From positions 65,007,269-65,071,268 of the forward strand of contig CM054143.1 in NCBI GenBank assembly GCA_028751875.1: a stretch of DNA of 64,000 bases. The letters run 5' to 3'. Below, piece by piece: positions 1 through 64,000 of this stretch; the stretch's first letter is position 1; the number at the start of each line of letters is the position of its first letter. The translations under genes and the position numbers were made by a program. The notes beneath the pieces were generated by a model, which had not been told where the DNA came from, made no database searches, and saw nothing but the letters and a program-made list of their open reading frames with translations. The DNA is from Rapana venosa (taxonomy: Eukaryota; Mollusca; Gastropoda; Neogastropoda; Muricidae).

Positions 1-220
1 TGTGCGAGCGTGCGTGCACGTGTAAATGCGTGGATGTGTGAAGCTGGCAGGGAAAGTCATTCTGTACAGAGTGATATTTTCTGAGGGCACCTAGCTTTCC
101 TCCCCCCCCCCCCCTCTATTCTGCCATGCCTCTCATTACCCACACTGCAATGTGCTCTACTACTAAACACTTGGAGAGTCCCCCCTCTCCCCTCCACACC
201 CCCCCCCTCCTCCACCGCCT

Positions 221-513
221 GTGAGCATGTCTGCCTGTCTGTGAGTTTGCCTGTGCGCCTGCCTTTCTGTCTGTACGCCCGTCTGTCTGTGCGCCTGTCT
301 GTCTGTAAGCATGTCTGTCTGTAGGCATGTCTGTCTGTGAGCCTGTATGTGAGCATGTCTGTCTGTCTGTCTGTCTGTAAGCCTGCCTGTGATCCTGCCT
401 GCCTGTCTGCGAGCCTGCCTGCCTGTGAGCCTACCCCGCTCCTGCCTGTGAGCCTGTCTGCCCGCCCATGAGCCTGCCTTCCTGCCTGTGTGCCTGCCTG
501 TCTGTGACCTGCC
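221..513. repeat. Degenerate CTGT/CCTG tetranucleotide tract
   Basis: Low-complexity pyrimidine/G tract built from CTGT and CCTG units with scattered AGCC or AGCA interruptions. Both strands are open in several frames only because of the repeat. No coding signal. Confidence 0.9.
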
Positions 514-627
514 CCTCTAATACCATCAACAAAACCATTTCTAAATTCTTTTTCTGTAGGCTTGAACTGCTTCATCATTCACACGCACACGTCAGTGTGA
601 ACATGTTTGTATTCATCCATTTAGGAA

Positions 628-634
<7 letters not shown>

Positions 635-689
<55 letters not shown>

Positions 690-710
690 CTCCTCTCTCT
701 CTCTCTGTTA
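635..710. repeat. (CT)n microsatellite
   Basis: Nearly perfect CT dinucleotide array of about 35 units, followed by slightly degenerate CTCC units. Confidence 0.95.
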
Positions 711-764
711 TCTGTCCCTGTCTCTTTGTCAATGCCTGTTTCTTTCACACAGTGCCTTGTCTTT

Positions 765-846
765 ATAATAATAATAATAATAATAAATGGAATTTATGTA
801 GCGCTATATCTTGCAAAAAGAAATCAAAGCCTTAAAGAAATCAAAG
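765..846 (+). repeat. Short TATATAGCGC-type dispersed element with (ATA)n head
   Basis: An (ATA)n run leads into a stretch of about 60 bp containing GGAATTTATGTAGCGCTATA and a degenerate ATCAAAGC end. Reverse-strand copies at 22823-22895 and 28047-28132 share the whole unit, so it is a dispersed repeat and not a chance match. No open reading frame. Its mobility class is unknown. Confidence 0.7.
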
Positions 847-878
847 CCTGGCGTGTGGTGTGCTTATGTCTATCTGTC

Positions 879-880
879 CG

Positions 881-915
<35 letters not shown>

Positions 916-944
916 ATCTGCCTGTCTGTCTGTCTGTCTGTCCA
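879..944. repeat. (CCTG)n then (CTGT)n microsatellite
   Basis: Tandem CCTG tetranucleotides pass into CTGT tetranucleotides within one array. Confidence 0.9.
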
Positions 945-1075
945 TGCATCTGCTGCTCAAGGTCTTTTAACCATTTCCATGTTTTCCTTCTCTTCCTTCA
1001 TCTTTCTCTCCCCCTCCCCTTCCCTCAAAAGTCTCCCCTCCCACCACTGTCTCTCCTCCTCCTCCTTCTTCTTTT

Positions 1076-1366
1076 GTGATTTAGTACTTCCAGGGGTCTC
1101 TGGTTCAAATCCAATTGAATCTCAGACATTTCCCCCGTTTATTGAACAGTGAATGATGGCATGGATTCTAGTCTTTTGGATAAGTTGATTATCAGAGACA
1201 CACTGGTCATGTGTACAATGCATTCAGAGCGCATCAAAGAACCCACAGCAATAGAAATCAACAGGTCACCTTGGCAACATTCTGAAGATTCCTGACAATG
1301 ACAGAGTTGTCCCTGGCAACATTGACAAAGTTCTGAAGTGGGGGGAAAAAATGGTAATACACTATG
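1076..1366 (+). mobile_element. tRNA-derived SINE, family S5 (head partly lost)
   Basis: A B-box-like TCTGGTTCAAATCC is followed by a body that matches the copy at 24296-24545, including TTCTAGTCTTTTGGATAAG and CAGAGTTGTCCCTGGCAA. The A-box half is missing or degraded. An S1 SINE follows within 20 bp on the opposite strand. Confidence 0.6.
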
Positions 1367-1383
1367 TGGCAACGGTAAAAGTG

Positions 1384-1663
1384 TCCCATAACCTATGTGG
1401 ACGTAGGGGAGCGAGGCGTCAGAGACCTCAACTTCTCCAGGGGCCAGCATATTGAGGGCGGCGCCCATCTCCTCTACCTCGCTGCTTTACCTTCCCTGAC
1501 CCTAAAGAGGGCAGGTACCCATTGAAAATTGGGTGAACTTGGGAACTGTATTGAAGCCAAGGCGCATGAAACGGTCATCCATCCACTTGGCAACCACGCT
1601 TAATGCTTCTCAACCTTAGCTTGGGGAAAGCGAGTGCTCTGACCACTGAACTATCCCGTCCCC
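1384..1663 (-). mobile_element. tRNA/5S hybrid SINE, family S1, near full length
   Basis: Read on the minus strand it begins GGGGACGGGATAGTTCAGTG, a tRNA A-box-like head. Next comes a segment resembling the 3' half of 5S rRNA (TAAGC, then GTGGTTGCCAAGTGGATGG). The body contains GGTACCTGC- and ATATTGAGGGCGGCGCC-type blocks. Five other copies lie in the window at 2490, 21798, 25058, 31726 and 51001. Confidence 0.75.
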
Positions 1664-1710
1664 AACAATATGTGACATGCGTGAAAATACACTGACACAT
1701 TTATCTATAA

Positions 1711-1887
1711 ATTTATTCTTTTATTTCTAGGATAATGGAATAAGTACTCATGTGCTTTTTAAAAAAAAATCTAGTCAGCGTGTGCATGTAGTTTTGTAAA
1801 TTTGTCATCTGTTCCCGCCAGTAGGCTACACGATGGCCTACTGTTACGAAAGGCGGAACAAGTTTTAACGTTTGCGCAAGATGTAGC
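1711..1887 (-). mobile_element. SINE family S3, 3' part
   Basis: On the minus strand it carries the S3 tail: a GCGCAAAC block, the GTAGGCCA / GGGAACAGATGACAAA / AGCACATGAGT blocks, then ATCC and an A/T-rich end. The tRNA head is absent. The copy at 52180-52483 is the reference for the family. Confidence 0.7.
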
Positions 1888-2044
1888 CTAAAAATGTAGC
1901 TGACTAGTCATATAGCAGCGATGTGTTGTTGTAACAGCGAGATAACTGCATAACTGTGACACACACCCAGCGGTAAACTAATCACTCCTGTTGTCTTATG
2001 ATGTTAAGAATGTTTGTCATACAGCGACTCGTGTGCAGCATCCT

Positions 2045-2223
2045 TGTGTGTGTGTGTGCGTGTGTGCATGTATGTGTATGTGTGTGTTGCCCCTCTCTAT
2101 CTTTTTCTCTATGACTCTTGCCCCACCCAAACTCCCCCCACCTGGCCGTTGTTTTCCTGTCTCCTCTTTCATTCTGATCTCTCTCTGTCTGTCTCTGTCT
2201 GTCTCTCTCTGTCTCCCCCTCCC
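2045..2223. repeat. (GT)n and (CTGT)n microsatellites
   Basis: A GT array at about 2045-2089, and a CT/CTGT array at about 2180-2223 separated by ordinary pyrimidine-rich sequence. Confidence 0.85.
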
Positions 2224-2489
2224 CCCTCAAATCGCTTTTCTTTATGTGTGCAGAATAAATATAGTATGTACATCTCAACAAATATTGTTTCTATGATTGA
2301 TGGTTGATCAGCTAATTAACTGGCGGTGTGTTGTGGGCATCTTCCACTTTCAGTGGAACCAAACTGGCAAAATCATAAACATATCAAACCCTCCTCTGGC
2401 CCAGACTAAAATCTCCATCAGTAACTGAAGTCAGCTAGGTGCTTGTCAAGGCCTACAATAACATTAACATGTTGTTAGGCCTTAAAATA

Positions 2490-2756
2490 GGGCCACTCGC
2501 TTTTGCCAAGCTAAAGTTAAGCAGCATCAAGCGTGGTTACCAATTGGATGGGTGGCCGTTTGCGCGCCTTGACTTCAGTACAGTCCCCCAGTTCACCCAG
2601 TTGTAAATGGGTACCTGCTTCTGTAGGGTCAGGGAAGGTAAAGCAGTGAGGGAGAGGAGATGGGCGCCGCCCTCAATATGCTGGTCCCTAGAGAAGCTGA
2701 GGTCTCTGATGCCTGCTTCTCCTACACCACATGGGTTATGGGACACCCTCACCTTT
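2490..2756 (+). mobile_element. tRNA/5S hybrid SINE, family S1, 5'-truncated
   Basis: Starts inside the head (CACTCGCTT), then shows the 5S-like block (TTAAGCAGCATCAAGCGTGG, ATTGGATGGGTGGCC) and the complete S1 body to GGGACACC. The A-box part is replaced by unrelated sequence. Confidence 0.75.
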
Positions 2757-3044
2757 TCCTGCCTTAAAATGCTGCCAGCTTCAGTCATGACAAGCCCCTA
2801 GTGTAACACTCTACTTCCCTTTAAAGGAGAAACAATCCTCTAAATGGGTTAAGTTGTTGTATTTACGTTCCATTGGAGATTTCCGATTTAGGGACTGTAC
2901 CTCTGAAGTTGGAGTATGGCTGTCTATAATGGCCAGGCATTCTACAAGAGTCATACATACAAACATTTCATCCAGTGTATACTTAAATGGTCTCACTGTG
3001 ATTTGCAAGTGTGAGGACTGGGTCAGAGTGCATTTTTATATTTG

Positions 3045-3934
3045 CTGGATCAGTCAGCATTGGTGGCAGACCGATCACAAACCTCCGCTTCGCAGATGAC
3101 ATTGATGGAATAGCAGGATCAGAAAAAGAGCTTGCCAGCCTAACAGAACACTTGAATAAGGCCTCCAAAACATACGGCATGGAAATCAGTGCAGAGAAGA
3201 CCAAACTGATGACTAATAACACCAACGGCATTAGCACTGATATCAGGGTTAATGACCAGAAGCTGGAAACAGTTCAAAGCTTCAAGTACCTGGGAGCCAT
3301 TGTATCAGACCAGGGATCCAAGCCAGAAGTAGTATGCAGGACTGCACAGACAATAACAGCACTGTCGAAACTAAACACCATCTGGAGAGATAAGAATATC
3401 TCACTTATCTCCAAGATCAGACTAATGCGCTCCCTTGTCATATCCATATTTCTGTATGCCTGTGAATCATGGACCCTGACTGCAGATTTGGAGAGAAGAG
3501 TACAGGTGGTGGAGATGAGATGCTTTCGGAGACTCCTTGGCATCTCCTACAAAGACCACATAAGCAACGAAAGCGTGCATAACAGAATCCAGCAAACCAT
3601 TGGACCCTATGAGAACCTTCTAAGGATCGTGAAAAAGCGTAAACTTAAATGGTATGGGCATGTCACAAGATCCAAAGGACTTGCAAAGACAGTTTTACAA
3701 GGCACTGTCCAAGGAGGAAGAAGAAGAGGCAGACCAAGGAAGAGCTGGGAGGATAACGTCAGCGAATGGACAGGCCTAGAACTCAACAAAACCCTGAGAA
3801 AGGCAGAACAGAGAGAGGAATGGAGGGAACTGGTTATTGAGTCTTTGAGGGTGCCCCCACGGTCGTCAGACTACGGGACAGATAGATAGATAATTGCTGG
3901 TGACCCCCAGGGTGTTAAGCTGGGGAATGTCATC

Positions 3935-3965
<31 letters not shown>

Positions 3966-3968
3966 TCT
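3045..3968 (+). mobile_element. Non-LTR retrotransposon ORF2 C-terminal piece (5'-truncated), intact frame
   Basis: An open frame runs from about 3047 to the stop near 3887, about 280 residues. It encodes the C-terminal half of a LINE reverse transcriptase. FADDIDGIAGS carries the catalytic FADD box. Downstream are SAEKTKLMT, FKYLGAIVSDQGSK, LLYACESWTL-type (here FLYACESWTL), RLLGISYKDHISN, KRKLKWYGHVTRS and the basic GGRRRGRPRKSWEDN block. The amino-terminal endonuclease and the RT fingers are missing, as expected for 5' truncation during target-primed insertion. The 3' UTR of about 45 bp ends in a (CAA)n tail at 3934-3965, which marks the insertion end. The frame is uninterrupted, so the copy is probably young. 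Clade is likely RTE/jockey-like, but I cannot fix it by eye. Confidence 0.9.
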
Positions 3969-4330
3969 ATGTAGTCCCTTCTGCTATAGAGGCAAGAGGG
4001 GAAACCAAGGGTTGTGTGGCACTGTACTGGGGCTCCTTGTTCTCTTCACACTGGGAGACAGCAAGTAGCCTGGGATTTGAGGTTGATGTCATGCTGAAGT
4101 CTGTTCCTTTTTAACATTAGGAGAGTTGGGCGCTTGGAATGTAAAGCGCTTTGCCTTGTTGAGGTCCAAAAGAGCTACATACAATGGCATCAATAAGCGT
4201 TGTGAAATATTCAGTGATAACAGGACAGGAACAACATTAATAATGACAAGGAATGGTTAGCAAACAGAAACAGGAGGACAATGACAAGAACAATCAGTCA
4301 AAGTAACATTGACAATTTCATGCTCAGGCA
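3969..4330. other. No gene seen
   Basis: Single-copy-looking sequence downstream of the LINE tail. I see no exon, RNA gene or repeat unit in it. Confidence 0.5.
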
Positions 4331-4672
4331 ATCAATGACACAGACACAGACACAGACACACACACACACACACACACACATACTCAGGCTCACAGCATGT
4401 GAGGCTCACAGTGTGTGTATGTGTGTGAGTGTGTCTGTGTGTGTGTGTGTGTGTAACATCAAGTGCTGTCAACTTTTATTATGTGTGTTATGTTTTATGT
4501 ATATTGTTTAAAGCATGTTGTGTCATCATAAAATGCCACTCATCATTTCTCTATTGAGATAATAAAGTATTCCTGAGTCTTGGGTCTTGATTTACAGGAA
4601 GTAAGGCTCGCACATGCACGTGCACATGAACAGATAGACAGATAGAAAGACAGGCAGGAAAACTCACGCGGT

Positions 4673-4726
<54 letters not shown>
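4331..4726. repeat. (CA)n / (GT)n microsatellite cluster
   Basis: CA array at about 4331-4381, GT array at about 4408-4455 and a second CA array at about 4675-4725. The opposed CA and GT blocks about 30 bp apart could pair as a hairpin. Confidence 0.9.
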
Positions 4727-4727
<1 letters not shown>

Positions 4728-4953
4728 CCAGTTACGTGCTGTGCTGTACTGTAATTATATATGATAGGCTGTACTGGCCCTGTCCTATGCCTATGGTAAT
4801 CAGGACTGTCCTGTGCTGTGCAGTGCGGCATCACACTACATCTCGTGGAGGGGGAGATTGCTTAGAGGTAAGAGCATTGTGTTTGAGATCTGACTTACAA
4901 AAAACCAACAACAAAAAACAACACAGGCACACAGGTGTCATTTTTCAGACACC

Positions 4954-5047
4954 ATCTTCGAAGTCAGAATGTGGCTACCTAAGTGGTGGTTAAAAACGGT
5001 CGCATATGCAAAATCTCACCATTAGTGAACTTGAAGGTGTAGCCCTG
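4954..5047 (+). mobile_element. SINE family S2, 3' end fragment
   Basis: Shares GAAGT..GAATGTGGCTACCT and AAAACGGTCGCATATGCAAA with the 3' part of the S2 copy at 13686-14036. No head. Confidence 0.6.
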
Positions 5048-5214
5048 AAACGGAAAAAGAGAATATCTGGCTATACTGCTGAGTACAGCGTTACACAATG
5101 TATGCAACACTGCACTCTACAACACAAGGTACCTAGGCCTACTGCCGAGCTGCCTTATGCTGTCAGTGCGCTACACAGTGCAATGCATTACACCAGGACA
5201 CTGTTTCCACCTTA

Positions 5215-5262
5215 TCCACACACACACACAAACACACACAACACAACACACACACACACACT
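5215..5262. repeat. (CA)n microsatellite, degenerate
   Basis: CA-rich tract interrupted by AACA units. Confidence 0.85.
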
Positions 5263-5583
5263 ACACTGCTGTTGACATTGCTCATTATACAACATCACCT
5301 CACTCCATCCCCCGCCCCACACCATACCACATCACCCTGAACTACACCAAACAACACCACACCCCTTACATACAGTACAATCCACCTTACTGTTACAGTA
5401 TACTGCCAGATCTGTATTAAAAACACACACCCTTCACCGCTCAATCCTCCATCACCCAGTCTCCCAATACTCACATTCTCTGGAATACGCAGCCACCACA
5501 CGAAAGCAAAAGCAGAAAAACAAGACCACGACTCCTAAATCCTGGAAGCAAGACGGAAAACACCCCATCTTTGCCATGGTTGC

Positions 5584-5640
5584 TGCTGCTGCTGCCGATA
5601 CTGCTGCTGTTGCTGCTTCTGCTGCTGCTGTTGCTGCTGT
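5584..5640. repeat. (TGC)n triplet repeat
   Basis: About 19 TGC triplets with a few TGT and TAC changes. No splice context supports a coding role. Confidence 0.85.
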
Positions 5641-5899
5641 TAGTCTCTCGAACTTTCAGATTCTGAGTCTACACACAGTTTTCCAGAAGCCAGACTGAAG
5701 GCAGGAACAACAAGGTGAAAGTAGCATCAACTTGCAACAATGTGTGACAGTAATTGTGTTACTGAGTACACATGGAAAGTGGGTGACTGACTGTAGAAAG
5801 CTGCTTCTAACTTGGAATATCCTCTCTCTGTTTCTTCCCTCTGCCAGGCCTAGGCCGACCGCTGCAGCCGGCACAATCTGTGTATGGAAGAGAGAGAGG

Positions 5900-5902
5900 A
5901 GG

Positions 5903-5942
<40 letters not shown>
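5900..5942. repeat. Poly-G tract
   Basis: More than 35 consecutive G, preceded by a GA-rich stretch. It could form a G-quadruplex. Its true length is uncertain because such runs are prone to sequencing error. Confidence 0.85.
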
Positions 5943-5943
<1 letters not shown>

Positions 5944-6618
5944 GCAGGAATTCGTAGGGATGGGATGAGGGTGGGATGGGGGATCTGTACAGGCACTTGA
6001 TGTGGGGCTGTTATTCTATGGTCGTGTAACATGTTGGGGGGAAAAGTAGAGGTGATGATAATGGTGGTGGTCGGGTGGTGGGTGTGAGATGATAAGATAG
6101 GCTTGTTTCCGAGGGTTACAATATGCATTCGAAGTACATTTTTTTCGCAAACAGTCCTTGTTCTGAGATGTTGGGGGGGGAATGGAGGGAGAAAAACTGG
6201 GTTTAAGAATGTTTGCGTGGGTGTTGTGACAGTAATAATATGGGATGATGTAGCTGATGTTGCTTTATCTATTTCGTTCAGTTTGTTATTTCTTGTTATT
6301 TGTGTGTACTGATTATTCGTTCGTTTGTTATTTTACTTTAATTATGTGTAATGATTATTCGTTTGTTTGTTATATCTTAATTATGTGTAGGCCTAATGAT
6401 GTTCTTTTGTTCTTTTGATTTAATTAAAAGTGATATTAAACGAGTGTAATGATTAATCTTAAACACTGTTTCAATTTTTCCTCCTGAGTATTTAGAGTGT
6501 GTAATGCTGCCATTTTTTCTGTATATTGGGTTGTTGTTTTTTTTTGGTTTGGTTTTGTGTGCTTTTGGTGGAGAGTGTAGTTTTGGAGAAAATTTATTGG
6601 CAATGTTTGAAGTTGAAC

Positions 6619-6872
6619 ATGCACACACACACACGCACGCAAGCACCCAGCCACCTAGCCACCCACCCACCCACACGCACGCGCGCGCGCACATACACAC
6701 ACACACTATCCGAACAGCAGCACTTATCGTAAGATAAGCATCCACACATCAGGAGCACATCAACCAGTCATAAACTCATCCAAGTAAAATCACTAATACT
6801 CGTGTGCGCACCAGTAAACCCATGCATCCGCGCGCGCGCGCGCACACACCACACACACACACACACACACTC
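6619..6872. repeat. (CA)n and (CG)n microsatellite pair
   Basis: CA/GC-alternating tracts at about 6619-6710 and 6828-6872 include CGCGCGCG blocks, a Z-DNA-prone composition. The poly-G following 6875 leads into a dispersed repeat. Confidence 0.85.
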
Positions 6873-6904
6873 ATGGGGAGGGGGGGGGGGTAGGGGGGGA
6901 AAGC

Positions 6905-7136
6905 AGTTGGTGGTGTCTTTTTTATTTTTTGTCATCTTTGTTTGGGCTTGGTTTTTCTTTGTTGTTGTTTGTTTGTATTATGGTGATATATTTTCAGGAG
7001 ATTTTAAAAAATTTATTTGAATTGTATGGTTTAATATTATTCAGGGTTTTATTGTTTCGTTTTAAATTCCATGTATGCATATATTATTGTCTTCTCTTGT
7101 TTGATTTGTATGGTTTAGGCGAGCTGCAGAGTTTTG
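6905..7136 (+). repeat. Dispersed TTTG-rich repeat, copy 1
   Basis: Matches 28493-28697 over about 200 bp, including TTTGTTTGTATTATG, TTTGAATTGTATGGTTTAAT and ATTCCATGTATGCATAT. Both copies follow a CA array. The second copy ends in AAAAGTTTGACTTTGACTTTG, a LINE/SINE-like 3' tail, so this may be a retroelement 3' UTR. No ORF. Confidence 0.7.
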
Positions 7137-7770
7137 TAATCGTTGAAGGGAGTGGATAGATGTTGCTGGAAGACCAGCTAAAAGAGAATTGCAATAGTCC
7201 AGACGTGAGAGAATGAGAGACGCAACAAGTTTGGATGTTGCATCAGTGGACAGGTACTTTCGAATTGCACTGATACGCGTGATTGATAGTATCACGACTG
7301 GCAGGTCTGGGTGATGAATTTTTGCATAGAGAGTGTGTTGTCGATAACAACTCCTAGATACTTCACAGCAGTGGACAGAGGGACCGATGTATTACCGAGT
7401 TCTATTGAATTTGTTGTAACGGAAGAGAGTTTGTGTTTGGTCCCTACAAGCATGGCTTCGGTTTTATCTGCGTTTAACTGTAACTTGTTTTGTATCATCC
7501 AGTTTTGGATATCTTGAAAGCAGTAGGTCATATTTGTCAAGAGAGAAGGCAGATTTTCAGGTGTAACACTACTTTGAATCTGAGAGTAATCTGCGTAAAA
7601 ATGAAAGTTGATATGATGACGGTTTATTATATGTGATAGTGGAGCAGTATAGAGAGTGAAAAGAACAGGGCCGAGAACTGATCCCTGCGGGACAGCACAT
7701 TCCAGTTTGGCAGGTGTTGACTGTATCTTGTCCCAGTCCTCTACCAGTCCTTCAGGTGACACCATGACCT
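7137..7770 (-). pseudogene. CR1-like LINE reverse transcriptase fragment, frameshifted
   Basis: The minus strand encodes RT palm and thumb pieces of a CR1-group non-LTR element. From 7765: AVPQGSVLGPVLFTLYTAPL, then FHFYADYSQI, NADKTEAMLVGT and KYLGVVIDNTLSM. After a frame change near 7293: SRLDYCNSLLAGLPATSI and LQRLQNSAARL. The catalytic box reads YADY where YADD is expected, so one metal-binding aspartate is lost. The piece ends abruptly after the NSAARL block and lacks both element ends. It is a dead internal fragment that joins a TTTG-rich repeat at 7136. Confidence 0.85.
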
Positions 7771-7838
7771 AAAGTCCGCTGTCAGAACACGTGGTAGGAT
7801 TATCATCTTGCACACACCATCAGTTTTTTCTTTTCGTT

Positions 7839-8203
7839 CCTCGGCCAGAGCTCCGAGGTTCACCAATGGTGTGAGATTTTGTGTTTGCGACCGTTTTGTC
7901 CCAGCACGAAGGTAGCCGCATTCCGACTTGGAGGATGTCTGCTGGGTATGTTCGTGTTTCTGTAACCTGCCGAACGCTGACCTGAATTACGGGATGTTTA
8001 ACAAACATAATTATTTGATTTTCTACTTGTGTGTATACACGAAGACAATTCAGGCACTGGCAGGTCTGTACGTGAAGATGACCTGGGAGATAGTAAAAAT
8101 CCCCACCCTCAATTCACCAGATACTGCCGAGATTGGAACCCACGACTTCATGGACCCATGGGATTGAAGTCAGATGGTGGTAACCACTCGGCTGTGGCGC
8201 CTG
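7839..8203 (-). mobile_element. tRNA-derived SINE, family S2
   Basis: The minus-strand head CAGCCGAGTGGTTACCACC resembles a tRNA A box, with a B-box-like CGTGGGTTCCAATC about 45 bp on. The body has CTCCCAGGTCATC, CAGACCTGCCAGTGCC and GTGTATACAC. The 3' end has AAACGGTCGCAAACACAAAA. It faces another S2 copy at 8407 in the opposite orientation. Confidence 0.75.
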
Positions 8204-8406
8204 TCGACAGTTTAATTCAAAAGCCTCTGCATCTCTTCTAGAGGAGCAGGCTGATGGTAGGAATGGCAAGAGAGTAGCCTACCCAGCATGCAGTCTGAAG
8301 GCTAGAGAGGGATGGGCTCCGCCAGTTTCAGAGTAGTACCCGAATGACTCCTCGAGGAGTTAAGAAGTCATGGTGTAAACCTGCCTCCCTACACACCCTT
8401 CCAACT

Positions 8407-8722
8407 CTACGGACACTACAGCCGAGTGGTTAAGACTGTTGACTTCAATCCCGTGGGTCCATGAAGTCGTGGGTTCCAATCTCAGTGGCAGCGTTTGGTG
8501 AATTAAGCAGAGGGATTTTTACGATCTCCCAGGCACAACTTCAAGTGCAGACCTGCCAGTGTCTTAAGTTCCCTCGTGTCAATACACCTGCAGAAGATCA
8601 AATATGCACGTTAAAGATCCTGTTATTCGTGTCTGCGTTCAGTGAGTTACAAAAACATAAACATACCCAGCACGTACTCTGTGCAAAACATGAGCTGCTC
8701 TGAAGTGGGAATGTGTCGGCTG
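8407..8722 (+). mobile_element. tRNA-derived SINE, family S2, opposite orientation to 7839-8203
   Basis: Head ACAGCCGAGTGGTTAAGACT and B-box-like CGTGGGTTCCAATCTC. The shared body has CAGACCTGCCAGTG, GCAGAAGATCAAATATGCAC and TTAAAGATCCTG, ending near GAAGTGGGAATGTG. Confidence 0.75.
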
Positions 8723-8895
8723 AGGCCAGCGGGCAGACAGACCACTTGCAGAGTTAGAAGCACTGAGAAGACTAGGCACCAGGCATCCCGCCCACAAAGG
8801 AATGCAGAGAAGAGAGGTCCCCCTCCTGTTCAATGCTCAGTTAAGCAGTAAAGCAGGGGCCCTGGTTCCTTCCCTTTGCACCCCCCCCCCTACTT

Positions 8896-10588
8896 TGTGT
8901 GTGTGTGAACACGTGTATAGACAGAGACCATGTGTGTGAACACGTGCATAGACACAGACCATGTGTGTGAACACAAGCATAGACACAGACCATGCATGTG
9001 TGTGAACATGTGCATAGACAAAGACCATGTGCGTGAACACGTGCATAGACAAAGACCATGTGTGTGAGCACGTGCATAGACAGAGACCATGTGTGTGAAC
9101 ACGTGCATAGACACAGACCATGTGTGTGAACACGTGCATAGACATAGACCCTGTGTGTGATCACGTGCATAGACAGAGACCCTGTGTGATCACGTGCATA
9201 GACAAAGACCATGTGTGTGAACACGTGCATAGACAGAGACCGTGTGTGTGAACACGTGCATAGACACAGACCATGTGTGTGTGTGAACACGTGCATAGAC
9301 AAAGACCCTGTGTGTGAACACGTGCATAGACAGAGACCATGCATGTGTGTGAACACGTGCACAGACACAGACCTTGTGTGTGAACACGTGCATAGACAGA
9401 GACCATGTGCGTGAACACGTGCATAGACAAAGACCATGTGTGTGAGCACGTGCATAGACAGAGACCATGTGTGTGAACACGTGCATAGACAGAGACCATG
9501 CATGTGTGTGAACACGTGCACAGACACAGACCTTGTGTGTGAACACGTGCATAGACAGAGACCATGTGCGTGAACACGTGCATAGACAAAGACCATGTGT
9601 GTGAGCACGTGCATAGACAGAGACCATGTGTGTGAACACGTGCATAGACACAGACCCTGTGTGTGAACACGTGCATAGACACAGACCATGTGTGTGAACA
9701 CAAGCATAGACAGAGACCATGCATGTGTGTGAACATGTGCATAGACAAAGACCATGTGTGTGAACACGTGCATAGACACAGACCATGTGTGTGAACACAA
9801 GCATAGACAAGACCATGCATGTGTGTGAACATGTGCATAGACAAAGACCATGTGCGTGAACACGTGCATAGACAAAGACCATGTGTGTGAGCACGTGCAT
9901 AGACAGAGACCATGTGTGTGAACACGTGCATAGACAGAGACCCTGTGTGTGAACACGTGCATAGACAGACGACCATGTGGTGTGAACACGTGCATAGCAA
10001 GACCCATGTGTGTGAACACGTGCATAGACAGAGACCTCTGTTGTGAACACGTGCAAGACACAGACCCTGTGTGTGAACACGTGCATAGACAGAGACCTGT
10101 GGTGAACACGCATAACAAAGACCATGTGTGTGACACGTGCATAGACAGAGACCCTGTGTGAACACGTGCATAGACAGAGACCATGTGTGTAAATACGTGC
10201 ATAGGCAGAGACCATGTGTGTGAACACGTGCATAGACAGAGACCGTGTGTGTGAACACGTGCATAGACAGAGACCATGTGTGTGAACACGTGCATAGACA
10301 CAGACCATGTGTGTGAACACAAGCATAGACACAGACCATGTGTGTAAATACGTACATAGAGACCATGCATGTGTGTGAACATGTGCATAGACAAAGACCA
10401 TGTGTGTGAGCACGTGCATAGACAAAGACAATGTGTGTGAGCACGTGCATAGACAAAGACCATGTGTGTGAGCACGTGCATAGACAAAGACCATGTGTGT
10501 GAACACATGCATAGACAAAGACCATGTGTGTGAACACATGCATAGACAAACAGACCCTGTGTGTTCATACGTGCACAGACAGACATGT
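8896..10588. repeat. 31-bp minisatellite, about 54 units
   Basis: The unit is close to GTGTGTGAACACGTGCATAG plus ACACAGACCAT. Spacing is 31 bp, with a 35-bp variant in which GCATG is repeated. Most units contain the palindrome CACGTG. Because 31 is not a multiple of three, the array is open in all three minus-strand frames at once, which explains ORFs of 449 to 631 codons with no coding meaning. Units at about 9960-10140 carry many single-base losses. Confidence 0.95.
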
Positions 10589-10599
10589 AAAAACCGACT

Positions 10600-10756
10600 G
10601 TTTTGTATTGTATCGTCTTTGTATTGGAACAGTCTTGTATTGTTTTTTTGTTGGCTTTTTTATCATACTGCATTGTATAGTATAGTATTTTATTATATTG
10701 TACTGCATTGTAGAGTACCGTACAGCAGCGCTGCATTGACTTATTTTGTATTGTTT
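10600..10756. repeat. Degenerate GTATT pentanucleotide tract
   Basis: TTGTATTG-type pentamers with point changes, the reverse complement of the AATAC arrays at 24700 and 51375. Confidence 0.65.
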
Positions 10757-11132
10757 GCCATTTTCAGTCACAGCAGACTTCTCTGCCTGAAATTCTGGCA
10801 ACTCATGTGGGAGAGGGCCCCCTCACCACAAGTGCAGCGCCACCCATTATTCTATAATTATCTGTTTTCCTACCTGTATGTCTGTGCATCTGTTTCCATA
10901 CCAGAGTGGATTTTTCTACTCATGATTTTGCCAGGGAAATCTCTCCTGTTGCCGTAGATATTCTTCCGTGTGCTGAATATGCGCTGCACACGGGACCTTT
11001 GTTTGTTGACAAGCATCCAGACCACTACTCAAGGTCTAGTGCTGTTGATGGTGAAAAGGCTCAGTTTTAGAACAGGGTTCAAAACCCCAACTACTCACCT
11101 TCCAGACAGGTGCACAACTTCTAAACCCCTGA
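10757..11132 (-). mobile_element. tRNA-derived SINE, family S4
   Basis: Shares with 51795-52166 the blocks CACAAG.GCAGCGCCACC, ATTTTGCCAGGGA (reverse sense) and GCACACGGGAC, with the TCCAGACCACTACTCA block. The tRNA-like head on the minus strand ends in GTTTTGAACCCTG, a B-box relic. Confidence 0.65.
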
Positions 11133-12360
11133 TTGTGTTTATACATCCTCTCTGAAGATGAACTGCGGCAACCTTAATAATGGTGGGAAAACAGTAACAT
11201 AAACAAAACTCTGACGATGATTAAGCCCGGAGTTCTTGCCAAAGAAAACAAAAAGGGAGAAGGAAAACTGAAAGGCATGATGGCCTGTAAACAAGGCCGC
11301 TATCTTGGATGGGAGAAGCCTGCAGATTGAATCTAGTTTGACACTGTAGGGTCCCTCTGGCTGGTGGCCTTAAGGTGGCCAAACATTGATGAGTTCCCTG
11401 TGGACTTCTGACCCTGAGGAAGCAACGTGACGAATCTGCGTATGGGTTTGGGCACAGAGCTGGAGATGAGCGGCACGGGAGCAGCAGGATAAGAACACTA
11501 CTGAAGATGAAGGAGCAGCACACACACAAACAAAAAGAAAAACAACAAGTCTGCTCTGACAGGGAACTTTCAGGCCCCATTGCAGGCCCTGAGGGGCGGG
11601 CAATCTGGGTGCTGCTCTTTTGGCTGAAAAATAAAGAGCGCCCCCTCCCCCCCCCCGCCACATATTATGCCATTAATAAAGATGATGTTTTCTTTCATAC
11701 CTGCGGGAAGTGTACAGACAACAATAACAAAGATTTACGTGTTGACTGTCATGATGACATGATGTGTTTTATTCTTGACAGCAGGTATCACAAAATACCA
11801 AAACATGATGAATGCATAATGACTACCACATTTCATGACACACTTCCGGATATACTCCTCATGCCAGTTTCTTTTAAAACATGTTACAGCGTGTTGCATC
11901 ATTCATTTTGAAATGTTCATTAAATTATTCGTGCAGTATACAGGAAAGAATCATAAACTGGCTTTACAGCATCAACAAAAATAATCAGAAATCATTTTCA
12001 AGCATAATCTGGAAGTCCATTACACCCACAATTGAACTTACTCCAGGGAACAACATAAAACAGAAAGCAAACAAAACGTCACAACACAAACATGCACACA
12101 GTCAAATGATAGCACAGTTAGTATCAAAAGCAATTGATAGGAACACCAAAGAAACATACTGCAGTCGATTAGAAAATCGGCGAACTGTTGCATGGTGTCC
12201 ATGTGGTACGCGCCACCCATCTTCAGACCTCTTCCAGCTGGGCCGGCTGAACAGACAGACACCCAGGAACGCTGTGATGCTGCCCACCCGGGGTGGGGTG
12301 TGATCTCACGGGCAGAGCAGACCCCAAACTAATGCGCAGAGAAACCTGCCGCCATCGTAA
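11133..12360. other. No supported gene
   Basis: Mixed single-copy-looking sequence. Several ORFs of 60-146 codons occur on both strands, but none shows a recognisable domain or paired splice sites. A short poly-C lies at about 11645-11656. Confidence 0.5.
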
Positions 12361-12370
12361 GTGGCACACA

Positions 12371-12487
12371 ATGAAACACGGTGCACTGCAACACACCACG
12401 ATGCACTGCAACACACCAGAACACACCACGATGCACTGCAACACACCAGAACACACCACGATGCACTGCAACACACCAGAACACAAC
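12371..12487. repeat. 30-bp tandem repeat, about 4 units
   Basis: Exact 30-bp period with the unit core CACGATGCACTGCAACACAC. The first unit is shorter by one internal block. Confidence 0.9.
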
Positions 12488-12589
12488 GCGGTCGTCAGCA
12501 TCAGCAGTCCCTTAACCCAGATGAAGGCTGGGAGGCATGCCGGACACACTGGTTGACAACAGGCTGACCCGTCTGTCTTCAGCCTTTCA

Positions 12590-12722
12590 CAGCAACAGCA
12601 CGACAGCCATGTCCAGGCCGTGTGGTCCAGTCTGTGATGGTAGTTCTGCATCATCAACAGCAACAGCACGACAGCCATGTCCAGGCCGTGTGGTCCTGTC
12701 TGTGATGTCAGTTCTGCATCAT
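12590..12722. repeat. 68-bp direct duplication
   Basis: Two tandem copies begin CAGCAACAGCACGACAGCCA at 12590 and 12658 and differ at only a few bases. They adjoin the degraded LINE tail at 12722. Confidence 0.85.
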
Positions 12723-12870
12723 CCAGGTCTTCCTCTGTCTGTCTGCCCCCGCTGCCTCTTCCTCCCTCAAGTGTTCCCTGAAGGACAGTCTTGGTAAGAG
12801 AGTGATGACACGTGACGTGACCAAACCACGCCAGCTTCCTCCTCTTTCTGACAACAGCTGCTGTGGCCCA
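12722..12870 (-). pseudogene. LINE ORF2 C-terminal remnant
   Basis: The minus strand reads KRRKLAWFGHVT, then KTVLQGTLEGG and, after a frame change, RQRKTW. This is the same basic C-terminal block as in the element at 3045-3968 (KRKLKWYGHVTR, KTVLQGT). The sequence is frameshifted and truncated on both sides. Confidence 0.75.
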
Positions 12871-13119
12871 GCTTTCACGATTATCACCTCTTGCCACACT
12901 GACTGGCTGGTCCTGGTCCTGCAGGAGATGTGTAGAGGCCTTCTGAATGATTACTTTCGAAGGCTGGGATTTTCAATTTGCTATACAATACAATACACTA
13001 TCTACAACAGAGGAAGATCACAGGAAATGTTTACCCAAAGGAACGGTAAGCTGAATAAACATGCACGCTCCAACGAGACCACAGAAGTTTCCACAAAAAT
13101 AATGCAAAGAAATGGAAGC

Positions 13120-13680
13120 ATACTTTAACAATGATAACTGTCTTTGGTGTTCAAAAAACGAAAAAATACAAAATATGCCCCCCCCCCCCCCCGAAAAACC
13201 CACTACCACCAACAAAAAACAACTCAACAAAAAACAAAGAAGAACCCCCTAACAAGCACTCACAGAAATTCTATCCAATAACAGAGTAAAAAGCCAAGCA
13301 AGACGTGGGTATAATTATATTATGTGTGCAACCACCAGTCTCCTCTGACTTCACATGCTTTTGTCAGTGCTTTTCTCTTACTCCTCCTCTCACACAATAC
13401 TTCTTTTGATGACTGCTTTTTTTTTTCTTTTTTTTTTTGGTAGAAATAAAAAATAATGCAACAAGAGTATACATTCAAAATGGCCTACCATCACAAAAAA
13501 TAAATACCAAATAAAATGTCCTATTACCAAAGAATAAATATTTCATAACAAACAGTTTCTTACAAAAAAGGCTCTCATTAGAACATACCTAGCTTTTGCT
13601 TTTCCTACAGCCCTCAGACCTGACACAGGTTGGTTATCAAACTGTCTACAGATGACAGTTCAAGTCTCTCAGTTCTACAC
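13120..13680. other. AT-rich stretch, nothing recognised
   Basis: Contains a 15-nt poly-C at about 13179-13193 and a T-rich run near 13420. No exon or known repeat is visible. Confidence 0.5.
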
Positions 13681-13685
13681 ATCTG

Positions 13686-14036
13686 TGGACGGACATCATA
13701 GCTGAGTGGTTAAGACTGTCTGACTTCAACCCCATATGTCCATGGAGTAGTGGGTTTGAATCAAGGATGGGGATTTTTTACAATCTCCCAGGTCAACTCA
13801 AGTGCAAACCTGCCAGTGCCTCAATTCCTTTAGTGTGTATATACACATGATGCAGAAGATCAGATATGCACATTAAAGGTGCTGTCATTCATGTCAGCGT
13901 ATGATGGGCTATGGAAACACGATCACATCAGCTACATCCCTGAAGTTGGAGCGCAGCTACCTTCATGGTAGGCAAAAACGGTTGCATACGCAAAATCTCA
14001 CCATTGGTGAACCCTAGGGCTCTAGCCAAAGAACAG
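13686..14036 (+). mobile_element. tRNA-derived SINE, family S2, longest copy
   Basis: Head CATAGCTGAGTGGTTAAGAC (A box) and AGTGGGTTTGAATCAAGG (B box), then CAATCTCCCAGGTCAACTCA, CAAACCTGCCAGTGCCTCAA and GCAGAAGATCAGATATGCAC. The 3' end has AAAACGGTTGCATACGCAAA. This is the only copy in the window with head, body and tail all clear. Confidence 0.8.
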
Positions 14037-14700
14037 GGGGAAAAACAACAACAACAAAAAACAAAGACCCCCCCACGCATTAGTGTCATAATTATGCAAG
14101 GCCAGCCATGGCTGACAATGATGGAGCTCCTCTTCCTCGCTCGGCTCAAGGATGGGTTTCTGGAGGAGGTCCAACACCTCTCATGGAAAGGACAGGTTGT
14201 CTGCCTGGCCAAGACTCCCCCACTTGTCGTGGAGACTTGGAGTCCTGGGTCTGTCTTTACCCCGTAAGGAAGAGAAGATCTCTGGAGTTAGCGTAACTAC
14301 AACATGGCGTCTTTAGAGGAAGAAAAACCCCAGGTAGTACAGGAATAAGAGACATAAAAATGAAGGAGTCTAAACTGGGATCTAGGACTTAGGAATTGCA
14401 TAAAAACCTCCACACCTCATGATGTGATCGCATTCAACAAAGAAATACAATGAACAAACAATACCTTGCGAACAGTCAGTTAGTCAACATCCAAAGTGAA
14501 GCCATGAAAAACTGTAAATATCTATTCAACACATGAAAACACTGAATGGCCATTCCTTAAGAACTGTGATACACCACAGAAGAAATGAGATGATCATTTC
14601 AGCAATTAAAAACTGAAAAGGAAATCATTATCACTTTCCAGTAATCAACTTGGTTAGTTTGGGTTTACTGTCTCCACTAAAATAGGACATACCATTTAAA
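14037..14700. other. No supported gene
   Basis: An open stretch at about 14100-14290 on both strands has above-average GC, but I recognise no domain and no convincing splice pair. Confidence 0.45.
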
Positions 14701-14712
14701 AACATTTCAGCG

Positions 14713-14778
14713 TATGAATAAAATCTAGTCAAACATTCACAGTGAATGAATAAAATCTAGTCAAACATTCACAGTGAT
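14713..14778. repeat. Short tandem duplication
   Basis: AATAAAATCTAGTCAAACAT followed by TCACAGTGA occurs twice in direct succession. Confidence 0.85.
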
Positions 14779-15357
14779 ATTCGTTGGAAAAAATCGGGAT
14801 TTAAAAAATAATGACATTTCATCAGTGTCTCCAATATCACCAGACATACTTTAGACATATCTTTTTCACTGTGTGGGATACCCTATTTTTTCATCACGTA
14901 TAGGCAAATAACGATTAAAAAATCAGACATGTCTTAACTTTCATTTGAATGACAATGCTAAGAGAAAACATATTCCCAAATACTCATTGGAGGCAGGGGT
15001 GGGGTGGGGGTGCAAGTTGAGGGACTAAGTTATCTTCAGTTACATAGAATTTAAGGAAATCTGCCTTCGCTGATGCTAAGAAGTTTAGCTATACTACAAT
15101 CTATGGACAGCAGTTTTGCAAAGAAAATGTTTCAAGATGAATATAATTATACAAATAACCTCCCAGTTATGATTTCTCAAAATCTTGAAACAGTACTATA
15201 CAGTTAACAACAAAGACCCCCCCCCCCAACAAAAAATCCATGGCACAATGAATAACAAATCTTATCGCAAAACATCGCTGCCTGCAACCTATTCCAAACT
15301 TAAATTAACTTAAACTTAAACTGACGCTGTGTTATTGTATTGTACACCGCTTTATGT

Positions 15358-15627
15358 TGTGGCAGATTTATCTCTGTGACATTCAGGTGATCTTCCCGGG
15401 GAGAGTGCATAGCCACAAGAGCAGCGACACCCTTCTTTTTTTTCTTTTCCTGTCTTCAACTGTATTTCCTCCCTCTCAGGATGGCTTTTTTCTACAGAAT
15501 TTTGCCAGGGACAACTCTTGTTGCCATGGATTCTTGTATGTGAGCTAGGAGGGAGGGGCGGGGGTTCGGGCACAAAGAGGGATTGAACCCAGATCTAATC
15601 TGGACTTTTCGGTTTCTAGACCACAGC
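15358..15627 (-). mobile_element. tRNA-derived SINE, family S4, partial
   Basis: Carries CCACAAGAGCAGCGACACC, GCCAGGGACAACTCTTGTTG and GATTGAACCCAGAT (B-box relic on the minus strand), matching 51795-52166. The middle of the element is deleted. Confidence 0.65.
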
Positions 15628-15679
15628 AACAATGATGACAATGCTGACAACAGAACGACGGGACTACCTGCCCTACCCC

Positions 15680-15906
15680 TATGAAGCAGAAGAAGCAGAA
15701 GAAGAAGAAGAAGGAGAAGAAGAAGGGGAAGAGAAAGAAGAAGAAGAAGAAAGAAGAAGAAGAAGAAGAAGAGAAGAAGAAGAATGAGAGAAGAAGAAGA
15801 ATGAGAAGAAGAATGAGAAGAAGAAGGAGAAGCAGCAGCAGAAGCAGACGAAGAAGCAGACGAAGAAGCAGCAGAAGCAGAAGAAGAAGGAGAAGCAGAA
15901 GCAGAG
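15680..15906. repeat. (GAA)n / (AGC) purine array
   Basis: Long imperfect GAA array with AGCAG interspersions near its end. Low complexity, non-coding. Confidence 0.9.
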
Positions 15907-16017
15907 CTGGAGAAAACCTAGCCATCCTTCTCACCACCTTTCAGTTCCAGTTCACAGCATGACGCTTCAGCCAGCCACAGTCAGGCAGTGAATCCCAGAG
16001 TCATTCAAAATGGGATC

Positions 16018-16490
16018 CATGATGATGATGATGATGGATGATATCAATAATAATGATGATGATGATTATCATGATGATGATATTAATGATAATGACAACA
16101 ATGATAATAATAATGAAGAAGAATAAAAATAATAATGATGATGATGATTTATGTGATGGTGGTGATAGTAGTTATAGTAATAGCAGTAGTAGTAGCAGCA
16201 GCAGCACTTGCAGAAGTAGTAGTAGCAGTAGTTGTCGTAGTAGCAGTAGTTGTAGTAGTAGTAGTGGTCATCATCGTAGTAGCAGTAGTAATGGTAAGAG
16301 TTGTAGAGGTGGGGGTGGTAGTAGTAATAGTGGTAGTGGTGGTGGTGGTGGAAGTGATAGCAGTAGTGGTAGTAGTAACAGTAATGGTAGTAGCGATGGT
16401 GGTGATGGTAGTGCTCTTGGCGGTGATCTTCTAATGGCGGTGATTATTTTCTAATGGTGGTGATTATTTTCTAATGGCGGTGATTTTCTC
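16018..16490. repeat. Trinucleotide array: GAT/AAT then AGT/GGT, with a 20-bp repeat
   Basis: GAT and AAT units (16018-16155) change into TAG/GTA/GGT units (16156-16425). Three copies of a 20-bp TAATGGCGGTGATTATTTTC unit close the array. Confidence 0.9.
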
Positions 16491-16635
16491 TCTCCTTCAC
16501 GGGAGAATTCAGTTGACTGAAAGAACAGACTGCAGCCTCCCTCACACATGAGGGGACATAACCCTGACAATGTGTCAAAACCATGACATGACATGACGTT
16601 TCCCTGGGGAAAAAGGGCAGCAGCAGGACATCCCC

Positions 16636-16917
16636 GAGTCGTGATGTGGCCTCTCCCCCCCCCCTACAGTGTCAGAAGTCATGATGTGGATGTGGCCTCC
16701 CCCTACAGTGTCAGAAGTCATGATGTGGCCTCCCCCTACAGTGTCAGAAGTCATGATGTGGCCTCCCCCTACAGTGTCAAAAGTCATGATGTGGCCTACA
16801 GTGTCAGAAGTCATGATGTGGCCTCTCCCTACAGTGTCAGAAGTCATGATGTGGCCTCCCCCTACAGTGACAGAAGTCATGATGTGGATGTGGCCTGCCC
16901 CCTACAGTGTCAGAAGT
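16636..16917. repeat. 33-bp minisatellite, about 8 units
   Basis: The unit contains CCTACAGTGTCAGAAGTCAT and GATGTGGCC. Variants of 27 and 39 bp arise from loss or gain of GATGTG. As 33 is a multiple of three, both strands stay open with an 11-residue periodicity, an artefact of the repeat. Confidence 0.9.
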
Positions 16918-17279
16918 TGCAGGCTGAAGCAGTGGCTGGAAGGGGGCTCCTGCTCTGCAGTCTTCTGTTGCCCACACCTCGCTGGTGTTGCTGCTGCCTG
17001 TCGCCTGTCCTCCCACACAAGCCCACCCCTGACAATGCTCAGACCCCACCTAGAATGACTCTGTCCTGTCGATTCACTCCTGACGCTGCATGACTGAAGA
17101 GCCCTTGAGTTGGGAGTGAAAGCCTGTGAGAATGGCGTTGAGACAGGAAGACAGTCGCAAAGGTATGAGGGATCAACAGCCAAACCTTAACACAAGTAAG
17201 TACAGAACCACATGCACACAGGACCTCTCCCCCCCGCCCCCCCACAACCCCATGTCCCAGCACATTTAAGAACAAGAAA

Positions 17280-18110
17280 ACACCCCCAACAAACAGTGTA
17301 CAATGATTAAGTCAGTTAGGAAAAAGTGTTCTGTATTATTTTTTAAAATTCAATTACTTTGTTTAAAAATTTCATCTTCAATAACAAAAACTGTAAATAT
17401 TTAAAAAGTAACAAAGAGAAATACTTTCACAAATTCTTTCTCAGAAGAAATGATATTCAGAAAGCAGAACAAAGGTATATTGCTCATTCACACGAGGAAT
17501 GACAGATAGTGTAGTATGAGAAAGACACTTCTTCATGAGAAAATTACGACATTTAGAGATAGCAAGTCTAATGGACGGCATTGTACATCTCTCCATAAAA
17601 GACATAATGCCATGAACACGCTGTTATCTCCCTTCCTTCCACACCAATGCTAGATCTTTAAAAAAAATCTGAACCATCTGAACTAATCATGACCCCTCTC
17701 AATTCTTTCTTCTTCTTTTCCTTCTAAACTGAATTTGCACTATAATAGATAATAAGAAAATGAACTTTATTCTGTACTCTTTCTTCATAAGTTCTAGACA
17801 AAAACTAGAAGGCAGGAAATAAACGGACTTTTTAAAATCATCCACTGACTTCTGGTCAGTTTCTTGGTCTCACAAACTGGAGAAAGAGCTGATGATAACA
17901 GTGGCCACAAGAAATTCAGGTGGACTCCACATCACAAGCATCTCATCTACGTCATAGCAAATTACATTTAAGACGTTGATTCATGTCGGATTCTGACTAA
18001 CTTTTATAAGATAAACAAAAAGAGCACAGGATTGATGCTAAATATAATAGGATTTACAAAGCCACCAGACTCATACCTACCAGTGAACAGATTCCTCTGC
18101 ACTCCGGGAC
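17280..18110. other. AT-rich intergenic or intronic stretch
   Basis: No exon, RNA gene or repeat recognised. Confidence 0.5.
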
Positions 18111-18126
18111 TTTTCCACAGAATATG

Positions 18127-18149
18127 ACCCCCCCCCCCCCCCCCCCCCT
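18127..18149. repeat. Poly-C tract
   Basis: Over 20 consecutive C. Confidence 0.9.
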
Positions 18150-18244
18150 TCCTTCCTTTCAGCATCTGTTCTCTCTGTTCTGTTCTTCTAGCTTTTTCTG
18201 CAGCATGGAAACTCCCTGGATACATGGACATTATGTTACAGTCA

Positions 18245-18630
18245 GAGGGGACGGGGGTGCCTAGTGGTCAGAGCGCTGCCCTCATGATGTGACAGCCCGG
18301 GACTGAGCCACCACAGAAGTGCCTGCCTGGTTTAGGGAATGCTGCCCTGCAGCTAGCATCACCACCTGCTCCACTCCCCATACAGCTCTTCAAATGATCA
18401 GACGTCTGCACTTCAGCAGAACATGGTTCACCAACTGTATAACCTGATGCGCTGGTAAACCCTTGGGTGCATACTGAGCCATTTCCTGCGTTTGCTGCTT
18501 AGTTTAGTCCGACAACACTGACTGCATCACTGATCTTCAATGTTGCCATGATCTGACTGCCTACCTACCCTAGGTCCTATACCAACACAGCAGTATAATC
18601 GTCATTATTATTAGTAGTACTATTGTTTAT
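18245..18630 (+). mobile_element. tRNA-derived SINE, family S7
   Basis: Starts GGGGACGGGGGTGCCTAGTG with GTCAGAGCGCTGCC (A box region), then a B-box-like CCCGGGACTGAGCC at the right spacing. After about 250 bp of body it ends in an ATT-rich tail (18604-18630). Single copy in the window, so family identity rests on the head alone. Confidence 0.5.
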
Positions 18631-18689
18631 ATTATTATTGTTATCTTTTATACAAAGATTAAATTCTTATAGTCTGCATGTGTAATTTA

Positions 18690-18745
18690 CATGGAATTAA
18701 GGCACTGGCAGGCTTGCATAAGATATACTCTAGGAGATTTTGCTG
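18690..18745 (-). mobile_element. SINE family S2 fragment
   Basis: AAGGCACTGGCAGGCTTGCA and CTAGGAGATTTT correspond to the reverse complement of the S2 mid-body. Confidence 0.45.
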
Positions 18746-18857
18746 TTGTTTTTAATGCCATCCTTAATCATAGCTTGTTGCACAGTGAACATCCAAACAA
18801 ATAACGTAACAAACAAGAAAAAATAAATATGTTTTGAGGTAAACAAACATGTTTATA

Positions 18858-19095
18858 CATACATACATACACAGGGTCTACTGACAGACAAACAGACAGA
18901 CAGGCAGGCAGGCAGGCAGACAGGCAGGCAGGCAGGCAGACGTACAGACAGGCAAACAGACATATAGACAGACAGACTCACTCTCTCAGGTAAAAGCTAA
19001 GGGTTTCTCCCCTAACGGTTGGCGAGCTAGTGACTACATAATTATGAACACACACACACATACACACACACATACACACAGATACAAACACACAT
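18858..19095. repeat. (ACAT)n, (CAGA/GGCA)n and (CA)n microsatellites
   Basis: Tetranucleotide arrays at 18858-18980, then a CA array at about 19050-19095 with ATAC interruptions. Confidence 0.85.
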
Positions 19096-19359
19096 GTAGA
19101 ATGACAAGGTTCACCCACATGACTGGCGAGACATACACTGCTTTTTTACTAAGGAAATCCAGGTGCTGAACAATGCACCGTTGTCCTCCTACTATCACAA
19201 AATGGTCTATGTAAACAGGAAATGTTTTAAAGAAACTGAATTTTTTTTAAAATGGTGACACTTTCGATATATTGAGCACACACAAAAACAAAAAAACCAG
19301 AAAATTCCTTCTCCCATTAAGTTTCATAGCAGAATAGGATTCTATGTCATTCCTCCTGT

Positions 19360-19490
19360 TTGGCTTTTATTTATTTATTTAAAATAATTATTATGCTTTC
19401 TTTTTCAGTCTCAGAAATTTTCTTCAAAATAAATTTGGGAGGGTGGAGAGAGAGGGGGAGGGGGAAAGGGGCATTCTCATTATTTTGGAG

Positions 19491-19525
<35 letters not shown>

Positions 19526-19710
19526 CTCCCCACTATCTTCATGTTACACAGAAAAGAGGATAGGATGTTGGCCATTTTGTTGTTGTAATTTTGGATTTTG
19601 GTGCATGCACGAATGTATGTATGAGGGGGCAGAGGGAAGGGGAGGGGGGCGGAAGCTGACAGGTACTGGCGAGTCAGGCTGCATTCCACGGCAAGCGCCG
19701 CCAGCGCCAC
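19360..19710 (-). other. Probable 3' UTR of the death-domain gene
   Basis: Follows the stop codon at 19711-19713. On the minus strand repeated AATAAA hexamers occur at about 19366-19378, after a CA microsatellite (GT on plus, 19494-19523). The polyadenylation site is inferred. No transcript evidence is available. Confidence 0.4.
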
Positions 19711-19985
19711 TCAGGGGGCGTCACTCAGCTGGTCGGCCAGGTCGCCGTGCCCCAGGTCGGCCAGCGCCTGGGCCAGCGCGCTGAGGGTGGCCGGGTGGGA
19801 CGTCTCCATCCACTTGCGCAGCATCTGGCGGTTCACTTCCTGCTGGCCCTCGGCGCGGAAGTCCAGGTAGACCTGGTCCAGGGAGGAGTCCACAAGGCCG
19901 AGTCGGCGCCCCAGGGAGCGCCAGTCCTTGGCCAGCCCCCTGCCCACCAGGGCCAGGTGCCGCTCCTCAGGCCTGGCCTGGCTTC
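19711..19985 (-). CDS. Terminal exon encoding a death domain (RIPK1/IMD-like gene, exon 3 of those seen)
   Basis: Minus-strand exon of 275 nt: an acceptor (CTGTGGGCAG, intron end 19986), 2 nt finishing a split codon, 90 codons and TGA at 19711-19713. The protein is one complete death domain of about 85 residues: RPEERHLALVGRGLAKDW (helix 1-2), RSLGRRLGLVDSSLDQV, DFRAEGQQEVNRQMLRKWME, then ATLSALAQALADLGHGDLAD. Conserved features are the Trp after KD, the RRLGL block, the QMLRKW block and the ATL..LA.AL..L...DLA helix pair, all typical of RIPK1, FADD-type and IMD death domains, which assemble signalling platforms in the cytosol. The phase-1 acceptor fits the phase-1 donor of the RHIM exon at 23683. 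It is very GC-rich beside AT-rich surroundings, as expected for conserved coding sequence. An extra small exon between the two cannot be excluded. Confidence 0.85.
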
Positions 19986-20085
19986 CTGCCCACAGGCGGC
20001 ACCCTGCGCTTGATCCCTCAGGCAGCGGAGCCAGGAGACCTGGTCCAGGGAGGGGGAGCAAGGGAGGAGCGGTGAACCCAGGACA

Positions 20086-20652
20086 GGGGGGAGCCTGAGG
20101 GACGCCGGTGATCACACAGGACCAGGGGGGAGCCATGAGGGACGCCTGGTCATACACACAGGACAGGGGGGAGCAATGGAGGCGCGTTGATACAACAGAC
20201 AGACAGGGGGGGAGCACATGGAGGGACGCCGGTGATACACACAGGACAGACAGGGGGGGAGCACATGGAGGGACGCCGGTGATACACACAGGACAGGGGG
20301 GGGAGCAATGGAGGGACGCGGTGATACACACAGGACAGGGGGGGGAGCACATGGAGGGACGCCGGTGATACACACAGGACAGGGGGGGGAGCAATGGAGG
20401 GACGCTGGTGATACACACAGGACAGGGGGGGGAGCAATGGAGGGACGCAGGTGATACACACAGGACAGACAGGGGGGGGAGCACATGGAGGGACGCCGGT
20501 GATACACACAGGACGACAGGGGGGGAGCACATGGAGGGACGCCGGTGATACACACAGGACAGGGGGGGGAGCAATGGAGGGACGCTGGTGATACACACAG
20601 GACAGACAGGGGGGGGAGCACATGGAGGGACGCCGGTGATACACACAGGACA
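20086..20652. repeat. 42-49-bp minisatellite, about 13 units, beside the death-domain exon
   Basis: The unit has GGGACGCCGGTGATACACAC, then AGGACAGACAGG, a G7-8 run and GAGCACATGGA. Units vary by presence of GACA and by CA versus nothing in GAGCACATG. Long open frames on the minus strand are repeat artefacts. It lies in the last intron of the death-domain gene, about 100 bp upstream of its acceptor, and supplies pyrimidine-rich sequence on the transcribed strand. Confidence 0.9.
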
Positions 20653-20997
20653 GAGGGGGGGGGGGGACAGCTTGGGGGATAGCCTGATGCGCTCCTGATC
20701 TGCTGACCCGGGGTTCCATTCCCGTTCAAGAGGATTTTTCTTCTAGAGTTAACATCAGTGCAGACTCCACTCTCCCAAAAAGTCTTTTAGATGAGACTAT
20801 AAACCGAGGTCCCGTGTGCAGACGCACGCAGAACATCTTGCGCATACGTTAAAACCCGTTCTGCTTTTTGGAAGAGTAGGCCATTGTGTGCCAGTGGGAA
20901 CGGATGACAAAATTTACAAAACTGCATACTCACAGAGACTGGATGAAAAAAAGCACACTAGTGCTTATTCCATTATCCTTGAAATAAAAGAATAAAA
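20653..20997 (+). mobile_element. tRNA-derived SINE, family S3, near full length
   Basis: Degraded head GGGGGATAGCCTGATGCGCT, B-box relic CGGGGTTCCATTCCCGTT, then GTTAACATCAGTGCAGACTC, AACATCTTGCGCATACGTTA, GTAGGCCATTGTGTG, GGGAACGGATGACAAAATTT and the tail AGTGCTTATTCCATTATCCT. Confidence 0.75.
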
Positions 20998-21216
20998 TAA
21001 TTAAAAAGATAAAGAAAGACAGGCCTAGCACCTATCTGTATGGCAGAGAGTGACAAAAGAGCTTGTGAAATAAACGGCACAAAACACAAATCCAGTCCCC
21101 AACCACCAAACCAATATGGATTTAAGCAATCATGCAGCAGATTTTTTTTTTTAATAAGGTGTCCTTGAAAAGATGCGTTTTGAGAAAATAATTTATTCAA
21201 ATTAAAAGTCTTACAG

Positions 21217-21440
21217 ACCAGTCACCTTGGTATAATGGTTAGTGCCTTGGGTTATGTACAGGAAGGTTGCAGGTTCAAATCCCACAAGAGGTATAGAGAT
21301 TCTTTTTACTATGGCCAGTTCCTATCCAGAGTGAGTTTGCTATGGGCTTTTTGGGAAGACTGGGACCACACAGTCAAGCTTCATCCATTTTACAAATGTG
21401 ATTTTGACAGCGTTGCTCAAATGACCTGACCAACACTGCA
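21217..21440 (+). mobile_element. tRNA-derived SINE, family S6
   Basis: Good polymerase III internal promoter: A box TGGTATAATGGTTAGTGCC and B box GGTTCAAATCCC with tRNA-like spacing. A body of about 150 bp with no match elsewhere in the window follows. The head does not fold as a full tRNA with a CCA-ready acceptor, so a functional tRNA gene is unlikely. Confidence 0.6.
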
Positions 21441-21483
21441 CATGTATGTATCTCTCGGGCCCGGTTAACACTGGGATATGTTA

Positions 21484-21536
21484 TGATAGGAAACATAGAG
21501 TACAGCGGTGATAGGAAACATAGAGTACAGTGGTAT
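21484..21536. repeat. 26-bp tandem duplication
   Basis: GATAGGAAACATAGAGTACA occurs twice in succession. Confidence 0.85.
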
Positions 21537-21797
21537 CACATAGTCACATGCACTTCCATACAGCATCACTGCATCCTCCTCCTCCTCACCACAGATCATT
21601 GCAATAAAAGAATGAAGAAAACTGTCTCTGATTCTGTGGCTGCTGTTTGGGGACCACACTGCCTGATGTAGAACAGACGTCTCTGCCTGGGTTATTCTCC
21701 TGCATTACCTGAACTTACACCTGCGTGTTGGATGTCTGCTGCTTTACTGGTACTTGAGAATCTTCATCACAGACAGTAGCAGCCTGCTAAAAGGTCA

Positions 21798-22076
21798 AGG
21801 TGTTCACCAAACCTATGTGGTTGTTGAGGAGCGAGGCGTCAGAGACCTCAGCTTCTCTGGAGCCAGCATATTGAGGGCGGCGCCCATCTCCTCTCCTTCG
21901 CCACTTTACCTTCCCTGACCCTAAACAGGAAGGTACCCATTTACAGCTGGGTGAACTGGGGGACTGTACTGAAGCCAAGATGCACAAATGGTCGCCCATC
22001 CACTTGGTAACCACGCTCAATGCTGATCTTAGCTTGGGGAAAGCGAGTGCTCTGACCACTGAGCTATCCCATCCTC
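21798..22076 (-). mobile_element. tRNA/5S hybrid SINE, family S1, near full length
   Basis: Minus-strand head GGATGGGATAGCTCAGTGGT, then the AGCGTGGTTACCAAGTGGAT block and the full body to the CATAGGT end. Abuts the 44-bp minisatellite at 22080. Confidence 0.8.
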
Positions 22077-22079
22077 TTA

Positions 22080-22296
22080 TAGTGTTTAAACATTGTGTTT
22101 TTGGTGACTGTTGGGTATGGATGTAGTGTTTAAACATTGTGTTTTTGGTGACTGTTGGGTATGGATGAAGTGTTTAAACATTGTGTTTTTGGTGACTGTT
22201 GGGTATGGATGTAGTGTTTAAACATTGTGTTTTTGGTGACTGTTGGGTATGGATGAAGTGTTTAAACATTGTGTTTTTGGTGACTGTTGGGTATGG
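22080..22296. repeat. 44-bp minisatellite, 5 units
   Basis: The near-identical unit contains AGTGTTTAAACATTGTGTTT and TTGGTGACTGTTGGGTATGG. Each unit carries the 8-bp palindrome GTTTAAAC. Confidence 0.95.
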
Positions 22297-22557
22297 TATC
22301 CATACCTGCACCTTTGCTGAGAACACATACCTGTTGTTCTACATGTCTTTAGGTATTTGAATTACTTTTTGCTACTAACCCCCTGAAATTGCATTTGTGT
22401 TGCTCTCTGTTCAGTTCTGAACATTGAACATTGTATCATTCAAATCTGCATGACAAAACAAAATAACACACAACTGAAAATGTGACCGTTTTTCTCTCTG
22501 TTGATGTACCAGTGGCAGTGTAATGTATGTTGGAGAATTGCTCCTCTACACGTGTTC

Positions 22558-23300
22558 AGTTAAACACCATAAGGACCAAAGTGATGCACGTGAATGGTAC
22601 AGCCACCCACCCCTCAGAATATCAAAATCAATGGACAGATCTGGAATATGTTTAAAATTTCAAATATCTAGGATCTGAAAAAGAGAATAATGGCTTCTGT
22701 CTACAAGACGTCGAGGCTAGAATCAGTATGGCCAAGCAAAAGATGATTCAGTTAAACCACATTTCAAAAGATAGAGGCATACCTGAAGATATCAAAAATA
22801 GAATTGTCAAGACAAACAATCTGGCCTGAGCGCTTTGATTTGTTGCTTTACAAGATTCAGCGCTATATAAATTCCATACATTATTATTATTATTGCTGTA
22901 TGGGTCAGAATCCTGGACACTTGAAAAATTGGAAAGAGACAAAATAAACACAGATAAAATGTGGTTATACAGGCAACTTCTCAGAGTCAGTCAGACAGGA
23001 GAACCAATGAAACCATTCTTGATGAACTCACAGTGCAAAGACAACTGTTGGCTGAAACTGCTCAGCACAGACTGAGAAACACACAGACAAATCTGATGAT
23101 GACGGTAGTTCTCCAAAGTAAGGTTGAGGGCAGAAGGAAAAGAGGCAGACCACCAACATCCTACATTGCCAACATCACTGAGGTCAGTGGTCTGGGAGGA
23201 GGGCTACAGGAGATGGTAGAACAGTAGAGACCGAGAGAGAAAGATGGCAAACCCTGGTGACATTGCCTAGAGTTGCTACCCATGACGGTGGATATGGAGA
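22558..23300 (+). pseudogene. LINE ORF2 C-terminal remnant, interrupted by a nested insertion
   Basis: Translated pieces follow a LINE RT thumb and C-terminus in order: TKVMHVNG, FKYLGSEKENNG, ARISMAKQKMIQLN, GIPEDIKNRIVK, then an unrelated insertion (22823-22895), then LLYGSESWTLEKLERDKIN, MWLYRQLLRVSQT, a frame change, ILDELTVQRQLL, KVEGRRKRGRPPTSYI and finally an ATHDGGYGE end. It comes from a different LINE family than 3045-3968 because its basic block differs. Frameshifts and the insertion make it a pseudogene. It lies in the intron between the RHIM and death-domain exons, in the opposite orientation to that gene. Confidence 0.85.
22823..22895 (-). mobile_element. Short TATATAGCGC-type element inserted in a LINE
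   Basis: About 73 bp: GAGCGCTTTGATTTGTTGCT, TTACAAGATTCAGCGC, TATATAAATTCCATAC and an (ATT)n end. It splits the LINE reading between RIVK and LLYG, so the insertion boundaries are known to within a few bases. The same unit occurs at 765 and 28047. Confidence 0.8.
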
Positions 23301-23682
23301 GAGTTGAGTTGAGATCTGCAATGTATCGCATGTCTGACAGCATGTGGAAAAGAATCTGTAAGTATTCACTATGTGTGCCTGTGCAATGGCAATGTATTTT
23401 GCAATCCATCTGACTTGAACTTTTCTTGATAATTATATATCGTAACATTTTATATGGTGTATCCTGAGGCTGAGTATGCAGAAAAGAAGCAAGAGAGAGA
23501 GAGAGAGGTAAGGGAAAAGGCAGAAACAATGGGAGGGATAGAAAAGAGGAAATTTCTGGGACAGGATGCCCAGAAAGTGAGGATATACTGAAGAAGCCCC
23601 TGGCATCCGCACAGGGAGAAAAATGAAAGTTAAAAATGTATTGCTTCGTTCTGGCACAAACTGAACACCCCTCCCCACTTAC

Positions 23683-23853
23683 TGGTGATAGCGTGGCGAT
23701 TTGGAACGAAGGGCCGGTGAGCAGCAGGGAAAGAGGCCCCGCCGCTGCCCTGGTAAACCGTCATGGTGTTGGTGTGGCCGATCTGCAGCTGCACTCCGGC
23801 CTTGGCGTGCTGCGCCAGTCCTGTGGCCACGATAGTGCCGCGACCCTCGCCAC
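23683..23853 (-). CDS. Internal exon encoding a RHIM motif (RIPK1/IMD-like gene, exon 2 of those seen)
   Basis: 171-nt minus-strand exon with acceptor TGTGGTGCAG (intron end 23854) and donor GTAAGT at 23682, phase 1 at both ends. It encodes 57 residues containing VATGLAQHAKAG, the RHIM-like VQLQIGHTNTMTVY and GSGGASFPAAHRPF. RHIM motifs have an (I/V)Q(V/I/L)G core followed by a conserved Asn-x-Met. Here the core is LQIG with N-T-M six residues on, and beta-prone, Gly/Ser-rich flanks. RHIMs form amyloid cross-beta fibres that join RIPK1, RIPK3, TRIF and ZBP1 in vertebrates, and cryptic RHIMs act in the insect IMD pathway. The exon joins in frame to 26308 upstream and 19985 downstream. The Leu at the first core position is unusual. 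High GC fits coding sequence. Confidence 0.75.
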
Positions 23854-24121
23854 CTGCACCACACAGTCACAACAATACAACCAACCATACTACTCCCCAC
23901 CCCCCACCCCCTCCCTTCACCTGTAACACACAGTTACAACAATCCAAAGAAACACTTCATTATTATTTCAAAATCAGACACTTTATAGGTAAAAACTTTA
24001 TACAAACACTTTATCACCTCATTTCATACTGACACTTTATTATCTCAAAACAACCACTTTTTAAAAAAAATCTCAAAACATATAAAATTCATGTGGGTCA
24101 CAAGCAGAGCTGAAAAACAAT

Positions 24122-24130
24122 CATATATAC

Positions 24131-24161
<31 letters not shown>

Positions 24162-24245
24162 TATACATACACACATATCTATATATATATATACACACAC
24201 AGACATACATACAGATATATATATATATACACACACACATATATA
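24122..24245. repeat. (TA)n / (CA)n compound microsatellite
   Basis: Alternating TA and CA blocks with ACAT interruptions. Confidence 0.9.
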
Positions 24246-24295
24246 GTTTTAGGCAAAATGTTTCCCGAACAGTTTATCATAAACACTGCTGACAC

Positions 24296-24545
24296 ACAGT
24301 GGATCAGTGGTCTAGAGGTAATGCACCTGTCTATAAAGCAGGAAGTCTCGGGTTCGATCCCTGCTTTAAACCCAAGCTTTCCCTCATCCAAACACAGCGT
24401 GGTCTGGATGCTAGTCTATTGGATGACAAGATAACCCCAAAGTCGCATGTACAACACACATTGAACACACGCAAACGAAAGAACCCATGAAACAGAGTTG
24501 TCCCCAGCAAACTCTGCCCAAGAAAAAACCCCACCCAGTCTCATA
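24296..24545 (+). mobile_element. tRNA-derived SINE, family S5
   Basis: A-box region TCAGTGGTCTAGAGGTAATG and a perfect B box GGGTTCGATCC, then the body with CTAGTCTATTGGATGACAAG and AACAGAGTTGTCCCCAGCAA shared with 1076-1366. The acceptor-stem halves do not pair, so it is not a working tRNA gene. Confidence 0.75.
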
Positions 24546-24699
24546 GGGAAATAGATGCAGATGCAGACACAAGGTTGTTTCTTCTGAATTTAAAGAAGGA
24601 ACAAGAAGTGGCTCTGCTTTAGCAGCAACACGCATTCCCCTGGGAGAGCAGCCTGAAGTTCCTGCACAGACATTGGCCAGGCCGGGATGGGGTATTCAA

Positions 24700-25057
24700 C
24701 ACAATACAGTACAATACAATATGGTACAATACAATACAGAATAGTACAGTGCAACACGACACAGTACAGTATAATACAATACAGTGCAATAAATACAATT
24801 AAATGCAATACAATACAAAACAACATGAGAAAGTACACCACAATACAACACAGTACAGAAACATACATTACCACACAGTACAATGCAATACAGTACAATA
24901 CAATACAATAAGTACAATACAATACAGCACAGTACAATACAACATAGTACAATACCATACAGTAGTAAAATAAAGTAAATATAATATAGTACAATACAAC
25001 ACAATACAACACAGTACAACAATACTAAACAATACAACACAGTACAACACAATACAT
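24700..25057. repeat. AATAC/ACAAT pentanucleotide array
   Basis: Degenerate (TACAA)n array, interrupted at 25058 by an S1 SINE and resuming at 25344-25400. Confidence 0.9.
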
Positions 25058-25343
25058 GGGGCCGGGATAGCTCAGTGGTCGGAGCACTCGCTTTCTCTAG
25101 TTAAGGTTAAGCAGCATCAAGCATGGTTACCACTTGGATGGGTGACCATTTGCACGCCTTGGCTTCAGTACAGTCTCGCAGTTCACCCAGCTGTAAATGG
25201 GTACCTGCCTCTTTAGGGTCAGGGAAGGTAAAGCTGCAAGGGAGAGGAGATGGGAGCCGCCCTCAATATGCTGGCCCCTTGAGAAGTGAGGTCTCTAATG
25301 CCTCAATCCCCTACAACCACATAAGTTATGGGACACCTTACCT
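25058..25343 (+). mobile_element. tRNA/5S hybrid SINE, family S1, full length, inside an AATAC array
   Basis: The clearest copy. Head GGGGCCGGGATAGCTCAGTG (tRNA A box), then the 5S-like block TTAAGCAGCATCAAGCATGG and TTACCACTTGGATGGGTGACC, the GGTACCTGCC block, the CCGCCCTCAATATGCTGGCC block and the end TTATGGGACACCTTACC. The array continues on both sides, so this is a clean insertion. Confidence 0.85.
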
Positions 25344-25400
25344 TACAATACAATACAAAACAGTACAATATAATAGAGTATAACACAATACAATGAAATG

Positions 25401-26205
25401 CAACACACATCCCATGAAATTTCCAGTGAAGTATTCAGTAATCAGCTGTTTGGATTGATTTAAAAACAAACAAACATATAGATGACAATATCTTTTGCTA
25501 TGTTTGCATCCAGAATCACATTCTAAGCATCTTGCAGTTGATTTCTTGATGGGTTGCTCATTTATCGTTGTTGTTATTATTCTATTATACATCAACTGGA
25601 AACTGGGAGGAGGCATTTTACCATCAGCTAATCAGTCCTTTGGTTTTTGTTGTTACAACTGTTCATATTGTTAAACATTCCTCTGCTTAACATTATGGGG
25701 GTCAGTTGTTCTTTCCTTATTGGTCTTATTATCATACTATACATCACTTGGAATCACAGGTCAGGTTTGTTGTAATTGTTGTTGCTTTAACAAACTGTTC
25801 TTTTATGTTAGTATTGTTACTGCTTTGCTTACACTGTGTGGTATGTCAGGTACCTTGCAATTATTTCCTCATCAATTTTTCTGTCACCACTGTCTTGCTA
25901 TTACAGCATATTTACGATAATTATCACTTGGAATCAAATGGCCTGCATCATATCATTGTTGATCTATTTACCCTTAGTGATTATTTATATCATTTTAAAT
26001 TATTTCATTTTACTTAAGTTTGACATGTCATCACACATCACTTTACAAAAAAATCTTTCATAATTGTTCTTACTAATATTCTTCTTCTCATGTGTCTAAG
26101 GTCTGTTCACTATGAGATGATTCAGACACTTATTTTCAAACTAATGTATGTCGATAATTTTTAAAAAACCCAAGAAAGATGATGATAATGATGGCAGGGT
26201 GTAAA
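25401..26205. other. AT-rich intronic stretch
   Basis: Between the RHIM exon and the Pro-rich exon of the minus-strand gene. No repeat unit or exon is recognised. Confidence 0.45.
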
Positions 26206-26207
26206 GG

Positions 26208-26219
26208 GTGTGTGTGTAC

Positions 26220-26262
<43 letters not shown>
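26208..26262. repeat. (GT)n-(TA)n microsatellite
   Basis: GT array followed by a TA array, 45 bp downstream of an exon donor on the minus strand. Confidence 0.95.
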
Positions 26263-26307
26263 GAATATCTAACCAAAAATATATATGTATATTAATAAAC
26301 ACATCAC

Positions 26308-26660
26308 CTGGAATCACAATTTTGTCAGGTATACTGTCACCCCCAGTATAAATTACACTCCCTGCACCCTGATTCAACTGCGGCGCTGCTGCTGCCGCTG
26401 CTGGAGGTGGTGGTGGTCGTCGTGGTTGGGAAGGCTCAAACCGCACAGCATCTGTGGCCAAGCTGTCCTGAGCCGTGTTTCGATTCTGCAGATCTTCCAC
26501 AGACACCTCCTGCCCAGTCATGTCAGCGTCACCAAGGTCCTCGGTGCACTGGACAGGGCTCCGCGCCTGCACACCACAGCCATCTGTCCTACTCTGCACT
26601 GCCGGCCTCTGCTGCCCAGCCCTGGCACCTCTTCTTCCTTCCCCTTGTGAAGGAGGTGCT
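26308..26660 (-). CDS. Pro/Ala-rich exon of the RIPK1/IMD-like gene (5' boundary uncertain)
   Basis: The minus-strand reading frame ends at donor CCAG/GTGATG (intron start 26307) in phase 1, matching the phase-1 acceptor of the RHIM exon. It encodes VQCTEDLGDADMTGQEVS, NRNTAQDSLATDAVRFEPSQ, a P5/A6 run in PRRPPPPPAAAAAAP, then SVIYTGGDS and IPDKIVIPG. The composition suits the flexible linker that precedes a RHIM. Upstream the frame meets a stop near 26685, so the acceptor lies between there and about 26600. A better-looking acceptor (GGGCTTCAG, exon from 26731) opens another frame reading LWDKTFVPEEKSLSVIAQHL, which would need a one-base correction to join. Which is right cannot be settled from sequence alone. 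No kinase residues appear. Confidence 0.55.
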
Positions 26661-26924
26661 GGGCAATGACACTCAACGACTTCTCTTCAGGAACAAACGT
26701 CTTATCCCACAGTCTCTGTGCACACTGAGTTCTGAAGCCCAGGCAAGTGTGTTGGGGGGGAAGGGGGGTAGTCGAACCTGATGGGGGAGCCCATTCCACC
26801 CCAGGCAGCAGGGTGCATGCTAGGTATGTATTTCTTATCATCCATACCAACAGCCATAGCCACACAAAAGGTGGACGGGTGTTCAACGAGTGCCCACTAC
26901 ACTTTGCATGGGTTTACATACACA

Positions 26925-27145
26925 AGGGATTCCAGCTTACAGTCTCATCTGTAGGACATTCAGAGGAGTGCAGTGAGTGAGTGCCAGTGTTCACTTCAGG
27001 AATAAAAAAACAAAAAAACAACAACCCTTCCCTTGAACAGTCAGCGGCCGAACAGAGGCTCGAACCTTTGACCCCAGCTCACAAACACTGGGGTCCGTCA
27101 GTCCCTACCCACTGAGCCATCACAGAAACACCGCCCAGACACTAG
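26925..27145 (-). mobile_element. tRNA-derived SINE, S3-related, head and proximal body
   Basis: Minus-strand head TGATGGCTCAGTGGGTAGGG and B box AAAGGTTCGAGCCTC, then a TTCA and GAGACTGTAAGCTGGAAT body related to the S3 block TGAGACTATAAA. The tail is absent. Confidence 0.55.
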
Positions 27146-27368
27146 TTCCAAGACAGGAAGGAGTGAGGTCAGCTTGAGCGCTGACATCTGACGCTCTGAC
27201 AGTGGAAGAACACTTCCTCCAGACCTGCTGGCCAACACACCTCAACCTGAGGGCCGATATCTAGCCTACTGACCTGCCGATGAGGGACAAACTCTCCAGA
27301 CCCCTGGAGGGAGGGCCTTCAGCGCACTGCAGCATTTGTCAGGGCCTCAGGAGTTGCTGTCTGAGCAT

Positions 27369-27705
27369 TCGAAGAAGAAGAAGAAGAAGAAGAAGAAGAA
27401 GAATATAAATCTGTCTGCCGCAGAGAGGGGGAGGGGTGGGCACTGCCTGGGTCAACAGACATACTGCCTGAAACATTCTGTGCAGTGCTCTGGTCACTCC
27501 TCCAGGAGTTATGGGAGAAGTCAGTCAGTCAGTCAGTCAGTCAGTCAGTCAGTCAGTCAGTCAGTCAGTCAACCAGTCAGTCAGTCAGTCAGTCAACCAG
27601 TCAGCCAGTCAGTCAGCCAGCCAGTCAGTCAGCCATCCAGTGAGCCGGTGAGCCAGCCAGTCAGTCAGCCATTCAGTGAGCCGGTGAGCCAGCCAGTCAG
27701 TCATA
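27369..27705. repeat. (GAA)n and (AGTC/AGCC)n arrays
   Basis: GAA array at 27369-27402. AGTC tetranucleotide array with CAGC and GAGC variants at about 27516-27705. Confidence 0.95.
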
Positions 27706-27875
27706 TGTGATTTCTAAGATACATTTCACCGTGTGTTGAAGAGATGGCCCTCAATGGCAGAGCTCTACTTGTGGACTGGTGGTATGGGGCGGGGTGGCCT
27801 GCACCCTACACCAGATGACAGCAACAAGCCTCAGCTTTGCACCCACCTGACGCTTGTCTTTTCCCTGTCTACTTG

Positions 27876-28132
27876 GCCATGAATGATAGTCTGGGTTCTA
27901 GTCTTTCAGATCAGTCCTGAAGTCAACATGGGAACAGATGACAAAATTTACAAAACCGCATACACACGGGGACTGGAGGTATAATAAAAAAAAAGCACAT
28001 GAGTGCTTATTCCATTAACCTCGATATTAGAAAAAAAAGAAGTTATCTGAGCACTTTGATTTGTTGCTTTACAAGATTCAGTGCTATATAAATTCCATAC
28101 ATTATTGTTATTATTATTATTATTATTATTAA
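27876..28132. mobile_element. Composite of S5 fragment, S3 tail and TATATAGCGC element
   Basis: An S5 piece (TGGGTTCTAGTCTTTCAGAT, 27876-27926, plus) joins an S3 tail (GGGAACAGATGACAAAATTT to AGTGCTTATTCCATTAACCT, 27927-28031, plus). Then comes a minus-strand TATATAGCGC-type element with an (ATT)n end (28047-28132). Confidence 0.7.
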
Positions 28133-28374
28133 CATGCACAAAGCACATGTAAAAGAATCATAGCAATGAAAGGTTTTCCTTAATAAAATTGTGATGGGGG
28201 AAAAAAAGGCATGAAACTGTACACTCAGAGGAAAAAGAAAGGAAGGTAACATAAAGTAAGTAAAAAAATAGGATTATACAATGACTATGGCAATGTGCTC
28301 TCTCTGGAGGGAGCAACCTTCTCTCTTTACAAAGTGAGAAACTGGCTGTGATCACACAAATGTGTGCACGCGCG

Positions 28375-28825
28375 GGCACACACACATACATACACACACA
28401 CTCACTCACACACACACACACTCTCACTCACTTACACATACATACACACACACACACAAAATTAAAGACACACACGCTTACACACAAAATCAATTTTGTT
28501 TTGTCTTCTTTGTTTGTTTTGGTTTGGTTTTTCTTTGTTGCTTGTTTGTTTGTATTATGATGGATATATTTTCAAGATTTTTGAATTATTTGAATTGTAT
28601 GGTTTAATATTTTTCAGGGATTTTTGTTTTGTTTTTAATTCCATGTATGCATATGTTATTGTCTTTTCTTGTTTGATTTGTATGGTTTACTGTTGATTAG
28701 GTTTTTTATTCTATGTCTGCATATAATCTTTTTTTCTCACTTTTTTTTCTTTAGATAGATGGCTTGATGAAAAAACGCAAATGCACTTCTTATTCAATGT
28801 ACCATCTGAAAATAAAAGTTTGACT
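28375..28825 (+). repeat. (CA)n array plus TTTG-rich dispersed repeat, copy 2
   Basis: CA-rich tract at 28375-28480, then a copy of the 6905-7136 repeat at 28493-28697, continuing to AATAAAAGTTTGACTTTGAC at about 28810. The (TGACTT)n-like end looks like a retroelement 3' terminus. Confidence 0.65.
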
Positions 28826-29024
28826 TTGACTTTGAAAAGACACACACACACATACATATGTGCACACGTACACGTACACACCACATCTCTGTCTAAAATC
28901 ACTTTTTGGTGGACAGACATCAAAACACACACACACACAACGGCAGAAACAACTGACAGACAGTACTGCACTGATATTACATTAATTACCATTGCTGTGT
29001 CAGTGAGTGAGTGTGATGGTTTAT

Positions 29025-29108
29025 TTAGAACTTCCTACACTCTCCAGCATCAGTTCTGTCCAATCCTCTTTCCCCTGGTCTTGCTCTCATGCAAACATGT
29101 GTGTGCCC
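29025..29108 (-). CDS. Possible short terminal exon, unknown gene
   Basis: On the minus strand a strong acceptor (TTGTTCTTTTTCCAG, intron end 29109) opens a 27-codon frame, GHTHVCMRARPGERGLDRTD then AGECRKF, with TAA at 29025-29027 overlapping an AATAAA signal. No domain is recognised. The close coupling of stop and polyadenylation signal is suggestive but can occur by chance. It could belong to a minus-strand gene entering from higher coordinates. Confidence 0.25.
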   Translation of the reverse strand, partial: GHTHVCMRARPGERGLDRTDAGECRKF

Positions 29109-29613
29109 CTGGAAAAAGAACAAATCAACAATTACTGAATAAATAATCTTGATATGATTATAGAATCTAATGCATTTCATAAAAACAATTGTTAAATCAC
29201 TTTTAGCTTTATTACAAAACATCTTAGTGTAACTTTTTTTGCATTTGATGCCTTTTCCCTTCTTCTCAGTTTATATTTAAAGATATTTTATCTTTTTTTT
29301 TTCTTTTTATAAGGAAGGTGTGGAATAATGGGGTTGTGGGTGGGTGGGGCAAAGCTCTCAGTTCCCCCCACTTTCAGCTCCTCTCAGCTGCTATCCATTC
29401 CATCCCAGCTGGTGCTGATTATAGCAGAAACTGACCACACATGGACTTGGTAAAAGGTAGGGCCTAATTTTAGTGCTGGTCCCTGGCCCCTTGACTGAGT
29501 TATTCTGGATTTATGCACTCAAACCTTAAAAGTCTGCCTTGTGCTGTTGTAACAGGGAGAGATTAGGTTTGGAATGTCTCATCTTCTGGACCACTTACCT
29601 TTAGTTCCAGTGT

Positions 29614-29683
29614 GTTTGGTGTGTGTGTGTGTGTGTGTGTGTGGGGTGTGTGTGTGTGTGTGTGTGTTTTGGGTGGGGTGTGT

Positions 29684-29722
<39 letters not shown>

Positions 29723-29815
29723 GTGTTGTTTTGTGTGTGTGTGTGTGGGTGTGTGTGTGTGTGTTGTATGTGTGGTGTGTGTGTGTGTTGTGTGTGTATG
29801 TGTGTGTGTGTGTTG
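29614..29815. repeat. (GT)n microsatellite, long
   Basis: About 200 bp of GT with GGGTG and TTGT interruptions. ORFs on both strands are artefacts. Confidence 0.95.
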
Positions 29816-29969
29816 TTCTTCGTTTCAAGGACTTTCCACTTTAAGTGATATTAGATGACAGGGAAAAAAGGGTTATAAAAAACCCAGGGGTTTGGGGGGA
29901 GGGGAGACAGAATGTGTGTGAATGAATGGCATGGTAAGTTGGATGCCTACAGAGGAACAGAGAGGGGTG

Positions 29970-30050
29970 GGGGTGGGGGTGGGCAGAGAAAGAGAGAGAG
30001 GAGCTAAGTGGCACACGCGCGCGCGAGAGAGAGAAAGAGAGAGAGAGAGT
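29970..30050. repeat. GGGGT, (GC)4 and (GA)n low-complexity tract
   Basis: GGGTGG units, CGCGCGCG and a GA array in succession. Confidence 0.85.
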
Positions 30051-30155
30051 GTTGTGTGTTTTGAAGAAGAAATAGTATAAAGAACTATTTAAAAACAAAA
30101 ACAGAGGGCAAAAACTAATGCACCTAATTGGAATAACATAACTTCTACAACATAA

Positions 30156-30592
30156 CTAGTTTAACATAACCAAAATAACAATTAACATAGCCGAATCTTC
30201 ACATGGCAGCTTAACGTCAGTCAAAGGTAGATACCAACCAACCGGACTGCTAATAAAATAAACAGAAAACTCATGAAGGAGGGAAAAGTTATTTAAAATG
30301 TGCTCTGGAGGACTGTTGGGAGGATGACAGTAACCAAGCTTTTGTGAAACTGACAGTCGTGTTAATGAGCAGTGCACAAGCAAATGATTCATTGTGATTT
30401 GTTTGCCCCACAAGCATTGAATATTTTTGCAAAATTTCGTACGGAGAGCATTTAAGCGGAAACAATACATTAAACTGATGTGTCTGGGACATAGAGAGAA
30501 ATCGCGGAACAAGAGAGTGTTGTTATTATTTGTACGAGCTCTTTTCACAGTTATAATAGAAATGAGAATCTGAATTCTTGAGAATGTCATTA
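30156..30592 (-). pseudogene. I-group LINE ORF2 C-terminal segment
   Basis: The minus-strand frame of about 144 codons includes RLNALRTKFCKNIQC, LWGKQITMNHLLVHC and SLTRLSVSQKLG. This is the Cys/His segment that follows RNase H in I-clade and related LINEs. At its 5' end (30592) it meets the RNase H part of the same kind of element in reversed orientation. Confidence 0.75.
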
Positions 30593-30593
30593 A

Positions 30594-31240
30594 AGCAAAT
30601 GGAAGATATCTTCTCTACCCCTTGATGAACTTAGAAAAGCCTCTGCTGCCAAATTTATATTGAAAAGTGTTGTCTATGAGACTTTCTCCAATCGTGAAGT
30701 TCACCTTAGATCTGATAAGGATTTCGGTAAAAGGGATGAAAAGATCCAATCCTTAAAATCTCTCAATTCATTTGCCTCTGACATTTTCAGTCTTTCTAAA
30801 ATAGACACAACAAACGTTGCAGTTAAAATCCTCATTTGTGCAAATTCCAAGATGGGAATTAAATAAACATATATTGGACATAACTACTATAAGTATCACA
30901 AAAACAGATTCACCTCATATGTTAAAGTCAATAAAGAGCTTGGTATACCATCACATAGATAATCATTATAAACATTATTTACATATTTATACAAACAGTT
31001 CTGTACTTGAAGACGGTAGGGCAGGAGCTGCTTTTGTAATCCCTGCATTAAAATGTGTGAGACAATATCATTTAGGCAGTTATTGATCTATTCTTACTGT
31101 TGAACTTGTACCCATGCTTATCATCTTATGGCTTTAAATCATACTTCCACTTTACCCATTAATCATTGAATGCCTGTCACATCTTAATTAGTGTAGATTC
31201 TAAATCGGTGTTGCATACACTTAGATCTACTAACCAAAAA
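30594..31240 (+). pseudogene. I-group LINE RNase H segment, inverted relative to 30156-30592
   Basis: Plus-strand pieces: FILKSVVYETFSNREVHLRS, SFASDIFSLSKIDTTNVAVK, a frame change, PRWELNKHILDI, HYLHIYTNSSVLEDGRAGAA with FVIPALKCVRQYHLGS, TVELVP and VDSKSVLHTLRSTN. IYTNSS stands where RNase H normally has IYTDGS, so the first catalytic Asp is changed to Asn. VDSKSVL retains the DSK block. The frame breaks at least twice. Confidence 0.75.
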
Positions 31241-31249
31241 AAAAAAAGA

Positions 31250-31291
31250 AATGTGTGTGTATGTATGTATGTATATGTGTGTGTGGTGTGT

Positions 31292-31323
<32 letters not shown>

Positions 31324-31363
31324 GTGTGTTATGTGTGTGTGTGTATGTGTGTGTGTGTGTGTC
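31250..31363. repeat. (GT)n microsatellite
   Basis: GT array with GTAT and GGTG interruptions directly after the LINE piece. Confidence 0.95.
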
Positions 31364-31725
31364 ACAGGATGAAGGGAAGGGGGGCATCTAACTTCTGTGT
31401 AAAGATGTCTGGAACTACATAGTTCAAGATCTGCATATTATTATTTATTACATTATCATATAGTAGAAGGATTGTCCAGAAGGCAAGTTTGAGCTTTTAG
31501 ATTTATACTATTATAGTTTGATTGAATTATGAATTATATAAGCCATTTATGACATATAAACATTCATGTCCTTAGCACAGCCTATGATAGAGAGAACAAA
31601 TGAATGAATTCAAATGATCTTTTTTATGGGTTACAGATGAACACTCACAGACTATTTTTCATCCAGCCCTTGCCCTGATTTGAGACCAGAAAAAAATCAA
31701 CCTATTACTTAGAGAAAGAAAGATT

Positions 31726-31820
31726 ATGGATAGCTCAGTGGTCAGAGCACACACTTTCCCCAAGCTAAGAATCTTAGACTAAACAGCAATGCTGCAAGGT
31801 TACCAGGTGGATGGGTGACC
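31726..31820 (+). mobile_element. tRNA/5S hybrid SINE, family S1, 5' part only
   Basis: GGATAGCTCAGTGGTCAGAG, CACTTTCCCCAAGCTAAGA and AGGTTACCAGGTGGATGGGT. The body after GGTGACC is not S1-like. Confidence 0.65.
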
Positions 31821-31865
31821 TTAGGGATATATCATGATACTAAAGTCCAATACCCATACACTCAC

Positions 31866-31872
31866 AGAGAGA

Positions 31873-31917
<45 letters not shown>

Positions 31918-31975
31918 TTTGTGAGTGTGAGTGTGTGTGGTATGTGAAATGTGTGTGTATGTGTGTGTATCATGT
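31866..31975. repeat. (GA)n then (GT)n microsatellite
   Basis: GA array at 31866-31917 followed by degenerate GT. Confidence 0.9.
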
Positions 31976-32049
31976 GTATGTAAATCATGGATGCATATGT
32001 ATACATGTGTAAAATATTGGAAGGGGGGGGGGAGTTCTCTTGGAGCATG

Positions 32050-32850
32050 TTTACTACCACACTTCCTTCTGCAATGGATTATTGTAGTCAAACAGTACAC
32101 CAAGTAACACATGCTGGCTGTCATTGGATGAAACATGTACTTCACTTCCCGGTCTCCATGGCTCTGTTCTCAGACCGAGGTCCCATACTACATAGCTCAA
32201 CTGTCACATGTTACTCAGTGTTGTTTACATTACCTGTAATGAATGAAAGGGAATACATCGTTACATGTATAACATTTACTGAGAATTTACTGAGTTGAAG
32301 AGTAAAATATCAAGTGTGAAACTATTTTTCTTACCAATGTAGGGAATATCAAATTATGGTTATGTGATTCCACTTCAGTTCCAATGATACTGATAATGGC
32401 ATCATGATAGTTTTAAGTTTGTCAATGCAATGCACAGCCGTGAGGTTGCTATCCAGATCGATGTCACCACGCGTTTCCTTCAGGAAATAGGCCGAATTTT
32501 ATCAATATTTCGCAGGCATGACAAACTATTTCCTTTGAATTGGATTGCACACCTTCGTATTTAGGCCATAATTATTTCCAGTCTGCTGTCATTATGTCAT
32601 GTTATGCTTTGATCACCATAGCAGGAAGGGAACAGAAACCAAAAAGATAATAGACAATAATCATGTCGAATCCAAATCAATCATAAGCCCTTCACTTTCG
32701 GTTTTCCAAGGCCGACAAGCTGACAGATCACACAAAAAGAATTAGTATTATGTGTTCTTCATTTAAATAAAAAGAAGAATGAAATCATCATCATAAAGAT
32801 GTTTGATTATAAATTGTACCTGGAATGATTGACACCATTCGGATACCCTC
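32050..32850. other. Single-copy-looking stretch, nothing recognised
   Basis: No domain, tRNA or known repeat is visible in this AT-rich segment. Confidence 0.5.
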
Positions 32851-32956
32851 GGTTTAAAGTTCCAGGAAATATTTAGCTTTTGTCTTTTTACCAAAACTTT
32901 GAACAACTGTACGGGATGTCGCAAAATTGAGTACATTGTAACAACTCAATCCAACC

Positions 32957-32959
<3 letters not shown>

Positions 32960-33018
<59 letters not shown>

Positions 33019-33460
33019 AAATGAATGAATGAATGAATCTCTATGAATGAATGAATCTTTATCTTTCAAGGGTAACAGAATAAGCATAGGCATACTTATT
33101 TTTTTTTTTTTAGGACTATCAACGAAACAAGTGGAAGAAAAAACACCCACTACTTCAACAATGACAACATGATTTAAAAAGAGATAAGTGTAAATTTAAT
33201 AATACATAATCCCCAACTGACCTGAACATCAATGTCAAAAGATACCTATATTATACTTTTAATTTTCTTTTTTAAAAGAAAAGAGATATACGTTCAATAA
33301 ACACATAATTCTCAAATGAATCGAACATTAACATGAAAGCTGATCCACTGATTATAATTAATTAATATGGATAAAGTAAAATAGAGGGGAGCTGCAAGAA
33401 GCGAGAGAGATGAGAGAGAGAGAGAGAGAGAGAGAAAAGAGAGAGAGAGAGAGAGAAATG
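32960..33460. repeat. (GA)n arrays and (ATGA)n
   Basis: GA array at 32960-33015, AATG tetranucleotides at 33020-33060, GA arrays at 33405-33460. A degraded S3 tail may lie at 33060-33110. Confidence 0.85.
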
Positions 33461-33467
33461 ACAAATG

Positions 33468-33774
33468 ACAAATTCTTTTATTTCGAGGATAATGAATAAG
33501 CACACATGTGCTTTTTTACATCCAGTCCCCGCCTGTTAGGGATACATCTTAATAATAATAACCCAATACTTATACAGTCTCGCAATAAAAACAAGGGAAA
33601 TAACCCTTTTCAAACAGCTCCCCCCCCCCCCCCCCAACAACCCTCCCCCCCAAAGCAAGCAATTAAAAGAAAATCCTAAGAATACCCCACCCCTACCCCC
33701 CCCCCCCCAAAAAAAAACCCTAACCAAAACAAACAAACAAACAAAGAGAAGAAAAAACCAAACCAACAAAAGAT

Positions 33775-33838
<64 letters not shown>

Positions 33839-34085
33839 GACAAGAAAACCCTAAAATAACCCCCCCCCACCCCCAAAAAAACCCTAACCAAAACAACAAA
33901 CAAACAAACAAACAATCAAAAGAGAAAGAAAAACCAAACCAACCGAAGAAGATAAAAAAGAGAAAAAACAGACAAACAACAACAACAAGAACAACAACAG
34001 AGCCAAGAAAATAACACAACCAAACTTAATAATCATAAAGATAAACATCTACACAATGTCAAATGGTACATATACTTGTTACACA
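33468..34085 (-). repeat. Compound dispersed repeat with S3 tail, CAAA-rich; copy 1
   Basis: On the minus strand: TGTAGATGTTTATCTTTATG, TATTAAGTTTGGTTGTG, TTTG-rich sequence, two poly-G blocks, then the S3 tail TAAAAAAGCACATGTGTGCT. The same order occurs on the plus strand at 43680-44165. A GA array sits inside at 33780-33836. Both poly-C runs (33618-33634, 33698-33708) match poly-G runs in the other copy. Confidence 0.7.
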
Positions 34086-34107
34086 TAACTATAAGATATT
34101 GAAATAG

Positions 34108-34110
<3 letters not shown>

Positions 34111-34176
<66 letters not shown>

Positions 34177-34181
34177 AGAGA

Positions 34182-34215
<34 letters not shown>

Positions 34216-34373
34216 AGTGTGTGTGTGAGTGTGTTCTTTAATTTAAAGTTTTTCACATTAATGATAACATTATTAGACAAACTAGAGGGACATCTGCATG
34301 CATGTTGTCTACGTGTAAGTGAGTGTATCATATATACATCTAGAATGTGTGTGTGTGTGTGTTGTGTGTGTGT

Positions 34374-34405
<32 letters not shown>

Positions 34406-34478
34406 GTGTGTTGTGTGTGTGTGTGTGTGTGTGCGTGCGTGAGTGCGTGCGTGTGTGTGTGTGTGTGTGTGTGTGTAA
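34111..34478. repeat. (GA)n and (GT)n microsatellites
   Basis: GA array at 34111-34217 with AAG breaks. GT array at 34345-34478 with GTGC breaks. Confidence 0.95.
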
Positions 34479-34639
34479 GTATTGTTTACACCACTACTAG
34501 GAATATTTACACTACTACTAGGAATAATAATATGATGTTAAAAAATGTTCTCGCATGTCAAAAAGTTCAAACAAACGCGACCTTTACTTTAACAGGAACA
34601 AAAAATGATTAATAAAAACGACCTACCGGACTCTTAATC

Positions 34640-34860
34640 AAGCCTTTTGCTTTTTCTAGCATTTTAAGATTATCAAACAAAATGTCTGTGATAGATAAAG
34701 AAGCAAGATCATCGTCAGACAACCAAACGGGCAAATAGGCTGCTGTTTCAACTGATCACAGAAAAAACAACAACCAGGTCTTGGTGTAATCTCATCACCA
34801 CAAATACATGACATAATTATTTCAAATGAATTTAGTTTTGAGGGCATCACGTCTTAATCT
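34640..34860 (-). pseudogene. I-group LINE C-terminal remnant
   Basis: The minus strand reads CICGDEITPRPGCCFFCDQL then KQQPICPFGCL, matching the post-RNase H Cys/His motif (CxCGxxIT, HLLxxC) with the His replaced. It is similar in kind to 30156-30592. Confidence 0.55.
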
Positions 34861-35640
34861 GTATATCAAACTTGTCAACAGTCCGTCCGTATCGCGCAAG
34901 AATGTCAATAATGGTACCCCCTCTCTCCCTTCCACATAACACTCAATGTTAAAGATTTAATTCCTTAAACCCCTAATGGTGAATGGAGGATATACTGGTA
35001 TTTAACAGGAGAACAAGCCTAACAGCACTGGCTTTCCACTGTTATCAGCGCCAACAGAAGCTGACAAACGAGTGTTCACCATGGAAGGAGCGACTGTACT
35101 GAAATAAGGAACAAAGCAAAGAAGAAAATCCACAAGGCATTTAAAAACCCCGCCACTTGTATGTACACTTTAAAAAAAAAAAGCAATTTCAGTGGAGGCC
35201 CAAGGGGAAATGAAGTCAGTTATGAAGGAAAACAAATGACATTTTGGTGACAATTTTGACAAAGATAGAGGACCTTGTCGAGATTTGCATTTCATCAGCT
35301 TACAAAACTTATAACTTGACGTAGGCTGAAGAAAATGTTGAAGAATAAAATTTTGTTGTTAATGATTGAAGTAGGGACATTCCAGAATGGACACATGGTT
35401 CTATGTTTGCCTTTGATTTATAAAAAAAAAAAAAAGCAGTTACATATGTGTGTGTGTGTGTGCTTGCGTGCGTGCGCGAGTGTGTGTGTGTGCATTCAAG
35501 GACATTATTGGCTTAATTTTAATTGAGTCCAGGTAATCAATCTGTCAGTACTGTTTTGAAGATTTAGAGATAACCTACAGGGGTCGGAATTATTGCACAC
35601 ACACAAAAGAAAATGATAGAGATAATTATGTCGTCAGCAG
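34861..35640. other. No gene seen; A-rich runs and a short (GT)n
   Basis: Contains a GT array at 35447-35492 and A runs at about 35172 and 35420. May be decayed LINE between the pieces at 34640 and 35650. Confidence 0.45.
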
Positions 35641-35644
35641 ACAT

Positions 35645-35980
35645 TCCAGGCTACATTTCTACAAAACAGGTTAAGTCTTTTTACATAGACTGAAATAAGA
35701 GTGGACCCAATACTGACCCTTGTGTTACTCCTTGTTCAATGGATACTAGTTCTAATGTTTGATCATTAACAGTTCCCAGATGCTGCCTATCTGACCAACA
35801 CATTTCTGGTGATTGAATAATTTCAGGTGTTCGCGTGTAAACGTTGATTTTGGACAATAACAAAGAGTGATTATAACATCAAAGGCTTTTTGAAAGTCAA
35901 CAAAAAAGAAGACTTGTAAAATCGTTGTCATATATACCGTGGAAGAGACTGTCAGTAAATTAAGTAAGAGCAATATGACA
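35645..35980 (-). pseudogene. LINE reverse transcriptase fragment, frameshifted
   Basis: Minus-strand pieces FFVDFQKAFDVI (RT block with catalytic Asp), KINVYTRTPEIIQ, GTVNDQTLELVSIEQG and GVTQGSVLGPLLF (Q-G-S block). Together they are the RT fingers-to-palm region of a non-LTR element. The FADD block would come next but is not found. Possibly the 5' side of the remnant at 34640-34860. Confidence 0.7.
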
Positions 35981-38379
35981 AAAATAGTTTATGCAAAATT
36001 CTGATTCATCTTCGTTCATTAGACTGCCCCAACAGCCAGAGAGTGGCTTCTGACGATTAATTTCTGTATATATTTGTGTCACATTAAGAGCTCTCTCTCC
36101 TCTCTCTCTCTCTTCTCATCTCTCTCATTCTCTCCTCTCTCTCTCTCCTCAGTGAATAGTGGCAAACCTATTTTTCCTTCTCTCTGGTGTCTAACCTATC
36201 TATTCTGTTTCTTATTAATATTGTCTTTGCCATAGGTTTCTGTTACGAAAATTGTCCCCAAATTAAAACTTAAAAGACATTTTTTTTAAATGTTTTTTTA
36301 AAAAAATTTATTTTATTATTTTTTTAAAATTTTTTCGGGTTTTTAAGGTTCCCCTTTTGTTTAAATTTAAAATTTTGAGGGGAACTGGTGCAGTAAAAAA
36401 GTGGGGGAAATCCTCAGGGAACTTTGGGGGGACTGTAGAACAAGAGATACTACCCAAAAGGGTTTGGGTTTTTGGTGTGCCTGTAGGGTTTTTTTTTTTT
36501 TTTTTAAAAAAAAAATGGGTTTTTTAAAACCCTAGACAGATCACAATTTTATTAGATAGTGCCCAAACAGTAAGTGTGCAACACGGGTGCAGTGAGGGCC
36601 CTTTTGGGTTTTGAGGGGACTTGTTGGGTGACTGCGAGGGGCAAAAAAAATTTTTTTTTTCAGTGCTTACGATTGACATGTTCAGTAAACGTTTGAGTGA
36701 AAATTTTTTCCCATGAGGAATGAGCTGTGTAGAAAATTTCCGGCGGACAAATTCCCTAAAGGGGCCCTTTTTTTTTTTTTTTCCAGTGATAAACAAACTG
36801 TGCGGTGCCGCAAAGTTCCCCACCACCCCCCCCCCTACTTTTTGCTGATTGTTTTTTTTTTCCAGTGACAAGATAAGGGGCTGAAAAAATCTTTTGGGGA
36901 AAACCCCATGCTAAACCGGGCTGCTTCAAAGAAGTGTCATTGGTTTTGGGTGGGGACCCAAATTTTTTTCCTAGGGGCCCTTTTTGGGAGATTTCCTTTT
37001 TAAACTGGCAGAGACTAACGTGACCGGGCCCTGAAATTTTGAAGCGGGGAAAAAACCCCCTTTTTTGAAAAATTCCCGGGGTTTTGTTTAGCAAAATTTA
37101 CCTGAGTTAGGGTTTTTTGCTTTAAAGATGCTAAAACATTGGGGATTTCAGATTTCAGTACCTTATTTCAGTTTGAGTGGTTATTTTTTTTTTTAAACCT
37201 CACTAAATTTTTTTTCCTTATTTTGTTGTACTTATTTTCCTCCTCCACCCCCCCAAATTTTTTTTTCATTTTCCCCCCTTCAGGTGTTAAGTTTTTCCAA
37301 CAAACAAAATCTATTTTTTTTTTTCCTTTACGGCCATTTTGCTCCTTTCTTGTTGTTTTCCCTTTTCCCAAACATATCCCTCCCTTCAAAAAACCCAAAA
37401 AGACAGTTTCATACCAACCACAATAAGGGGCCCCAAAAAAAAGGAAAGGCCTCCCCGTATTTGCCACCTAAATATAAACCCCAGGGGCATTTAAAAAAAA
37501 CCCCGAAGAAATAAATCAAACCCAAACAATCCTTTTCACAACTAGGGCTATCTGAGTCGGGGGATTTTCCCCCCCCAACAAAAACCCACGGGATTTTTTA
37601 TATTCCAGGAAATAAAATCCTGCGAAAAGGGTTTAAAAACAAAACCCCCAAAAAACGGGAAAACCTAATCTATATTAGTGAGTCCATAACCTTAAGCGTT
37701 CCTTCTCCATTTAGAACATTTTTTGGCGTAAAAACCAAATTTTGGTTTTTAGGTTTCTAAAAAAGGGGCCCAAAAACCTATTTTTTTTAATTTTGGATCT
37801 CCCTATAGGAACCAACAGAAAGAAAAAACGGGGACTGACAAATTTGACCCCTTTATGAAAACAGCCCCCTATTAAAATCAATTTGAAGAAATTTCTTATT
37901 AGGAACTTAAATATCGTCTAAAAAAAAGAAAATTTAATCAATGGGGGACCCAAATAAAAAAATTTCATAAAACCCCCCCCCCAACTATTTTAATTCACCC
38001 AGGAGAGTCCCCCCCAAAACCAAGCACAATAATTGACCATACAATTATCAAACCCAAAAAACAACATTTTGAAACGGGGTATCCCAGTCTAAAAACTGCA
38101 GCGATCACTTAACCCATCGAAATCTTTGGTAAAAAAAAACGAAAAAAAACCCCAAAAAAACCCCCTGGCCACAAAACTAAAAACAAAAAAAATTTTTTTT
38201 GGGCAAAATTTTTAAAGAGAATTTTTTCCCTTTATTAAAATTTAAAAGTAACTCAATTCTTGGGAAACATTCACTTTTAACTGATCCAGACTTAGCCATA
38301 TAATTTTTGGAAAAAAATTTTTAACGCTATTTACAACAAACATCCCCCACAAAAAAATTCCATTAGGACAAATACACCC

Positions 38380-40250
38380 CCAAAAACCAAACCTTTTGGC
38401 TCACAAAGGAACTAGAAAACATGCAAATCTTAAAACCCTTTTTTTAAAAGAAAAACATAAAAAACACGAAGGGTCAAAAAAAAAAAAAGAAATCCCAAAA
38501 ACCTCAAAAAAAAACGGCGAGAAAAAAAGAAAAAATTTTCCAAACTTACTATCAAACCAAACAAAACTCAAAGCCCTTTTAGGGCCCGTCCCAAAAATTT
38601 AAATAACTAAAAAACCCAAAGCACTTCCAAAAAAAAATGTAACAAAGAGGGTTTACTGCCGAAAATTTAAACCCAGTTTTTTCCTTTTAAATGCTCTACT
38701 AAAATTTGGGAAAAGGATACTTTCCAAAATCCAAAAACTAAAAGAACAAAAAACAATATTTAAAGGGAAAACACCTCCTTCAAAAATTTTCACTTTCCAT
38801 TTATGCCTTTTCCCGGGAGGTCAAATTGGTTATCTAACTCCACCTTCAAAAAAAACAAGAACGCTGGTCGGGATGGAATAGACGCAGAATATTGAAGCAC
38901 AGCGCCATTTAATCACAGACACTTTTCCATATATTTTTAAAACCCTTTGTCTCAAAAAAAAAAAACCTTTTCCCCCCCCCCAATCCCTTTCCCAAAACAG
39001 TTTAAAGTAATCCCCATCAAAAAAGCCCGGGGGAAAACCCCTTCAGCCCCTTTCAAACTATAGATAATTTCCATCAAATCAAACCTTTTCCAAAACCCCC
39101 TTGGGAACAACATAAAACAAACACATATCCTTTTCCCCCTTTTAAAGAATACTACCAATTTAATTTTCCCCCCTAACCGTCGGGAAATTTAGACAAAATC
39201 CCCTAAAGGCCCTACGGGGAAACTGATTGGGGCCCTCGAGCCCAACGGGCTATCAAACTTTAAAAAGACAATAAATTTTGTAGAGTATATATTTTAATCT
39301 CAAAAAAGCTTTTGCAAAAATTGACCCAAACACTTTTTCAAAAAAAAAAAACCAAAACCTTTACCATTTCTCTCCCAAAAATCCCTTTAAGAACTGCTTG
39401 TTTCCTTCCTATCTAAAAAAACAGGCAACAGTGTGTCTAAAATAGGTAAAAAACAAACACCCAAAAACTACAAGCCATAAGTTTTGGAGTACCACAAGGA
39501 TCCATACAAAGGACCAAATTCCCTACTCACTATACATAAAAAGGGAAACATTCCCCTCTCCACTTCAAATCCAAAGCAACTTTTTTGCTGATAAACACAA
39601 ACTTTTTCATACGACCACAATAACCTTTCCTCTAGCAAATGCATTCAAAAAAGGGGTTTTGACAGCTTTTTTGAAGGGCCCCAAAAAACTAAACCAAATG
39701 TCCTATTAACCCCCCCCAAAAGAAAAAATTTCATTTTTTTATTCCCCAAACTAACAAAAGCAAAAACAAAATTTAACCCAGAAATTTACTTCCTTTAAAA
39801 AATTAAAAAGGAAAAAAAGAACAAACCTATCACCAAAAGGTTTTGGGGGAAAAACCATTAAATGAAAATCTCAGTTGGTTCTAACCACATACCTCAACTA
39901 TCAAATACAGCCCAAAGGAAAAAAAACCAATTTTTCAAAAAAAATAAAAGCGCTTTCTTGACTTTCATTTGGGGGAAAACTATTTTTTCCAATTTTAAAT
40001 CCCAAACCTCAATAGACTTTTGTTTCCCTACCCCTGTGGGATTTTTCAAAGGCAAAAAAACCACTATTGAAAACCGTTTTAAACTTTTAAAAGGACAAGT
40101 TAGGAAACGTTTCTCTTTCCAAACCCCCTTTGGGCCCTTTAAAAAAAGGAACCCCAATTTTAAAAACTTTAAAAGGAAAAAAACCCCTGGAAACCTTTAT
40201 ACAAAAATTAAAATTTTTTATTTTTTCCCCCCTTTAACAAAAAACCCAAA
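38380..40250 (+). pseudogene. Non-LTR retrotransposon ORF2, readable through sequence errors
   Basis: Pieces in order on the plus strand: FWLTKELENM (linker block, usually PWxT), KNKNAGRDGIDAE (usually KN.AG.DGI), SQKAFAKIDPNT (usually SKAFDTIDHN), GVPQGSI then a damaged LGPxLF block, FFADKHKLF (usually FADDTxLF), and WFxPHTSTIKY (thumb). The order and spacing fit an RT of about 600 residues. Frames change constantly because of local sequence error, so whether the copy itself is intact cannot be judged. Confidence 0.65.
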
Positions 40251-40949
40251 TTAAAATTTAAATAAAAAAAGGGAAAATTAAAATGGATGGAAAAAAAAAT
40301 TCTTTTGCCCCCCCAAGGAACCCCTTTTTTTTTTATTCCCCAACCCCCCCTTTTTTTTTTTAAACCTTTAAAAAAGCCCCCAAATACCCCCTCCCTCCGC
40401 AAAAAAAAAAGGCCCTTTCCCCCCCTTTCCCCCAGTAAGCCCCCCCCCTTTTTAAAATTTTTCTTTTTTAAATTTTTAACCCAAAGGAAAACCTTTAAAT
40501 TTTACCGTTTTTTTTCCTGTTTCTTCCTTTTTTTTTTTTTTAAATTTTAAAAAATTTTTTTCAATTACAAAAAAATTTTAAAAAATAATCAAAAATAACA
40601 AAAAATTTTAATTTCCCAATAAAAAAAAAGTTGTTTCCCCTATTTTGTTTAAAATTTTCTTTTTTTTCCCCCCTTTCCCCTTAAATTGTTTGGGTTTTTT
40701 AAAACCCGGGCCCCCCCCCTTCTTTCTCCCCTCTCCCCTTTTAAATAAACACCCTCCCCCCCCCCCACCCCCCCCAAAACAATTGGTTTTTTTCCAAAAT
40801 CTTTTTCCTATTTTTTTCTTTCCCCCTTTTCTTCTTTTTCCCTTTTTTCTTTTTTAAATTTTTTTTTTTTTTCCCTTTTATTTAAAAATTTTTTAAATTT
40901 TTTAACTTTTATGGTTAATTTGTACGAGTAAATTCAAAAAATTTTTGGA

Positions 40950-41290
40950 AGGTTGATAAGGGGCTGTTTGAAAATTATTTTAATTTTTTTTTATCCTTTT
41001 TGGGAAACCAAAAAAAACCAAAACCACCCCCAAAACACAAAACACAACACACACCACACACACAAAACACACACACCCCCTCCCCCCTCCCCCCCTTCTC
41101 CTTCCTCTTTTTTCTCCTCCTCCCCCTATTCCCCCTTTTCCCTTAAATTTTGGGTTTTTATTATGCCCTTTTTTTTTCCCTTTTCTTATTTCGGGAAAAA
41201 GGGTATTGGGTTTAATTCTTTCATGACATTAATTTGAGAGTAAAACCCAAAAAATTTGAGGTGACCCTGCCTTTTTTGAGAATTATTATT
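40950..41290 (+). repeat. CA-rich/pyrimidine cassette, copy 1 of up to 3
   Basis: CA-rich tract, C/T-rich tract, then TTTCATGACAT..AATTTGAGAG-type sequence. Similar cassettes appear at about 41820-42120 and 43190-43470, where GACATATAATTTGAAAAGAG can be read. All are distorted by errors. Confidence 0.45.
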
Positions 41291-42504
41291 TTAGTTTACC
41301 CCGGGAAACACACCACCCCACCCCCCCATTTTTCCCACCCCTAAGGTCCCCCAACCACCCCCCCACCACCCCTCTCTCCCTTTTCTTCTCCATCCCCTTT
41401 TCCCTCCTTCCTCCTAAACCTTTGTTTTTGGTTTTTATCCCCCCCCCCCCCCCCCCCATTCTCCTTCTTTCCTTGATTTAATTCTTAATTAGGGGTTTTT
41501 GGGGTTTTTCAACCCCCCCCCCCAAAACCTGCGGTTTCCTGGTTTGCCCCTTGTTCGTCCCCTTTTGTTTAAATTTTTTAAAATTCTGTTTCCCTGCCCC
41601 CAATCTCTCTCCCTCTCCCCCCTTTTTCAATCTGTTCCCCCCCACCCCTTCTCACCCCTTCCTATCTCTCTCCTCCTCTTCTTTTTCCCCCTCTTTCTCT
41701 CACACTCCCTCGGGCCCTTTTTCCTCTCTCTCCTCCCTTTCTCCCCCCACTATGACCTTATATTTTTTGGGCGGGTTTTTTATTTTTTTTTTCTTTTCTT
41801 TTTTTCCTTTTTTTCCCTCCTTGTTTTTATTGTGTGAGAGTAGGGTTTTGGAATTTATTTTGATTATCAGGGACAAAAAATTTTAAATGAGTAATCAAAA
41901 AAAGGGGTTGAAGTGATCGGGAACGTTTTGAGACTTATATTTTTAAAGAACCATCCCCGAAAACAAAACACAAAACACACACAACACACCCCCAATACAC
42001 ACACAACCCCACACACACACAAAAACACCTACACAAAAAAAAACCCCACAAAACCACAACACTCTCTCTTTTTCTCTCTCTCTCTCCCCCTCTCTCCCCC
42101 TCTCCTTCTATAGTTGTTGGGGACTTCTAAAAAAGGGGAAATTTTTTTTATTTTTTTCTATTTCAATAAAAAATTTTGGGCTTTTTTGACTGAAACTTGC
42201 TCCAAAAATGCCTATTTCAATTTTTTCAAAAATTTTTTAATTAAACGGGGGTAACAACTATGTGAAACTATTTTTGCAATAAGGGGGGTTTTCCCTTTTT
42301 TTAAGATCAAAATTTTTGGCTTACTCCTTCTCCCTCTCCCCTCTCACCTCCTCTTTTTCCTCTCCCTTTTTCCCCTCTCTCTCTGTGCCCTGTCGGGTCT
42401 TTTGTTGTTAAATTGCTGTTTTTAATGTTGTGGGTTGGGTTTTTGATTTGTTTTTTTTTTTGTTGTTTGTTTTTGTTTTTTGTATGTTTGTTTTTGTTTT
42501 TTTG

Positions 42505-42543
42505 GGGGGGGAGGGGGGGGGGTGGGGGGGGGGGGGGGGGGGT

Positions 42544-42592
<49 letters not shown>

Positions 42593-42604
42593 GGGGGGGG
42601 GGGT
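42505..42604. repeat. Poly-G tract of about 100 nt
   Basis: Almost pure G broken by single A or T. Length unreliable. Confidence 0.85.
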
Positions 42605-42904
42605 TGTACGGTTTTGGGGGTTTTTTTTGTTTTTTCCCTCCTCATTTGTTTGTTTGTTTTTTGTTGTTTCTTTTTTTTTCTGTTTGTTTGGTTGGGGATG
42701 GGTTTTTTTGTTTTTTTGGTTTTTTTTTTTGGGGGGGATGGTTCTGGGTTTTTTTTTGGGGGTTTCTTTTTTTTCGGGGGTTTAAATTTTTTTTTGTTTG
42801 TTTGTTTTTTTTTTTCCCTCTTTTTTTTTTCTTTTTAAAAGGTTTTTCCTTTTTTCCTTCAACTGTTTAAAAGGTATTAGAACTGAGTTTATTTATTTTT
42901 AAAA

Positions 42905-42972
42905 AACCCCACGGGCGGGGGGCTTATAAAAACACTTTAGTTCTTATTCATTATCCTGGAAAAAATTTTTTT
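42905..42972 (+). mobile_element. S3 tail, error-distorted
   Basis: GGGCTTATAAAAACACTTTA and TTCTTATTCATTATCCTGGA correspond to the S3 end AAAAGCACA..AGTGCTTATTCCATTATCC. Confidence 0.45.
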
Positions 42973-43679
42973 TCTCCCAAATTTCTTACAATGTTTTTGA
43001 TGTTCTTTTTTTTGACTTTTTATTGGGGGTTTTCCCCCCCCTTTTAAATTTCGTGAGTGTATGGGGATTTTTCAAAATTTTTTTTTATTATCATTTACAT
43101 TTAATTTTTTTATAGGGGTTTTTTTAAAAAGGGGTTGGTGCTGTAGATCCCTGTGCCTTTTGGTATTATATATTTAGTATTATCCTGAAAACCCCCACCA
43201 ACCCCACACACAAACACACACACACACCCCACACACACACACACACACACTCACTCAATTTACTCAAATCACATTCCCCCCTCAATGACTGGGATAGGTT
43301 TTGATTCTTCTTTTTTTTTTGTTTCAATTTTTTTTATTGTGTTCAAAATATGGGGGTTTTGAAATTTTTTTTCCCTTTTCATGACATATAATTTGAAAAG
43401 AGTAAAATCAAAAATGAGTGTTGATGGGGAACGTGTACTGGTTTTTGGGAATTTTAAAAAATTTGGGTATAAACTTTTAAAAAATTCAACAAAAAACACA
43501 CCTCTTTTGTCCTTTTTCTTTCCCCTCTCACCTTTTTTTTCGTTTTGCTTATATTTTTTGGGGTATCCTGATGAAGGAAATTTAAAAATTTTTAATTTTC
43601 AAAACTTATTGGGGCCTTGTCCTCTTTTACCAAAATCTTAACGAGGCCCTTTTTCAATATCTATTTTTTAAGTTAACAG

Positions 43680-43889
43680 TAAAAGTACCATTTGACCCAA
43701 GTGTAGATGTTTTTCTTTGAAATTATTAAGTTTGGTTGTTATTCTTTTTGGTTTTGTTTTTGTTGTTTTTTTTTTTTTTGGTTTTTCTTTTTTTCCTTTT
43801 TTTTCCCCTTTTTTTGTTGGTTTTTTTTTTTCTTTCCCCTTTTGTTTTTATGTTTGTTTTTGGTTTTGGGTTTTTTTTTGGGGGGGGGT

Positions 43890-43925
<36 letters not shown>

Positions 43926-44165
43926 GGGGGTGGTTTTTAAAGGGTTTTTTTTTATTAGTTTGCCTTTTTGGGGGTTTGGGGGGGGGGGGGGGGGGGGGGA
44001 ATGCTTTTTAAAAAAGGGGTTTTTTTTCCCCCCCCCATGTTTCTTTTCTTTCTGTTTAACTGTTTTAAAAAGGAGGGTTTTTTATTAAAAGATTTAACCC
44101 TCGGGCGGGGGGCTTGGGGGTGTAAAAAAGCACATGAGTTTCTTATTCATATCCCAAATAAAAAA
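43680..44165 (+). repeat. Compound dispersed repeat with S3 tail; copy 2 (inverted to 33468-34085)
   Basis: Reads GTACCATTTGACCCAAGTGT, TTATTAAGTTTGGTTGTTAT, TTTG-rich sequence, poly-G blocks (43879-43924, 43978-43999) and the S3 tail TGTAAAAAAGCACATGAGTT. Confidence 0.65.
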
Positions 44166-44324
44166 GAAATTTTCATTGTCATTGTATTTTTTTCCCCCCT
44201 TTTCCCCCCTTTCCCCAAACCCCCCCTCTCCTTTTCCTCCCCCACCCCCAACCCCCCCCATCTCTTTTCCCTCTCCCCCCTCTCTTTTTCCCCTCTGTTT
44301 ATTTTTTTTATTTTTTTTTTTTAA

Positions 44325-44517
44325 ACGAGGAAATGGAAATAAGCACTTTTTTGTGCTTTTTTTTTTTTTAAATCCATTTCCCCGGGGGGAATTTCGGATT
44401 TTTTTTAAATTTTTTTTCCCTCTGTTTCCAAAGGCAACACAATTGGGCCCACCTTTTCCGGGAAAAACGGAACAGGATTTTAAAGAGTGCGCAAGATGTT
44501 TTTTCCCTGCGTTCGAA
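44325..44517 (-). mobile_element. S3 SINE 3' part, error-distorted
   Basis: GAGGAAATGGAAATAAGCAC at the tail, GAATTTCGGATT in place of the GTAAATTTTGTCATC block, and ACAGGATTTTAAAGAGTGCG / CAAGATGTT, the S3 mid-body. Confidence 0.6.
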
Positions 44518-44846
44518 CAAAAGGGGCCTAAAAGGGTTTTTAAAATTTCCAAACCAAAGTGTGGTTGGTTTGTGTGTGTGAGGGGTTGGGGTTTTGGGGT
44601 GTGGGGTTTTGTAGGTCCCTGCGTGGAGGGGGTGTGTGTGTATGTGTTTTGTGTTTTTTGGGTTGTGAGTGTGTGTGTGGGCACTTGTGTGTGAGTGTAA
44701 GGGGCGGATGAATTGCTATGAATTATTCATGAAGGAAGAATTCCAAAGACCTTGGCCTTTAGAAAACAGATAAACCCGAAACATGATAGGGTGCTTCCAC
44801 ACATCTGAAGTTCCAGTAGAAAAACAAAACAGTCCCTTATCAGTAC

Positions 44847-44849
<3 letters not shown>

Positions 44850-44900
<51 letters not shown>

Positions 44901-44945
44901 TAGTAGTAGTAGTTTCTGTTGTTGTTGTTGTTGTTGTTGTTGTTC
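44850..44945. repeat. Compound triplet array (AGC)n-(AGT)n-(TTG)n
   Basis: About 12 AGC, 9 AGT and 8 TTG triplets in succession with no break. Confidence 0.95.
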
Positions 44946-44953
44946 TTTATAGC

Positions 44954-45300
44954 AGACCTGACCTGACCCCACCCCAGTGACCTGACCTCACCCCAGTGAC
45001 CCCACCCCACCCCAACCCCAGAACCTGAAACCCCACCCCCCTGTACCTGACCCCACCCCAGTGACCTGACCTCTAACCCAGTGACCCCCCCCCCACCCCA
45101 GAGACCTGACCCCACCCCAGTGACCTGAAACCCCAAAACCCCCCATGACCTGACCCCACCCCATGACCCCCACCCCCACCTCCAAACCCCCGAGACCTGA
45201 CCCACCCCCCGTGAAACCCGACACCAACCCCAGTGACCTGACCTCACCCCATGACCCCACCTCCACCCCGAGGACCTGACCCACCCCAGTGACCCCCGCC
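44954..45300. repeat. GTGACCTGACCCCACCCCA minisatellite
   Basis: Irregular unit of 20-40 bp built from CAGTGACCTGACC and CCACCCC. TGACCT, the nuclear-receptor half-site (AGGTCA on the other strand), recurs through the array, often as TGACCTGACC. Confidence 0.85.
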
Positions 45301-45639
45301 CCCAGAACCGGAACCAGTGTACTGCCCCTCAAAAAGCCGCTGAACTGACCCCGGGCTTTCAGTGAACCCCCACCACCGCACCACGCCCACCAGGCCACCG
45401 ACCCCGCCCCAAACCAGGGCCTTGGGTTTTTGGTGGCTGAAACTCAGGTCATTCATTGGACAAAACTCCACCGCTAGCCACCCGACCACCCACCACTCTT
45501 TGGTAACACATCATCCCCAAAAAAGCCTTAATATAGGATACCCGAAAAACCCCGGGTAAACAAACCACTTCGCCTACGTCCCTTGTAAGGTAATACCATA
45601 AAACCCCCTTACAAAACATGGCAAATTGTGACATTGTAC

Positions 45640-45830
45640 ACCAACATACCCAGCATGCAGGCTGTGTCTTGACGGGCTCTGCCAGGTTTGGCTCATCCAG
45701 GACATGGCATGCTGCAGGGAAGTCCCAGTCTGGAGCCCCAATGACTCCCCAGGAAATCAATGACTCCTCAGGAAGTCAACAGCTGAAGAAGAGGGAGAAG
45801 CCAAGGAAAGAAACATCATGGTTGAAATCC
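45640..45830. repeat. Possible dispersed repeat
   Basis: Shares ACCCAGCATGCAG and ATGACTCCTC..GGAAGT-type blocks with 8278-8375. Too diverged to define ends. Confidence 0.3.
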
Positions 45831-46129
45831 AAAATATTTTATTTTTGTTCCGTTCATGTTTTTGGTTTGTTTGTTTATTTATTTATTTATTTATTTTGCA
45901 AGTTGTTTTTGAGATAAGCTCATTAAGTTCATCTCTGTCTTTTTGTATGTCTCCTGCAATTCCAGTTCTAACATTTGAACCCAGTCCTATTATAACTTGA
46001 TGCAACAGCCTTACAGTAATACTGATACTATAGCATAATTATATCAAAAGCATAATTATGCCGTGATAGGTGAGGCCAACAAAAATACCTGCTGCATATG
46101 CATTGTACAAGAAAACATAACAACAACAA

Positions 46130-46385
46130 CAAATGAGGAGAGGGAAGAAGACGAGAAGAGGAGCAAGAAGAAGAAGAAGAAGAAGAAGAAGAAGAGGAGG
46201 AGGAGAGGAAGGAGGAGGAGGAGGAAGAAGGAGGAGGAGAGGAGAAAAGAAGGAGGAGGAGAGAGAAGAAGAAGATAGAAGAAGAAGAAGGAAGAAGAAA
46301 AGAAGAAGAAAAGAAGAAGAAGAAGAAGAAGAAGAGAGGAGGAGGAGGAAGAGGAGGAGGAGAAGAAGAAGAAGAGGAGGAGAAT
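46130..46385. repeat. (GAA)n/(GAG)n purine array
   Basis: About 250 bp of GAA, GAG and GGA triplets. Confidence 0.95.
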
Positions 46386-46591
46386 GTTAGAAACATTATT
46401 GAGGCACTACATAACATGAAAAGATGTGCCTGTCCACACTAACTGAATAATAATTATGAGATCGAGAGCATGCAATCAAATGTGTAAATAAAGAATGACT
46501 TAGCACTTGTCTTCAAAAGTCAGTGTACTGTCTAGTTTTGAAAAGACCAGAACTAAAGCACAGATCACAGAAAAATGAAGCTATGGCAGGC

Positions 46592-46601
46592 ACACACACA
46601 C

Positions 46602-46635
<34 letters not shown>

Positions 46636-46759
46636 GCACACACAGACACACTCTCTCTTTCTGTGCACATATGAACATAAATACACACACCACACAAATA
46701 CATAGACATGGTGTGCAAAATGCTCATAAGGAAAGAATTTTCTGATATGTTTCTCTAGC

Positions 46760-46811
<52 letters not shown>

Positions 46812-46832
46812 CACACACACACACACACACAG
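46592..46832. repeat. (CA)n microsatellites
   Basis: CA arrays at 46592-46640 and 46758-46832. Confidence 0.95.
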
Positions 46833-46849
46833 TGCATAATTATAACCTC

Positions 46850-47690
46850 AATTACAATCAAACTGTTTCAAACTTTTTCAGTTCCATGCAGCTGCTGAGC
46901 CTGTTATCTATAACTTTGATGATTAGATAATAGATTATGATATAGTCATGAGCATGCACACACACAACATTCAAACCCACATGTTAGAAAGTATTACAAA
47001 ACATATCAACAATCTCAACCAAAAGCTATAGAAGATACCTGTACATACAAAACTCATTAAGTAGATAATCCAGTTTACATTATAAGACACTTAATACTAG
47101 ATGATGGCAACAAAACGGATTGAGAATGTAAGAGTGAACATAAATAAACAGAACAAAACTTAATGAAAGACATACACATGGAAACAAGAACAAAAAGGTA
47201 AAACACCAGGCGAGGACACTGAATAAAATCAGACAATAGAATGGGATGACTTTCATCCTATAATTATTGTAAAACCCAAAAGCGTTGTCAGTTATTACTG
47301 TAAGCAAAGTATACACCAATTATGGCCTCCATTCAAAATATTGGGTGGGACTGTCTTCAATCTGATAAGCTCCTAGAGTCACAATCTTATTGTCTAAAAA
47401 ATATATTTGTTTAAAATGCTCTGAAGTCAGAATGTGGCTGCCTATATAGCGAGGTATTGGAGTCCCTTGAAGAATTGACAGAAAACAAAATCATGCCAGG
47501 AGACAAAGATTAAAAACAGTGGGAAAGAAGACAGGAATAGAAAGTACAACACCCTCTTCCCTCTCTCCCCACCCCCCTCCCTCCCCAAACATACTCTTAA
47601 TTCTTCACCTTCACCTATCCCATAGTCTAGCAGACCTTTGGGGCATCACTGAAATATTTTAAAATTAACACAGCTTACTCACACATAGCC
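46850..47690. other. AT-rich stretch; one short S2 fragment
   Basis: Only TGAAGTCAGAATGTGGCTGC (about 47421-47445) is recognised, an S2 3' piece. No exon seen. Confidence 0.45.
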
Positions 47691-47711
47691 AAAGCAAAAG
47701 GCCCCAAAGCG

Positions 47712-47890
47712 GGAGATAAGACATATAAAGCCGGATCAGGGGTCACAGAAGAAGCTGCAGGAAGGAAGGAGAGACAGCAAAACCAGGCCCCCATCAACCC
47801 CGTGTCCAGTTTTGCCTGCAGCAACTGTGGCAGAGACTGCCATGCAGGGATTGGTGTGCTGAGAGAGCCACTGACCACTCCAGACCTTGC
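47712..47890 (+). pseudogene. LINE ORF2 C-terminal zinc-knuckle remnant
   Basis: The plus-strand frame reads GDKTYKAGSGVTEEAAGRKE, RQQNQAPINPVSSF, then ACSNCGRDCHAGIGVL. FxCxxCGRxCxSRIGLxSH is the usual C-terminal Cys/His motif of a common invertebrate LINE group. Here the final His is lost. It is followed directly by an S3 SINE on the opposite strand. Confidence 0.7.
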
Positions 47891-47930
47891 TACACACACC
47901 ACTGATGTGGCCAAAAGAAGCCACAAGTTT

Positions 47931-48126
47931 TATTCATGTGGGTGAGATGTTCAGAGTGCGTGAACATAGGGAATCTTGGTTTACAGTCTCATCGGAAGGA
48001 TTTTCAGGGAGTGGAGTCCGTACTGATGTAAACTCCAGGGAAAAAAAATTCCCTTGCATGGGTGCCTCTGTGGAGGACCAATCCCAGGACATCAGATCAC
48101 AAGTGCAACAGTCTAAACCACTAGGC

Positions 48127-48142
<16 letters not shown>
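47931..48142 (-). mobile_element. tRNA-derived SINE, family S3, head half
   Basis: Minus strand: TAGCCTAGTGGTTTAGACTG (A box), a B-box relic GGGATTGGTCC, GTTTACATCAGTACGGACTC and GATGAGACTGTAAAC. A poly-C run (48130-48160 on plus) precedes the head. A separate S3 tail in plus orientation lies at 48245-48315. Confidence 0.7.
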
Positions 48143-48159
<17 letters not shown>

Positions 48160-48160
48160 A
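48130..48160. repeat. Poly-C tract
   Basis: About 31 consecutive C. Confidence 0.9.
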
Positions 48161-48592
48161 TAAAAGATAGAACATCCCCTCCACAAGAAACAAACCCCAA
48201 TTTTTCCCCCCAGTGGTGATTGGTTATAGCATAAGCATCCTTAATATAACTGCGATGTAAAAAAGACACATAAGTACTTATTCCATATCCTCGATATAAA
48301 AGAATAAATAAAATTTACAAAACCTTGAAAGATAAACGTTTCAATAATCTATGGGTTAAATTTATGAACTCCTATTCATCAGTTGAATGATTGATAGATG
48401 GACAGAGGAATTGACATGAAATAAATAAGGCTAGGCAGCAGTATTATAAATACACAGTATAATTATAACACTTCTTCATTAATTAAATGAATCCGGGTGA
48501 AGGTGGTACTAAGGCAGACAGGGCTATACAGCAATGGTGGCTTCACTGGTGTGCCCGTCACCGGTTCTGTCGTGGGCTGGTACACTCCGTCA

Positions 48593-49195
48593 GGGTTGGC
48601 TTCAATGATTGGACACTGCAACATGTCAGTCATGTTGGCTTCAATGATTGGACGCTGCAACATGTCAGCCATGTTGCTTCAATGATTGGACATTGCAACA
48701 GTCAGTCATATTGGCTTCAATGATTGGACGCGCAACATGTCAGCCAATGTTGGCTTCAATGATTGGACGCTGCAACATGTCAGATCATGTTGGCTTCAAT
48801 GATTGGACGCTGCAACATGTCAGTCATGTTGGCTTCAATGATTGGACGCTGCAACATGTCAGTCATGTTGGCTTCAATGATTGGAACCTGCAACATGTCA
48901 GCCATGTTGGCTTCAATGATTGGACGCTGCAACATGTCATCATGTTGGCTTCAATGATTGGACGCTGCAACATGTCAGTCATGTTGGCTTCAATGATTGG
49001 ACGCTGCAAACATGTCAGCCATGTTGGCTTCAATGATTGGACGCTGCAACATGTCAGCCATGTTGGCTTCAATGAATGGACGCTGCAACATGTCAGCCAT
49101 GTTGGCTTCAATGATTGGACGCTGCAACATGTCAGCCATGTTGGCTTCAATTTTGGACGCTGCAACATGTCAGTCATGTTGGCTTCAATGATCGA
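48593..49195. repeat. 39-bp minisatellite, about 15 units
   Basis: The unit contains TTGGCTTCAATGATTGGACG and CTGCAACATGTCAGTCATG. The 39-bp period keeps one frame open as a 13-residue repeat (MLASMIGRCNMSA), an artefact. ATTGG, the reverse of a CCAAT box, recurs in most units. Single-base indels occur in several. Confidence 0.95.
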
Positions 49196-49272
49196 ACACA
49201 CAGACACACGCACACACACAAACATATGTACCATCCTTCAGTCTTGAAGACTATGGAGTTAGGCTGAGGGTT

Positions 49273-49725
49273 TTAATTCTTGTACAGCGTGGGGTGTGGC
49301 TGGCCAGTCCCACACGGCAATGACAGACAGTGCCTATGGCAGAGGCACAGATGAATAAAGTCTAACAATGCTGGTCTGTCTGCCTGGCTGCAGCCTTTCT
49401 TCTCCTTCTCTTTGCCTCGTGCTGCTGAGTAAGTGTTTTCTTCAAACTTGGAGAGATCTTTCTGCACAGTCTGTCTCCAGGCTGACTGTTCCAGGGCTGT
49501 TGCTTCCCAGTTGTTCTGGTCGATGTTCAGGGCTTTAAAGTTCTCTTCTTGCACACGTCTTTGAATCGCAGCTGTGGTCTGCCTGTGGAAGTTTTCTCTG
49601 CATAAGTTCTCCATAGAAGAGGCTTTAGGAATTTCGTCGTCGTCCATGCCTACGACATGGCCGAGCCAGCGCAGACCTCTCTGTTTCAGCAGCGTGTACA
49701 TGCTGGTGCATCCAGCCTTACCCAG
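49273..49725 (-). pseudogene. LINE ORF2 C-terminal remnant, long open frame
   Basis: The minus strand encodes TLLKQRGLRWLGHVVGMDDD and EIPKASSMENLC, a QEENFKALNIDQNNWE segment, EQSAWRQTVQKDLSKFEENT and a degraded Cys/His end (LCLCHRHCLSL). This is the C-terminal region of the LINE group that also left the zinc-knuckle piece at 47712-47890. The frame is open for about 150 codons, but RT blocks are absent. Confidence 0.8.
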
Positions 49726-50042
49726 CACACACACACACACACACACACAAACACCACCACCAACCCCCCTGAACTATCAACAATCAAATTAACCATTTTA
49801 TTTTATCCATAAATAAACACACATGAAAAAAAACGAACCACTGAACGTTACCCTGTCAATTCATCATGGCTTAAAATGATAATTCAGGTTTTTCATGGAA
49901 AATTTCTGAAACAACTACAATAAACCACACCCCACATCAATCACAAAATCCCAACTTTGATACTGAAAAAACCCAAAAAACCCAAACAACCACCCAACCT
50001 CTGCCTTTCTTGGGATTTCAGCTTTCCCGTGGCAGTCAAGTT

Positions 50043-50212
50043 GGCGAGCCGACGATGAGGGGGAAGAGGATGGTGGGACGATGACAGCGATGACCACCTC
50101 CCCTACGTCAGTAGACGTGGTCAGAACATCGCCGCATTGTTGTATCGTCGCAGGCCAAGGCATGTCGATGCAGCGACCGTTGTCACAGGCGAACTCCCCC
50201 TTGCGCACTCCC
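50043..50212 (-). pseudogene. LDL-receptor class A motif plus hydrophobic segment, broken by indels
   Basis: Minus strand: a possible acceptor (AATCTTTCTGAG, intron end 50213) precedes GAG TGC, then after a one-base slip KGEFACDNGRCIDMPW in frame. This fits LDLa, C-x5-F-x-C-x-N-G-x-C-I-x3-W, with six residues between the first two Cys. The acidic half (CDD, CGD, SD) can be read only across two further slips. Next come VVIAVIV and, after one more slip, TILFPLIVG, a hydrophobic run long enough for a membrane span. LDLa modules bind calcium and ligand outside the cell. Either the gene is dead or the assembly has dropped bases. See the CUB pieces upstream. Confidence 0.5.
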
Positions 50213-50411
50213 CTCAGAAAGATTCAGTGCGTGCTTTTAGTGGGGTTTGGGGGGGGTTGGGGTTCGTTTGTGTGTTAAACCCTTTTCCCATTTCTTATGA
50301 TAAAAATTTTATAGGAACATTTGATGGGAATTCTATTATAACCCATTGTGATGACACTCCTTTTTGCTTTAAACCGAGCTAGCTACAGCTAGCTAGCAGC
50401 TACAAAAAGAC

Positions 50412-50615
50412 AAAGACAGACAGACAACAGACAGACAGACAGACAGACAGATAGGTAATAGATGAATTAAGATGGGTAGAAGATAGATAGAAGAGGATGA
50501 GATTTAAAAATGATGGATAGAGGCGGTAAAGATAGATGGATAGATAGTAGTAGATGGATAAAATGGTAGATAATGGGTAGTAGATGGATGATAGAGGGGG
50601 GAGAAAGAGAGAGAG

Positions 50616-50648
<33 letters not shown>

Positions 50649-50845
50649 GAAACAGAACAGACAGACGACAGACGACAGACGACAGAAACAGGGGAAAAAG
50701 AGAGAGAGAAAAAGAGAGAGAGGAGAGAGAGAGGGAAAAGAGAGAAAAGAGAGAGAGAGAAGAGAAAAGAAAGAGAGAGGAGAGGGGAGAGGAAAGGAGA
50801 GAAGAGAAAAGAGAGAGAGAGAGAGAGAGAGAGGATTGACAACAG
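50412..50845. repeat. (GACA)n, (GATA/GATG)n and (GA)n arrays
   Basis: Tetranucleotide array at 50412-50455, GATA/GATG-rich DNA to 50590, then a long GA array with AAGAG and GACA breaks to 50833. Confidence 0.9.
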
Positions 50846-51000
50846 CTGGTTTCTGTCTCAGTGTCTGCATACAAAACCGTTAAATCTTAAAAAACACTGA
50901 TTTAAAAGGGCCCAACGCGCGCGCGCACGCCACACACACACACACCCACACACCCCGCACACACACACACAGAAGGTTATCCCAAAAAAAAGATAAAGAT

Positions 51001-51266
51001 GTCCCAAAAACCCTATAACGTAAGGGGCGAGGCTTCAGAGACCTCACTTCTCTAAGCCAGCATGTAGGGCGGCGCCCACTCCTCTCCCTCATTGCTTTAC
51101 CTCCCTGCCCCAAAAGATCCAGGTACCCATTTACATAGGTGAACGGGGGGACTGACTGAAGCCAAGGGCGTACAAACGGTCACCCTCCAATGGTAACCAG
51201 CTCGATGCTGCTTAACCTTAACTGGGGAAAAGCGAGTGCTCTGACCACTGAGCTATCCTGTCCCCA
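51001..51266 (-). mobile_element. tRNA/5S hybrid SINE, family S1, near full length
   Basis: Minus strand head GGGGACAGGATAGCTCAGTG, TTAAGGTTAAGCAGCATCGA and the full body with several single-base losses. Confidence 0.8.
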
Positions 51267-51283
51267 CTAAATATATAAATTTA

Positions 51284-51372
51284 CTTTCCGGAAAGCGGTA
51301 AGATGAGGCAGAAACCAGTGCCATCTGCTATGGTGTTGCTGTCATAGTGAAGAAATAACGATCGCTCTTTCC
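51284..51372 (-). pseudogene. CUB-domain C-terminal half, copy 2
   Basis: The minus strand reads SDRYFF, then across a one-base slip YDSNTIADGTGFCLI, another slip and TAFRK. This is the end of a CUB domain (F.SD....GTGF.L.FTAF). The other copy at 51561-51702 has FDSNTKRGRAGFYLVFTAFR: the core is conserved and the loop differs, which is what two CUB paralogues look like. The 5' half is cut off by an AATAC array. Confidence 0.5.
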
Positions 51373-51374
51373 TA

Positions 51375-51540
51375 TACAATACAATACAATACAACACAGC
51401 ACAGCACAACACAACACAGCACAATAAAACACAGCATAATACATCACCTAGGATACCTCACAACACCCAACAACACAACACAAAAACAACATAATACACC
51501 AAAGACAACGCAGCACAACACAACAGGCCAGGCCAGGCCA
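51375..51540. repeat. AATAC/ACAAC pentanucleotide array and GGCCA repeats
   Basis: ACAAT, ACAGC and ACAAC pentamers, then GGCCAGGCCAGGCCAG and related units to 51560. Confidence 0.9.
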
Positions 51541-51560
51541 GAACAGGCCAAAACAGGCCA

Positions 51561-51702
51561 GCCTCCTTCCCCGAAAGGCGGTGAAGACGAGGTAGAAGCC
51601 TGCCCGTCCTCTTTTGGTGTTGCTGTCGAAGTGCAGAAAACAGGGATCGTCCTTGTGAGGTCACAGGCCCGGGCTTTCTTGCCGCACACTTTGGGCTCCA
51701 GA
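51561..51702 (-). pseudogene. CUB-domain exon, copy 1, one-base slip inside
   Basis: Acceptor GTGTCTTCAG (intron end 51703) opens EPKVCGKKARACDLTRTIPV in one frame. After a single-base slip the sequence continues LHFDSNTKRGRAG, then FYLVFTAFRG. CUB domains end with a xxCG motif, then a strand, F.SD loop and GF.L.FTAF, as seen here in order. CUB modules are extracellular beta-sandwich binding domains. No donor follows directly, so the exon end is unknown. With copy 2 and the LDLa piece downstream on the same strand, a CUB-CUB-LDLa-membrane protein is suggested. Confidence 0.55.
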
Positions 51703-51794
51703 CTGAAGACACCGTTATTCTTTTTTAATTTAATTTAATTTAAATTCTTTATATCGAGGATATTTATTATTTAATTTTAATTTTTATTTAATTT

Positions 51795-52166
51795 ATACCA
51801 TTTAAAGTCACAGATTTCCCTGCGTGAAATCGGCGCTCTCCCCCGGGGAGCGCTTTCGCCCACAAGAGCAGCGCCACCTTTTTTTTTTTTTATAGGTCTG
51901 CAACTGTATTTGTTCCCCCTATCAGATGGGCTTTTTCTAAGAATTTTTGCCAAGGACAACTCTCTTGTTGCCGTGGGTTCTTTTACGTGCCTGAAAATTT
52001 GTGTGCACACGGGACTCGGTTATCGCTCACCGAAGACTACGCCCAGACCACCACTCATGGTCTATGATGGGAAAATTTCGGCCCAAAACGGGATACGAAC
52101 CACGCCACCACCCGCCCCCGACTTTTCGCATTCTAGAACAGGCGCGTTTCTCTAGACCCACCGATC
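51795..52166 (-). mobile_element. tRNA-derived SINE, family S4, near full length
   Basis: Plus-strand blocks CCACAAGAGCAGCGCCACCT, GCCAAGGACAACTCTCTTGT, GTGTGCACACGGGACTC, CAGACCACCACTCATGGTCT and GGGATACGAACCACGCC (B-box relic). The head end GTGGGTCTAGAGAAACGCGC reads on the minus strand. An S3 SINE in the same orientation follows 13 bp away. Confidence 0.75.
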
Positions 52167-52179
52167 CATAGATAATGGA

Positions 52180-52483
52180 ATTAGGCACTAATGTCTCTTT
52201 TAACATCCAGTCCCCGTGTGTTTGCGGTTTTTGTAAATTCTGGCATCTGTTCCCAACCCGACACACTTTGGCCTACTCTTACGAAAAGCGGAAACAGGAT
52301 TTAACGAGTGCGCAAGATGTTCTGCGTGCGTTCGCACACGGGAACTGGGTTTTTATAGTCTCATCCGAAGGACTTTTGGGAAAGTGGAGTCTGCACTGAT
52401 GTTAACTCCAAGGGAACAGGAATCGAACCGTATGTCAGATTGCGAGCGCCCAAAGTTCTAACCACTAGGCTATCCCGTCCCCC
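52180..52483 (-). mobile_element. tRNA-derived SINE, family S3, best full-length copy
   Basis: Minus strand: GGGACGGGATAGCCTAGTGG (A box), GGTTCGATTCC (B box), GTTAACATCAGTGCAGACTC, CGGATGAGACTATAAA, ACATCTTGCGCACTCGTTAA, AAGAGTAGGCCAAAGTGTG, AGAATTTACAAAAACCGCAA and the tail ATTAGTGCCTAATTCCATTA. Confidence 0.85.
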
Positions 52484-52509
52484 AAATTGATGTTTTTTTC
52501 ATGTTGTTG

Positions 52510-52664
52510 TTGTTATTAAATTTATGTTGTTGTTGGTTGCTGTTGATGTGGTGGTGGTGGGGGTGGGTGAAGGATGGTGGTGTTTTTTGCTATTTCTGTT
52601 ATTGTAGCTGTTGTTGTTTTTGGCGCGGGGGAGGAGGAGGAGTGGTGGTGGTGGTGGTGGTGGC

Positions 52665-52705
<41 letters not shown>

Positions 52706-53012
52706 CGTGGCGTGCGTGCGTGCGTGTGGGGCGTGCTGCTGCGTGTGTGTGTGTGTGTGTGGTGTGGTGTGGGTGGTGTGTGTGTGTGTGTGTTATCTTC
52801 AGTTTTAAAGTCTAATTCACATTTTGCGATTTTAGATTACGTGTGGGTGTGTGTGTGTGTAAAGTGATGTGTGTGGTGTGTGTGTGTGTGTGTGGAGGAG
52901 AGAAGGAGAGAAAAGAGGAGAGCAGAGAGAGAGAGAGAAGAGAGAGAGGGGAGAAGAGAGAGAGAAGAGAAGAGAGAGAGAGAGAGAGAAAAGAGAGAGA
53001 GAGAGAAAGTGG
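52510..53012. repeat. TTG/GGT-rich, (GT)n and (GA)n arrays
   Basis: TGTTGT/GTGG-rich DNA to 52665, GT/GC array 52666-52795, a second GT array 52845-52895 and GA array 52896-53008. Confidence 0.9.
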
Positions 53013-53154
53013 TGTGTGTGTGTTCGTGCGTGCGTGAGTGCGTGCGCGACGAACAACCAACCAACCAACTAGCCAACCCAACTGACAAATCCCATCCTTA
53101 ATTTTATTCCTCAACCAGTTCATGCCAACCTTATAATGTATTGGTGAACAAAGC

Positions 53155-53905
53155 AAAAACACACACACACACACACACACACCACACAACACACACACAC
53201 CCACCAAACCAAACACAACACACAACACACACACATACAACACCAAAACAACACAACACAACACACACACACCACAACACACAAACAACAACAACACCAC
53301 ACACACCCCACCACAACACCACACACACCACATACACACACACACACCCTACAACACAAACACACAACAAACACCACAACACACACACACACACACACAC
53401 AAAACCCCCACAAACACAACACACACCACACACAACACCACACACACAAAACAACACACACAACATCAACCACAACAACAACAAACACCACATGCAACAC
53501 ACAACACAACACACACCCCAACACAACACACCACACACACAACACAAAACACAAAACACAAACAACACACACACACAAACACACACACACACACCCACAA
53601 ACACACACAACAACACACAAAAAAAAAAAAAGAAAAACACACACACAACACACACACACACACACACAAACAAACCACACACACACAACACACAACACAT
53701 AAAAACACACACAACACAACACACACCACAATACACACACACCAACACACACATACCACACACACACACCACACACAACACAACACACACACACACACAC
53801 AAGACACACACACAAAAACAAAAGACACACACCACAACACACACACACCCACACACACACCACAACATGCACAACACCACCAACACACACACACACACCA
53901 CCTTC
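53155..53905. repeat. AC-rich degenerate array
   Basis: About 750 bp almost wholly A and C with ACAC and ACCACA units, leading to the assembly gap. Very long open frames on both strands are artefacts. Confidence 0.95.
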
Positions 53906-53985
53906 CACAAGCTGGTTTGTTCGAAGCCCCCCCACACGAAACCAAGTATAACGACAAGACAACAAACCCCAAAACCCCCCCCCCC

Positions 53986-54485
53986 NNNNNNNNNNNNNNN
54001 NNNNNNNNNNNNNNNNNNNNNNNNNNNNNNNNNNNNNNNNNNNNNNNNNNNNNNNNNNNNNNNNNNNNNNNNNNNNNNNNNNNNNNNNNNNNNNNNNNNN
54101 NNNNNNNNNNNNNNNNNNNNNNNNNNNNNNNNNNNNNNNNNNNNNNNNNNNNNNNNNNNNNNNNNNNNNNNNNNNNNNNNNNNNNNNNNNNNNNNNNNNN
54201 NNNNNNNNNNNNNNNNNNNNNNNNNNNNNNNNNNNNNNNNNNNNNNNNNNNNNNNNNNNNNNNNNNNNNNNNNNNNNNNNNNNNNNNNNNNNNNNNNNNN
54301 NNNNNNNNNNNNNNNNNNNNNNNNNNNNNNNNNNNNNNNNNNNNNNNNNNNNNNNNNNNNNNNNNNNNNNNNNNNNNNNNNNNNNNNNNNNNNNNNNNNN
54401 NNNNNNNNNNNNNNNNNNNNNNNNNNNNNNNNNNNNNNNNNNNNNNNNNNNNNNNNNNNNNNNNNNNNNNNNNNNNNNNNNNNNN
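53986..54485. other. Assembly gap, exactly 500 N
   Basis: A round number of Ns suggests a scaffolding placeholder of unknown true size. It lies between two unrelated tandem arrays. Confidence 0.98.
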
Positions 54486-54530
54486 AAAAAAAGGTAAAAA
54501 AAACAAAGACTAGGATATAGGATTTGGTTT

Positions 54531-55540
54531 GGAATTTTGATCTGTGGTTTTAGACATAATGATTGTGGTTTTAGACAATAAATGATATGGGTTTTGAAAA
54601 TAAAAGATCTGGGTTTTTTGAACATAATGATATGTGGTTTTGGCCCAAAAATTTAATCGTGGTTTTTGAAAATAAATGATTGGTGGTTTTGGACAATAAA
54701 GATCGGGTGGTTTTTTGAACTAAATGATATGTGGTTTTGGACAATAAATATCTGTGGTTTTGAAAACAAATGAATGATCTGTGTGGTTTTGTGACAATTA
54801 TTGATCTGTGGTTTTGACAATAAATGATCTGTGGTTTTGAACAATAAATGATCTGTGGTTTTAGACAATAAATGCTATGTGGTTTTAAAACAATAAATGA
54901 TATGTGGTTTTGGACAATAAAATAATCTGTGGTTTTAGACAATAAATGATCTGTGGTTTGGACAATAAATGATCTGTGGTTTTAAGAACAATGAAATGAT
55001 ATGTGGTTTTGGACAATAAATGATCTGTGGTTTTGAACAATAATATGTGGTTTTAACAATAAATGCAAGTGGTTTTGGACAATAAATATCTTGGTTTTGG
55101 AACAAAAAATGATCTGTGGTTTTAGTACAATAAATGCTATGTGGTTTAGGTCAATGAATGATATGGGGTTTTTGGACAATGAATGATATGTGGTTTTAGA
55201 CAATAAATAATATGTGGTTTTGGACAAAAAATATATGTGTTTTGGACAAGGATGATCTGTGGTTTTGGACAATAATGATCTGTGAGTTTTAGACAATAAA
55301 AATTGATTTAGACAAAAAATCAAAGTGTTTTGACAATGAAGATATGGTTTTGGACCAACATGATCTTGAGTATTGGTTAGACAATAACAGAATGTAGGTA
55401 CGAGCAATGAAGATATGGTTTAGGACAATGAAGATATGTGGTTAGCGAACAAAAATGTTGGACAACAAATGATGATGTGTTGGACAGGAAGATCGTGGTT
55501 TTGACAATGAATGATCTTGATTTTGGACAAAAAAATGCTG
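54531..55540. repeat. 24-bp minisatellite, about 40 units, indel-rich
   Basis: Unit near GGTTTTGGACAATAAATGAT plus CTGT. Lengths range from about 20 to 28 bp because of scattered indels, more in the half near the gap and near 55400. Confidence 0.9.
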
Positions 55541-55619
55541 ACTTAGAAACGCAACACTTGACTATGACAGACATGGAGGGAGACCAGCACCTTATTGACG
55601 GGTAACAGACGCACAACAG

Positions 55620-57110
55620 GCAGAAGACGGACACGTAGACAGACGGACGGGCAAGACAGACGGACGGACGGGCAGACAGACAGACGGACGGACGAGGCAG
55701 ACAGACAGACGGACGGACGGGAGGACAGACGGACTGGGCACGGACAGACAGACGGCAGCAGGACAGACAGACGGACGGGCAGACAGACAGACGGACGGAC
55801 GGGCAGACAGACAGAACGGACGGGCAGACAGACAACGGACGGACGGGCAGACAGACAGACGGACGGGCAGACAGACGGACGGTCGGCAGACAGACAGACG
55901 GAAACAGACAGACGGACGGACGGGCAGACAGACAAACGGACGGGCAGACAGACAGACAGACGGACGGGCAGACAGACAGAACGGACGGGCAGACAGACAG
56001 ACGGACGGGCAGACAGACAGACGGACGGACGGGCAGACAGACAGGACGGACGGGCAGACAGACAGACGGACGGGCAAGACAGACAGACGGGACGGGCAGA
56101 CAGACAGACGGACAGACAGACAGACGAGACGGACAGGCAGACAGACGGACAGACAGCGACGGACGGGAGGCAGACAGACGACGGACGGGCAGACAGACAG
56201 ACGACCAGACAGACAGACGGACAGGCAGACAGACAGAAGACGGACGGGCAGACAGACAGACGGACGGGCAGACAGACAGACGGACGGGCAGACAGACAGA
56301 CGGAGGGCAGACAGACAGACGGACGGGCAGACAGGACAGACAGACGGACAGACAGACAGACAGGACGGACAGACAGACGGACAGGCAGACAGACAGACGG
56401 ACAGACAGACAGACAGACGGACAGACAGACGGACAGCAGACAGACAGACGGACAGACAGACAGACAGACGAACAGACGACGGACAGACGGACGGGCAGAC
56501 AGACAGACGGCACGGGCAGACAGACAGACACGGACGGGCAGACCAGACAGACGGACGGACGGGCAGACAGACAGACGGACGGACAGACAGACAGACGGAC
56601 AGGCAGACAGACAGGACGACGGGCAGACAGACAGACAGACGGACAGGCAGACAGACAGACGGACGGGCAGACAGACAGACCGGAACGGACGGGGCAGACA
56701 GACAGACGGACGGGCAGACAGACAGACGGACAGGCAGACAGACAGACGGACGGACGGGCAGACAGGACGGGACGGGCAGACAGACAGACAGACGGACGGG
56801 CAGACAGACAAAACAGGACGGACAGGCAGACAGACAGACGGACAGGCAGACAGACAGACGGACGGGCAGACAGACAAGGACGCGGACGGGCAGACAGACA
56901 GACGGACGGACGGACGGGCAGACAGACAGACGGACGGACGGGCAGACAGACAGACGGACGGACGGGCAGACAGACGGACGGGCAGACAGACAGACGGACG
57001 GGCAGACAGACAGACGGACGGGCAGACAGACAGACAGACGGACAGACGGACAGACAGACAGACGGACAGGCAGACAGACAGACGGACAGACGGACAGACA
57101 GGAAAGAAGG
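55620..57110. repeat. GACA/GACG/GGGCA array
   Basis: About 1.5 kb of CAGACAGACGGACGGGCAGA-type units with period 16-20 bp and frequent single-base slips. Open frames of 500-750 codons here are artefacts. Confidence 0.95.
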
Positions 57111-57184
57111 CACGCAGACAAACGGGGAAACCTCCTGACATGCGCCTTCAGACCTTTCACCACAGAACAGCTGCTTGTCTTCCC

Positions 57185-57200
57185 TTCTGTTTCTTTGTCC

Positions 57201-57254
<54 letters not shown>

Positions 57255-57345
57255 CTGTCCGTCTGTCTGTCTGTCTGTCTGTCCATCTGTCTGTCCGTCT
57301 ACCTGTCTGTCTTCCTGTTTTTCTACCTGTCTGTTTGCCTCTGTC
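57185..57345. repeat. (TGTC)n array, inverted relative to 55620-57110
   Basis: CTGT/CCGT units, the reverse complement of the preceding array, 75-85 bp away. The two could form a long stem. Confidence 0.9.
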
Positions 57346-57356
57346 TGTTGTCTCTC

Positions 57357-57497
<141 letters not shown>

Positions 57498-57542
57498 ACC
57501 CCTTCCCCTCTCTCTCTCAAAACCTGGAAGTCTCTCCCCCAG

Positions 57543-57726
57543 CAGCCTAGTGGCGCCACATAGCTTTCGGCAGCAACAGCATACGCAAAACGAGAGCAGC
57601 CGGGCCAATGCCAACATTAAGCGAGCCCTTCAGGAGCACCTCCGGAGACACCTCCGCCTGAGTGCAATGCATCACCGGGCATTACCCTTTCAGACCACCA
57701 AAGCTGGACAGCGGCTGCCTGCTTAA
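57543..57726 (+). CDS. Possible exon after a strong pyrimidine tract, unknown product
   Basis: The poly-C/CT tract and TCTCTCCCCCAG form a textbook acceptor at 57540-57542. The following frame is open to TAA at 57724: SLVAPHSFRQQQHTQNES, SRANANIKRALQEHLRRHL, then HHRALPFQTTKAGQRLP. The middle is basic and helix-prone. It vaguely recalls the (V/I)KxxLQExL segment of class IIa HDAC linkers, but this is too short to call. The pyrimidine tract may simply be a microsatellite. Confidence 0.2.
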
Positions 57727-57867
57727 TTAGAATGTCTCCCTGGAACAAGGTGAAATTACTGTCTCTGCCAAGTGAAGTCATATTTTAAAAGCATAGTCTA
57801 CTATATAATAGAGTTTACGAAGCCAGACTACCAGTTACAACAAACTGTAGAGCCGTTCATACCAATC

Positions 57868-58110
57868 CGTGAGGGTGGTGGGGAACACTGTGGCGGTTAG
57901 GAGCGCTGTGCTCGTTGTACTTACGGACCGGGTTCCCCAGCCCACACCATGACACCCGTGGAGATCTCATCATATGCCGACCCCATCCCACCACACAGTC
58001 TTGCAGTGCAACTCTCAATCGCCGGTTACGTGTGCACTGCACGCCGAACAACATGTGCGCCGTTAAAAACCTGGAGGAGAGCCAGTCGGGATCGGATGAC
58101 TTATAAAACA
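57868..58110 (+). mobile_element. tRNA-derived SINE, family S8
   Basis: Head GGCGGTTAGGAGCGCTGTGC (A box region) and CCGGGTTCCCCAGCC (B box relic), then CACACCATGACACCCG and TTAAAAACCTGGAGGAGAG. One copy only in the window. Confidence 0.5.
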
Positions 58111-58271
58111 ACCCGATACAAAAGAGTGCTTTATGACAGACTCCTCGAAGTAAAAGGAATTAGAAATAAAAATACTGGATTACTTTCATAGCGATTGATG
58201 TTTTACTGTTGTGTGTCTGTGGATGCTTCTGTTAGAATCTAGTTGTTTATGATGGGAATCTGTTTTTGCAG

Positions 58272-58409
58272 TGTATTTTGACAACCCGCGGCAACAAATC
58301 CCTCAAGAAGTGCTAATGAAATATCCTGATTCTTGGTTATGGGGCACCTTGAGCTGCCTCACAGCTGGAGACCCACTTGAAGCATGTCCACCTCATTTCA
58401 CCATGAGAA
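58272..58409 (+). CDS. Possible exon with BTB/T1-like start
   Basis: Acceptor TCTGTTTTTGCAG (intron end 58271). The phase-1 frame reads YFDNPRQQIPQEVLMKYPDS, then WLWGTLSCLTAGDPLEACPP and HFTMR, with a weak donor at 58410 (GAGAA/GTGTCA). BTB/T1 domains of K-channel and KCTD type have a short strand, a polar helix start, then YPDS.L and, after a loop, a His/Phe-Asp/Met-Arg block. The first half fits, but the second is imperfect. The low-complexity TGTCATGTC repeat begins right after. It could belong with the exon candidate at 61068, whose phase matches. Confidence 0.35.
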
Positions 58410-58410
58410 G

Positions 58411-58480
58411 TGTCATGTCTGTCATGTGTCTGACAGTCATATGTCATGTCTGTCAAGTGTCATGTCTGTCACGGACATTT
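58411..58480. repeat. TGTCATGTC short tandem repeat
   Basis: Imperfect TGTCATGTCTGTCATGTGTC units. Confidence 0.85.
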
Positions 58481-58866
58481 CTAAAACACTCGCAAAATAA
58501 CAGCAAACGAATTATTCCTATCATTGCCAGTATGTCGCCAAATCTGTTAACCCATCAAGCACCCGGACAATTTGCCCCGATAATTTTCCTTTTTTCACCA
58601 CCGAAAAAACAAAGAACACCATAGACAATTAGACGCTCACCCCACCCACTTTTCCCCACAATCTAAATCAGTTCACCCGCAGCTGTAGTTTCTCACTTCC
58701 CAGTGGAGTGCAAGCGGCACAATTGCATTATCATGACAAACTCAAAAGCTTATAATAAAAACCCCCACCCCCCATCGCACGTCTGTTACCAAGGACACCA
58801 CTGAGCCTCAAAAGCTCTCCCTGGGCTTGCAGCGAGACAAAAGATAAAGGAATAGGAGTTCTTCCC

Positions 58867-58920
58867 TGTGGGGGTGTCGGAGGGGGGGGGGGTGCGCGTG
58901 GGTGGGGGTGGGGGGGGGTC
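58867..58920. repeat. G-rich tract
   Basis: GTGTCGGAG, G10, GGTGGGGGTGG and G9 blocks. Quadruplex-prone. Confidence 0.8.
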
Positions 58921-59218
58921 CTGTCAGTGTCACTTGCATCCCCCCCCAACTGGACCTTACCTTGTGCTAGGAATTATCCCTCTTTTCTAATCCCTCTCTT
59001 TGCATTCTGTCTTGTTCCTTATACTTCCTGATACCACATTGTCATTTTCTGCCTCTTTTATTTCCACTTTTCTCCTGGTTTCCCCCGAAAGACTTAACGA
59101 TAAAAAAAATTTCTCCTGGCCGAATTTGGATATGCTGGCCTGACTTTTCATGTGCTTAGGGAGCGTAAGCTATTTTCCACGGCATAAGACCGACAACAGC
59201 ATTTTGCTGTCTGCGCGG

Positions 59219-59360
59219 AAGAAGAACAAAGAAGAACAAGAACAAGCAGCCGAAGAAACAAACACAACAACAAGAACAAGCGACCCCGAAAGAACAAGAA
59301 GACAGAAGAACAAGAAGGGAGGAGGAGGCGGGGCGGGAGGAGGGAGGAGGCGGGGAAGGG
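59219..59360. repeat. GAA/GGA purine-rich tract
   Basis: AGAACAAG units followed by GGAGGAGGCGGG. Confidence 0.8.
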
Positions 59361-59849
59361 CGAAGGAGCCGGGACTAGGAGGAGGAGCAGGTGGGAAGAA
59401 GCAAGAAGATATTGCAGATTACCCATTCCGAATGCTATAAGGGGGGCGGCATCCTGCATGCCCCCAGGCTTATCTTTTTATTCAGTTATCTTTGAAGCAA
59501 TCCGAGATAGCTCTGCTGAGGTGAGACCTCTTCTAATAGCCTGCAGACAACCATCTATTTCAAATCACCACTTTTATTCTCTCACAAACTGTCAGCGGTA
59601 TGTGTTTCCCACTTCTCCTCTTTCCTCTCCTCCCCGTCTAGACTACATTCTGTGCTAGTTTCTCACGTTCATCCAAAATCCTCTGTCCTTCATATCTAGT
59701 TCTTGTTCTAAGTATCTATGTTAGGTTGCATTTAAATTTTTCAGAACCAGAGTAAAGCAAGGAGTTCTGATTACTATTATATAAGACCCCCCTCTCCCCC
59801 AATTAACACAAATTAACATCGTCCAACACGTACCAGAATCAGCAACGAC

Positions 59850-59975
59850 CAATTTTCCCTCAGAACACACCCATCACACCCTCACTCACTCACATCCTCA
59901 CCCCACCCCCCACACCCCCCACCCCCACCACCACACCCACCACACCCCCCCACACCCCCCCCACCACCCACACCA
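59850..59975. repeat. CACCC-rich tract
   Basis: Dense CACC/CCCAC sequence with no clear period. Confidence 0.8.
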
Positions 59976-60421
59976 TGACACTCAACGACAAAAACGATAA
60001 ACAACCGCACGAACGGACCGAACTCCACAGTCTCAAAATACATATCCCCTTTCAAACGTATACCCAGGTACAGACATCCACAGGGTTACCCCAGAGAAGC
60101 TCACGGGGCTCCGTAGCAGGAGCCCACCCAGCGAGGCAAATGAGTTGAGGGTTTTTTAAAACCCTAAAACTGACACACTGAAAACAGGTCTAACCGCTTA
60201 GCACGACACTTCTGGACACCGCCCACGTCAAGACAGCTTTAGCTACCTACAGGATGAACTTACAAGCTACCCTGCTGAGAGCCATCGACGAGAGCATATT
60301 TAAGTTATTGTCAACCCCATTAAGTCATGGCAGCTTTATGCGTCGAGATATCGGGCAGCACTCCCTGGACGGGCCAGCCCAACGTCCGGCCACCAGTTAT
60401 CTTACTTCTTTTCTGACATAC

Positions 60422-60474
60422 TGGGGAGGGGGGGGGGGGGGGTGGGGAGGAGGGGAGGGGGGGGTCGGGCGAGG
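60422..60474. repeat. G-rich tract
   Basis: GGGGAGGGG and G12-type runs. Quadruplex-prone. Confidence 0.85.
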
Positions 60475-61067
60475 ACCTGGGCGAGGATGAGTGAGTGTGC
60501 GTACAGACACGACAAATTATTATCCAGAAGATTACCTTGCCACCCATGCATTAGCTTATAAACCTACCGCCCACGTAACTAGTGCACAAATATATAATTG
60601 ATCATGCTGAAGACCACATTTATTGCCACCTACCAATAGAGTATACCATTTTTATTTAAAACATAAAAAACAATAAAAAAACGCTGCAAAATACAAAATA
60701 CATAATACATACACACGCACACACACAATTACCCCCGCAACGCACGCACCAACACAACACACTTCATGCACCTCGCGCGCGTAGCGCTCACACATAGGTA
60801 AGACTGTTAAGAATTTATTTGTAATCCATGAAACGTCCACTGTGTGTGTGTGTCGATAGTTTGTGAGAGAGTGAGTGATGTGTGAGAGAGTTAGTGATGT
60901 GTGTGGGTGATAGTGTTCCGCTAAAGTGCAACTGCATAGTAGCGGGAAAATGAACAAAAAACTCTTTTACGATTCGCTGTTAGACATATTCAATGGTTTC
61001 TTTAGTTTCCGTTAGCCTATACATCCATCCCTTTGCCTATAATCCAGCCAGTTTTATTTTCTTACAG

Positions 61068-61139
61068 CCAGAAATGCTCTGATACTGCTACGACATACTG
61101 GACGTGTTGAGTCTGACAGAGGAGACACCGGCACAGACC
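61068..61139 (+). CDS. Possible 72-nt internal exon
   Basis: Very good acceptor (GTTTTATTTTCTTACAG, end 61067) and donor (ACC/GTAAGG at 61140). One frame is open: RNALILLRHTGRVESDRGDT then GTD, phase 1 at both ends. The other two frames stop. The block ILLRHTGRV recalls the ILxxxRTG turn of BTB/T1 domains, and the phase suits the exon candidate at 58272. A second reading frame through the donor (61104-61304, Ser/Pro/Gln-rich) is an alternative. Confidence 0.35.
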
Positions 61140-61595
61140 GTAAGGCTACATGGAGATGAGCGGCTAAATATTGCACAGTCATCTCCTCCGGGGACTCCAT
61201 ACCCAAGCAGAGCAGCACAAAACAAGCCAGACCACTCCTCGGCGTCTCCTTCCCAGAATGAGAATCACACACCCAGCAGTCAGCCACGACACGCGACCCA
61301 ATAACTCGCAAGGACCAGACCCTAAGCCCTACCAGCAGAGCCCGGCCGGGAGGCGCACACGCGGCAGCCAGAACGCGGAGACAGGAGGAGACGAACCTGA
61401 CACGTCTTAGAGCGGACCGGCTTGCGGCAGAGCGAGTGCCTGCAGCATGCGAGAGAGGGGGGAAGAAGGCCGGAGGACGGAGGCCCGAGAGCGGTGGAAG
61501 CTGCGGGGGGCAGTTGTCGGTCATCGTGTTGAGAAGACTCCGGGACACGTGCAGGTGGAAGGGACCGGGTCAGAAACATCAGAATCAGTTATCCT

Positions 61596-61700
61596 CCGGG
61601 GGAGGGGGTGGGGGGGGGGGGGGGGGGGCGATCCGTGCCAGACTAGGTCTGAGACGTAGGTGGGCGGGCTGGTGGGGAGGGGAGAGGGGGGGGGGGGGTG
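61596..61700. repeat. Poly-G tracts in a CpG-rich stretch
   Basis: Runs of G at 61598-61627 and 61684-61699. The stretch 61300-61880 is GC- and CpG-rich and ends in (GCGC) blocks, which could be promoter-like. No transcript start is evident. Confidence 0.55.
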
Positions 61701-62039
61701 TCAATCAGCGGGATCTCTCAGCGAGATCTGACTCCACTCCTACATATTGTGTCATTGTAGTAAGTGATTGGATGTGGACAGCTGTGAGATTGTGTGCGCG
61801 TGCGTGCATGTGTGTGCGCGCGTAACGCGCGCGAGCTTGCGGCGCGCATGCAGGGATGAGAGTGCCTGCGCGGCACATTTGCGTGTGATTATTTGTGGAA
61901 AACGCAAGCATATTTGCGGTATGTGACCCATTGAATCGAGAGCACCTCAGTATACTATATTTCATGGGGGTGTAGGCAGGGAAAAGGGGAGGACGCGTGA
62001 GAGAGTGTCAAAATGAAAGACGGTGCTAAGAACACTGAC

Positions 62040-62400
62040 CCCGGGTTTCCGGCCCCCTAAGCAGAAATACCGCTTTTATTCTTAAAATTATTTTAATCTA
62101 ATATAATTCTAATCATTTTAATATTCTTATTCTTATAATTATAATCTTATTATAGTTGATGATGTTGATGTTGAAGTTGATGAATTGTTGATGTAGATTT
62201 GAAGTCATATTAATTATTATATAAAATACAGGGGGGAGACGCGGGACGGGGTTCGTTCCACGGCACAGCTGAACGTCGCTGATGGTGAGTTTTGGGATGC
62301 GACCGTGTTCCAGCCATTATTTAGTAGAAGCCACTACCGCCTTGGGGCAGGACGGCTGCAAAACACGACTCCTGTGTACGTGCTTATTTATGAAATGTTG
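62040..62400. other. AT-rich stretch with TTAT and GATGTTGAT units
   Basis: Short TTAT and GTTGAT near-repeats at 62075-62200. No gene seen. Confidence 0.5.
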
Positions 62401-63165
62401 CCACCGTGACGCGCACGTGTTCTGCCCGCGTTACCAACTGGGCCTCTGAATATACAGCGTCTTCGACGGATGGGGGAGTGAGAGTCGGCTCTGATGGTTA
62501 CCTCCATAGGTTCTCTGAGGGGATGCGGAGGCCTGTCAGTATAACAGCAGCATCCCCACTTCAACAAAGTTTGTACTAGGAGTTCCTCTTTTCTGTCCCT
62601 CTCTTTGTCTCTGCCTCTTTCCATTTCATCCTATCCCCACCTTTTGAGACTTATTGCCTTCTTGCTCGTATCTCCTGCCTTTTTTTTCTTTTCAAGAAAG
62701 ACGTAAAAGCTAACAAGTCTCTCCCACGGCGAAGTCGAAGCGTGGGCTCCAGACTTGTCAGGCGCTTAAGACGCACAGCACCGCGCATATTCCACTCGTG
62801 TGCCCCCGCCAGACGCAGCAGCAGACGAAGAGAAGACGAAGCAGAAGTCGAAGGAGGAGGAGGAGCCGAAGCAGCTAGAAGCAGAAGGAAGAAGAAGAAG
62901 AAGAGACGACGCCGAAGAAGCCCACGAGATAATGCCGCGGAGGAGGCGGAGTAGGCGCGGAAGACGGCGGAGGAGAAGGGAAGAGGAGGCGAGGAGCAGA
63001 CGAAGAAGATGAAGGAGAGGAGGAGGAGGAGAAGAAGAAGGAAGGAGGAGGCGGAGAAGACGGCGGGAGGAGGAGAATTCCATACGAAAATCCCCTTGAA
63101 CGAGTGCTTCGTGATGACTCGAACCCGGGCCGTCAGATCCCGACACTCAACAGCTCTCCCCTAAG
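62395..63165 (-). mobile_element. Split S3-like SINE with a purine array inside
   Basis: S3-like blocks at 62395-62515 (minus strand GAGTGAG/TACAGCG.CTTC.ACGGA on plus). A tRNA-like B box (GACTCGAACCCGGGCC on plus, 63116-63131) lies about 600 bp away, with GAA/GGA-rich DNA (62815-63075) between. May be one element opened by array expansion, or two unrelated relics. Confidence 0.35.
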
Positions 63166-63186
63166 CTTTCCCCACCCTCACCCTTC

Positions 63187-63213
63187 CATCCCCCCCCCCC
63201 CCCCCCCCCCCCC
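63187..63213. repeat. Poly-C tract
   Basis: About 27 consecutive C. A poly-G run of about 20 follows at 63567-63586, in the opposite sense. Confidence 0.9.
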
Positions 63214-64000
63214 TAATATAGCGGCTTCAGTCTAAGACACGGACCGCAAGTTACTCCATCACAGCACTGGCATTTTACTGCTTGGATTAGGGGTATAAGT
63301 GCAAGTGCTGTCAGAAGAAGAATTGATTAGGGGGCTGCTAGTGAGATGTGAGAGTGTGAGTGGTGTAGTCAGTGTGTGATGTGTGTGGTGGTTTGTGTTG
63401 GGAGATGAATACATTATTTTCATTCCATTAGAACCATACACAGCCAGCACTACAAATTTCCCATGAATCTCTGGGGTACTACACTCCGTGTCTCTCTTTT
63501 ACCTACTTTTTTATATCTTCCTACCTTCTTTTGCACTTTCTTTTTCTTTTTTTTCTTTTTATTATTGGGGGGGGGGGGGGGGGGGCCCAATCCTCCTGAG
63601 TAGATGAGAGTCAGGAAGCAATACTTACACAAAAGCAGTTTTAACATGTGTGTATTAGCAAAGCAATGGTAAGTGTTGTATGTGAGTTTGAGTTTCTAAG
63701 AGAACATGAGGGCAGGAAGCAACGCAAAACAAACAAAACAAAACCCACCCCAACAACAACGCAGCCATCCTGTTATAGGCAGCCACCACTCCAACACAGA
63801 GACAGAACATCTTGCCTTACACGTACCATCCTGTACCGCTTTTCGGAGGCGTGGCCATGTGTGTCGGTTGAGACCAGCTGACAAACATTTACAAAAACTG
63901 TAATACACACGGGAGACAATGGTGAACCAATCCAAAACACTATGGATGTAAAACATCCATCTTGAGACCTGGATGTAACAAAAGGCACAGGAGTCAGAAT

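Follow-up and report, generated by a model that had tools for sequence, protein, structure and literature searches.

Which kind of signalling protein is encoded on the minus strand of the Rapana venosa genome segment analysed here (64,000 nucleotides of C10, hereafter the window)? An earlier note on this DNA proposed a gene in which a RHIM amyloid motif precedes a C-terminal death domain, the order of RIPK1 or IMD, and saw no kinase exon. The published accounts set the question in different lights: one, from 2023, reports that neither the Imd adaptor nor RHIM-bearing PGRPs turned up among molluscs and brachiopods (PMC9835746), one describes the RHIM as identified in the RIP kinases of vertebrates alone (PMC9573974), one describes Aplysia as being without RIPK (PMC9334734), and one describes a kinase-bearing RIPK1 with a RHIM in the zebra mussel (PMC12119088). 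We find that the proposed order stands, as a RHIM-like motif followed by a death domain of the RIPK1/IMD type, and that of the two options the IMD-like one is now favoured: the gene is probably one of a pair of short, kinase-free paralogs encoding a gastropod-type IMD-like adaptor that would act through FADD and a DED caspase.

Gene structure and a second copy

A single open frame is kept across the joins 26308/23853 and 23683/19985, two phase-1 junctions with GT..AG borders (Table 1). These joins had been proposed before from the same DNA, and frame, phases and borders agree with them; a paralog on C16, whose three exons match in order and phase, supports the joins independently. The window gene and the C16 copy make up a pair of paralogs in Rapana venosa, a mollusc whose genome carries mollusc-type haemocyanin clusters on C23 and C33. 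The exons are GC-rich, as had been noted (0.58 for 26581-26308, 0.65 for 23853-23683, and 0.73 for 19983-19714, vs 0.43 for the window). The upstream limit of exon A had been placed too far out, at 26660. Similarity between the window copy and the C16 copy (exon A at 22012430-22012208) extends upstream of the ATG at 26521 (PVQCTED in the window, PVQCSED in C16) reaching a TGTGCAG acceptor that both copies carry in phase 0; we therefore reject this ATG as the start and take exon A, as aligned with C16 exon A, P0002, and P0003 and with its acceptor placed by the paralog, to be internal, which implies at least one further exon upstream. For exon C, an acceptor after 20040, in the same phase and with a better pyrimidine tract by eye, was set aside because the last C16 acceptor aligns with the previously proposed 19986 (exon start 19985). 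Pair comparisons and short-exon scans for the first coding exon returned only repeats, low complexity, and undecidable candidates. The complete window protein would be about 235-240 aa long.

Table 1. Features of the window gene (positions within the window).
Feature	Position	Strand	Content and basis
Exon A, internal	26308..26566	(-)	N-terminal part, disordered and rich in Pro/Ala; entered in phase 0 and left in phase 1; acceptor predicted from paralog
LATD/AVRF, candidate caspase site with new N-terminal Ala	26438..26461	(-)	Asp and Ala columns aligned with relatives
Exon B, RHIM-like segment	23683..23853	(-)	Phase 1 in and out; open frame, splice borders
RHIM-like core LQIGHTNTMTV	23756..23788	(-)	Core motif fit; no Pfam RHIM match
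Exon C, terminal, with death domain and stop codon	19711..19985	(-)	Pfam Death, E 9.5e-11

Two short relatives were reached through the C16 paralog: P0002 (219 aa) and P0003 (223 aa; Babylonia areolata LOC143286135, an 'uncharacterized protein'). Both are full-length, are homologous to the window gene over exons A, B, and C, carry a Death domain (the only family above its cut-off) and an N-terminal Asp-Ala, and have their start Met three and four residues, respectively, ahead of the point where homology to exon A begins. Their death domains are closer by identity to the C16 copy (59/89 and 64/89) than to the window copy (45/89 and 44/89). The two Rapana venosa copies are 44% identical in exon C and 20% identical in exon B, whose phases match in both. 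A search with a 219-aa query returned no homologue, a genome search with window exon B matched only itself, and NCBIfam gave no match for P0003 or for the window death domain.

The death domain

The C-terminal death domain claimed for this gene is certain: the window protein scores 42.1 bits against a Pfam Death cut-off of 22.6, and a genome-wide scan places the Death match at 19720-19935 of the window. Its best PDB sequence is RIPK1 (2.6e-9); the death domains of C16 and P0001 likewise find their closest solved match in RIPK1. FADD and TRADD give PDB E-values of about 0.005-0.008 for the window protein; they are likewise death domain adaptors, but the window protein has neither a DED nor a TRADD N-domain. 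Branching was not resolved in a small death-domain tree, which included no IMD sequence.

The candidate N-terminal Asp-Ala site

The candidate caspase site in exon A is the feature, together with length, that leads us toward IMD. Its Asp-Ala is aligned in all four proteins (window, P0002, P0003, and C16) in six of seven alignment settings, at the cost of a 10-residue insertion in the window protein, and fails to align in the seventh. Among 300,000 shuffles of exon A, 2,201 yield the pattern L.[TKS]DA, and an ORF set of 151,957 aa contains it seven times, so the motif alone is weak. The predicted cut would be followed by AVRF in the window protein and by AEKV, AEIM, and AERV in the relatives; only AVRF resembles what we take to be a good IAP-binding motif. 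The insect IMD caspase sites are LEKD/A and LTTD/A, and LATD/A would be their window counterpart. The short length of the relatives, combined with the N-terminal Asp-Ala, favours an IMD-like protein over a RIPK1 with a hidden kinase.

The same features weigh on a second reading, that the gastropod adaptor derived from RIPK1 through a kinase loss of its own, independent of arthropod IMD, and may nonetheless work like IMD. The closest solved death domain being that of RIPK1 agrees with this, as do the kinase-bearing RIPK1 described in spiralians (PMC12119088) and the Gln of the window's LQIG, which is absent from insect IMD (VHIG in Aedes, PMC9531809). However, the position of Asp-Ala near the N-terminus and the protein length match insect IMD, so convergence would be needed, and an imd gene reported in the nemertean Lineus (PMC9835746) leaves room for a spiralian IMD. 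We regard an independent origin as somewhat unlikely.

The RHIM-like segment

The claim of a RHIM holds in part. A strict core, [IVL]Q[IVL]G..N.[ML], picked after the motif had been seen, fits LQIGHTNTM in the window; shuffling exons A and B 300,000 times produced it in 21 cases, shuffling exon B alone 300,000 times produced it in 6, and the stop-free minus-strand ORFs around the two loci (151,957 aa) do not contain it. FVLGDENRM of P0002 stands in register with the window core and fits a looser core (found in 66 of 200,000 shuffles of P0002), while the core is degraded in C16 (FVLSDENHI) and in Babylonia P0003 (FRMANETHT). The call for the window is accordingly a motif match common to one of the three relatives for which exon B is known, without profile support. 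Pfam RHIM (PF12721) did not match the joined window protein or exon B alone at E<=10, nor any other protein scanned, P0002 and P0003 included; genome-wide, the window was not listed, and two sub-cut-off matches lie at C33:10791833 (E 3.6) and C3:761551 (E 7.2). The missing profile match in exon B counts against the RHIM call, an outcome that the earlier note had itself named as evidence against it.

This raises the prospect of a true death-domain adaptor whose RHIM match arose by chance. The silent profile, the loss of the core in C16 and Babylonia, the low exon B identity between the paralogs, the post hoc choice of motif, and a PLK4 stretch (E 0.054) as the top PDB hit for exon B would all follow from it. 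It would leave to coincidence the rarity of the strict core in shuffled exons, the looser core in register in a member of the other paralog group, and a distance from core to death domain of about 36 residues vs about 31 in human RIPK1. The window tetrad LQIG differs from the RIPK1 tetrad, V/I-Q-V/I-G, at its first position, but LQIG is described as a natural tetrad in amphibian and fish RIPK3 (PMC12119088). On balance, a chance match seems unlikely.

The search for a kinase

A kinase was sought on the minus strand of C10:65033000-65229100, about 195 kb upstream of which 15.5 kb reads N, with a local profile built from eight kinases of the Rapana venosa genome; a leave-one-out control recovered 29 of 37 pieces, a recall flattered by two of the eight being near copies. 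No convincing kinase exon was found in this span, the best E-values being 0.24 and 0.3. Of the 150 matches listed by a genome scan with Pfam PF07714 (146 of 712 candidates scored), none lay close to C10:65.0-65.2 Mb or C16:22.0 Mb. A catalytic-loop regular expression gave one match in the C10 span, on the plus strand and within a 12-aa frame, and was rejected. Neither P0002 nor P0003 has an N-terminal kinase domain. With no kinase seen in the readable upstream DNA and none in the relatives, an adaptor without a kinase is the most likely product of the window gene. The earlier note had left the choice between an adaptor and a kinase lying beyond or hidden; the first option is favoured by these results, and the second is now disfavoured. 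An orthologue of RIPK1 built like that of the zebra mussel (kinase, RHIM, death domain), whose kinase exons lay beyond the span searched, fell within unreadable sequence, or escaped detection, could draw on the RIPK1-type death domain, the exon or exons expected upstream of exon A, the 15.5 kb of N, and the kinase-bearing RIPK1 homologues described in the zebra mussel and other spiralians (PMC12119088), but the searches that gave no kinase in the readable C10 span or among the candidates scored, and relatives of 219 and 223 aa whose Met falls so close to the exon A homology, make it improbable.

Discussion

We return to the IMD-like adaptor as the reading that best accounts for these observations. 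Taken as a whole, it probably describes a protein with a disordered N-terminus bearing a candidate caspase-type Asp-Ala site, followed by a RHIM-like segment and, at the C-terminus, a death domain of the RIPK1 type. An upstream trigger would cluster the adaptor, the RHIM-like segment would nucleate or join an amyloid-type assembly, and the death domain would recruit FADD together with a DED caspase. Cleavage of the adaptor at Asp-Ala by this caspase would follow, and the new Ala N-terminus could bind an IAP ubiquitin ligase and lead to NF-kB. Through such steps the window gene may control NF-kB or cell death. Genes for possible partners are present in the genome: a FADD-like gene with DED plus Death on C2 and a tandem DED gene on C1230. 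A genome search for Amidase_2 (PGRP-type) gave only one match, a weak one (E 6.4e-4), which lends no support to a PGRP trigger. A kinase-less C-terminus of zebra mussel RIPK1 is reported to activate NF-kB in a RHIM-dependent manner (PMC12119088).

Tentatively, and with less confidence than in the adaptor itself, we suggest that an IMD branch without a kinase may have persisted in molluscs as a paralog pair, one copy with a Gln-bearing RHIM that could co-assemble with amyloids of the RIPK1 type and the other with a degraded or cryptic RHIM. If so, the pair would link RIPK1 to IMD and allow a test of the idea that IMD arose from RIPK1 by kinase loss before the arthropod/spiralian split. A short, kinase-free gene with a RHIM-like segment, a death domain, and Asp-Ala would supply a missing piece in the history of the IMD and TNF pathways. 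The Babylonia gene is a homologue of the C16 paralog and provides testable genes in a farmed snail.

Two known systems frame the comparison. The window protein shares with RIPK1, including that of the zebra mussel, the order of a RHIM-like segment then death domain and the closest solved death domain, and differs in that the N-terminal kinase of RIPK1 was found neither in the window gene nor in its relatives. Its proposed likeness to arthropod IMD extends to a probably short, kinase-free layout (240-280 aa in insect IMD), a putative Asp-Ala site, a RHIM-like segment, a C-terminal death domain, and FADD-like and DED partner genes in the same genome. It differs from arthropod IMD in that Rapana venosa has two paralogs and in that the window core LQIG has Gln, whereas the insect IMD RHIM is described as cryptic (PMC9531809).

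Gene Structure and Paralog

The three exons proposed in the earlier note (A, encoding a disordered N-terminal part; B, a RHIM-like segment; and C, a death domain) form a single open frame on the minus strand, with phase-1 junctions and GT..AG borders. This model is backed by a paralog: when the 2.28 Gb Rapana venosa genome, in which the window lies at C10:65007269-65071268, was scanned with the window death domain, one strong relative was recovered at C16:22007768-22008025 (-), with 44% identity and E 5.0e-20, against E 2.4 for each of the two matches that follow, and the C16 copy has aligned exons in identical phases (phase 0 on entering A, phase 1 on leaving both A and B). The first of the proposed exons is real but internal, with a different upstream limit: similarity between the copies extends upstream of the ATG at 26521, where the window reads ARSPVQCTEDL and C16 reads NFPVPVQCSEDV, and a phase-0 TGTGCAG acceptor directly precedes both stretches. 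A first coding exon was searched for and none was identified. The two proteins are 35% identical across the alignment, and in exon C a dN/dS of about 0.57 (pN 0.35, pS 0.50) is weak evidence of constraint, to be read alongside the strong GC3 (0.94) of the window copy.

Coordinates of the paralogous exons, candidate partner domains, and other features (window positions unless a contig is given)
Feature	Coordinates	Strand	Remarks
Window exon A	26566-26308	-	internal
C16 exon A	22012430-22012208	-	aligns with window exon A; phase 0 in, 1 out
C16 exon B	22009462-22009301	-	aligns with window exon B; phase 1 out
C16 exon C	22008030-22007759	-	aligns with window exon C
Degraded minisatellite	20100-20690		just upstream of exon C; unit roughly 42 bases (by eye); its long open frame (343 aa ORF) is intron, not protein
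Repeat units	22100-22320		intron between exons B and C; several near-identical units of ~60 bases (CCATACCCAACAGTCACC...), by eye
Reverse transcriptase-like frame	3002-3889	+	295 aa; resembles non-LTR type (by eye)
Reverse transcriptase-like frame	7292-7768	-	158 aa; resembles non-LTR type (by eye)
Simple-repeat frames	8841-10763 and 55377-57629		long, in several reading frames; probably satellite DNA
Run of N	53986-54485		500 N; resembles an assembly gap
DED	C2:72684930-72685178		2.2 kb upstream of the C2 death domain, same strand
Death domain	C2:72682474-72682689		
Tandem DEDs	C1230:12106-12606	+	minor contig; adjacent, in one 241-aa open frame
RHIM-profile match, below cut-off	L009 970-1617		stretch of C33; VQVGHNN, 19.3 bits, E 3.6; 215-aa frame without evident domain

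A Probably Short Protein with a Death Domain

The joined window protein matches Pfam Death at 42.1 bits against a cut-off of 22.6 (E 9.5e-11), and no other family scores above its own cut-off. The solved structures nearest in sequence are RIPK1 death domains (2.6e-9), followed by FADD, TRADD, and PIDD at about 0.005-0.008. Searching with the death-domain part of the C16 protein yielded two full-length relatives, P0002 (219 aa, from a contig of 1,183 bases) and P0003 (223 aa, NCBI 'uncharacterized protein LOC143286135' of Babylonia areolata); P0001 (93 aa, from a two-row alignment) comprises the death domain only. In the alignment, read by eye, the initial Met precedes the start of C16 exon A by three residues in P0002 and four in P0003, so the family length should be about 220-240 aa, without a kinase. 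P0002 and P0003 group with the C16 copy because their death domains are closer to it (64/89 and 59/89 identities) than to the window copy (44/89 and 45/89, compared with 47/88 for P0001 and 39/89 for C16); the searches turned up no certain counterpart by orthology to the window gene.

The earlier note saw no kinase exon, and a profile built from eight kinases of the same genome likewise found nothing convincing on the minus strand, neither in C10:65033000-65229100, where the lowest E-values were 0.24 and 0.3 and 15.5 kb consist of N, nor in C16:22006268-22045300, where the lowest was 1.1 and 9.5 kb consist of N. Under leave-one-out testing this profile recovered 29/37 fifty-residue pieces, including the catalytic-loop piece in 8/8 (two of the eight being near copies). 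The search and the short relatives argue for a kinase-free protein, as we infer for the window gene.

RHIM-like Segment and Candidate Caspase Site

Beyond its tetrad, the RHIM core continues x-x-Asn-x-Met-x-hydrophobic, and LQIGHTNTMTV of the window matches hydrophobic-Gln-hydrophobic-Gly-x-x-Asn-x-Met-x-hydrophobic. The available text of PMC12119088 gives the tetrad as V/I-Q-V/I-G, with LQIG as a natural variant. The strict core arose in 21/300,000 shuffles of exons A and B and nowhere in 151,957 aa of stop-free minus-strand ORFs near the two loci; for the tetrad by itself, the ORFs gave 17 occurrences, and 3,137/100,000 shuffles contained it. A looser core is present in two of four proteins, the window copy (18/200,000 of its own shuffles) and P0002 (FVLGDENRMVI, 66/200,000), and is missing from C16 (FVLSDENHIVY) and P0003 (FRMANETHTTV). 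The RHIM claimed earlier thus stands as a rare core motif without a profile counterpart, Pfam RHIM having zero matches across all scanned family proteins; insect IMD, in the excerpted sources, has a cryptic RHIM that lacks the Gln (PMC9531809, PMC9496462). The window copy likely carries a RHIM, short of proof.

In six of seven MAFFT settings, LATD/AVRF of the window aligns with VQPD/AEKV (P0002), VQLD/AEIM (P0003), and VQPD/AERV (C16), which requires a 10-residue insertion in the window. The residues following the candidate cut site presumably resemble an IAP-binding motif more in the window copy than in its relatives. Insect IMD sites include LEKD/A, LTTD/A, LETDA, and LKSDA (PMC6626034, in part). 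The motif L.[TKS]DA is weak by itself, since it arises in 2,201/300,000 shuffles of exon A and seven times in the 151,957 aa of ORFs; position and common columns lend weight to a candidate caspase site.

Comparison with Known Systems

We class the gene, from sequence, as IMD-like rather than IMD, because death domain and family length agree, with only candidates for a caspase site, an IAP-binding motif, and a RHIM. In available portions of two sources, the RHIM is reported from vertebrates only (PMC9573974), and no RIPK is reported from Aplysia (PMC9334734). Among the titles and abstract starts listed from the open-licence literature we found no description of a short mollusc protein with RHIM and death domain; a molluscan IMD may be named elsewhere.

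By analogy with IMD as outlined in the accessible part of PMC9496462, all functional steps would be as follows: the RHIM-like segment would cluster the protein, the death domain would then recruit FADD and a DED caspase, the caspase would cut at Asp/Ala, and IAP-driven ubiquitin chains and then NF-kB would follow. Known here from domain matches, the C2 pair has the layout of FADD (DED plus death domain), and the C1230 tandem that of caspase-8 and its relatives or FLIP. Amidase_2 has one weak match in the genome. Haemocyanin of the mollusc type has 14, in two clusters on C23 and C33, which marks the animal as a mollusc. Equal-scoring death-domain matches are paired at C13:21511313 and 21544493 (33 kb apart) and at C20:2385360 and 2436203 (51 kb apart), and by score would be tandem duplicates. 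According to the available text of PMC12119088, RHIM mutation weakened or abolished NF-kB activation in the non-mammalian proteins tested, and a C-terminal part of zebra mussel RIPK1 that lacks the kinase activates NF-kB in human cells, which offers a precedent for the architecture of the window gene.
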